NCBI GenBank assembly: GCA_011390205.1
Contig: JAABSX010000040.1
Coordinates: forward strand, 1 to 38,844
DNA length: 38,844 bases
DNA from: Microscillaceae bacterium
GTDB lineage: Bacteria > Bacteroidota > Bacteroidia > Cytophagales > Microscillaceae
Reading direction: 5' to 3'
The translations under genes and the position numbers were made by a program. Positions 1-38,844 of this stretch are shown here, piece by piece. The first letter of the stretch is position 1; each line of letters starts with the position of its first letter. The notes under the pieces are model-generated. The model worked only from the letters and a program-made list of their open reading frames with translations, did not search any database and was not told where the DNA came from.

Positions 1-494
1 GGGCAAATGCAGGCAAAATAGACCTCATCAAAGCGGGTCAAGAATTGGGAGAAGTACCGATATTGTTCGAAAAAATAGAAGATAAACAAGTGGAAGCACA
101 GATTGAAAAACTCGCAGAAGCAGAACGCCAAAATAACCTTGCCAATGCCAAGGCTACACCCCTCAAAGAGGAAATCCAATTTGATGATTTTGCCAAATTA
201 GACCTCAGAGTAGCCACTATCTTAGCTGCCGAAAAGGTAGCCAAAACCCAAAAACTACTCAAAATTACTTTGGATACAGGCATAGACCAACGCACTGTAG
301 TCAGCGGGATTGCAGAGCATTTCTCCCCAGAGGAGATTGTAGGCAAACAGGTCTGCCTTGTCGCCAACCTTGCCCCCCGTGCAATGAAGGGCATTGAATC
401 ACAAGGAATGATACTCATGGCCGAAAATGCAGATGGTAAACTGGAGTTTGTAGCTCCTACGCAAGCAGTGAAGAATGGGAGTGTGGTGAAGTAG
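1..494 (+). CDS. metG: Methionyl-tRNA synthetase, C-terminal part (5' truncated by the window)
   Basis: The reading frame is open from base 3 and runs to TAG at 492-494, so only about 163 C-terminal residues are present. The last 110 or so residues form the tRNA-binding (EMAP-II/Trbp111-like OB-fold) domain found at the end of many bacterial MetRS: FAKLDLRVATI, then KLLKITLDTG, then VVSGIAEHFSPEE, then VCLVANLAPRAMKGIESQGM. The preceding DLIKAGQELGEVPILFEKIE is the usual end of the MetRS anticodon-binding helical part. The enzyme charges tRNA-Met in the cytoplasm. The catalytic HIGH and KMSKS motifs would lie to the left of the window. A stand-alone tRNA-binding protein is less likely, because the MetRS linker is contiguous with the domain. 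Confidence 0.92.
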   Translation, partial: ANAGKIDLIKAGQELGEVPILFEKIEDKQVEAQIEKLAEAERQNNLANAKATPLKEEIQFDDFAKLDLRVATILAAEKVAKTQKLLKITLDTGIDQRTVVSGIAEHFSPEEIVGKQVCLVANLAPRAMKGIESQGMILMAENADGKLEFVAPTQAVKNGSVVK

Positions 495-532
495 TTGCAA
501 ATTCAGAACGAGCATATTTAACGTCATCTATT

Positions 533-1057
533 ATGTTTAGCACCAAAACCCTTCTGTATGTACTGATTTTGGTTTCTATTTTTGCCATTTTAAGCAGGCT
601 TAGGGGCAACTTAAAAGAGCCTAGTGAAGAATATGTATGGGTGGGTGGTGTGCTTAAAGAGCAGATACAGAAAAAACCAAGGAAGCTAAATCCTTATATT
701 TCTTTCCGCTTAGAAGAATATCCGCATCACTTTCGCTTTCGGGATAATGTACATTCACTCTATAGCATCGCTACAAAATACCCTGAAGTAATTGAAAATC
801 AGTTAGTGGGGCAATACATAGAAATACAAATACACCAACAGTATCTTGATTCTTTGAAAAATACCCAAACAAGCTACTTGATTACTCGTGTGGGCGGACT
901 GCGTACTCGAGATAAGACCTTCTTCACAGTTGAAGAGGTCAATGCAGACACAGACGGCTACAAGTGGATTGCAATTCCTTTTTTTAGCTTGGTACTGGTA
1001 ATTTCTGTGATTGCATTATGGGACTTGTATAAGGCAGCATCTGTGAAAAAGCAATAA
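533..1057 (+). CDS. Hypothetical membrane protein with two terminal helices
   Basis: This 174-aa protein starts at an ATG 38 bp after metG and has one hydrophobic helix near the N-terminus (about residues 5-21) and one near the C-terminus (about 145-166). Between them lies a soluble, charged domain of about 120 residues that would face one side of the membrane. A short basic tail (KAASVKKQ) follows the second helix, consistent with a cytoplasmic C-terminus and hence a periplasmic central domain. I do not recognise the family. Co-orientation and close spacing allow read-through from metG, but nothing links the functions. Base composition is like the neighbouring core genes. Confidence 0.6.
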   Translation: MFSTKTLLYVLILVSIFAILSRLRGNLKEPSEEYVWVGGVLKEQIQKKPRKLNPYISFRLEEYPHHFRFRDNVHSLYSIATKYPEVIENQLVGQYIEIQIHQQYLDSLKNTQTSYLITRVGGLRTRDKTFFTVEEVNADTDGYKWIAIPFFSLVLVISVIALWDLYKAASVKKQ

Positions 1058-1109
1058 CAAAATTTAGTGTAACATTAGTGTAAATGATTTTAAGATACCA
1101 GATAATTTA

Positions 1110-1403
1110 GGGAGTGTTCAATAAATAAGCTACCCGATTTTTATCAGGAATTGCATTTTGACTGACCCAAAAGATGCCACACCTAAAGGTGTTTTGCTCT
1201 TTTGATATTTTTTTCTACAAAGATGACAAGCCTACGGCTTTGTTTAAAGTCCGTTAGGACTGAAATCTTTGTGGAAAAAACCCAAACAGCTGCGAAAAAC
1301 GCCGTAGGCGTGAAATCTTAGGCGAAAATTTTAAGATTGATAGGGTATATGATTGCTTGTTTACTCTCTTATAAATTGGGTATATTATTTCTTAGATGCT
1401 CCC
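1110..1403. mobile_element. MITE-like element, 294 bp, non-coding
   Basis: The two ends are imperfect terminal inverted repeats. The left end begins GGGAGTGTTCAATAAATAAG and the right end, read on the minus strand, begins GGGAGCATCTAAGAAATAAT. Over the first 26 bases 19 are identical, including ACCC at positions 23-26. The flanks are ...TTTA and TTAAATC..., compatible with a 3-bp TTA target duplication. Inside, about 1214-1275, is a hairpin-rich stretch: ACAAAGAT pairs with ATCTTTGT, and short stems GCCTACGGC and GTCCGTTAGGAC lie between them. There is no transposase. It fills the gap between the 533 gene and the small gene that starts 16 bp after its right end. It could instead be a degraded IS end. 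Confidence 0.5.
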
Positions 1404-1418
1404 TTAAATCAAACAAAA

Positions 1419-1661
1419 ATGCAAAATACAAACAAATGGTCGGAGGCTGTGATAGCCAAAACCTACGAAATCTTAAGAGATAAGAATTTTATGCCTGTAT
1501 TGGATAAAATGTACCTCAAAAATATCAACAGACAATATGCAATCATTCAGTTAAATGATTTGCTTGCCGATAATTTTATCTTAGAAGATGCTGATACAAA
1601 AGAAAAAATCACTTTTGAAAGCGTAGAAGCACTCGTAGCAGCAGGTTGGGCAGTAGATTAG
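1419..1661 (+). CDS. Small hypothetical protein, 80 aa
   Basis: The chosen start is the ATG at 1419 (MQNTNKWSEAVIAKTYEIL). The frame stays open upstream to a TTG at 1353, but that extension lies in the MITE-like element. The protein is soluble and mixed alpha/beta in appearance: LRDKNFMPVLDKMYLKNIN, IIQLNDLLADNFILED, then FESVEALVAAGWAVD. It has no signal peptide, no membrane segment and no cysteines. I do not recognise it. Because the element ends 16 bp before the start codon, any promoter for this gene must lie inside the element's right end. Confidence 0.55.
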   Translation: MQNTNKWSEAVIAKTYEILRDKNFMPVLDKMYLKNINRQYAIIQLNDLLADNFILEDADTKEKITFESVEALVAAGWAVD

Positions 1662-1688
1662 AGGTTTAGTTCAGCGAATGCCTCAAAG

Positions 1689-3110
1689 CTACAATTTCTT
1701 ACCCTCCTTTTCGAGCTGTTTGCGGAGGCCTTCCCTAAAATCTTCTTCGGTGATGACCTGAGTCTGGCGGTCTAGAGCCATGATGCTACAGTAATGCTTG
1801 ATGTTTTTGATGGCAGCCCCAGTAATCTCGTATTTTCTTGCGATTTCTTCTAGTGCTATGTTTTCATCTAGCTCAAAACGCCCCGAGAAAGCCCTTTCCC
1901 AGAGAAGCAAGCGAGATTGCTCATCAGGCACTGGAAAATATACCTCTGATTGAAACCTTCTCAAAAAGGCTTTGTCCATATTGGAGCGGACATTGGTTGC
2001 TAAGATAATCACGCCAGGGTGTTCTTCTATTTTTTGAAGTAGAAAAGCCACTTCTTGGTTGGCGTGGCGGTCATTGGAGCTTTTATTTTCGGTTCTTTTG
2101 CCAAAGAGGGCATCACCTTCATCAAAGAAAAGCAGCCAATCACGGTGAGCAGCTTGGTCAAAGACATTGCTGAGGTTTTTTTCTGTTTCGCCGATGTATT
2201 TTGAGACTATTTTTGAGAGATCAATTCTATACACTTCCATATCCATTTCTTTGCCTAGCAGTGTAGAAGTGAGGGTTTTGCCTGTGCCTGAGGGGCCATA
2301 AAAAAGGCATCTGTAGCCCGTAAGTTCACGGTTAAAGTCAGCATCTGTCTTGATAAGGTGTCTATGTCTGAGCCAAGCCCTGACCTCTTCTACATCTCTA
2401 CTGGTGTAATAATCCAGCACGAGGTCAGCCCAATTTAGGCGAGTAGTGATTCTTTTGGCAGGAAAATCAGGGCTATAATCAGGCTGATAGGCTTTGCCAG
2501 TGGTGAGATTTTGGAGATATTCTCTTGAGATTTCTAATGTGCCACTCAGCATAGGGTCATTGTTGGTAGGGCTGAGGAGGGCGAGTATGTTGGCTTTTGC
2601 GAAGAAATGCCCTGTATCAAAAATAGACTGAAAAGTGAGTCTGAGGGCAAGGTTTGAGCCAGCCAAGATAAACATAGCCGTCTCACCTGTGGGCAAAAAA
2701 CCTTGATGTGTCTTGCCTTTTATACCTCCAAACTCTGTAAACTCTCTATTTTGTTGATTTGGAAAAAAGAAAATATCCAACAGCTCAGGCCTGATATGTG
2801 GCACAAGCGTAAGTATCAAAATAACTCTTTCTGCAAAATGCAAATACTCCTGTTCTTCTTCTTTAAAATAGGTTTTGCCTGCATCTTTTAGCCGCTGGGC
2901 AAGCTCGGCATAAGCAGAGGTATGTGCAGATAAATCAGGGGGGCTAAACTCCTGTATTTGTGCTAGGCTCACAAAATCGCTGAGTTTGTCTTGGTGTGTA
3001 ATTTTATTTTTAAACTGTGTGCTGCGGTATTTGAGCAGCTCTTCAAACCAATCTAGCTCTTGCTCTAAAGTCAATGCGTTGGCCTGAATCATGGTATGGT
3101 TTAGCTTCAT
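1689..3110 (-). CDS. AAA+ ATPase with long N-terminal domain
   Basis: This is a 473-aa cytoplasmic ATPase. The start is the ATG at 3110 (MKLNHTM); an in-frame GTG at 3146 would add 12 residues. The C-terminal half is a classical AAA module: Walker A GPSGTGKT at 272-279, Walker B LLFFDEGD at about 326-332, sensor-1 Asn in ILATN at about 373, and an arginine-finger pair in FLRRF at about 384-385. The first 260 residues are a family-specific helical domain without motifs I know. Proteins of this build occur in Bacteroidota both alone and beside extracellular contractile injection systems (Afp15-like), where they act as assembly ATPases. No such genes are visible here, so the role is left open. 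It follows the oxidoreductase gene by 66 bp on the same strand and may be co-transcribed with it. Confidence 0.85.
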   Translation of the reverse strand: MKLNHTMIQANALTLEQELDWFEELLKYRSTQFKNKITHQDKLSDFVSLAQIQEFSPPDLSAHTSAYAELAQRLKDAGKTYFKEEEQEYLHFAERVILILTLVPHIRPELLDIFFFPNQQNREFTEFGGIKGKTHQGFLPTGETAMFILAGSNLALRLTFQSIFDTGHFFAKANILALLSPTNNDPMLSGTLEISREYLQNLTTGKAYQPDYSPDFPAKRITTRLNWADLVLDYYTSRDVEEVRAWLRHRHLIKTDADFNRELTGYRCLFYGPSGTGKTLTSTLLGKEMDMEVYRIDLSKIVSKYIGETEKNLSNVFDQAAHRDWLLFFDEGDALFGKRTENKSSNDRHANQEVAFLLQKIEEHPGVIILATNVRSNMDKAFLRRFQSEVYFPVPDEQSRLLLWERAFSGRFELDENIALEEIARKYEITGAAIKNIKHYCSIMALDRQTQVITEEDFREGLRKQLEKEGKKL

Positions 3111-3176
3111 TATACGTTTTTTGATAAAAGGAAATAGGTTTTGCACAAATTTAAAAAATATAGGTAAGCCTCTGCT

Positions 3177-4718
3177 TTAAATACCATGAAATATTTTGGC
3201 AGCCTGTATGCCAGAATCAATGGCCTCTAGCAGCAAAGGCAAACGTTGGTTATCTACTCCTGCATAGACCAAGTCAGGATGGCTTCTGTGCTGGTTTTGG
3301 TCTTGGAGCAGGTAGCCAGGGGCAGGGATGGGCATGGCATGCCCCATGATTTTGAGCATGGCTTTCACGGTATGGTTTGCGAGGTATTGGGCATCTATCT
3401 GAAAATACTCTGCAATCTGTGAAAGCGTATTTTTTATCAGGTTTTGTGGGTTTTCTTCTATTTCTATGAGGGTTTTGCGCATCTCGGGCGGAAAGCAAAA
3501 ATAGGCAGTCAGCACTCGGTATTCGGTTGAGGTAGCATATTGTGTAGCCGAATCTACAAAACCCAAGAAACAATCGGGGGCATCGATTACTTCGTTTTGC
3601 CAGTAACTTTCGGCGGGGAGGGCTTCTTGTTTTACGATAAAGTTTACCACAGCCCAAGGGGCATACTGTGTATTTTTGAATAATTTTTCATCTTGGGGGA
3701 AGGTATATTTGAGTGCGTTTTTTTGCCCTGCGTAGATAATCTTATGGGTGTGGAGGCTTATTTTTTGTTCTTTTGCCAAGTCCAATATTTCTACCTGAAA
3801 GCCTTTTTTTTGTGGCACAATCCTACTTACTAGGTGTCTAGTAAGCAGCTGATTATGAGGAATTTGAGTAAGCAGTTTTTCTCCAAAATAAAAATTACCT
3901 TGAGGGGGTGAAAATAACTGAAAGGGGTTTTCTTCTTCTTGGTAAGGGCGAGAAAGATAATAATACAAACCTGCCAGAGCAGATACTTCTGAGATTCCGC
4001 CCCCAAAATCATCTATCATTTGGTAGTGCATTGCCTTTCGGGAGGCTTCATCTAGTTGGATATTTTTATTCAAAAAACTCAAGAAACTTTCTTGATTAAA
4101 ATGATGCAAGCTTTTGTCAATCAAGCGGCTAGGCAACATAAGTTTACCTTGGTAGGGTCGAGTTATCTCAAAAAAATCTCTGATAGCTTGTGAGTTGGGC
4201 AGCACCCCTTCTCTTTCTTCGCCTTGATAGACGCTCATGGCTTCATATTCATCATCAATCAAGTACTGAGTATCCACAAAATTCCATCTTTGGGTGAGAG
4301 GCTCATAACCAACGACACCTATTTCTTGGAGTATCTGTAGGGCCTCTGTGCCGTAATAATTGGGGTAGCTCAGGTCATAGTGAGCTCCGTGGCAGAGAGG
4401 GGTTTGCTTCCATTGCACGCTGCTTGCTGTTCCACCTAAGTTCTCAGATATTTCGCAGAGATAAAAATCTTCTTTTCGGAGTGCATAAGCCGCAGAAAGT
4501 CCTGCCATTCCTCCCCCCACGATGAGGTAATTGCTTTGGCGTGTTTGGGTATTTTTCCAGTGATTGCTGCTATGTATTCTGTGTCCGTCTTTTCGGTTGC
4601 TGTAGACTGTGGTAGAAAATCCGATTTGCAGTTTCCCCCCCTCACTTGTGGGCCTTCCACAGCTTGCTAGCCCCGCTACAGTCAGCGCTGAGAGGTGTAT
4701 AAAGTAACGTCTATTCAT
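3177..4718 (-). CDS. FAD-dependent (amine-oxidase-like) oxidoreductase, exported or lipoprotein
   Basis: This 513-aa protein starts with MNRRYFIHLSALTVAGLASC. The RR pair followed by a hydrophobic stretch suggests Tat export of a folded flavoprotein, and LASC is a possible lipobox with Cys20. After a linker the FAD Rossmann motif reads YLIVGGGMAGLSAAYAL (about 64-80), with the acidic CEISENLGG segment of the second half-site. The C-terminus (LVYAGVDNQRLPLLLEAIDSG) is the usual second FAD-contact region of the amine oxidase/phytoene desaturase superfamily. The substrate cannot be told from sequence. The AAA+ ATPase gene follows 66 bp downstream. Confidence is high for the flavoprotein fold and moderate for the export route. 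Confidence 0.85.
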   Translation of the reverse strand: MNRRYFIHLSALTVAGLASCGRPTSEGGKLQIGFSTTVYSNRKDGHRIHSSNHWKNTQTRQSNYLIVGGGMAGLSAAYALRKEDFYLCEISENLGGTASSVQWKQTPLCHGAHYDLSYPNYYGTEALQILQEIGVVGYEPLTQRWNFVDTQYLIDDEYEAMSVYQGEEREGVLPNSQAIRDFFEITRPYQGKLMLPSRLIDKSLHHFNQESFLSFLNKNIQLDEASRKAMHYQMIDDFGGGISEVSALAGLYYYLSRPYQEEENPFQLFSPPQGNFYFGEKLLTQIPHNQLLTRHLVSRIVPQKKGFQVEILDLAKEQKISLHTHKIIYAGQKNALKYTFPQDEKLFKNTQYAPWAVVNFIVKQEALPAESYWQNEVIDAPDCFLGFVDSATQYATSTEYRVLTAYFCFPPEMRKTLIEIEENPQNLIKNTLSQIAEYFQIDAQYLANHTVKAMLKIMGHAMPIPAPGYLLQDQNQHRSHPDLVYAGVDNQRLPLLLEAIDSGIQAAKIFHGI

Positions 4719-5118
4719 TTTTTTGATTTTATGCTTAGAAGTAAAAGAAGTTATGAAATACTGCCTTTTTTTTAGACAGACGATAAGAAAGTAAGTGAAA
4801 AGTACACTAAAATTTTATTATTTTTAATGCTTTTGTTAGTTTTATCCCTTAGATATTTTATAGTTATCCTAAATAGGGCTTTGATACTACATACAGGCAT
4901 AAATAAAATACGATTATTTTTTCTTTTACATTTTGTTGAATTATGTATTTATTCTTACTTTTGTTTTGAACTTATACTCTATAATATCTATGAAATTAAA
5001 AATTCAACCTTTCCGAGATGTATATATTCCTACATAAAACACTTAGAAACAAACATTTCATAAAATACAAACCACCTCTATTTGTCTTTAAATTAACCAC
5101 CTTAATTCTTATTATCCT
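4719..5118. other. Divergent 400-bp intergenic region, very AT-rich
   Basis: This separates the minus-strand oxidoreductase from the plus-strand T9SS operon, so it must hold promoters in both directions. A plus-strand promoter candidate lies at 4936-4963. A 78-codon open frame at 4827-5063 is rich in Ile, Leu, Phe and Tyr, as expected of translated AT-rich DNA, and is not annotated. I see no repeats or strong hairpins. Confidence 0.5.
4936..4963 (+). promoter_or_regulatory. Bacteroidota -33/-7 promoter for the T9SS operon
   Basis: TTG (4936-4938), a 17-base spacer, then TACTTTTG (4956-4963) matches the Bacteroidota consensus TTG-N17-23-TAnnTTTG. Reading TTTG at 4932-4935 gives a 20-base spacer. 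It would leave a leader of about 150 nt before the GTG start at 5119. Confidence 0.4.
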
Positions 5119-8100
5119 GTGAAAAATTACCTCAGTTTATCCAGTTTTCTTATTTGCTTCTTGATTTTTTATCAAGCCAAAGCACAAGGCGATGTAGGCA
5201 TCATCATCAATGAATTGAACACCAGAATCATTCCTGCTACCACACCCCCTGATACTGCCAGACAGTTTATAGAGCTGCTCGTGGTAGGTTGCCCTGGCAG
5301 AGGGGAGTACGTAGGCAACACGCCTGACAATATAGGCCCAGACCCTCAGCTAGTAGATTTGAGAGGCTGGATAATAGATGATAACAATGGAGATTTTGGT
5401 GGCACAGATGGTATCTCTAATGGGCACATCAGATTTTCTAATAATCCTGTGTGGGCAAATGTGCCTGTCGGCTCTATTATTTTGATTTATAACCGAGCTG
5501 GTTATGTAACGAACAATCCATTCATAGATGACCCCGACGACACAGCACCACAAAATAAAATTTACATCACTGCACTGGGTGACAATGTCAATGGAAGACC
5601 CCTTTTTGTGAGAGATGAAACCAACAATACTTACCCACCTTATCTGATAGGAGATGCAGAGGCAGATATACAAGGTACATATACTGCTACCACAAGTGCC
5701 GCAGCAAGTTGGGCACATCTACTATTTGATGGAAGTGGTGATGCCGTACAGACAAGAAATGCCGTAGGTGATTTTTTCCACGGGATTGTCTATGGCTCAC
5801 TCAGTGGGGGCACACTTGCCCCCAACAATGCCGCTGCCGACCTAACAGCCACACAGGGAGCCAATAAAACGGGCACAACTGCCGTCAATTCGAGCATTTT
5901 TTTTTCACACAACAATACAGATGGTGTGTTCCTAGACAATTATAGATACGGAGGAAACTATACCATCACCACCACAATCAATACCGTTACGGTTACTCCT
6001 GGGCGTGTCAATATTACGACAGGAGATAGAAATGGCGTTTTAGTAACCAACCTCAGAAACTCCCTAGATGCAGGCCCAAGCCAAGTAGTCTGCGGAGTAG
6101 AATCTCGCTTCCAACCCACAGGAGTCATTGGGTTTTGGAGCGAGACAGATATGTGGAGATTTACAGGAAACTTTAACCTCAATGGCAATATATTTAACCT
6201 TTGGCAGTATGTATCAGGGCCAGGTGCTGCCAATGACCCCGCCAATGTAGTCATCACAGATGTCAATGACCCCAACTCAACCGTGCGAGCCCAAGCGGGG
6301 GCGGGAGTGTATGTGTTTAGGCGAGTAATGCCCGATGAGGTTTTTAATAACCCCACGGCAGGGCTTGAATATTGTATAGACTCTGATACCATGTCTATCT
6401 TATTTTTAGGTGCTCCCGAAGCTTTTGCAGGAAATGACTTTGGTGTATGTAGCAACATAGCAGACCTGACAGGCACTGACCTCACCAGTGGTGTAGCATT
6501 CAATGCCATCTGGGAGTATATCCCCAACTCAGGGCCCGAAGGTGCGCCTGCCCCACAGTTTGTAGAAGATGAAGATTTTAGGCCAGAAACACAACGTGTG
6601 CAAGTAACGCAGCCAGGGACATACTCTTTCCGACTTAGAATAGGCTCTACAGATTGCCCCGATGTGGATGTAGTCAGGGTTACTTTTGCATTTGGAGATT
6701 TTGCTCCTGCAGCAGGTTCTGACCAAACTGTATGTGGACTGAGTGCCTCTTTGGGGGCAAATGCAGACCCAACTAGCTCGGCTTATTGGACCATCTCTAA
6801 TGATTCTCAAACCAATACGGGTGTGAGGTTTGATGGAGTACTGCATGACCCTGCAGCTCCCCTTAACCCCGTCAGCAATAACCCCACTGCCTCGGTTGCT
6901 GTTCCTCAGGCAGGCACTTATGATTTTATCTGGAATTATGGATTCACCCAAGGAAGCACCAACTGCCTGCAAAGTGATACAGTAAGGATTACTTTTCTTG
7001 ATTTGGCAAGTGCCAGTGCAGGCCCTAACCAAACCCTCTGCGGATTTAGTACTACACTCAATGGCACACCTTCTACAGGGGGAAATATCACAAACACTGG
7101 CTGGACTGTGGTGAGTGCCCCTAACGGAGGAACTGCCACTTTGGGTACACCTACCACTAGCAGCACTTCGGTCAGTGTGGATATAGCAGGCAGGTATGTG
7201 TTCAGATACAGCCTTACAGGTGAAGATACTGGCTCAAACACTACTTGTAGTGATGGGGCAAATGTAGAAGTCTTTTTTATAGACAATCCAAACCCCGAAG
7301 CCGAAAATAAAGGAACTTGCGGATTATCTACCACACTCACTGCTGTAGATAATCTCTTGGATGTAACAGGAGATGGTGTTTTAAATGATACAGGAGAATG
7401 GACAGTCATCTCCGGGCCTGAGGTATCCACGGTTACCATAGATGACCCTACCCAAGTAGATAGCCCTATCTCAGTATTGGAAGCAGGCACTTACACACTC
7501 CGCTGGACAGTAACCCGTACCGTCAATGGCGTTTCTTGTCCTGCTTCGGTAGATGTTACGATTTTCTTTGTGGAAAACTTTGAAAGTGTCGGTGAAACTC
7601 CTAATGCAGGCACTGACCAAACAGAAGTCTGTGGAAATTTAGCTACTCTTGCAGGTAATGCATTAACAGTAGCAGATGCAACAGCTACCTGGAGAGTAAG
7701 AGATGATATAGATTTGGCAGCTTTGGGAATTTCTGCCGTAAACATCGTCACTACTGACAATCCAAATGCCTCAGTAGAAGTACTCCCCATTGATTTTAAC
7801 GGAAATCTGACCGTAACACTTGATTTTATATGGAGATTTAGCAAAACAGTTACAGTAGATGATATCTCGGTTACTTGTGATAATGAGGACATCGTAAGCA
7901 TTACTTTCTTTGCCTTGCCTGAACCTGATGCAGGCGAAGCGGATACAGTTTGTATCGGGCAAGCCGATTATCCATATACTTTGAATGGTAACTTGCCTAC
8001 AGGCACTAACATCAGCGGTGAATGGACACAAGTAGGCGGCCCTGCGGGTGGTGTAGCAACATTCTCTGATGCCACTAGCCCTAGCAGCACCGTAACTGTT

Positions 8101-9567
8101 AATTTAGAAGGTAATTATACTTTCCAATGGGCCTTGACCAATGGCACAACTTGCCCACCTGTAACAGACAATGTAGAAATATTCTTCTTGAATCCCCCTA
8201 CAAGTGATGCTGGGCTACCGCAAGAAAACATCTGTGAGTTTCAAGCTACTATCACGGGCAATACACCCACAGGAACTGATATTGGAGAATGGACTTTAGT
8301 AAGTGGACCGAGTGATGAGGTAAATATCGCCAACCCCAACAGTCCTTCCACTACAGTTACCATTACTAGCCAAACACCCGGCAACTATACTTTTAGATGG
8401 ACTGTATTCAGAGTATTGGGTGGCACGCGTTTCTGCGGTGTGGGTGCAGAAGTTACCTTAAACTTTATCAACCAACCCGAAGCCAATGCAGGGGCAGACC
8501 AAGTCGACATCTGTTTTAATGATGTACAGACTGCCAACCTAAGTGCCAATACGCCAGCAGCTCCTTTTGTGGGAACTTGGTCAGTTACAAACTCACCCAT
8601 TGGTGCAAATACTTCGTTTAGCAATGTCAATGCACCCAATGCTACTTTTACCACAGACATAGAAGGGTTTTATACCCTCACTTGGACAGTAAGCGGAGGA
8701 ATAAACTGTTTATCTACCGACGAAGTAGAGATTACTTTTATTCAGCCCGTAGATGCAGCCATCATTACCCCCCCTGCCGAAGTTTGTGGATTGACAGCAG
8801 CCCTCACAGGACTAGACCAAACTGCACAAATCAATTTTGGACAGTGGACTGCCAACCCAGCAGCAGGCGTAGTATTTAGTAATCCCAATGAGGAAAACAC
8901 TACAGTAACAGTGCCTGCACCCGGGAGCTATACCTTCACTTGGACAATAGGCAATGGACAATGCGAAGATGCGGCAACTACTGCTCCCATGCAGTTCTTC
9001 CCAACACTTGTAAATCCAACTGCCGACCAAGACATAGAAGTCTATCTAGGGCAAACCGCAGATTTATTTGCAGATGGTGGACCAGATGCCATTTATACTT
9101 GGACTTCTACCGACGACCCAACTTTAGCTAGACTAGGAGGGGCAGCCGCCGCAGCCAATAACCCTACACCTACTTTTACAGCAAGCTCACCAAGTCCCAA
9201 TGTATTTAATTATGTCGTAACGATGCGATCAGGGTATTCACTCAATGATGACAATACTGCCTGTACGGTAAGCCTCCCTGTAAGAGTAAGAATCTTCACA
9301 GAGCTCAATGTACCCAATGTATTCAGCCCCAATGGAGATGGGCAGTTTGATACATGGCAAATTCCATTACTAAATGGTATCACAGAGGCCGAAGTAAGTG
9401 TATTTAATAGATGGGGAGATAAGGTGTTTAGTAGCACAGGCTACGATACCCCTTGGAATGGAAGACTGAATAACTCGGGGGCACTTGTGCCACATGCTAC
9501 CTATTACTGGGTGATCAAAAGACCCAATGAGCCTGTAGTATCGGGTTATGTAGTGGTTACTTACTAG
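5119..9567 (+). CDS. Giant T9SS type B secreted repeat protein with N-terminal lamin-tail-like domain
   Basis: This is a 1482-aa exported protein. The start is a GTG that opens a normal signal peptide (MKNYLSLSSFLICFLIFYQ, then AKAQ). Residues about 25-150 (IIINELN, RQFIELLVVG, VDLRGWIIDDNNG, GSIILIY) resemble a lamin-tail domain. From about 317 to 1295 there are about ten Ig/PKD-like repeats of roughly 90-110 residues. Each repeat has the pattern AG-x-(D/N)-Q-x-x-CG, GEWTxVSGP, a Pro/Ser/Thr strand, GTYTFRWT, then a second Cys and V-x-ITF; the Cys pair could form a disulfide. A last, different Ig-like domain precedes the C-terminal CHU_C/type B sorting domain (about 1394-1482: NVPNVFSPNGDGQFDTW, VFNRWGDKVF, GVVVTY-type end). 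It is probably secreted through T9SS as an adhesin-like surface protein. It is followed by its PorP/SprF-like partner 36 bp later. Confidence 0.9.
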   Translation: MKNYLSLSSFLICFLIFYQAKAQGDVGIIINELNTRIIPATTPPDTARQFIELLVVGCPGRGEYVGNTPDNIGPDPQLVDLRGWIIDDNNGDFGGTDGISNGHIRFSNNPVWANVPVGSIILIYNRAGYVTNNPFIDDPDDTAPQNKIYITALGDNVNGRPLFVRDETNNTYPPYLIGDAEADIQGTYTATTSAAASWAHLLFDGSGDAVQTRNAVGDFFHGIVYGSLSGGTLAPNNAAADLTATQGANKTGTTAVNSSIFFSHNNTDGVFLDNYRYGGNYTITTTINTVTVTPGRVNITTGDRNGVLVTNLRNSLDAGPSQVVCGVESRFQPTGVIGFWSETDMWRFTGNFNLNGNIFNLWQYVSGPGAANDPANVVITDVNDPNSTVRAQAGAGVYVFRRVMPDEVFNNPTAGLEYCIDSDTMSILFLGAPEAFAGNDFGVCSNIADLTGTDLTSGVAFNAIWEYIPNSGPEGAPAPQFVEDEDFRPETQRVQVTQPGTYSFRLRIGSTDCPDVDVVRVTFAFGDFAPAAGSDQTVCGLSASLGANADPTSSAYWTISNDSQTNTGVRFDGVLHDPAAPLNPVSNNPTASVAVPQAGTYDFIWNYGFTQGSTNCLQSDTVRITFLDLASASAGPNQTLCGFSTTLNGTPSTGGNITNTGWTVVSAPNGGTATLGTPTTSSTSVSVDIAGRYVFRYSLTGEDTGSNTTCSDGANVEVFFIDNPNPEAENKGTCGLSTTLTAVDNLLDVTGDGVLNDTGEWTVISGPEVSTVTIDDPTQVDSPISVLEAGTYTLRWTVTRTVNGVSCPASVDVTIFFVENFESVGETPNAGTDQTEVCGNLATLAGNALTVADATATWRVRDDIDLAALGISAVNIVTTDNPNASVEVLPIDFNGNLTVTLDFIWRFSKTVTVDDISVTCDNEDIVSITFFALPEPDAGEADTVCIGQADYPYTLNGNLPTGTNISGEWTQVGGPAGGVATFSDATSPSSTVTVNLEGNYTFQWALTNGTTCPPVTDNVEIFFLNPPTSDAGLPQENICEFQATITGNTPTGTDIGEWTLVSGPSDEVNIANPNSPSTTVTITSQTPGNYTFRWTVFRVLGGTRFCGVGAEVTLNFINQPEANAGADQVDICFNDVQTANLSANTPAAPFVGTWSVTNSPIGANTSFSNVNAPNATFTTDIEGFYTLTWTVSGGINCLSTDEVEITFIQPVDAAIITPPAEVCGLTAALTGLDQTAQINFGQWTANPAAGVVFSNPNEENTTVTVPAPGSYTFTWTIGNGQCEDAATTAPMQFFPTLVNPTADQDIEVYLGQTADLFADGGPDAIYTWTSTDDPTLARLGGAAAAANNPTPTFTASSPSPNVFNYVVTMRSGYSLNDDNTACTVSLPVRVRIFTELNVPNVFSPNGDGQFDTWQIPLLNGITEAEVSVFNRWGDKVFSSTGYDTPWNGRLNNSGALVPHATYYWVIKRPNEPVVSGYVVVTY

Positions 9568-9603
9568 AAAAATAATAGCTTCATTCTCAAAACTGAAAAT
9601 TAC

Positions 9604-10665
9604 ATGAAATTAATCAAAAATATACCCACCATTGCCTGTGTGATGCTTCTAGTCAGTCTTGCACACGCCCAACAAAGACCACAGTTTACGCAGTATATGG
9701 TCAATAATTATTTACTCAACCCTGCTGTTACGGGGGCTTATGAGTATGCAGACCTCAGAGTAGGCTTCCGCAATCAGTGGACAGGCTTTGATACTGGCTC
9801 ACCACGCACCTTCTTTTTGAGCGGGCATGTGTCGCCACAGTTTAACCGACCCAAGGGCCCGCTGCCCACCATAGGCACTTCGGATTATGGAGTCAAAAGA
9901 GAAGAGTTACAAGACAGAAGGGCAAAACACGGCTTTGGTGGGATGCTTTTTTATGATGAAACTGGCCCACTGAGCAGAATCATGGCCTATGGCTCATACG
10001 CCCTTAATTTTTCGCTGACTCAGCAATTAAGAGCCTCTGTAGGTGTGCAAGGGGGGCTTATCCGCTACCAACAGAATAACAGTGAATTAGTGCCTGACCC
10101 CCTCAACCCCACGAGCATAGACCCTGCTTTAGACGGAAATCAATCTTCTTCTTTGGTGCCTGATATAGGTGCAGGGCTGTTGGTATATTCCAAAAAACTC
10201 TATGTGGGCTTCTCGAGCAGTCAATTATTACAAAATGATTTGAGCTACTCCAATATCAATATAGGCGGCGCTACCAACCGCTTGGTAAGGCATTATTTCT
10301 TGACAGGTGGCTACAGATTATCACTAGACAAAGGAAAAGGGAAAATTGATTTTATCCCTTCAATACTTGTCAAGATGCTTGAAGGTGCACCTGCCTCCGT
10401 AGATGTGAATGGAAGATTTGTATTTAACCTAAATTCTGATAACCATCTCTGGACAGGGCTGAGCTACCGATATGATGATGCCGCAGCGCTCTTGGTGGGC
10501 ATGAGTGTATCTAAGCTAATGGATATTAACTTCTCTTATGATTACCCATTGACAGGCATCCGCACACAGTCAAATGACCCAAGCCTCAATGCAGGTACTT
10601 TTGAGATCTCTCTCGGGCTACGCCTGAGCAATTATCGCAGACCTTATCTTCATAATTTATTTTAA
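9604..10665 (+). CDS. PorP/SprF family T9SS outer-membrane protein
   Basis: This is a 353-aa protein with a signal peptide (MKLIKNIPTIACVMLLVSL, then AHAQ). The family signature follows directly: QRPQFTQYMVNNYLLNPAV, TGAYEYADLRVGFRNQWTGF, RTFFLSGH. Later segments such as HGFGGMLFYDETGPLSR, YALNFSL and PDIGAGLLVYS are typical PorP/SprF barrel strands. In the family, these 14-strand barrels act with the T9SS translocon and are usually encoded next to a giant type B substrate, which they help secrete or hold at the surface. The gene sits between that substrate and the PD40/OmpA gene (36 and 21 bp gaps), so the three form one operon. Confidence 0.92.
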   Translation: MKLIKNIPTIACVMLLVSLAHAQQRPQFTQYMVNNYLLNPAVTGAYEYADLRVGFRNQWTGFDTGSPRTFFLSGHVSPQFNRPKGPLPTIGTSDYGVKREELQDRRAKHGFGGMLFYDETGPLSRIMAYGSYALNFSLTQQLRASVGVQGGLIRYQQNNSELVPDPLNPTSIDPALDGNQSSSLVPDIGAGLLVYSKKLYVGFSSSQLLQNDLSYSNINIGGATNRLVRHYFLTGGYRLSLDKGKGKIDFIPSILVKMLEGAPASVDVNGRFVFNLNSDNHLWTGLSYRYDDAAALLVGMSVSKLMDINFSYDYPLTGIRTQSNDPSLNAGTFEISLGLRLSNYRRPYLHNLF

Positions 10666-10686
10666 TCTGAGCATAACATTCAAATA

Positions 10687-12801
10687 ATGAAAAAATATAG
10701 CTTAATCATCATTTTGGGCATACTTCTAGGGTATGAGGGTTTTTGTCAGAATACAGAATTGCCCAAAAAAATCAGAGTAACCAAACTCTCCAATGCCATT
10801 AATAGCAATGCCGAAGAGCTAGGCCCTATTCTTTCTGGAGATGGACAGACACTTTACTTCATTAGATACTCGAATGCTGAAACACTGCAAGATATCTATA
10901 TGAGCAAGAAAGATAAAAATGGAGCATGGCAAAAAGCCACCAAACTCCCCGAACCTGTCAATAATAAGCAGCACAATGTGGTGTGTGGTACAAATTATGA
11001 CGGCTCAGTACTGTATCTCTCAAATGCTTATGACTCTAAAAAAACAAAAAATAGGTATGAGGGAATGACTCCTGGTATTTCTGTCAGTTTTAGAGAGGGA
11101 GATGACTGGTCATACCCCATTACCATTCAGTTGAGTGGCTTAGATGAGCAATACCTTTCTAAAAGCAGTCATTTTTATTACCACGTGCATGACGGCGGAA
11201 AACACGTACTTATTTCTTTTCATGATACAGGCAATAAAACATCTTCTGTGGGAGAGGAAGATATTTATTACTGTACACTGGAAGGTGCGGAAGTAGGCGA
11301 AGAATACAAAAAACTATTCCAAGATGATAATACTACCATCAGTGATGCACAGTTTAAGGGCTTGGTGCAAAAATATGCCAGCTCTTTGACTTATAAAGTC
11401 ATCAAAAGTCTAGGACAGGAAGGAAATATCAATACAGAAAGCTACGAAACTGCTCCATTACTTTCAAAAGATAGAAAAACCCTCTATTTTACCCGACACG
11501 ATCCCACATCACACAAAAAAGCACAAGAAGATACCTCCGCATTCAGCAGCAACACACACATCTACAAAATCACGAGGAAAGATGCTGAAAACTGGGACAC
11601 ATGGGACAAACCCGAAAAACTCTATGAAGACCTAGACCCCACAGAGGATTCAGAAGGAAATCTCAATGATACCAACTTTGATGCTTACCTTACTTTTGAA
11701 GAAATGAAAGCACCCGAAATAAGAGAAAATAAAGATGAAATCGTGCTAGAAAGGGGCTACTTTGCCTCTTCCCGAAAAGGTACTACAGGCAGCAAAGGAG
11801 ATGACCTTAAAGGCGTAAAGGCAGATATCTATCAATTTGAAATCGTGCAACCCATTCCCTTTAATGCTGACCTCATCGTCAATGTGCTAGATTGTGAACG
11901 AAATACGGTCAATCTATTAGAAATAGACTCGCTGTCTGTAACTCTAGAAATACTAGACGAAGAAAGAAAACCATTGGAATATAAAATAGAAAACGGACAG
12001 GCAAAAATAAAAATCAAGAAAGCAGGAAAATATACCATCACTGCACGAACAGGCAGCGAATCATACACAAGCGATCAAAGAAGCTCAAACTCCATCTCAT
12101 TCCTTCGCTCAGAAAAAGGCAGCATCAAAAGAGATACACTTTGTCTTATCAACACAAGAATTGCTGTGCCCAAAGGCGTTTTTTATTTTGCATTTGATAG
12201 ATACAAGGAGTTTTTTATCAAGCCTATACCCGCTTCCGAAGAAGACAGTATACGCCTCATAAAGGAGTTTGGATTAGACTTAGGCTCTAATAAATATGCC
12301 GCAGGCACTGCCAATATCACAGATTATGAAGCACAAAAAGGTGTTTTTTATGCCAAAGGTGCTGCAAAATCTGAATACAAACAGGATTACGAGCAGTTTT
12401 TTCAGCTTGTGAGTGATTTGGAAGCAAGCAAAGCCAAGTATCAATACATCTTTATCTCAGGCTTTGCCGACATCATCGGGCTTGATAAAAATAACCTCAT
12501 CCTCTCCGAAAACCGTGCACTGACTCTTGCCAAAGAAATTTATAAAAGGCTTGCCAAAGGAAAAACCGAAGAAGAGAAAAAACAACTTAAAAAACAAATC
12601 ATCATAGACAGCCAAGGCTCTGCCAATCACTCCACTTCTGGTGCTGATACCATCACTTGGAAAGACCGAGCCAAAAGTAGAAGGGTAACTGTGCTGACAC
12701 TTGACGATGATTTGGTGCAGACCACAGACGGCAGCACCCCGAAAGTTAGTGACAAAACAAAATTCAAAAGCCTTGATGATTACAACATCCCACAGCTTTA
12801 G
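10687..12801 (+). CDS. PD40 beta-propeller / OmpA-like peptidoglycan-binding protein
   Basis: This is a 704-aa protein with a signal peptide (MKKYSLIIILGILLGYEGF, then CQ). WD40-like PD40 blades are readable at about 48-63 (LSGDGQTLYFIRYSN) and about 257-270 (LSKDRKTLYFTRHDP). A middle region (about 390-470) is a carboxypeptidase-regulatory or Ig-like sandwich. The C-terminal OmpA-like domain (about 585-672) has FISGFADIIGLDKNN, LSENRALTLAKEIY and DRAKSRRVTVLTLD, the helix that normally contacts peptidoglycan. Proteins of this type (PorE-like) tie T9SS or PorP/SprF complexes to the cell wall. The OmpA domain carries an insertion between its core strands (GKTEEEKKQLKKQII). It is the last gene of the operon and is followed by a terminator. 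Confidence 0.88.
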   Translation: MKKYSLIIILGILLGYEGFCQNTELPKKIRVTKLSNAINSNAEELGPILSGDGQTLYFIRYSNAETLQDIYMSKKDKNGAWQKATKLPEPVNNKQHNVVCGTNYDGSVLYLSNAYDSKKTKNRYEGMTPGISVSFREGDDWSYPITIQLSGLDEQYLSKSSHFYYHVHDGGKHVLISFHDTGNKTSSVGEEDIYYCTLEGAEVGEEYKKLFQDDNTTISDAQFKGLVQKYASSLTYKVIKSLGQEGNINTESYETAPLLSKDRKTLYFTRHDPTSHKKAQEDTSAFSSNTHIYKITRKDAENWDTWDKPEKLYEDLDPTEDSEGNLNDTNFDAYLTFEEMKAPEIRENKDEIVLERGYFASSRKGTTGSKGDDLKGVKADIYQFEIVQPIPFNADLIVNVLDCERNTVNLLEIDSLSVTLEILDEERKPLEYKIENGQAKIKIKKAGKYTITARTGSESYTSDQRSSNSISFLRSEKGSIKRDTLCLINTRIAVPKGVFYFAFDRYKEFFIKPIPASEEDSIRLIKEFGLDLGSNKYAAGTANITDYEAQKGVFYAKGAAKSEYKQDYEQFFQLVSDLEASKAKYQYIFISGFADIIGLDKNNLILSENRALTLAKEIYKRLAKGKTEEEKKQLKKQIIIDSQGSANHSTSGADTITWKDRAKSRRVTVLTLDDDLVQTTDGSTPKVSDKTKFKSLDDYNIPQL

Positions 12802-12835
12802 AACATAAAAAAATACTGACACACACTTGCACATT

Positions 12836-12875
12836 AAAAAAGGATGACTCTAGCTTTGTAGAATCATCCTTTTTT
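12836..12875. terminator. Rho-independent terminator after the T9SS operon, probably bidirectional
   Basis: AGGATGACTCTA (12841-12852), loop GCTTTG, then TAGAATCATCCT (12859-12870): a 12-bp stem with one mismatch. It has A5 on the left and T5 on the right, so it works on both strands. It lies 34 bp after the OmpA-protein stop codon. Confidence 0.8.
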
Positions 12876-12927
12876 GATGAATGCCCCCGACTACGAATTA
12901 TCATCTAGCATCCTGACATAAGTCATA

Positions 12928-12993
12928 TTAAAAGTTGATACCCACGCCTACTTTAGTACTTTGAAAATACCTCACATACAAAATAAAAATAGT
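12928..12993 (-). pseudogene. Relic of an outer-membrane protein C-terminus
   Basis: On the minus strand a frame ending in TAA (12928-12930) reads RYFQSTKVGVGINF then stop. Alternating residues and a terminal Phe are typical of the last beta-strand of Bacteroidota porin-family barrels. Upstream it runs into the start of ccoG without a readable gene, so at most about 20 codons survive. The terminator at 12836-12875 lies downstream in this direction. It could be chance, because the stretch is short. Confidence 0.3.
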
Positions 12994-14436
12994 ATGGACT
13001 CCATAGAAGAATTTATAGATACTGAAGAATACCGTGATAGTATCGGCACGGTAGATAAGTCAGGCAAAAGAATCTGGATTTATCCCAAAAAACCGAAGGG
13101 CTGGTTTCATAACCGCCGCTTGGTCGTGGCCGCTGTATTGCTTACAGTTTTTTTTATTACGCCCTTTATCTGGATAGATGGACATCCATTTTTTCTTTTT
13201 AATATTTTTGAGCGCAAGTTTATCTTGTTTGGGAATGTGTTTATGCCCCAAGATTTTTACTTGGTAGCACTCTCTGCCATTACGTTTTTTGTGTTTATCA
13301 TCCTATTTACGGTCGTCTTTGGGCGAGTATGGTGTGGCTGGGCTTGCCCTCAGACTATTTTTATGGAGTCTGTATTCAGAAAGATAGAATACTGGATAGA
13401 AGGAGATGCCAATCAGCAACGCAAACTCAATGCAATGCCTTGGAATTCAGAGAAAATCATCAAGAAAGTAAAAAAACAAACTCTTTTCGTCTTGGTTTCT
13501 ATCTTGATAGCCCACACAGCTATGGCATACCTTATCGGAATAGACCAAGTAGCCTTGATTATTACCAAATCTCCCGCCGAAAATCTAAGCGGATTTACAG
13601 GGCTAATTGCTTTTACATTTATATTTTATGGCGTATTTGCTTATTTTCGTGAGCAAGCCTGTATCGCTGTCTGCCCTTACGGCAGGCTACAAGGTGTGCT
13701 TTTGAGTAAAGATTCTATGACTGTAGCCTATGACTGGGTGCGAGGCGAGCCAAGAGGAAAACTCAAACGTAAATCTCCTAAAACTGATGACAAGTCTTTT
13801 AGCTTAGATGATTTAGAAAAACCCGAAGGAGATTGTATTGATTGTAAACTCTGCGTACAAGTCTGCCCCACTGGGATAGATATCCGCAATGGCACACAGC
13901 TAGAATGTGTAAACTGTACTGCCTGCATAGATGCCTGTGATGAAGTAATGGATAAAATACAGAAGCCCAAAGGACTCATCCGAATCGCATCTCATAACAG
14001 CATCGTCAATAAAGTAAAACTCGCTTTCACAACCAGAATCATGGCATATACTGCTGTATTGGTAGTCTTACTCTCCCTCGATGTTTATTTGATTAGCAAT
14101 CGATTAGAAATAGAAACCACCATTTTACGTGTGCCTGGGGCACTCTATAATGAAATGCCCAATGGCAATATCAGCAATATCTACAATATACAAATAGCCA
14201 ATAAAACCTTTGAAGATATGCCCATTGAGCTAAAACTTATCGGGAGCAAAGGCAACCTCAAAATAGCTGGAGAAAGTATCAATGCTGTTAAAAATAATAC
14301 TTCAGAAAGTGCCTTTGTGGTAGATTTACCGATTTCAGAAGTCAAAGGACTGAAAACCGAAATCGTTATAGAGGTATGGTCTGGAAAAAAACTCATAGAA
14401 ACTGTCCATACCAATTTTTTAGGCCCTACGCCTTAA
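12994..14436 (+). CDS. ccoG: CcoG, cbb3 oxidase accessory iron-sulfur membrane protein
   Basis: The protein is 480 aa. The ATG at 12994 (MDSIEEFIDTEEYRDS) is chosen over an in-frame TTG at 12961. After the family N-terminus (GTVDKSGKRIWIYPKKPKG) come membrane helices and the Fer4_5-type motif GRVWCGWACPQTIFMESVF (about 110-129), then REQACIAVCPYGRLQ. Two [4Fe-4S] ferredoxin sites follow at about 280-315 (CIDCKLCVQVCPTGIDIRN, then CVNCTACIDACD). The C-terminal third is a periplasmic Ig-like FixG domain after the last helix. CcoG is needed for maturation of the copper site of cbb3-type cytochrome oxidase, as a cupric reductase in the characterised bacterial example. It heads a three-gene unit with ccoH and a SafE-like gene. 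The structural genes ccoNOP are not next to it. Confidence 0.95.
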   Translation: MDSIEEFIDTEEYRDSIGTVDKSGKRIWIYPKKPKGWFHNRRLVVAAVLLTVFFITPFIWIDGHPFFLFNIFERKFILFGNVFMPQDFYLVALSAITFFVFIILFTVVFGRVWCGWACPQTIFMESVFRKIEYWIEGDANQQRKLNAMPWNSEKIIKKVKKQTLFVLVSILIAHTAMAYLIGIDQVALIITKSPAENLSGFTGLIAFTFIFYGVFAYFREQACIAVCPYGRLQGVLLSKDSMTVAYDWVRGEPRGKLKRKSPKTDDKSFSLDDLEKPEGDCIDCKLCVQVCPTGIDIRNGTQLECVNCTACIDACDEVMDKIQKPKGLIRIASHNSIVNKVKLAFTTRIMAYTAVLVVLLSLDVYLISNRLEIETTILRVPGALYNEMPNGNISNIYNIQIANKTFEDMPIELKLIGSKGNLKIAGESINAVKNNTSESAFVVDLPISEVKGLKTEIVIEVWSGKKLIETVHTNFLGPTP

Positions 14437-14487
14437 AGCAAAGCCCAAAAAAATAAAAATTATTCACTCAAATAAAAAAATAAAAAT

Positions 14488-14970
14488 ATGAACTGGGGAT
14501 ACCGCATCATGATTCTTTATACCTCTTTTGTAGTCTTTATGGTTACGATGGTGGTCATGACCTTTCAATACAAAGTCAATTTAGTGGCGCCTGACTACTA
14601 CAAACAAGAAATGGCTTATCAGGCTGAAATCAATAAAATGACCAATACAAAAGAGCTTTCAGAAGAAGTAAAGCTACAATACAAAGAAAATATGCTTTGG
14701 CTCAATATCCCAAGTGGAGAAGCCGAAGGTGAAATCCTGTTTTTTAGACCCTCTGACTCAAGAAAAGACTTTAAAATAGCACTTTCTACGGATAGTACAG
14801 GGCTGCAGGCACTGCCCACAGAAGGGCTAACTAAAGGGCTCTGGCGTCTGAAAATAGACTGGACTTCTGAGGGAAAAAACTTCTACAATGAGCAACGCAT
14901 CAAGATTAATGCTCAAAACATAGAGATTTTAGATAAAAAACTAAAACCCATTGCGCTCAACAGGAAGTAG
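14488..14970 (+). CDS. ccoH: CcoH/FixH family protein
   Basis: This 160-aa protein has a single N-terminal transmembrane helix (about 5-25, IMILYTSFVVFMVTMVVMTF) and a periplasmic beta-rich domain. The FixH signature VAPDYYKQEMAYQAEINK follows the helix directly, and the end (KGLWRLKIDWTSEGKNFYNE) is the family's usual strand pair. CcoH assists assembly and stability of cbb3 oxidase. The gene lies 51 bp after ccoG and 51 bp before the SafE-like gene, as is common in Bacteroidota. Confidence 0.92.
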   Translation: MNWGYRIMILYTSFVVFMVTMVVMTFQYKVNLVAPDYYKQEMAYQAEINKMTNTKELSEEVKLQYKENMLWLNIPSGEAEGEILFFRPSDSRKDFKIALSTDSTGLQALPTEGLTKGLWRLKIDWTSEGKNFYNEQRIKINAQNIEILDKKLKPIALNRK

Positions 14971-15021
14971 CAAAATACTGTCTGCAAAGCGTTGTGACTT
15001 AAGCCATAAAATAATACAAGA

Positions 15022-15738
15022 ATGCTCTATTATTCTGCACTTTTAGTTGGGTTTTTGGGGAGTCTGCACTGTATAGGCATGTGCGGACCCATTGTCTTGG
15101 CACTGCCCCAAAAGCACTCAGGCAAGTATGCACTGCTTCAGACACGCCTACTTTATAATTTTGGGCGAGTACTTACTTATGCTGTCTTAGGGCTGATTGT
15201 AGGCTTGCTAGGCAAAGGACTAATGCTGGCAGGCACACAGCAGCTAGTGTCTATCAGTATCGGAGTGATTATTTTGTTGGTGATGTTTTTGCCTCGCCGT
15301 ATTTCTTATCAATTAGAGCATTATAGCCCGTTTAAAGGCGTAGTGCACGCACTCAAGAAAGGCTTTGGGAAAATATTCAAATCTAAAGGCAAACTGGCTT
15401 TTTTGTGGCTCGGCTTACTCAACGGCTTGCTGCCTTGCGGCTTGGTATATTTGGCTTTGGCTGGAGCAATCGCCACGGGTGAGCTTTGGGGTGGAGCTTT
15501 GTATATGACTTTATTTGGCTTAGGTACACTGCCCATGATGCTAGGCATTTCTTTGCTAGGAGATTTTATAAAACCTTCTTTGCGCAGCTTACTCTACCGC
15601 CGCCTAGTGCCTGTTTTTACTGTAATGCTGGCTTTGATGTTTATTTTAAGAGGTCTGAACCTCGGGATTCCATACATCAGCCCTGAGATTCACCAATCTC
15701 ATGCGGGGGGCGTAGAGATGGAATGCTGTCATGAATAA
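15022..15738 (+). CDS. SafE/DsbD_2-type membrane protein of the cbb3 assembly operon
   Basis: This is a 238-aa polytopic protein of about six helices. The motif GSLHCIGMCGPIVLALP at about 14-30 and the repeat-like GLLNGLLPCGLVYLALAGA about 115 residues later are the two half-motifs of the DsbD_2 (sulfite exporter TauE/SafE, COG2836) family. Each half carries a conserved Cys in or near a helix. In Bacteroidota this gene usually follows ccoGH and is thought to serve copper or redox handling during oxidase assembly; the exact role is inference. The hydrophilic tail (HQSHAGGVEMECCHE) has three His and two adjacent Cys and could bind metal. Its stop codon is 52 bp before the glycosyltransferase start. 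Confidence 0.85.
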   Translation: MLYYSALLVGFLGSLHCIGMCGPIVLALPQKHSGKYALLQTRLLYNFGRVLTYAVLGLIVGLLGKGLMLAGTQQLVSISIGVIILLVMFLPRRISYQLEHYSPFKGVVHALKKGFGKIFKSKGKLAFLWLGLLNGLLPCGLVYLALAGAIATGELWGGALYMTLFGLGTLPMMLGISLLGDFIKPSLRSLLYRRLVPVFTVMLALMFILRGLNLGIPYISPEIHQSHAGGVEMECCHE

Positions 15739-15761
15739 GCCGTTTTTAGAAAGAAAAGACT

Positions 15762-15769
15762 TACATTTG
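15762..15769 (+). promoter_or_regulatory. -7 element TACATTTG for the glycosyltransferase
   Basis: This is an exact match to TAnnTTTG, 21 bp before the ATG at 15791. No clear TTG lies at the -33 distance; only a T run at 15743-15747. It supports the 15791 start rather than the ATG at 15731, which overlaps the preceding gene. Confidence 0.35.
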
Positions 15770-15790
15770 CGAGAGATATTCTATATTTCT

Positions 15791-16858
15791 ATGAAAATTC
15801 TTTTCCTTTTTCCCTACCCTCATGCCACTGCTGCCTCTCAGCGTTTTCGCTTTGAGCAATACTTGGCTTATTTAGAAGAAAAAAACATTTCGTACAAACT
15901 GCACAGCTTCTTAGATGCCAAAACTTGGGAGATACTTTACCAAAAAGGACATACCCTCCGTAAAATAACAGGGATACTAATGGGGTATTTCGGAAGGGTT
16001 CGCTTGCTGTTTGGGCTTGGGGCTTATGAGTATGTGTTTATTCACAGAGAAGCAAGCCCTCTGGGGCCGCCTGTGTTTGAGTGGCTGATAGCCAAGGTCT
16101 TTAGGAAGAAAATTATCTTTGATTTTGATGATGCCATTTGGCTGCCCAATACTACACAGAGTAACTTCATCGCTGCGGGGCTAAAATTTCATGGCAAAAC
16201 AAGGCTCATCTGTAGCTGGGCACACAAAGTAAGTGCTGGCAATGCTTACCTTGCCAATTATGCCAAGGGTTTTAATGCCCACGTAGTCATCAATCCTACC
16301 ACGATAGATACCCAACACTGGCACAACCAAATCAAAAATCAATCTGAAAATGAGCAAATGGTCATCGGCTGGACAGGAACACACTCTACCCTAAAATATT
16401 TAGATGAACTCGTGCCGATTCTCCAAAACTTAGAAAAAGAATACAACTTTACTTTTTTAGTCATCGCCAATCAAGCCCCTGATTGGCAGTTAGATTCGCT
16501 CGAGTTTCGCCCATGGTCTAAAAAGCACGAAATCACAGATTTACTTAAAATGAACGTAGGCGTAATGCCCCTCACAGATGATCAGTGGGCAAAGGGAAAA
16601 TGCGGATTCAAAGCCCTGCAATACATGGCACTGGGCATCCCTGCGCTGGCATCTCCTGTGGGTGTCAATGCTGAGATTATAGACCATACCGAGAATGGTT
16701 TTTTGTGTGTAAATGCCGCAGATTGGGAAAAATACCTTAGGCAACTCCTTGAAAACCAAGAACTTAGAATCAAGCTAGGTGAAAAAGCCAGACTCAAAAT
16801 CATCGATGAATATTCTGTCATTTCCAACCAAAGCAATTTTTTGAGTCTGTTTGAATAG
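15791..16858 (+). CDS. Glycosyltransferase, GT4-like (GT-B fold)
   Basis: The protein is 355 aa. The start MKILFLFPYPHATAASQRF is the usual N-terminal strand of GT-B enzymes; an in-frame ATG at 15731 would add 20 hydrophilic residues and overlap the SafE-like gene. The N-terminal domain has IIFDFDDAIWLPN at about 115-128. The C-terminal nucleotide-sugar domain has VIGWTGTHSTLKYL and the E-x7-E-like segment GFKALQYMALGIPALASPVGV followed by AEIIDHTENGFL. It transfers a sugar from an activated donor in the cytoplasm. The acceptor (polysaccharide, lipid or protein) cannot be told, and no glycan-synthesis cluster surrounds it. Its stop is only 4 bp from the end of the convergent minus-strand gene, with no terminator between them. 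Confidence 0.88.
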   Translation: MKILFLFPYPHATAASQRFRFEQYLAYLEEKNISYKLHSFLDAKTWEILYQKGHTLRKITGILMGYFGRVRLLFGLGAYEYVFIHREASPLGPPVFEWLIAKVFRKKIIFDFDDAIWLPNTTQSNFIAAGLKFHGKTRLICSWAHKVSAGNAYLANYAKGFNAHVVINPTTIDTQHWHNQIKNQSENEQMVIGWTGTHSTLKYLDELVPILQNLEKEYNFTFLVIANQAPDWQLDSLEFRPWSKKHEITDLLKMNVGVMPLTDDQWAKGKCGFKALQYMALGIPALASPVGVNAEIIDHTENGFLCVNAADWEKYLRQLLENQELRIKLGEKARLKIIDEYSVISNQSNFLSLFE

Positions 16859-16862
16859 CCTC

Positions 16863-19838
16863 CTAAATCCCGATATTCAAAAGCAAAAAATCAAATGTAT
16901 GTGCCGAACCCGAAGTAACATCTAGCAAATAACTGTACCTCACGCCTAGATTAACTTCTAACAAACGCAAAGCACGCACATCAAAGGTAATCTCTGTGCC
17001 TACAGACTGTCGGTAGCTTTGCTGAGGTCTGAGCAGCTCTGGTGCCAAGTCATATTGAGAATGCTCAATGTCAAAGAAAAGATTCGCTTTCACTCGCTTC
17101 AAAAATGCCAAAGGGCCTAAAAAAGCCACATCGGGCGAGAAAAGTGGGAGGGCATAATTAAAACCAATCTTAAAAACTTGGTCGCTAATGGTGGAGCTAC
17201 CGTAGCCCCTTGCATAAAAAAACTGGTTGCTAAATTTATAATTGTCTGTAAAATCTTCTATCTGAAACATCGTATTGACATAAAAAGCGTGGTTTCTCAT
17301 CAAGCCAGGTAGAAATACATCAAAGCGGTTCAAAAATACATTTCCTTGCAATTCATCACTGTTGAGTGTGCTTCTGTAGCGCATATCCCAAATAATCCCA
17401 TAGCGAGGAGCAAGATTTTGCAAGGCTGTAGTTTGTAACATGGTAAGTCTCATCCTGAGGTCAAGAGCTTGTAGGTTTTGGCTCTCGAGTCGGTCTTTGT
17501 AAAGGGTTTGAAATCGATTGGGGTTTACAGGGTTGATATTTAATCTAAAATTATCTGTATCTGCAAATTGATTTTTTCCTTCTAAGCTCAAAAAATGATA
17601 ATTGGCACTGAGATTCAGGCGGTTAGATATCGTGCCTTGTGTAAAGTTAATGGGCAAAGCCAAACCGATGTAGGCATTGTTTTCTCTCCATTCTTCATTA
17701 TAGAGTGTAAAAACAATGCTCGTATCGGTCGCAGGGGCAAAATTAGTGAATGTCCGCTCTCTCATTCCACTTCTGAAGCCTACATTGATGACAGGGAACA
17801 GCTCGGCATAAGAGAGATTTACGCCGTAGTTGGTCGTGTTTTCATTGCTGTTGTAGAAGGCACTGAGTTCTGTAGAAAGCGTACTAAATTTATTGTCTGC
17901 CAAAATCCTCGCTCCAAAAACAGGCGGTGAGAAAAAAGGCAGAATACTGTGCGGGTTAAAAATCCCTTGCCATTTATTGTATTTCTTAATCTCAAATTCT
18001 TGGTCAGTGGCTTTGCTCAAAATACTTTTGCCTAGCTCCTGAGCTACCAAGGGCTTATAATAATTGATGGCACTCGGTGAGGACGTTTCTGTTTGATAGA
18101 TTTTCCAGTTTTCAGGATTCACATTCATTTCTCTCAAATCATATCCTTCGGGGGTAAAGTCGCTGTATATCAGCTTCTTCCCATCCGTGGAGACTGCTGG
18201 CTGGAATGCCCCTAGTTTGGCAGAAGTAACTTGGTAGAGCTTATTGGGTTCACTGGTTTTGAGGGCAAAGATATTGTTAATCCCTGTGTGAGCCCCTGAG
18301 AAAAACACATATTCTCCACTCGGAAATACATTGGTAATCTGATAAGTACTTGGTTCGGTGAGTTTGATAGATGTATCGGCATTTTCTAGCTCAAGCATTT
18401 CAATCCAGTTGGCTTCTCCTTTTTGGGCAATATAGACCAGACTTTTGCCATCTTCTGTAAATCTAGGAAAGCTGATGAAATTGTTTTCAGGATTGGGGAT
18501 TTTCTGAAAAATATACTCCTCTGCTGAGCCCAAGATGATTAATTGGTATTGCAAATCGGGACTAATCTCTACGGCTACTATCCTAGAGCCATCTGGATGT
18601 AAAGCAGGGGAAAAAAATCTTCCTTGTTTGGTAACTTTATTTTTGATTTCTTTGGAGAGGTGGTAGGTCTTGATGTTGGCGTAGTTTTGGTAGCCCCACC
18701 TTGCTCCGTAGCCTGTCTCAGACCAGCAAAGCATATCATTGGCTACAGAAAGCGTAGCATTTCGGAGGCTATTGATGCCAGGGTTGGCGATTCGCTCTTC
18801 TCGCCCATTGGGGTAGATTCGGTAAAAGGTGCGAATCTCTGCGTAGCTGCTTTTCTCGGCGATGACTGAACCATCTTTGAGATATTGCGGATTGCGGTAA
18901 TCCGTAATCGTTTTTTTCTCTTTTTGGTTAAATTTTTCTCCCTCCATGTAAGTCAGTTGTGCATCTTGAGCTTTCCACATACTGTCTAGCTCGGCTCGCA
19001 TGGCTCGGTACATTTTGGGCGTTCTTAGTCCTGTACTTCTTTTGAGGCTTCGGCTCAGAGGGAAAAATAAACCTTTAAATTTGACAGCATCTTTGAGGGT
19101 TTTTTGCCAAATATCTTCACCGAATTGTCTGCGGGCGTAGGTAGTCATGTAATAGCCCATGCTGTAGTGGTCAGGCACAAAATCTTTAAAAGAACCAGCG
19201 GAGGCTTTTTCGTAGCCGTAGCGGATGTCGTTCATAATCAAGGCTTTGTATTCCATATCAAACTCAGGCAGCCTTCCTCTGCCTGCTTCACTGAGGGCAG
19301 TCTCTGTGCCTACAGCATCTCCCTCAAAGTACCAGCGAGGCAAGGCAGTACCTGTCATTCCGCCCCAAGTCCAAGAACCCAGCACACGCCTGGCCAGTTT
19401 GGTAATGCCATACATAGCGTTAGAAAATTGCTGCACGTGCCTATACTCGTGGATGGCGAGCATGTCTATCCAGTTGGCAGTGCCATTGAGGTTAAATTGG
19501 GGGGGAGTTACGAAAAACTCCGACCTAAAAGGCCCCACAGTTACAAAGCCATTCGGAATGGTGGTTTGGTTTTGTAAGAAGACACTTACTTTTTCTTCCT
19601 TATTTCCTACGGATGCGTAGGCACTATCACTGATGGCGTGGATGATATTGGCTACTCTCTGCCCTTGCTTTTCTAGCCCTCTGGGGAAGATGACCTGTAC
19701 TTTGTCTGTATTGATTTGATTCCATTTGAGAGAATAAGGGTTCAGGCCCAAAGGATTGGTAGGAACTTGTGCCCTCAGGAAAGCCATGCCCAAGGTAAAA
19801 TATGCGAGGAAAATGAGTGTATAAATGCCTTTGTTCAT
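16863..19838 (-). CDS. Metallopeptidase-like / TolB propeller / outer-membrane barrel fusion
   Basis: This is a 991-aa exported protein. The ATG at 19838 (MNKGIYTLIFLAYFTLGMA, cleavage near LRAQ) is chosen over an in-frame upstream start at 19868. Residues about 35-270 resemble a peptidase MA-like gluzincin domain: HEYRH at 130-134 gives the HExxH zinc motif, and PRWYFEGDAVGTE at about 167-180 supplies a likely third ligand (Glu172). The middle (about 300-600) is a TolB/WD40-like propeller, with blades such as FSPALHPDGSRIVAVE, FPRFTEDGKSLVYI and FQPAVSTDGKKLIYSD. The last 350 residues are amphipathic strands typical of a BamA/TamA-like outer-membrane barrel, ending in LLNIGI. Protease and barrel fused by a propeller suggests a surface or periplasmic processing protein; the substrate is unknown. 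Its promoter is duplicated at 22031-22095. Confidence 0.8.
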   Translation of the reverse strand: MNKGIYTLIFLAYFTLGMAFLRAQVPTNPLGLNPYSLKWNQINTDKVQVIFPRGLEKQGQRVANIIHAISDSAYASVGNKEEKVSVFLQNQTTIPNGFVTVGPFRSEFFVTPPQFNLNGTANWIDMLAIHEYRHVQQFSNAMYGITKLARRVLGSWTWGGMTGTALPRWYFEGDAVGTETALSEAGRGRLPEFDMEYKALIMNDIRYGYEKASAGSFKDFVPDHYSMGYYMTTYARRQFGEDIWQKTLKDAVKFKGLFFPLSRSLKRSTGLRTPKMYRAMRAELDSMWKAQDAQLTYMEGEKFNQKEKKTITDYRNPQYLKDGSVIAEKSSYAEIRTFYRIYPNGREERIANPGINSLRNATLSVANDMLCWSETGYGARWGYQNYANIKTYHLSKEIKNKVTKQGRFFSPALHPDGSRIVAVEISPDLQYQLIILGSAEEYIFQKIPNPENNFISFPRFTEDGKSLVYIAQKGEANWIEMLELENADTSIKLTEPSTYQITNVFPSGEYVFFSGAHTGINNIFALKTSEPNKLYQVTSAKLGAFQPAVSTDGKKLIYSDFTPEGYDLREMNVNPENWKIYQTETSSPSAINYYKPLVAQELGKSILSKATDQEFEIKKYNKWQGIFNPHSILPFFSPPVFGARILADNKFSTLSTELSAFYNSNENTTNYGVNLSYAELFPVINVGFRSGMRERTFTNFAPATDTSIVFTLYNEEWRENNAYIGLALPINFTQGTISNRLNLSANYHFLSLEGKNQFADTDNFRLNINPVNPNRFQTLYKDRLESQNLQALDLRMRLTMLQTTALQNLAPRYGIIWDMRYRSTLNSDELQGNVFLNRFDVFLPGLMRNHAFYVNTMFQIEDFTDNYKFSNQFFYARGYGSSTISDQVFKIGFNYALPLFSPDVAFLGPLAFLKRVKANLFFDIEHSQYDLAPELLRPQQSYRQSVGTEITFDVRALRLLEVNLGVRYSYLLDVTSGSAHTFDFLLLNIGI

Positions 19839-19900
19839 AAGTATTTCAAGTTTAGGCGAAAATAGCAAATCGCAATGGATTTCTCAAAAATATATGAAAA
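19836..19900 (-). repeat. 65-bp perfect direct repeat, copy 1 (promoter plus start codon)
   Basis: It is identical at every base to 22031-22095. It contains the ATG of the 991-aa gene and its promoter region. Identity stops one base beyond 19900. On the coding side the two copies continue with diverged but recognisably related codons. Confidence 0.9.
19857..19888 (-). promoter_or_regulatory. Promoter of the 991-aa gene
   Basis: On the minus strand TTTG (19888-19885), a 20-base spacer, then TATTTTCG (19864-19857), one base off TAnnTTTG. The start would lie about 7 bases further, leaving a leader of roughly 12 nt before the ATG. The whole promoter is inside the 65-bp repeat. Confidence 0.4.
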
Positions 19901-19943
19901 ACTGGATATCGCATTGATTACGAGAGAGCTGTCTATTTAATGA

Positions 19944-19987
19944 ATATTACTTGGGTGCAAGTATATTTGCTTGCACTCAAGTAATAT
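19944..19987 (-). terminator. Strong hairpin after the GH3 gene
   Basis: ATATTACTTGGGTGCAAG (19944-19961) pairs with CTTGCACTCAAGTAATAT (19970-19987): an 18-bp stem with a single G-T wobble and an 8-base loop. It begins 9 bp after the GH3 stop codon. No good U run follows, so it may act as an RNA 3' stabiliser rather than a classical terminator. Confidence 0.6.
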
Positions 19988-19996
19988 CACTTAATT

Positions 19997-21940
19997 TTAC
20001 TTTTTCGCATATTCCAATCCAAAACCAAACTTAAATAATGGGTTCTCACTGTCATAAGGGACATCAGTTTTTTGATTTTTGACAGCTTCCATAGAAGAAG
20101 GCAACTCAAAAGGTAATTTCCCTTGAGGTGCTGTATTTCCAAAAAGCACTTCACAAACTGATTGATCACTTGCTCCATAATCAGCGATGAGTGCAGCTGC
20201 AGCGGCCGTAATTTCAGGGATAACAGCAGGTCTGTCTAGGTAAATATCAACCACTGTAGGGACTTTTTTGAGTAAATCTAAAATCCTCTTTTTCTCTTCT
20301 CCTTTAAAATCTAAATCTCCGTGGTGAAAAGTAGCCGCAAAGCTATTCTTGGTAGCAACAGGATACCAAGGTGTATTTATCCTGATAATGGCAAAATCAG
20401 CCGCTTCTGGAGTAGCAACTACTTCTGCATAATTGGCTACGGTGGCACTATCTATATTCTCGATATATACTTTCAATTTCTTTTGTGCCAATGGCAAGGT
20501 TGATTTTTCGTTTTTGAGTAGGGTCATAGAGATTTTTTGTGTTTTCTCTCCTAATGCTATGGATGCTTCTGTGCCAATGATTTCATTGACTTTGCTTTCA
20601 TCTACAAATGGATTATCAAACAAGCCCAATTCAAATTTTTGTTTTAGCAGACGCTTGATAGAAATATCAATTCTCTCTTCTGATAATTTACCTTTTTTTA
20701 CCAATTGCACTACCAATTCGGGACGGCTCTCTCCTCCAAATTGGTCGCAACCTGCTTCTATAATTTTCAATACTCGCTCAGCTTCATTTAATTTTTCTAC
20801 ACCCCAAGCCCTTGCTTTCCAAATTACGTCTGGTCCAAAAGGAACATCTGTAATTAAGCCCCAATCTGTACAGACCACTCCATCATATTTGTATTTTTCT
20901 CTGAGCAAAGTAGTGATAATGGTCTTGTTGTAAGACATTGCCACATTTTCATCTGTTTGGTCAGTAGGCACACCATAGTAAGGCATAATAGCTGCAGTTT
21001 TGGCTTCAAAGGCAGCTTCGAATGGGATAAGGTGATAATCAAAATTATCCCCTGGATAAAACTGTCCTTTTTGAAACTCAAAATGAGGGTCTAATCCTTC
21101 TTTTTGAGGTCCTCCACCAGGGAAATGCTTGGTCATACAAGCGACACCCGCACTCAGGCTTTTACCTTGTAAGCCTTCAATGTAAGGCTTCACCAAGCGA
21201 GCCGTCAATGCGGCATCTTCACTAAAATTTCCACTAATCCTAGCCCAGCGTGGCTCAGTAGCTAAGTCAATTTGTGGATGCAAAGCTTCTCTAATACCAA
21301 TCGCAAGGTATTCTTGGCGAACCACCTCTGCAAACTCTCGTACTAATTTCTCATCACCAATGGCAGCAAAGCCAGTCATTTCACAGAATTGACTAAAACC
21401 TGTGGAAGCCATTCCAATCACATTTTTACCAAGATGATGCCTAGGGTCAGAAGCAATGGTAATCGGGATGCCCAGCCTTGTTTTTTCGGCAATTTGCTGT
21501 ACGCTGTTGTACCATTGGGCAAGAATAATTGGTTCGGCAGGAATATCCCAAATATTAAAATGGGTCATCTTACGTGTATTCATGCTTTTTACCACAGAGG
21601 GCATTCTGGCTGCAGGGCCTTCTAGCCCTTCGTTTCCGTTAGGTTTTGCATCTTTACTGATAGGAGCACCATTGATAAACATCATACCTGCTTTTTCTTC
21701 CAGAGTCATTTGGCTTAGTAAATCTTCTACCCTTGCTTCAATGGTTTGGCTGGTGTCTTCGTAGATGTCTAATTTTTTATTTTTGTTTAAATCTCTAAAT
21801 GTCTTGCCATCTTTTTCAAGAATGACTTGAGATTTACTGCTCAATAAATCAGATAATTGATTTCCTTTTTCTTCTGTTTCGGATGGCTTGCAAGCCCCCA
21901 AAAATACAAGAACTAAAAAAAACGGTATTAATTTATTCAT
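19997..21940 (-). CDS. Glycoside hydrolase family 3 lipoprotein
   Basis: The protein is 647 aa. The start is the ATG at 21940, because MNKLIPFFLVLVFLGAC is a standard lipoprotein signal with Cys17 (FLGAC). An upstream in-frame start at 22033 also exists. The DLNKNKKLDIYED segment at about 50-62 is the calcium-loop-like motif often found near the start of secreted GH3 enzymes. The (alpha/beta)8 domain has SDPRHH at 164-169 and the KHFPGGG motif at 271-277. The catalytic nucleophile Asp is in VVCTDWG (about D359). The second domain ends in APQGKLPFELP and LFKFGFGLEY. Family members are beta-glucosidases or xylosidases acting on oligosaccharides; here it would be anchored in a membrane facing the periplasm or surface. 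It has its own promoter (21977-22005) behind the duplicated one. Confidence 0.93.
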   Translation of the reverse strand: MNKLIPFFLVLVFLGACKPSETEEKGNQLSDLLSSKSQVILEKDGKTFRDLNKNKKLDIYEDTSQTIEARVEDLLSQMTLEEKAGMMFINGAPISKDAKPNGNEGLEGPAARMPSVVKSMNTRKMTHFNIWDIPAEPIILAQWYNSVQQIAEKTRLGIPITIASDPRHHLGKNVIGMASTGFSQFCEMTGFAAIGDEKLVREFAEVVRQEYLAIGIREALHPQIDLATEPRWARISGNFSEDAALTARLVKPYIEGLQGKSLSAGVACMTKHFPGGGPQKEGLDPHFEFQKGQFYPGDNFDYHLIPFEAAFEAKTAAIMPYYGVPTDQTDENVAMSYNKTIITTLLREKYKYDGVVCTDWGLITDVPFGPDVIWKARAWGVEKLNEAERVLKIIEAGCDQFGGESRPELVVQLVKKGKLSEERIDISIKRLLKQKFELGLFDNPFVDESKVNEIIGTEASIALGEKTQKISMTLLKNEKSTLPLAQKKLKVYIENIDSATVANYAEVVATPEAADFAIIRINTPWYPVATKNSFAATFHHGDLDFKGEEKKRILDLLKKVPTVVDIYLDRPAVIPEITAAAAALIADYGASDQSVCEVLFGNTAPQGKLPFELPSSMEAVKNQKTDVPYDSENPLFKFGFGLEYAKK

Positions 21941-21976
21941 TGTCTTATGTTGTAGTGGATATAATGTATAATTATG

Positions 21977-22005
21977 TAAAGATATGCTTAAAATAAAATG
22001 TGCAA
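21977..22005 (-). promoter_or_regulatory. Candidate native promoter of the GH3 gene
   Basis: On the minus strand TTG (22005-22003), an 18-base spacer, then TATCTTTA (21984-21977), one mismatch from TAnnTTTG. The ATG is about 37 bases downstream. Confidence 0.35.
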
Positions 22006-22033
22006 GAAGAAGGGTGTAAATGCCCTTGCTCAT
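21996..22033 (-). pseudogene. 5' coding remnant of a paralogue of the 991-aa gene
   Basis: From the ATG at 22033 the frame reads MSKGIYTLLLAHFILS, matching MNKGIYTLIFLAYFTLG of the 991-aa protein with one codon fewer. Several differences are synonymous (AAA/AAG, TAT/TAC), so it once was coding. It stays in frame into the GH3 gene, which would give the lipoprotein a 31-residue extension if used. I regard it as a remnant, because the extension would bury the lipoprotein signal. Confidence 0.55.
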
Positions 22034-22095
22034 AAGTATTTCAAGTTTAGGCGAAAATAGCAAATCGCAATGGATTTCTCAAAAATATATGAAAA
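22031..22095 (-). repeat. 65-bp perfect direct repeat, copy 2
   Basis: It is identical to 19836-19900 and carries the same TTTG-N20-TATTTTCG promoter and start codon. Together the two copies bracket the GH3 gene (2195 bp between equivalent positions). Confidence 0.9.
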
Positions 22096-22352
22096 GAGGT
22101 GGGATGAAGGATTTTAGTGCAACACTGAAATTTTACAAATTATGGACCTAGCATGGAAGAGTCTTCAATATTCAAATCAAAATTGTATCTAAGAACATAT
22201 TTTTACGAATCATTTAAAATAAAACTCTGAAATAAACGCAAATCAATAGCCAAAACCACGGCTTGATAATGGAAAAACCTTTCGTTAGAGACGTATCTGA
22301 CCAGTTTGCTGTTGTGGATTACGCTTAACATCATAGCCTTAGACCAGACGGT
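22096..22352. other. Intergenic stretch, no gene recognised
   Basis: This lies between the GH3 upstream region and the first repeat module. A 65-codon minus-strand open frame (22203-22400) overlaps the repeat module and has no recognisable family. Composition becomes clearly AT-richer from here to about 26.2 kb. Confidence 0.4.
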
Positions 22353-22551
22353 GAGCAAGAAGATTTCTAATCTGAAAAGAAACGAAAAAAAACCAAACAA
22401 GATAGGATATGATACTAGAATATAAATGAAGTATTAATTTAAATTAAAATAGTTATATGTTTGAATTTAATTTTGTTTATGAATACATTGCAATCATAAT
22501 AATTCAACGTTGAACGGCAATGCTTCAAATCAGCTTATTTGGAGGATTGTA
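22353..22551 (+). repeat. Leader module, copy 1
   Basis: It begins with a 23-bp segment identical to 24901-24923 (GAGCAAGAAGATTTCTAATC, then TGA), containing the mini-hairpin AGATT-TCT-AATCT. A TAnnTTTG box TATGTTTG lies at 22456-22463. Exactly 40 bases after its G comes the 12-bp palindrome TTCAACGTTGAA (22503-22514), followed by CGGCAATGCTTCAAATCAGC and TTTGGAGGATTGTA. An ATG at 22520 inside the module opens MLQISLFGGL and here runs in frame into the HTH gene. From the box to the palindrome, copies 1 and 3 align without gaps. Confidence 0.75.
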
Positions 22552-22615
22552 TTTTGTAAAATTCTTTCTCATCAAATCAATTTTCAAAAAACCATTTTCA
22601 AAACTTAGAGAAGTT

Positions 22616-22849
22616 ATGCAAATCAATTTACAACTATTACAAAGCATAGACAACTTAATCCGTCTGAAAGCTACTGGTAATGCCTATGAGTTAGCTAAAC
22701 GCTTAGAAATCAGCCGAAGAACAGTTTTCCGATACTTAGAATATCTCAGGGAAGATTGCCAACTTGTTATCAATTATTGTAAAATAAGAGAAACATACTA
22801 TTATTCATCAGGAGCTAAACACGTGATATACCTAGGATTACGCAAATAA
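22616..22849 (+). CDS. Small HTH transcription regulator, 77 aa
   Basis: The preferred start is the ATG at 22616 (MQINLQLLQSIDNLIRLKAT). An ATG at 22520 would add 32 residues encoded partly by the leader module. The core is an HTH_11/DeoR-type winged helix: IDNLIRLKATGNAYELAKR, then LEISRRTVFRYLEYLRED, with the recognition helix at about 32-45. It then ends in a short wing and a Tyr-rich tail. There is no sensor domain, so it would need a partner or act alone as a dimer. The gene sits upstream of a small secreted protein and a propeller lipoprotein and is the natural candidate for their regulator, possibly through the palindromes nearby. This is inference from position. Confidence 0.75.
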   Translation: MQINLQLLQSIDNLIRLKATGNAYELAKRLEISRRTVFRYLEYLREDCQLVINYCKIRETYYYSSGAKHVIYLGLRK

Positions 22850-22865
22850 ATTTATTTTTTTTAAG

Positions 22866-22901
22866 AGTGTCATTTAATGGCACTTCCGGTAATTACCTTT
22901 G
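22866..22901 (+). promoter_or_regulatory. Promoter with overlapping inverted repeat upstream of the small secreted protein
   Basis: TACCTTTG (22894-22901) matches TAnnTTTG. TTTA (22873-22876), 17 bases upstream, is a weak -33. An inverted repeat AGTGTCAT-TTA-ATGGCACT (22866-22884) covers the -33 position, where a repressor could bind. It also sits 16 bp after the HTH stop, so it may be that gene's terminator. Confidence 0.45.
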
Positions 22902-22950
22902 AAATATCGTTAAACAAAATATTTAATAAACACTTAAATCAATCAAAATT

Positions 22951-23205
22951 ATGTCAAAAATTTTAAAATTCTCTTGTGTACTAATACTCTTATTTATTGT
23001 AAGTATCTCAACATCTAATGCTGACTGTGATGGTCAAGTTGTTACTGTATGGGGTGAGGATGATTCAGATACAGCGATTCAAGAAGCTAGACAAAACTGT
23101 TGTGGCATGTCAGTTGTAGAAGTACATGATTTATCCACAGGAACATCTACTTTCGTTGGTGTATATTCTGATGGGGCAAATTCATCATGTGCGAATGATG
23201 ACTAG
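22951..23205 (+). CDS. Small secreted Cys-containing protein, 84 aa
   Basis: It has an N-terminal signal peptide (MSKILKFSCVLILLFIVSIS, cleavage likely after SNA). The mature part is about 59 acidic residues with four Cys: DCDG at its start, the adjacent pair NCCG near its middle, and SSCANDD at its end. Two disulfides are possible. The Asp/Ser/Thr-rich stretch GEDDSDTAIQEARQ and strand-like VVEVHDL and TFVGVYSDG suggest a small compact fold. I do not recognise the family. It precedes a six-bladed-propeller lipoprotein by 81 bp, an arrangement reminiscent of the NVEALA-type small proteins next to propeller lipoproteins in Bacteroidota. The NVEALA motif itself is absent. Confidence 0.7.
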   Translation: MSKILKFSCVLILLFIVSISTSNADCDGQVVTVWGEDDSDTAIQEARQNCCGMSVVEVHDLSTGTSTFVGVYSDGANSSCANDD

Positions 23206-23286
23206 CTATTTTTATAAAATGTAGGTATTGATTCATCGATACTTACTTTTTCATTATAACACAATTTCAGTATATAAATTATTGTT

Positions 23287-24438
23287 TTGAATATAAAATT
23301 TAGCCTACATTTTTATTTCTTAATTCTTATCATTTGTTTCATTTATGCCTGTAGCAATGATTCAAGAAGCAAAACCTCAAGTCATATTGGGTTCACAAAA
23401 AATAATGTAAAAATACCTTTTGGTGAAAATTTACTAAACCAAACGTATGCTGGAAGTTCAGTATTTAGGACTGATACATCAGAACTCTTATACACTTATG
23501 ATTACCAAAAAGATAGATTACAAGTATTTAACTTGAGTAAAATGGAATTTTCCCGTGTAATTGATTGGGAGAAATCTGGATCAAAAGCTATTAAAGGTGG
23601 ACGGTTTAACTTTTTGGGAGATGATACCATTATTTTTGCTAAACCTCATGAAGTATATCTAATGAATCATAGAGGAGATAAAATTCATCAATACAGATAC
23701 AGTACTGAATTATCAAGTATAAAAGTCAAAAACATAGATTATTCAAAATATACTTTAATACCACGTGGTCAAACACTCTACAATCCATCTAGTAAATTAT
23801 CATATTTTTATTTATTCAGGAAAATATCTCCTACAAAATCTGAATTTTATAATCAACCTGTATTCGCAGCAGTAGATTGGAAAAAAGGAGAGGTAAAAGA
23901 ATATTTATCCTTTACATACCCTAAAAGACTCAAATTAGAAGATGAAGTTTATGATATAGGAGCACTTACACCTTATCTATTGATGCATAATGATACACTT
24001 ATATACAACTTCCCTTGTTCATCTGATATATATTTTTACGATTTAAAAACAAAGAAAGGTAGTTTTATAGAAGCAGATAGTAAGTTTACTCCAAAATACT
24101 CACAGACTATTCCCTTGAATGAGTATGAAAATCAGGAGAATCATAAAAAATTTATAGATTTTTATTTAGACTACAGAGAGTTATACTATGATTCTTATCG
24201 TCAATTATTTTATCGTGTACATCATATAGTAGAAAAAAACTCATCTAAAGATAAGTTACCTATGAAAGTTTATTTAACAGTATTTAATAGAAATTTTGAC
24301 ATATTAACTGAAATTGAAATTGAGGAAAGTGTATATCCAATGCCTTATATATTTAAACAAGGAGTACTTTTTAAATTGAATGATCCTATTGATGAGGACA
24401 ACCTTTACTTTGTAAACTATATTTTCAATAATTCGTAA
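23287..24438 (+). CDS. Six-bladed beta-propeller lipoprotein, DUF4221-like
   Basis: This is a 383-aa protein. No ATG is available near the start; a TTG at 23287 opens a convincing lipoprotein signal (MNIKFSLHFYFLILIICFIY, then AC, Cys22). The mature part has repeated strand-turn units: LLYTYDYQKDRLQVFNLS, DDTIIFAKPHEVYLMNHRG, DTLIYNFPCSSDIYFYDLK, LFYRVHHIVEKNSS. This fits the DUF4221/6-bladed propeller families that are abundant in Bacteroidota and of unknown function. It lies in the AT-rich block and follows the small secreted protein, probably in the same transcript. Codon use is poorer in G and C than in the flanking core genes, consistent with transfer. Confidence 0.7.
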   Translation: MNIKFSLHFYFLILIICFIYACSNDSRSKTSSHIGFTKNNVKIPFGENLLNQTYAGSSVFRTDTSELLYTYDYQKDRLQVFNLSKMEFSRVIDWEKSGSKAIKGGRFNFLGDDTIIFAKPHEVYLMNHRGDKIHQYRYSTELSSIKVKNIDYSKYTLIPRGQTLYNPSSKLSYFYLFRKISPTKSEFYNQPVFAAVDWKKGEVKEYLSFTYPKRLKLEDEVYDIGALTPYLLMHNDTLIYNFPCSSDIYFYDLKTKKGSFIEADSKFTPKYSQTIPLNEYENQENHKKFIDFYLDYRELYYDSYRQLFYRVHHIVEKNSSKDKLPMKVYLTVFNRNFDILTEIEIEESVYPMPYIFKQGVLFKLNDPIDEDNLYFVNYIFNNS

Positions 24439-24538
24439 GATTTACTACTGTTGTATTCAAGTTATTTTGTAGGAAATCATATAGCCTTGTAAGGTGTTTC
24501 ACCAAAATCTTATCCGATAATTCATTTCAAATGACACA

Positions 24539-24858
24539 CTAGTCTGAATTTCTAATCCCAACTAGCAGAGCAAAAGACTTTTAATCTACTTCCTCTAAAT
24601 ACATTGCATCACTAAGTCCCGTATTTTTCCTTCTAGGAAAACAAAATATATCATAACTACTTGATATTTAGATAATTAAATATGTTTATGCACATCAAAA
24701 TTCGTATAAAATAAATGTTTAAATACTTAATTTATCGATAAAATAATTATATAAAAGTAAAAAAAATATTTTATTTCGTCTTGCCCTAAATTACTTTCAT
24801 AAGATATCTCAACGTTGAACAGCAATGCTTCAAATCAGCTTTCTTTGGAGGATTGTAG
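24539..24858 (+). repeat. Leader module, copy 2 (no promoter box)
   Basis: The 5' part (24539-24586: CTAGTCTGAATTTCTAATCC, then a diverged AGCAAAAGAC) is a diverged copy of 24873-24923. The 3' part (24809-24858) has TCAACGTTGA, then AGCAATGCTTCAAATCAGC and TTTGGAGGATTGTAGCC. The micro-ORF here reads MLQISFLWRIVAN then stop (24825-24866). No TAnnTTTG lies 40 bases before the palindrome, so this copy may be dead. No gene lies between it and copy 3. The 100 bp before it (24439-24538) hold nothing I recognise. Confidence 0.7.
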
Positions 24859-24872
24859 CCAATTAAAACCAG

Positions 24873-25212
24873 CTAGTCAGGATTTTTAATCCCCACTTCA
24901 GAGCAAGAAGATTTCTAATCTGAGAAAAAACAAAAAAAGCTACGCAATATAGCAGATGCCTACGGCATGACAGTACGGTACTGATACTGAAATATGAAAC
25001 TGTAATGTGAAAAAAACTACGCAATACAGCAGATACCTATGGCATGACAATACGCTACTGCTACTAAAATGTTAATAAAATCATATTTTAAATTAAAATA
25101 ATAATAAAATTAAGTTAGATTTGGATTTAATTTGGATTATAAGTATCTTATAATCATAATAATTCAACGTTGAACGGCAATGCTTCAAATTAGCATTTTT
25201 GGAGGATTGTAG
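24873..25212 (+). repeat. Leader module, copy 3
   Basis: It starts with two short hairpins (GGATT-TTT-AATCC and AGATT-TCT-AATCT), then contains two copies of the dispersed palindromic repeat (24939-25072). A TAnnTTTG box TAGATTTG follows at 25116-25123, and the palindrome TTCAACGTTGAA at 25163-25174, again exactly 40 bases after the box. The micro-ORF reads MLQISIFGGL then stop (25180-25212). The next 200 bp up to the lipoprotein stub at 25420 have only a CTATCA-gtatt-TGATAG inverted repeat (25245-25261). Confidence 0.75.
24939..25072 (-). repeat. Two tandem copies of the dispersed hairpin repeat inside module 3
   Basis: Copy 24939-24999 has the same 61-base length as the reverse complement of 37931-37991, and 51 of 61 bases are identical by hand count. 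It keeps two hairpins: ATGCC-TAC-GGCAT and CAGTA-CGG-TACTG. The corresponding stems at 37931-37991 are ATTCT-TCC-AGAAT and CAGTA-CGA-TACTG. The second tandem copy (25017-25072) is more diverged. Orientation is opposite to the arrays near 38 kb. Confidence 0.75.
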
Positions 25213-25419
25213 CCCATTAAATTTTCTTTTTGTTCTCTGTGATTCTATCAGTATTTGATAGTGCTATCACTTATAAAAACTGCTCAAACACGTAAGGTTT
25301 TTTTACATTTCACTACACTTCAGAGTAGATTTTATCGGAGAGGTTATGCTATTGATGATTTCTGAGAGAACTTATTTTAGCTTTTTACAATCATTTTACA
25401 ACCTTTAAATTTTATCAAA

Positions 25420-25503
25420 ATGAAAAACATAATTAACATTTCTGTATTACTCTTATCTTTTGTTTTTTTAGCATGTAATGAAAAGGGTGTGATTTCGATA
25501 TGA
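25420..25503 (+). CDS. Stub of a lipoprotein (signal peptide only), 27 aa
   Basis: MKNIINISVLLLSFVFLAC followed by NEKGVISI and TGA is a complete type II signal peptide with lipobox FLAC (Cys19), but the mature part ends after eight residues. It is either the remnant of a truncated lipoprotein gene or a real lipopeptide. Its frame differs from that of the 8-Cys protein starting at 25637, which lacks a signal peptide, and 133 bp with stops in all frames separate them. Confidence 0.5.
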   Translation: MKNIINISVLLLSFVFLACNEKGVISI

Positions 25504-25596
25504 TGTAGATTTTTAAATTCAATGTGCATTTTTGAGTGATGCAGGCACTATCAAAATTTTGAATCGGAATATTTAGCCATGTTTTAAATTTATTTT

Positions 25597-25619
25597 ACTT
25601 AAAATGGCTTATTTTAAGT
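25597..25619. promoter_or_regulatory. Perfect inverted repeat upstream of the 8-Cys protein
   Basis: ACTTAAAAT-GGCTT-ATTTTAAGT: a 9-bp perfect stem with a 5-base loop, ending 17 bp before the ATG at 25637. It covers the expected promoter or leader, so it is either an operator or a translation-controlling hairpin. Confidence 0.45.
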
Positions 25620-25636
25620 ATCTTTTCAAAGATTAA

Positions 25637-26164
25637 ATGGACTTAAAAGCCTTGAAAAGGCTATTTTATTTACATCATACTGAAATCATACCCAATGAAA
25701 ACCCAACACAAGAGCTAAATCCCGAATCATTAAGACTCAAAAATACCGAGCCAGAAGCTGTTTTTAGTTATGATATTGGGTTTATTGATAGTAAAAGTCA
25801 GGAGTTCGTAAAAATCAATGAAAAACTACTTTCAAACTATTGGAAAAAAACATTTGAGTTATCTGAAGATACAGAGTTTTTATCTGCTAAATTAGTCAAA
25901 GCTCAAGTAAACCAAGGAGAAAAAGACTATTATATCATTAATACTACTAGTAAAAGTGGCAAGATTAATATCAGTTCAAAGGTCTATAAGACAGATGTAG
26001 GATTTGTAATGGCTGGGGAAGAGTGTAAGTGTGAAAGTACAGAATGTACCTTCTCTGGATGTGAGGTGATGTCAATGTGCTCTTGTACTAGTTGTAGTGG
26101 TGAGTGTAAAAAAACTCATACATTAAAAGAAGGTTTAGCACTTTCTGCATTTGAATTAAACTAG
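25637..26164 (+). CDS. Hypothetical protein with an 8-Cys C-terminal cluster, 175 aa
   Basis: The start is the ATG at 25637, directly preceded by an in-frame TAA. There is no signal peptide: the N-terminus MDLKALKRLFYLHHTEIIPN is amphipathic and not hydrophobic. Residues about 35-125 look like a mixed alpha/beta domain (FSYDIGFIDSKSQEF, YIINTTSKSGKINISSKVY). Eight Cys cluster at 130, 132, 137, 142, 148, 150, 153 and 157 (EECKCESTEC, then GCEVMSMCSCTSCSGECKK). The C-x-C, C-x-x-C and C-x4-C spacings could bind zinc or an Fe-S centre in the cytoplasm, or form disulfides if the protein is exported with help. I do not recognise the family. A lipoprotein stub lies just upstream, so loss of an original signal peptide by rearrangement is possible. 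Confidence 0.65.
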   Translation: MDLKALKRLFYLHHTEIIPNENPTQELNPESLRLKNTEPEAVFSYDIGFIDSKSQEFVKINEKLLSNYWKKTFELSEDTEFLSAKLVKAQVNQGEKDYYIINTTSKSGKINISSKVYKTDVGFVMAGEECKCESTECTFSGCEVMSMCSCTSCSGECKKTHTLKEGLALSAFELN

Positions 26165-26220
26165 ATAATTGTGTAAATTGAGATGTTTATCCCCCCAACT
26201 TGTCTTAGGTGTGCCGTGAT

Positions 26221-26245
26221 GATAGATAACAAAAGGTTATTTATC
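26221..26245 (+). terminator. Hairpin after the 8-Cys gene
   Basis: GATAGATAAC-AAAAG-GTTATTTATC forms a 10-bp stem with one mismatch, 56 bp after the stop codon. The U run is missing, so termination is uncertain. Confidence 0.4.
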
Positions 26246-26286
26246 AAACTATAATTGAGATGGGAGGAGGTCTCCCGTTGGCGTTG

Positions 26287-26542
26287 TACCCCCTCTGGTG
26301 CACGCATAAGCGAAGCGGTGCTTGTGCCATTTATTTCCGAAAGCGTCCGCTTTCCGCTCTAGGCGAAGGACTTTGAACTACCAAGCTACCGAAAAAAAAC
26401 ATACATATCCTCACCTTTATCAAACGCTCCAGCATACCAACTCCTGCACCTTCAGTGAGAATCGGACGCTTCAATGAATTGATAGTCCAAGTACCGCTTC
26501 GCCCAATCTGGTGCAAGCCTCGAGGCTTGCACCAGTTGGGTA
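26287..26542. repeat. 256-bp imperfect inverted-repeat element with an embedded 28-bp perfect palindrome
   Basis: The two ends, TACCC (26287) and GGGTA (ending 26542), are inverted. Reading inward from each end, both arms contain GCGAAGCGGTRCTTG, then about 15 less similar bases, then GAAGCGTCCG or AAAGCGTCCG. The right arm has extra sequence: a palindrome at 26508-26535 whose half is CTGGTGCAAGCCTC, extended by CCCAA/TTGGG (26502-26540) around one bulged T. There is no coding sequence. It has cut into the IS110-type transposase relic that follows. Confidence 0.6.
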
Positions 26543-26548
26543 ACCACT

Positions 26549-26791
26549 AGCCTCAGATGTAAGGGAGAATTTAGAACTTATTTTGATAAAAAAATAGCCC
26601 AAGGAAAGGGGGCAAGAGTGGTCATGAATGCTATCAGAAATAAAATTATTCAAAGAATATTCGCTTGTGTGAAAAGTGGAAGAAAATACGAAAAAAATTA
26701 TCAATTTAATTGTTGGTGTAAATTTTCCGTTGCAAGGTTCTCATATTTAGCGGTAAGCACAGCTGCAGCACTAGAACCTAGCTTTTTTTAA
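26549..26791 (+). pseudogene. IS110-family transposase, C-terminal remnant
   Basis: The plus-strand frame 2 reads GEFRTYFDKKIAQGKGARV, then VMNAIRNKIIQRIFACVKS, then GRKYEKNYQFN. This is the conserved C-terminal helix pair of IS110/IS1111 DEDD transposases (pattern YF-x-KK-x2-GK-x5-NA-x-RNKI-x-RIFA). The similarity ends about 26710; the frame continues to TAA at 26789-26791. The N-terminal RuvC-like domain and the Tnp_20 serine domain are gone, replaced by the inverted-repeat element on the left. Confidence 0.7.
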
Positions 26792-26825
26792 CAAAAATCA
26801 GCACTTTGCAACGGATTATTTACAC
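26716..26825. repeat. 110-bp nested inverted repeat right of the IS110 remnant
   Basis: The outer arms GTGTAAATTTTCCGTTGCAA (26716-26735) and TTGCAACGGATTATTTACAC (26806-26825) match at 18 of 20 positions. Directly inside them lies a second pair, GGTTCT (26736-26741) and AGAACC (26773-26778), with CAGCTG/CTGCAG in the loop. This is a cloverleaf-like or MITE-like structure. It could be the right end of the IS, where IS1111-group elements encode a guide (seek/bridge) RNA, or an independent MITE. No further gene lies between it and the DUF481 gene. Confidence 0.6.
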
Positions 26826-26864
26826 TATGAAATATTCTAAAAGTGTGAAAAACAGCTCTCCAAC

Positions 26865-27620
26865 TCAAAATTTCATGTTGATTCCAAAGCTCAAAACCTT
26901 GTCATCTTGTCTTTGATTTTCTATCACGAGGCTTTCAAAAGAATAGAGATAATTTATTTTAAAATTTAAGAATTTCCAGACGGGCAGTTCTATCCCGATA
27001 TCCGTCTGCCAGCGGAAGTTATTGCTTCGCTCGAGTGAAGGTTGAAAATGACTTTCGTGGTTTAGGATTACTTTTTTATCAAGCAAATGATATTTTCCAA
27101 ATACCCAAAGCGTAGTACGCCAAGTATCAATAAATCGATTTCCGTTGTATTCGGGCTTGTTGAAAGTGGTCTTGGCAAAATCCGTCTCTTCATATTCGCA
27201 AGAAAGTGAAAACTTGAGTGTGTTTTTTTCACCACGCAATACCTGAAAAGTTACCCCTGCGCCTAAAAGAAAGCGTATATCAATCTCTCTCCGAAAATTG
27301 CTGCTCACAAAGCCCAACAAAAATGGATATACAGTGCGTTCGGGGCTAATGTATAGAAAGTTAAGGCTCAAAATATCTTCGTCAGCTTTTTGTTTTCCAA
27401 ATTCTTGGTAGAGGTAAGAGTTTTGTGTCTTGAAAATCAATGATTTCACAGGTCTAAAACTTAAGCCAGATTTCGCTCTAAAAATAAAGGTTTCTACATT
27501 TCCTTCTTGCCAAAAGCCTGTCAAGGCAAGGTTTGTCTGAAATTTTAAAGTATCACTTTCATTGATTTGGGCGAGAAGCGAAAAGGGAAAGATTAACAAA
27601 ATAAAAAGTATATTTTTCAT
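26865..27620 (-). CDS. DUF481-type outer-membrane protein
   Basis: This 251-aa protein has a signal peptide (MKNILFILLIFPFSLL, then AQ). The rest is a regular series of amphipathic strands: LALTGFWQEGNVETFIFRAK, SLIFKTQNSYLYQEF, VTFQVLRGEKNTLKFSLSC, ending LSFGINMKF with the terminal Phe typical of outer-membrane barrels. GFWQEGN near the start is the DUF481 (YdiY-like, salt-induced outer-membrane protein) signature. Function is not established in the family. It faces leftward into the mobile-element debris and follows the T9SS type B gene on the same strand, 108 bp apart. Confidence 0.82.
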   Translation of the reverse strand: MKNILFILLIFPFSLLAQINESDTLKFQTNLALTGFWQEGNVETFIFRAKSGLSFRPVKSLIFKTQNSYLYQEFGKQKADEDILSLNFLYISPERTVYPFLLGFVSSNFRREIDIRFLLGAGVTFQVLRGEKNTLKFSLSCEYEETDFAKTTFNKPEYNGNRFIDTWRTTLWVFGKYHLLDKKVILNHESHFQPSLERSNNFRWQTDIGIELPVWKFLNFKINYLYSFESLVIENQRQDDKVLSFGINMKF

Positions 27621-27728
27621 TTTTTTAAGTCTTATTTACCAATCTTTATTGTGTGCCAACTGATATAAAAAACGGACAGCTCATTGACTGCCCACCCGTT
27701 TTTATACAGCAATCCATTTTTGTAAAGA

Positions 27729-30476
27729 TTATCTGAGTAGATTTATTTTTCCTTGCTGCTTGACAACGATGCCGGGCTGGAGCACATTTTCGTAGCTTGC
27801 CTGCCATAGATAGATTCCGCTTGGTACATCCTTGCCTTGAAATGTGCCATCCCACTCTACACTAGGGTCAAAGCATTGGAATACAATCTCGCCCCATCGG
27901 TTATAGATTCTTAAATCCAGTCTTGATATATCTTGTTCAAAAATATCCAATTTGTCATTCAGTCCGTCATTATTAGGTGAGAAAGCCGTAGGGAGCAATA
28001 GCTTCGGCTCACAATCTACCAGCACAATGAAGGTCTTCAGAGCCACTGGGCAGCCTGCTTCATCTTTGACCGTAACCACGTAAGTGCCTGATTGTGATTG
28101 GTTTAGTATTTTGAGCGTTCGGTCAGTATCTCCAGTGGGTTGCCAGTCAAAAGTCCAATTAGCACCCTGGGGGATTTCACCTTGAGGAATGGCCTCTAAG
28201 AAATAACCTGAGATAGGAGGGCAGATGTCGAGATTTTCTTCTGAGGGAGTAAAATCATCGGCAGCCGTGATGCTGACGGTCTTGCTGATTTGATTGTTGC
28301 AGCCATTTCCGTCAGAATATGTGTAGCGAAGCAATGGCGTATCTCCTACTTCAAAAAGTGTAGGCTCAAAGCGGGTGATGATATTTCCATTGACTGTAAA
28401 TGTGCCGCCTGTAGGGCTTCCCCGTAAGATGACAGGCGAAGCTTGTGAACAATAGCTATCCGCTAGATTTAAAAATGCCAATTCAGGAATGGGATTGATG
28501 CGAATGTTTCTTTCTATGCTGCTTTGGCACTGGCTCACGGGGTCAGTAGCGGTATAAGTAATGGCTTGTGTACTTGCACCCACTATACTCGGGTTAAATG
28601 AAGGAAAAGCAATGATTTGCTCACTGTCATCAGCATAGACCACCTTTAACTGTGGGGTAAGTGTTTGATTATCATTGGCACAGTAGTTATCTTCTAGGTT
28701 GAGCCAAGTCAGTACAGGGTTGCGATAAACTCTGACAGTCCGAGAGGCTGAGTTGGCACATGCGGCATCATTGGGGTCTATGTAATTGTACTGAATGAGG
28801 TAATCACCTTGGCTTAGGTTGGCTGGGTTGAGCACAGTGGCACTTGTCCCATTGATGGTAAATGACCCTCCTGCAGGGGTAGCGGAGAGTGTGATAGCCC
28901 CCTCATTTTTACAAACTTGTGTGGGTAAATTCACAAAATTAATTTCAGGGATGGTTACTACTTCCACGGTTTTTCGCAGCGTATTGCTGCATGTGGTGGC
29001 AGGGTCAGTGTAGGTATATACCACTTCGTAAGTACCCAAACCTAGGCTAGCAGGTGAAAACTGTGTAGCCACAATGCCATCAATGGTAAAAATGCCTCCA
29101 CTGGGTGTGGCTTGCATGGTGGAGCTGTTTCCAGCGATGCAGTAAATGTCTCGGACATTGTTAAAACTTAACTGGGGCAATGCCCTGACGGCTACTTGTT
29201 TTCTGATGGTATTGCTGCAGGTGGTGGTGGGGTCAGTATAAGTATAAGTTACTTCATAAGTGCCTGCACCAAGGTTTTGTGGGTTAAAGGCTGTAGCAGT
29301 GTTTCCACCTACCCTGAAGGTACCTCCTGCTGGGCTGGCTTGTAGGTTAAAGGCTGCACTGCTTTGGCAGTAATTCTCTTGTAGATTGGTAAAATTAAGG
29401 GTAGGCACATCTTTAATGACGAAGCTGTCAGAAGTCTGCCCGATGCATGCATTGTCGGCGGGGTTTATATAGTCATAAATTATGGTGTAATTTCCTACAC
29501 CTAGAGTGGCTGGGTCAAAAGAGGTAATTACAGTACCCGCAGTGCTTCCTTCTTCATACAGTGTAAACTTACCTCCACTAGGGCTGGCTGATAATGTTAC
29601 ACGGCTCTCATTGGTGCAGTAGGTATCTTTTAAATCTATGATAGTGGGCATGGGGGGTACCTGTGAAATGGTTACAGGACGTTGTACTACCTCAGTCTGA
29701 CCATTGTTAGGGCCTGATGATACGATGGTAGCAGTCAATCTGACGGTATAAGTACCTACCTGATTGTAGTAGTGCGTAGGGTTTTCTATGCTATTGGCGG
29801 CAGTAATCGGTGAGCCATCTCCAAAATCCCAAAGATAAGTAATCGTACCTTCACAAGAGGAGGAGTTATTATTCATAGACACACCATTGCAAGATTGTGT
29901 AAAGCTAAATTCTGCTTTGATGGCAGAAAGCACAGCCGTGCCTCCCCACTGAAAAGCAAAACCATTATTACTGGTAGAGAAGTTATCTACAATGATGAAG
30001 TAGGTCTGACCTGCCAACACATCCATGTATCTCACAAAGCCATCTCCTCCTGCATTTTCCGATACATCAGTCGCAGATAAGCTCAGCCCTGTATTTCCGT
30101 TGCCAAGGGCATAGCTACACCTCAAAGGGCTTCCCAGTGCATCACAAGTTACATTCGGGCCATACACTGCAAAATCATAATCATCATTGGCATTGGGGTC
30201 TATCACAAAAGTAAGCGTGCCAGAGGTCTGAATCTTGATTTGATACCAAGCAGATTGATTTTCATCTGAGACAAGACAGCCTCTGTCATTGGCAGAAGAC
30301 TGAAAATCAGGCCTTCCTGGGCCATCACTATTGTCACTAAAATTCTGATTACCACATACAAGGCGGTCTCTGGTATCTCTACAATCATTATTGGCTTGTG
30401 CATGACCAAACAAAGGCAAACAAAATAGTAAAAGTATTGTAGGGAAGGTGGCAAGGATTGACTTCATAAAATTCAT
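27729..30476 (-). CDS. T9SS type B secreted protein with PKD domain and six Ig-like repeats
   Basis: This is a 915-aa protein. The start MNFMKSILATFPTILLLF (ATG at 30476) gives a signal peptide with cleavage near GHAQ; the frame is open further upstream but without signal character. Residues about 20-180 form a pre-peptidase-like beta-sandwich (SAWYQIKIQTSGTLTFVID, YDFAVYGP, GQTYFIIVDNFS). A PKD domain follows (ITYLWDFGDGSP, HYYNQVGTYTVRLTAT). Six repeats of about 75-80 residues come next, patterned L-x-x-x-YC, SPxGGxF, LGxGxYxVxYTYTDP, C. The C-terminal CHU_C type B sorting domain has LLPTAFSPNNDGLNDKLDIF, IYNRWGEIVF, WDG and GIYLWQASY. It is predicted to be exported by T9SS and held at or released from the surface. 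Unlike the gene at 5119, no PorP/SprF partner adjoins it. Confidence 0.9.
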   Translation of the reverse strand: MNFMKSILATFPTILLLFCLPLFGHAQANNDCRDTRDRLVCGNQNFSDNSDGPGRPDFQSSANDRGCLVSDENQSAWYQIKIQTSGTLTFVIDPNANDDYDFAVYGPNVTCDALGSPLRCSYALGNGNTGLSLSATDVSENAGGDGFVRYMDVLAGQTYFIIVDNFSTSNNGFAFQWGGTAVLSAIKAEFSFTQSCNGVSMNNNSSSCEGTITYLWDFGDGSPITAANSIENPTHYYNQVGTYTVRLTATIVSSGPNNGQTEVVQRPVTISQVPPMPTIIDLKDTYCTNESRVTLSASPSGGKFTLYEEGSTAGTVITSFDPATLGVGNYTIIYDYINPADNACIGQTSDSFVIKDVPTLNFTNLQENYCQSSAAFNLQASPAGGTFRVGGNTATAFNPQNLGAGTYEVTYTYTDPTTTCSNTIRKQVAVRALPQLSFNNVRDIYCIAGNSSTMQATPSGGIFTIDGIVATQFSPASLGLGTYEVVYTYTDPATTCSNTLRKTVEVVTIPEINFVNLPTQVCKNEGAITLSATPAGGSFTINGTSATVLNPANLSQGDYLIQYNYIDPNDAACANSASRTVRVYRNPVLTWLNLEDNYCANDNQTLTPQLKVVYADDSEQIIAFPSFNPSIVGASTQAITYTATDPVSQCQSSIERNIRINPIPELAFLNLADSYCSQASPVILRGSPTGGTFTVNGNIITRFEPTLFEVGDTPLLRYTYSDGNGCNNQISKTVSITAADDFTPSEENLDICPPISGYFLEAIPQGEIPQGANWTFDWQPTGDTDRTLKILNQSQSGTYVVTVKDEAGCPVALKTFIVLVDCEPKLLLPTAFSPNNDGLNDKLDIFEQDISRLDLRIYNRWGEIVFQCFDPSVEWDGTFQGKDVPSGIYLWQASYENVLQPGIVVKQQGKINLLR

Positions 30477-30614
30477 ATCGTGTCTGAAGATTTGTACTGT
30501 GAAAGAAATGTGATTTTCACTATATTGAAAACGCAAATCAGTATGCAAATTACATAAAATTACGAATTTCACGAAAGGTTCTACATAAAAAATCAGGCAC
30601 GACAATCAAATCAA

Positions 30615-31871
30615 TTAGTACTTCAATAGCTCAAAGACTGTAATCTCAGGGGGCATCCCTATCCTACCTGGAAAAATATCTGCCACACCAAAGCCACGGT
30701 TCACATAGATTTTTTGGTTTTTATGCTGATAAAGCCCAGCCCATTGTGGGTAAATGTATTGAATCGGGCTCCATTGAAAGTCTCCCCACTCTAGCCCACA
30801 TTGCATGCCATGGGTATGCCCCGAAAAAGTAACATCTATTTCTGGGCAAAGGCTGCGTACTTGAGCATCCCAGTGGCTTGGGTCATGAGAGAGGAGTAGT
30901 TTTACAGGGCTTGCCTCTGTGCCTTGATAGGCTTTTCGAACATCTCCCAAGCGAGGGTGTCTTTTTCTAATCCCCCAGTTTTCTACTCCTAAAATGGCGA
31001 GTTCTTCACCATCAAGCCTTAAAATTCGGTTTTCATTTCTGAGCAAATCATAGCCCAAGGCTTGGTGTATTTGGTACATGTCAAGCAAATTTTTCTCATA
31101 GGCTTGTGTGGTTTTCCACCTTCCGTAGCCTCCATAATCGTGGTTGCCCATTACTGAAAAAACCCCAAGAGGTGCTTTGACTTTTTGAAAAATATCAAAA
31201 TAAGGCTTTAACTCTTTGGTTTCATAATTTACAAAATCACCCGTAAAGAAAACCATGTCTGCTTTTTGCTTCAAAAGTAGTTCCACCCCTCCTGATACGC
31301 TTGCTTTGCTAAAAAAACTACCCGCATGCACATCTGTAAATTGCCCAATACGCATGCCATGAAATGCTTTGGGTAGCTTGGGCAGATGTAGCCGAATGGT
31401 ATGCAGCTGATAATCGGAAGCACCCCTCAAAACCCCAAAGCCTAGGGTACTCACAGGCACAGCACTCAATACTATGGCAGACTTCGCCAAAAACTCAGAA
31501 CGGGTCATCTGAGTTTGTGGTGAGGGAAGGGGCATATCTGTCCTAGGAGTCGTTTTTCGCTTGCCCCAGCACCAGAGAGCAGCACGTTTTAAATCTTCTA
31601 ACCCTAGCAAAAACACAAAAATGAGTTTCCAAGCATACATCAAAAATAAATACCGCTTCAAGATTCTCCTGAGCAAAAAGGGGCTTCCTTCAAAAGTAAT
31701 AAAATGATTTACCCAAATTAATAGGATAAAAACCAGCAGTGCAGACCAATGAAGGATGCCAAAATAAAATAAAATTCTGGGGTGCTTCTTTCGTAAAATT
31801 GTGCGAAGGGCTTGGTACAAATAATAATCACAAAGTAATACCAAAACATTGGTCAGAAAGAGGATATGCAT
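30615..31871 (-). CDS. Membrane-anchored metallophosphoesterase (calcineurin-like)
   Basis: This 418-aa protein has three N-terminal transmembrane helices (about 1-22, 33-56, 68-92), a linker with another hydrophobic stretch (about 127-150), then the catalytic domain from about 172. All calcineurin-type metal motifs are present in order: QFTDVHAG (D-x-H), FTGDFVN (GD), VMGNHDYGG (GNHD), LLLSHDPSHW (His) and TFSGHTHGMQ (GHxH). They build the two-metal centre. The architecture matches the YkuE/YaeI-like group of membrane phosphohydrolases, some of which act on lipid phosphates; the substrate here is unknown. It is divergent from the LVIVD operon at 32066. Confidence 0.9.
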   Translation of the reverse strand: MHILFLTNVLVLLCDYYLYQALRTILRKKHPRILFYFGILHWSALLVFILLIWVNHFITFEGSPFLLRRILKRYLFLMYAWKLIFVFLLGLEDLKRAALWCWGKRKTTPRTDMPLPSPQTQMTRSEFLAKSAIVLSAVPVSTLGFGVLRGASDYQLHTIRLHLPKLPKAFHGMRIGQFTDVHAGSFFSKASVSGGVELLLKQKADMVFFTGDFVNYETKELKPYFDIFQKVKAPLGVFSVMGNHDYGGYGRWKTTQAYEKNLLDMYQIHQALGYDLLRNENRILRLDGEELAILGVENWGIRKRHPRLGDVRKAYQGTEASPVKLLLSHDPSHWDAQVRSLCPEIDVTFSGHTHGMQCGLEWGDFQWSPIQYIYPQWAGLYQHKNQKIYVNRGFGVADIFPGRIGMPPEITVFELLKY

Positions 31872-32065
31872 AAATTGTGTCTAAGGTTATGAAATCATGC
31901 CCACTAGGCTTTTGCAAATGTAGGAAAATAATGCTGTGATGGTAAATATATCCTGACGACTCTTGATTCAAACTCCAAGAAATATCTTCTTCAGTCAAGC
32001 AACCATTTGAGTATATCAAACGTGAGGAGGAAAAATATTTACGTGATTTTTAAAAAAATAATTCA

Positions 32066-32605
32066 ATGAAAAAGAGATTTACTTATACACTCTGTTGTGT
32101 TTTTCCTTTCTTGTTGGCTTTGTCTGGGTGCTTTTTTAGTGATATCCTCACCAATGAATTTGAGGGGCAAGGCTATAAGCCCGTGTATATCACCCGTGCC
32201 GAACTAGAAGATGTAGAAACCCTCCCTGCACAAGCCCTGGCAAACCCTGGAAAAATTTATACATTTGGAAATTACCTCTTTGTGAACGAACGCTTTGAAG
32301 GCATTCACATCATTGACAATACTGACCCTGCCTCACCTGTGAAGCTCTCCTTTATCAAAATACCAGGTAACGTAGATTTGGCAGTCAAAGGGACTTTGCT
32401 CTATGCAGATAATGGCCCTGACCTGATTACCCTGAATATCAGTAATCTAGGAAGTATCAGTGTGGTTAGCAGGGTTAAAGATACTTTCCCTGTCCAGTCT
32501 TATCCGCCTTTTACGGGCACTCATTTTGAGTGCGTAGATGAGTCTCAGGGAATCGTAGTCGGCTGGGAACTGGCAGAGCTACAAGACCCTCAATGCTTTC
32601 GATAG
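32066..32605 (+). CDS. LVIVD-repeat lipoprotein 1
   Basis: The protein is 179 aa. MKKRFTYTLCCVFPFLLALS then GC gives a lipoprotein signal with Cys22. The mature part has the LVIVD repeat idiom in which each blade ends with a name-and-value strand: KIYTFGNYLFVNERFEGIHI, IDNTDPASPVKLSF, VDLAVKGTLLYADNG, LITLNISN. The protein is short for a full propeller and ends soon after HFECVDES, with QDPQCF at its terminus. It is the first gene of a set with a second LVIVD lipoprotein and an outer-membrane barrel, a trio common in Cytophagales. Function is unknown; surface location is inferred. Confidence 0.8.
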   Translation: MKKRFTYTLCCVFPFLLALSGCFFSDILTNEFEGQGYKPVYITRAELEDVETLPAQALANPGKIYTFGNYLFVNERFEGIHIIDNTDPASPVKLSFIKIPGNVDLAVKGTLLYADNGPDLITLNISNLGSISVVSRVKDTFPVQSYPPFTGTHFECVDESQGIVVGWELAELQDPQCFR

Positions 32606-32713
32606 TTTTAATTCAGACAAGTAAATGCGTTGATTTTCAGCCGATTACATAGAAATACTGCAAACCAAACAGGTGGAAGCTTTTTAATAAAATACGTTAA
32701 ACAAAATATTCTT

Positions 32714-33466
32714 ATGAAAAATAGATATTCATTTGCTTTTATCACTTTCCTGCTGCTGTCTTTGGCTGCTTGTAGCGAAGATTCATTCAATCAAAATAAC
32801 GCTTCTGGTGGAGGAGAATCAGGGCAAGGAGGTTCTTTGGCAAGATTTACCATCGCAGGTAGTTACCTCTATACTGTCAATAACAAATCACTCGTAACTT
32901 ATGACATCACCAGCAGCACCCCCCAAAGATTGTCCAATACCATAATAGGCAACAACATCGAGACCATATTCCCCTATCAAGATAAACTCTTCATTGGCTC
33001 ACAGACAGGGATGTATATCTACAGCCGTGCAAACCCTGCCCAGCCTTCTTTTATCTCTCTCTATGAGCATATCCAAAGCTGTGACCCCGTAGTGGCTCAG
33101 GGCAACTATGCCTACGTAACCCTCAGAAGTGGCACAGATTGCCGCTTTGGCAGCAATCTCTTAGATGTGATTGATGTCAGTAACCCTGCAGCACCTGAGA
33201 TTGTCAATTCTTATCAAATGCTAAACCCTCACGGACTGGGCATTGATGGCAATCTTTTATTTGTCTGCGAGGGGCGATACGGCCTTAAGGTCTATGATGC
33301 CAGCAATCCCGAAGACCCTACACTGATTCAATTTATTGAAGATTTTCAGGCTTATGATGTTATCCCACGCGATGGTGTGCTGATTATCACAGGAGATGAT
33401 GGCATCTTTCAGTATAGATACGACCAAGAAAATCAAACGATGACTTACCTTAGTCAGTTAAACTAA
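32714..33466 (+). CDS. LVIVD-repeat lipoprotein 2
   Basis: The protein is 250 aa. The start is the ATG at 32714 (MKNRYSFAFITFLLLSLAAC, Cys20); the frame upstream to 32630 is not signal-like. A Gly/Ser-rich tether (GGGESGQGGS) follows the lipid Cys, typical of proteins displayed away from the membrane. LVIVD blades follow: LYTVNNKSLVTYDI, LFIGSQTGMYIYSRANPAQP, LLDVIDVSNPAAPEIV, LFVCEGRYGLKVYDASNPED. Probably a partial or full propeller. It lies between lipoprotein 1 and the DUF3575 barrel, in the same orientation. Confidence 0.83.
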   Translation: MKNRYSFAFITFLLLSLAACSEDSFNQNNASGGGESGQGGSLARFTIAGSYLYTVNNKSLVTYDITSSTPQRLSNTIIGNNIETIFPYQDKLFIGSQTGMYIYSRANPAQPSFISLYEHIQSCDPVVAQGNYAYVTLRSGTDCRFGSNLLDVIDVSNPAAPEIVNSYQMLNPHGLGIDGNLLFVCEGRYGLKVYDASNPEDPTLIQFIEDFQAYDVIPRDGVLIITGDDGIFQYRYDQENQTMTYLSQLN

Positions 33467-33496
33467 ACTATCCTAAAATCTCAATAAGTTTATTTT

Positions 33497-34309
33497 ATGA
33501 AAAAGGCTATCTTACTGATGCTATTGCTTATAGGGGAACTTACAATAGCCGAAGCTCAGACAGAAACTAATAAACACAATACTAAACTTCCTACATTTAG
33601 AGAAGTGCCAAGCCTCACTTTTAAATATATCCCTTTGGCAGCACTAGAGCCGATTTATAACACCTTTGAGTTAGGGCTTGAATATAAATTTAAGCCCAAA
33701 CTCTCCATACAAGGACAGTTTGGATATGGCACACACAAATCTTCTATTTACTATGATGCTGACCTGGGAGATACTCCTTATCGAACATACAGAATGCGGG
33801 GAGAACTACGCTTTTATTTAGGCAGTAGCCGCTCAAATAAATCTACAAGACGGGTGCTGTATAGCTCAGAAGAATTAGAGCAATCTTCTGCCTACCAAAG
33901 CCATATTACGGAGCAAGATGCAAAAAAACATCAATACCTAGCCTTAGATATTGCTCATAAAAATACTATTTTTTTTGAGGCAGAAATGGTAGGGCAAGAC
34001 TGTGAAAATGGAGTATGTGCCTATGAGCGGTTTACCAATTATCAACGGATTAAGAATGTAAGTATAATGCACTTAAAGTATGGAATACAGCAATTTTATA
34101 CTAAAAACTTTTGTGTAGATTATTATGTGGGCTTGGGGCTTCGCTTTGTCAATGTTCGTCTATCTGACCCTAGCATCGAACAAGGACTTAGAAATGATGC
34201 GTTTTTTTTTGATGCTATAGATGCCCGTAGTCCAGGTACTTTCATAGTACCTAGTATTACTTTAGGTGTCAAGCTAGGCTATTCAATAGCACTCAAAAGG
34301 GTCAAGTGA
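33497..34309 (+). CDS. DUF3575-like outer-membrane beta-barrel protein
   Basis: This 270-aa protein has a signal peptide (MKKAILLMLLLIGELTIAEA, then Q). SLTFKYIPLAALEPIYNTFE, LGLEYKFKPKLSIQGQFGYG and MRGELRFYLG are the typical opening strands of DUF3575 barrels. A hydrophilic insert (about 110-165) contains CENGVCAYERF. The last strands VPSITLGVKLGYSIALK close the barrel. It is 30 bp after LVIVD lipoprotein 2 and likely their outer-membrane partner. A dispersed repeat starts 27 bp after its stop. Confidence 0.78.
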   Translation: MKKAILLMLLLIGELTIAEAQTETNKHNTKLPTFREVPSLTFKYIPLAALEPIYNTFELGLEYKFKPKLSIQGQFGYGTHKSSIYYDADLGDTPYRTYRMRGELRFYLGSSRSNKSTRRVLYSSEELEQSSAYQSHITEQDAKKHQYLALDIAHKNTIFFEAEMVGQDCENGVCAYERFTNYQRIKNVSIMHLKYGIQQFYTKNFCVDYYVGLGLRFVNVRLSDPSIEQGLRNDAFFFDAIDARSPGTFIVPSITLGVKLGYSIALKRVK

Positions 34310-34336
34310 TTTTGGTCTTTTTCTACTCATTTTCTC

Positions 34337-34436
34337 TCATTCTGGAAGAATCCGCTGTATGGCGCAGCCTCTTTTGTGTACGCCTTCAGATTCCTACGGA
34401 ATGACAATAGAGGAGAATCCGCTATACTGCGTAGCT
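34337..34436 (+). repeat. Dispersed palindromic repeat left of hsdR
   Basis: It begins TCATTCTGGAAGAATCCGCT, passes GATTCCTACGGAATGAC (hairpin ATTCC-TAC-GGAAT) and ends in AATCCGCTATACTGCGTAGC. It touches the hsdR stop codon at 34437. It has the same orientation and consensus as the copies at 37931-38060 and 38414-38844, so hsdR lies between direct repeats. Confidence 0.8.
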
Positions 34437-37400
34437 TTACGCTGCCCCTGTATTTTCATTAATCTGATTTACTATAGAAATGATTTTGGTGGCACTTGCA
34501 TCATCAAACACCCCTAATAGCCCTTGGTCATTGATATCGGTGAAAGGTGCTTCGAATAACATTCTTTTCTCTATAGTACCATTTTTTTCTAAGAAGGAAA
34601 TGATATTTTTGACAAAGGTCATTTGGTCTGCTTTTAGGTTTCCAGCCTGCATAAACTCAGAAAAGGCTGCATTGGCTGCTTGTATGTCAAGCCCGACTAT
34701 AGACCTTATGAATACGCCCAAGGGCTGCTCACCATATTCTTTGATAAAATCTTGCTTCGTTCCCCTCTCTTGCCCATCAAAAAGCATCTTTTCCAATGCT
34801 TGTAATTCTCCTGCTGTGATGGGAGTGTTGGTTCTTAACTTTTGTATCGTGATGTGCTGCTTGTTTTTTCGGATATAAGACTCTACCCTGTCTTTATATG
34901 ACTGCAAATTGGTGGACCACTCTATCAAAGGTACTTCTTCTACTTTGTCAAGGTCTATGCCATCTTCTATGGAAGTATAGACCGTTTCTGTGGGGTTACT
35001 TTCCAAGTATTTCATCAGTTCGCGCACTACTTTTCTAACTTCTTCTAGCCTTTTTACATGCACCTTTTGCCAGAAAGGCTGTGTCTGTAACTCTGCCAGC
35101 AAAGGGGCATTTTGCTTTACCTCTGGCACATTGACTTTACTGAGTTGGGCAGCAAGAGAAGAAACTTTGGTGATAAACCTAGAGCCATCTTTAGACGCTA
35201 ACATAGCCAGCTTTAAGTTGAGCATAATGATATCAAACCTTCTAGCAAGCTCATGGTCATCTTTATCGGGGAGGATTAGCTTAGAAACATGGGTTTTGAG
35301 GTGAATTACATCCACTTTACTGAGGTTTGCCCAGTTGGAGGCATGAGAGAAATGATGGACATGCCGTAAACTCATTTTTACCTGAAATCGCTCTTCATCT
35401 AGCTCTTTTACTTGTTGGTAGAGCTGATTTGTGAAGTATTCTTCTAGTTCTTTTTCTTCTTGGCTTACTTTGTCTTTCTCTCGGGTAGTGGTGATGATGT
35501 CTAGTTTTAGGTCAAATATTCTCTGTGTAAGGCTTAGTGCTGTATTGCCATTGATGCCCTCTGGGTTTTCTCCAAAGAATTCAAAATTCTGACAGTAATC
35601 AAAGATAATAAAATACTCCTTATCCATTTTAGGCCCAAAAAGGTCGGGGCATAGCCTTGTGCCTCTCCCTATCATCTGCCAAAACTTCGCATAGGATTTG
35701 ACCATTTTGAAGAATACAAGATTGACCACCCTAGGGGCATCTACGCCTGTATCCATCATATCTACCGAAACGGCTATCTGAGGGTCATTCTCTACTTTTT
35801 CGTTTACAAACTGATTCAGTAAGTCTTGTGCCTTAGATTCGTAATTATCAATCACTCTTAAGAAATGCCCTGCATGCTCAGGGTAATTTTTATTAAATCT
35901 CTCTTCTATAAAAATGGCATGCTGATGGCTTTTGGCAAAGATAATGGTCTTCCCTAGTTTGTCTCCACCTTGCACCTTCAAGCCATGGCTCATCAGGTGG
36001 TCTAAGACTTTATCTACAGTATCCGTATTGAAGAGCCAAGAGTTGAGGGCTGCACTTGAGATTTCATCGGGGACATCTCCTGTGCTAGGGTCTCCAAATT
36101 TCTCTTCGTATTCTTCCTTTTCTCTGTCAGAAAGCTCACGGTATTTAATGCCTTCTCGCATAAATTTGATTGGCACAGAGATTCCTTTTGGAGGAGTCAG
36201 AAAGCCATCTTTTACGGCGGTCTCTAGCTCATAGGCATAGGTAGGGTTATCATCATCTATCTCAAAGAGGGAGTAGGTGTTTCGGTCTATGTCTTTTTTG
36301 GGGGTGGCAGTCAGACCGAGGAGCATGGCATCAAAATACTCAAAAATAGCCCCATACTTCTTATAAACAGACCTATGTGCTTCATCTATGATAATCAAAT
36401 CAAAATGCCCCACCCCATAAAATCTCTTGCCATCGGTTTTGGAGGCATCTATCCTATTCATGATAGTAGGGTAGGTACTAAATACGAGCCTTGCCCCTTT
36501 ATCCTCTTTCTCTTTAGTGAGGTCTACAGCACTGAGGTGGGGCAGGTAGGTATTGAAAGCTTTGTTTTTGGCTTGGGAGACGAGTGCGTTTCTATCGGCT
36601 AGAAAGAGGACTCTTTTTACCCAATTACACTTGGTGAGCATATCTACAATGGCTGCTGCAGTACGTGTTTTGCCTGAGCCTGTAGCCATCACGAACAGGG
36701 CTTTTCTGCTGCCTGCTGTGAGTTTGCCTTGCTTGTCTTTACCCACAAAAGCTTCTGCAAGCCGCTGAATAGCCTCCTTTTGGTAGTATCTCCCTGCTAT
36801 ATTTTCATTGGCTTTAAAATCTCTGAGGTCTTTTCTGCTGGTTCTTCTATCTATAAGTCTCTGAAGCTCGTCTTTGGTGTAGAAGCCCTGTACTTCTCGC
36901 TCAGGGTAAAAGGTATCATCCCAGAGATAGGTCTCAAAACCATTGGTATAGAAGATAACAGGTCTTTGCCCGTGCATTTGCTCTAGGCAGTCTGCATACA
37001 GCTTGGCTTGGTGTTTTCCCTTTCGAGCATCTGCCATCGTTTTCTTGGCTTCTATCACTGCGAGCGGCTTGCCATCATCCCCCCAAAGCACATAATCTGC
37101 ATGGCCCTTGCCTGAGGAGTTGGTGGAGGTAGGCATGCCTTTTACCTCATATTCTAGCTCATAGCCTTCTCTGAGTTTGTCCCAAGAGGCTTCTTTGAGA
37201 GATTGGTCTATGTAAAGTTTCCTTGTGAGGTATTCGGAGATGAGCTGCGGGATTGCCTTCTCTATCTCTATTACTTTTTCTCTCTCTTGCTTACGCTCCT
37301 TGACCTCCTTTTCATGTTGCTCTATTTGCTGCTGTAAGGATGCTATCTGATTGGCTTGCTCTGCTAATTTCTTTCTTTCATTGGCGATTTGCTGGTTACT

Positions 37401-37883
37401 GAGGTCCAGATTTTGCTCTAGTTTTTGAAGTGCTGCTAGAGTTTCTTTTCTTTCTTCTCCTGTGGGGATGAGGCTTTCGTCAAATGCTGGGATACTTGGC
37501 TCTTCTTCTGCGTAATAAATCGCCAAAAAGCTCAAAAACCTAAATAGATTTTTAATGACGACCAAGGCGTCTTCTTGTCTGACGGGCTTGCCGTGGGCTG
37601 CATTGTTTCCAAATTTCTTGATGAGGTTGATTTCTCTAAACATAGAGGGATTCAAGATATCTTTAAAGCACTGCTCGTGCATGAGTGCCCCTAGGTTATC
37701 TGCATAAGGTCTTTCTAAATCTGGGTCATTGCTGTATAGCCATTGGATGGTTTTCTCCATCGCACTCCTACTAATGACTGCACAGGCTTTAGGGGAGATA
37801 AAGGTCAGATTCTCTGCTTCTTTTGCCTCTGTATAGATACTTATCCACTCTGTATCTATCTGTAAAAAACTAAAATTACTCAT
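34437..37883 (-). CDS. hsdR: Type I restriction enzyme R subunit (EcoEI-type HsdR)
   Basis: The protein is 1148 aa. The start [13 protein letters not shown] (ATG at 37883) is the family's usual start; a TTG at 37919 would add 12 residues. Order of domains: a DUF4145-like N-terminus (about 10-130), a coiled coil (about 145-210, [20 protein letters not shown]), then the HSDR_N nuclease with PD-(D/E)xK residues (ADYVLW, Asp263; VIEAKK, Glu278 and Lys280). The SF2 translocase follows: [10 protein letters not shown] (Walker A, about 399-406), IIIDEAHRS (500-503 DEAH), LGLTATP, and QMIGRGTRL (motif VI). A long EcoEI_R_C-type end completes it. It translocates and cuts unmodified DNA together with HsdM and HsdS. 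Neither partner is in the window; they would be expected upstream, to the right, beyond the GIY-YIG gene. Confidence 0.93.
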
Positions 37884-37930
37884 CGCTTTTGATTGTTGGT
37901 TGTTACTCTCTATCTTCAAATGCTGTTATT

Positions 37931-38060
37931 TTTCATATTTCAGTGTCAGTATCGTACTGTCATTCTGGAAGAATCCGCTATACAGCGTAGCCCCCTTTGC
38001 AACACGCCCTCTTGCCACGCCTTCAGATTCCTACGGAATGACAGAAAAAGCACTACGGAA
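37931..38060 (+). repeat. Dispersed palindromic repeat between hsdR and the GIY-YIG gene
   Basis: 37931-37991 is the 61-base unit also found, inverted, at 24939-24999. It is followed by CACGCC-TTCAGATTCCTAC and two closing ACGGAATGACA segments. The hsdR start codon lies 48 bp to the left, so the promoter of hsdR must overlap this repeat or its edge. Confidence 0.8.
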
Positions 38061-38074
38061 TGACAGGTAAAGCA

Positions 38075-38380
38075 CTAATCTTCTTTAATCTCCTCATTCA
38101 AGAATTTCCATGCTGGATTAAACTCTCTGATAAGTTCTTCTTTCTTTGCTCTAGTCCAGTCTTTGATTTCCTTTTCAGCATCTATGGCATCATTTACGTA
38201 ATCAAATCTCTGCCAAAACACTAAATTATAACAATAATATTTACCTGCAAAGCTGTCAGGCTTCCCTCTATTGGCTTTGTGTTCTGCTATTCTTCTTTCT
38301 AAATCATTGGTGATACCCACATAAAGCACCGTTTTGTTTGGGTTAGTGGTGATATACACAAAATAGTTATGCTCGTTCAT
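38075..38380 (-). CDS. Small GIY-YIG nuclease-like protein, 101 aa
   Basis: The start is the ATG at 38380 (MNEHNYFVYITTNPNKTVLY). The frame is open to 38662, but that part is translated palindromic repeat. The GIY-YIG fold is almost all of the protein: FVYITT and LYVGIT supply the two name motifs (VYI, YVG), DLERRIAEHK carries the catalytic Arg helix, and EKEIKDWTRAKKEELI and FNPAWKFL form the C-terminal helices, with Glu near the usual metal-binding position. Small stand-alone proteins of this group (UPF0213-like) are frequent in Bacteroidota and of unknown role. Here the gene is enclosed on both sides by a dispersed hairpin repeat, which suggests the nuclease may act on or spread with that repeat. 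Confidence 0.88.
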   Translation of the reverse strand: MNEHNYFVYITTNPNKTVLYVGITNDLERRIAEHKANRGKPDSFAGKYYCYNLVFWQRFDYVNDAIDAEKEIKDWTRAKKEELIREFNPAWKFLNEEIKED

Positions 38381-38413
38381 TTTTAATATTTTATGATTGT
38401 TATTCTGTTTTCT

Positions 38414-38844
38414 GTCATTCTGGAAGAATCCGCTGTACGGCGTAGCTTTTTTCGTGTCCCTGTCATTCTGAAAGAATCTGCTGTACAGGTAGCTTTTTGT
38501 TTTTCTGTCATTCTGGAAGAATCCGCTGTACTGCGTAGCTTTTTTTGTCTCTGTCATTCTGGAAGAATCTGCTGTACTGCGTAGCCCCCTTTGTAACACG
38601 CCCTTTTGCCACGCCTTCGGATTCCTACGGAATGACAGGTAAAGCCCTACGGAATGACACACAAGTGGTTCTTGTCATTCTGAAAGAATCCACTGTACAG
38701 GTAGCTTTTTTTGTTTCTGTCATTCTGAAAGAATCCGCTGTACTGCGTAGCCCTCTTTGCAACACGCCCTTTTGCCACGCCTTCAGATTCCTACGGAATG
38801 ACACACAAGTGGTTCTTGTCATTCTGGAAGAATCTGCTGTACTG
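38414..38844 (+). repeat. Array of the dispersed palindromic repeat, continuing past the window
   Basis: Seven copies of GTCATTCTGRAAGAATC start near 38414, 38461, 38507, 38551, 38673, 38718 and 38816. Each is followed by YGCTGTACTGCGTAGC or the short form CTGTACAGGTAGC. Three inverted closers CTACGGAATGACA lie near 38630, 38648 and 38790, preceded by ACACGCCCTTTTGCCACGCC in two cases. Unit spacing is irregular (about 45 bp, or about 100 bp when the closer is included). Spurious open frames rich in FQNDR arise from it. Nothing else is visible to the end of the window. Confidence 0.85.

Follow-up and report, generated by a model that had tools for sequence, protein, structure and literature searches.

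How can the promoter region of one gene come to stand, without a single mismatch, in front of a second and unrelated gene, when the codons adjoining the two copies have diverged? The question is raised by a locus of a Microscillaceae bacterium, in a window (the whole stretch of DNA that was analysed) of 38,844 bp from contig JAABSX010000040.1. On the minus strand of this window, gene A lies intact at 16863-19838 and encodes a protein of 991 aa with TolB-like propeller repeats, in which a HEYRH motif (HExxH-type) and a probable outer-membrane barrel end can be recognised by eye. Upstream of it, on the same strand, lies a gene for a GH3 family glycoside hydrolase (19997-21940), itself preceded by a second, truncated start of gene A. 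The arrangement looks like a scar left by recombination, of a kind already described, and not like the work of a mobile promoter.

The repeat and its diverged side

Between 19835-19900 and 22030-22095 (minus strand), 66 bp are identical without mismatch. The identity described in a sequence-only reading of this DNA is thus real, though its length was given as 65 bp (19836-19900 and 22031-22095). On the minus strand the block consists of 62 bases 5' of the start codon followed by ATGA. Copy 1 comprises the promoter region of gene A together with its leader and start codon, and copy 2 precedes the truncated gene A start and GH3. Both copies are in direct orientation and flank the inserted DNA, and their homology has a sharp outer limit at 19900/22095, which agrees with the abruptly bounded duplication claimed earlier. 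When the 4.51-Mb assembly of the same genome (a draft of 124 contigs) was searched with a 131-base query, it returned 28 matches at E<=10. Only two fell below E 0.5, namely the block copies themselves (2.7e-63 and 5.6e-29), and the next-best match stood at 0.51. Chance is therefore excluded as the origin of the repeat, and the block occurs in this genome at two places only.

On the inner side, copy 2 continues as an orphan 5' end of gene A (21978-22033, minus strand), made up of the ATG and some 19 codons that have diverged from those of copy 1; beyond them there is no further homology. One copy of the repeat is part of an intact gene and the other stops inside the gene, much as the sequence-only reading had it when it placed a truncated gene A start before GH3. 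The alignment spans 19 codons and includes a single 3-bp gap; of its 57 bases, 42 are identical and 15 differ, 4, 2 and 9 of them at the first, second and third codon positions. Third positions are thus enriched (9/15, p = 0.03), but eight of the differing codons are nonsynonymous and six synonymous, so that the earlier description of these differences as synonymous holds only in part. The non-coding part of the block shows 0/62 differences against 15/57 in the codons (Fisher p = 5e-6). With the coding sequence of gene A alone as query, copy 2 goes undetected by blastn or tblastn (E<=1); we accept its coding homology because it is continuous with the exact block, the two together reaching 86% over about 120 bp.

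The GH3 gene and its candidate promoter

The GH3 protein matches the N- and C-terminal domains of the family above the Pfam cut-offs (PF00933, 131 bits; PF01915, 63 bits), and by eye its N-terminus resembles a lipoprotein signal (MNKLIPFFLVLVFLGAC). Its 3' flank (19901-19996, minus strand) contains an inverted repeat that by eye is terminator-like, and joins copy 1 abruptly at 19900. We found no recombinase in the 2.2-kb unit (19901-22095), where besides GH3 there are two antisense ORFs of at least 80 aa, with no Pfam match. The GC3 of the gene is the second-lowest among ten genes measured. Since GH3 lacks a close match (E<=1e-60) in all 14 same-family genomes and is sporadic in the order, where 11 of 389 other genomes, all from outside the family, match it at E<=1e-150, it is probably foreign and horizontally acquired. 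The junction between a gene A start and GH3 was present in one of 390 genomes, its own, and the copy 2 stretch had no match in the 389 others, the two best candidates being scored in each genome. No plasmid was found to carry the block and no viral contig its 27-base core. A plasmid source for GH3 was considered and rejected, as every one of 427 plasmid records with GH3 enzymes lies below 60% identity.

The promoter proposed earlier, TTTG-N20-TATTTTCG, is present in both copies of the block, albeit with a -7 element that deviates at one base. The same block also contains a perfect TANNTTTG (TATTTTTG), at 19892-19885 and 22087-22080; the 66 bp thus hold two candidate -7 elements, one of them imperfect. 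GH3 had also been credited with a promoter of its own, which we could not recover: between the ATG of copy 2 and that of GH3 there is no strict-consensus TAHHTTTG. The stretch without gene A homology measures about 37 bp (21941-21977, minus strand) up to the GH3 start codon. Because so little non-A DNA lies upstream of it, with no consensus -7 element, GH3 probably uses the duplicated promoter of gene A. The start codon of copy 2 does read through in frame to GH3, as had been remarked, but this is unremarkable, since such an opening has a chance of about 0.12 (12 non-homologous codons, 30% GC assumed).

Gene A in relatives and orphan ends elsewhere

Orthologues of gene A are present in 7 of 14 same-family genomes, and in 27 of the 56 other genomes searched. 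In its own genome it is the single match at E<=1e-10, and no remnant of its body was found elsewhere in the window nor in 60 other stretches. The seven family loci (L083-L089, 3 to 20 kb), each compared with itself, contain neither GH3 nor the repeat nor a duplicated gene A start, and their gene neighbours differ from those of the window. Self-comparison of L083 and L088 (the latter 3.1 kb only) gave no repeat at all, and the repeats of L085-L087 are positioned away from the gene A start. Two candidates were rejected. A direct repeat in L089 (8732-8812 and 10188-10270) ends about 55 bp before the gene A start at 10325, and includes neither the start codon nor the adjoining promoter region. In L084 an inverted repeat, which stops 36 bp before the gene A start (5985), and a 51-bp direct repeat lie upstream of that start, their partners being beyond the 3' end of the gene. 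The orthologue in G009, at 61% identity, is similar to the block chiefly between the -7 region and the ATG, aligns poorly with the upstream half of the block, and is too diverged to polarise copies 1 and 2. In L052 the 66-bp block is not recognisable.

Similar scars are present elsewhere in the genome. A scan of 1,187,781 bp (26%), from which pairs occurring in over six copies within the sample (e.g. the repeats near 8 kb in contig C47) were excluded before counting, gave 17 repeat pairs that we sorted by eye; a separate scan, which covered 836,844 bases under other settings, found 13. The pairs counted as orphan ends are that of the window, three in C47 and one in C69, that is, two further loci in 1.19 Mb. 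Not so counted were pairs inside one ORF (C22, two; C58, one), neighbouring paralogues (C36, two; C69, one) and pairs without an ORF of 150 aa (C58, three; window, three). In C47, orphan 3' ends of a 702-aa gene (27698-27881 and 28648-28747) surround zeta-toxin-like and KilA-N genes. The first pair matches perfectly over its final 74 bp, and third positions differ at 14/33 inside but at 0/24 in this exact edge (p = 1e-4). The edge is a coding 3' end and has no promoter. The third C47 copy is uniformly diverged, at 86%. In C69 a hemerythrin-domain gene has its 5' end repeated about 5.3 kb away, past a resolvase/TnpB-like pair, with no exact edge and 86% over 303 bp. One of two control samples of 400 kb had an orphan 3' end, the single pair of G032, which is short (80 bp, 4 differences); the five pairs of G018 included none.

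Origin of the duplication

Our preferred reading, held with moderate confidence, is that copy 2 represents the orphaned start of a gene, the scar of an integration of DNA that carried GH3 and a diverged allele of gene A. The donor, the singleness of the event, the order of its joints and the ensuing transcription we infer as follows. DNA from a related bacterium, in which GH3 lay near the 5' end of a diverged gene A allele, would have entered through one homologous exchange in the promoter/start region of gene A and one non-homologous joint, possibly after the fragment had been trimmed and closed into a circle. GH3 would thereby have been inserted and two partial 5' ends of gene A left as direct repeats, the intact gene keeping one and GH3 lying behind the other, so as to be transcribed mainly from the duplicated promoter. 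The diverged codons would be the other allele, and their third-position excess fits an allele that evolved as coding sequence. The exact 66 bp would mean that both copies come from one allele or were repaired to one allele during the exchange. A plain single crossover of diverged alleles does not force 62 identical bases, and repair or a second joint must therefore be added. Recombination had been suggested earlier as a likely cause, and the exact block, its sharp edge and the diverged inner side speak for it, as do the sporadic distribution of GH3, the unit without recombinase and the further scars in this genome. Points against it are the missing exact edge at C69, the uniform divergence of the third C47 copy, the shortness of the G032 case, the lack of orphan ends in the 400 kb of G018, the restriction of the junction to one genome and the failure of the gene A coding sequence to retrieve copy 2.

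Integration in E. coli offers a parallel: in one report (PMC3240628), 56 of 60 clones gave a duplication PCR product, and in the 14 clones that were sequenced part of the gene was duplicated over 109-950 bp, which was interpreted there as the outcome of single crossovers with donors that had been circularised and trimmed. There too partial copies of a gene end, that of lacZ, flank foreign DNA, over lengths that compare with the 120 bp or so seen here. Yet the donor there was a laboratory plasmid bearing part of the resident gene, whereas the window has a diverged allele, a natural cargo gene and a promoter-bearing 5' end. Homology-facilitated illegitimate recombination likewise traps foreign DNA beside an anchor through a homologous and a non-homologous joint. 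However, this process generally deletes resident DNA at the non-homologous joint, with micro-homology of 3-10 bp, whereas the window duplicates resident DNA and gene A retains its whole 5' end beside the duplication, though resident DNA further upstream may have been lost. Vibrio T6SS and Rhs loci, with their orphan immunity arrays and displaced 3' ends (PMC5361080), also keep a gene end beyond the new cargo, but these are 3' parts at toxin loci, to which C47 is a closer match than the 5' end and promoter of the window. Among the papers listed on promoter capture or promoter duplication in connection with horizontal transfer, direct repeats, gene conversion or illegitimate recombination, no title or abstract opening presented a like case, which is no claim of absence from print.

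The main rival places the insertion or duplication further back in time and has gene conversion recently homogenise only the outer 66 bp between repeats 2.2 kb apart. The contrast of 0/62 with 15/57 differences is the expected trace of a short conversion tract, and the exact-edge pattern recurs at C47. But two events are required and the older stage is seen in no relative, whether by GH3 in the 14 same-family genomes or by the junction in the 389 others, none of them congeneric. We consider this rival possible, though rather unlikely.

Strong purifying selection, offered earlier as constraint, would keep the promoters identical if gene A and GH3 needed the same regulator site, and could appeal to the two candidate -7 elements and to the similarity of the G009 orthologue from -7 region to ATG. 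Yet one candidate is imperfect, the likeness to G009 is partial and that to L052 absent, and the 3' end at C47 has the same exact-edge signature with no promoter, so that promoter constraint is unneeded; as the sole cause it is very unlikely. About as unlikely is the earlier proposal that GH3 replaced the body of a tandem paralogue. The diverged start of copy 2 does read in frame, but the genome has one gene A match, neither the window nor the 60 other stretches hold a remnant, and no family locus has tandem starts.

Certain islands insert into the end of a gene and restore it, and islands such as SXT in prfC enter a gene 5' end, supply a new start and displace the old one; the unit in the window, by difference, has no integrase. 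A small site-specific cassette or mobile promoter, with the 66-bp block as recombination core, would account for direct repeats with an exact core around a one-gene unit, but in the face of a unit without recombinase, homology that extends beyond the core, no third copy in the genome and none found among the two best candidates of each of the 389 others, in plasmids or, for the 27-base core, in viral contigs, it is the least credible of all.

Under the integration reading, one locus shows a foreign gene inserting, its neighbour remaining unbroken and a local promoter probably being gained at once. As a speculation of low probability, gene ends in this lineage might be recurrent landing sites, where cargo is caught between a rebuilt and an orphan end and where the 5' case gives a host-adapted promoter in the same step. 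If so, promoter capture would be a selectable by-product, and orphan gene ends would let past gene capture be read from the genomes of Bacteroidota. Any genome can be screened for such ends, which may reveal what genes were captured and how they arrived.

Two gene A starts and their uneven identity

The exact 66-bp direct repeat, here called the block, is part of a minus-strand array. Reading in that direction, a low-GC region is followed by copy 2 of the block (22095-22030), a second gene A start of about 19 codons (to about 21978), 37 bp, the glycoside hydrolase family 3 (GH3) gene (21940-19997), a 96-bp flank, copy 1 of the block (19900-19835) and the intact gene A (19838-16863). The observation of the sequence-only reading, a promoter repeated without mismatch beside codons that have diverged, was sound and for the most part well described. 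The block copies are identical over 66 bp, and these are the only two places in the 4.51-Mb, 124-contig assembly matching the 131-base query at E < 0.5. Longer alignments of the copies give 86% identity over about 120 bp. None of the 62 bases ahead of the start codon differs, against 15 of the 57 aligned coding bases (Fisher p = 5e-6), where there is also one 3-base gap. These 15 differences fall 4, 2 and 9 times at codon positions 1, 2 and 3 (third-position excess p = 0.03), and the changed codons are 6 synonymous and 8 nonsynonymous. Because of this excess and this codon pattern, the copy-2 codons look, within small numbers, like a diverged, once-translated allele and not a decaying remnant. 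With the coding sequence of gene A alone as query, neither blastn nor tblastn retrieves copy 2 at E<=1, so that the coding homology rests on continuity with the block.

Gene A encodes 991 aa with propeller repeats (PF07676) and, read by eye, a signal peptide and an HEYRH motif; it scores 37 bits against TIGR02800 (cut-off 343). A search of 56 other genomes found orthologues in 27, including 7 of the 14 from the same family; the best, in genome G009, reaches 61%, and both of the closest records with a name are metagenome assemblies of Microscillaceae. The neighbours of gene A vary among relatives, and no empty site was seen.

The GH3 gene and its promoter

The GH3 gene (PF00933 and PF01915) is most likely foreign, judging from its distribution and composition. 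None of 14 same-family genomes matches it at E<=1e-60; 7 genomes of other families did so in that search. At E<=1e-150, with the best three candidates per genome scored, it turned up in 11 of 389 further genomes of the order, all from outside the family, with a best identity of 66%. Its GC3 (0.31) is lower than that of 8 of the 9 other genes measured.

PMC6847099 gives the Bacteroidota promoter consensus as TTTG/TANNTTTG, refined to TAHHTTTG, with a far less evident -33 element. The promoter proposed earlier, TATTTTCG, does lie in the block, with one mismatch to consensus; TATTTTTG, a perfect -7 element, lies within the same block in both copies. The G009 orthologue keeps a -7-to-ATG stretch recognisably like the block's, which argues that the promoter belongs with A. 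There is no TAHHTTTG from copy 2's ATG to GH3's ATG. Because the non-A DNA ahead of GH3 comes to no more than some 37 bp, the simplest reading would be that GH3 is transcribed from copy 2. The old ATG is indeed in frame with GH3, as had been remarked, which means little (about 0.12 by chance).

The region 22000-26000, of low GC (0.26-0.32), carries an HTH_11 gene, a DUF4221 gene and a gene for a small peptide that looks secreted, besides more direct repeats; it looks like a separate acquired island. A 175-aa ORF at 25637-26164 has a cysteine-rich stretch (CKCESTECTFSGCEVMSMCSCTSCSGECKKTH) and no NCBIfam match. A dispersed non-coding repeat lies at 22189-22355: query 21930-22560 has at least 38 genome matches (40 of 86 candidates scored), at least 32 of them spanning about 22180-22358 at 71-89% identity. 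Short repeats (GTCATTCTGGAAGAATCCGCTGTAC...) cluster at 37953-38842 and also occur at 34330-34435.

Orphan gene ends elsewhere

Same-strand repeats 40-500 bp long, at >=75% identity, 0.3-12 kb apart and present no more than six times in the sample were sought in 1,187,781 bases, 26% of the genome including the window. Among the 17 pairs, four at two loci, besides the window's, are orphan gene ends, extra partial copies lying apart from the intact gene. On contig C47 a 702-aa gene has its 3' end repeated twice downstream; a secreted-looking ORF and one resembling a zeta toxin, followed by a KilA-N ORF, lie between copies. The array (L130:3997-8747; G000 C47:23997-28747) resembles the displaced-end arrays of toxin loci. 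In its first pair the 74 bp ending at the stop codon are exact and the preceding 98 bp differ at 18 sites, 14 at third positions; of third positions, none of 24 differs at the exact edge against 14 of 33 further in (p = 1e-4), a count omitting the first 12 aligned bases, which hold 3 more differences. This pattern mirrors that of the window in the absence of a promoter. The third copy is divergent throughout (86%). On contig C69 (L152:4230-10400; G000 C69:143230-149400) a hemerythrin-domain gene has a further copy of its 5' end about 5.3 kb away (261/303 bases), without an exact edge. This copy lies beyond an enoyl-CoA hydratase fragment, a TPR histidine kinase gene and a resolvase/TnpB-like pair, a kind of pair known as IS607. 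Two 400-kb controls gave a single orphan 3' end in G032, 80 bp long with four differences and the last 26 bases exact, and no orphan end in G018. A near-tandem 427-bp duplication (99.5% identity, no ORF >=150 aa) lies at G000 C58:131676-132524.

A proposed recombination scar

As described in PMC3240628, a trimmed, circularised donor that integrates by single crossover duplicates part of the homologous gene: the diagnostic PCR product came from 56 of 60 E. coli clones, and the 14 that were sequenced had duplications of 109-950 bp. Homology-facilitated illegitimate recombination (HFIR), also described there, pairs one homologous with one non-homologous joint and usually involves a deletion. For Vibrio T6SS loci, PMC5361080 describes orphan genes and displaced 3' ends, attributes them to an HFIR-like process and draws a parallel with Rhs. 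Our analysis suggests that the window fits the same kind. A donor fragment would have brought in GH3 together with the 5' part of a diverged A, and would have been joined near codon 19 or at 19900. If resident DNA was duplicated through a non-homologous joint at 19900, with exchange near the start codon, both blocks would be the same resident allele and their identity expected at once; in any other arrangement repair or later conversion would have to be added. The A-start/GH3 junction was found in none of 389 other genomes (best two candidates per genome scored), and it lies outside the exact block, so a false join at the block would not create it. The best explanation of the locus is an ordinary recombination scar of known kind, of which promoter capture is the interesting likely consequence.
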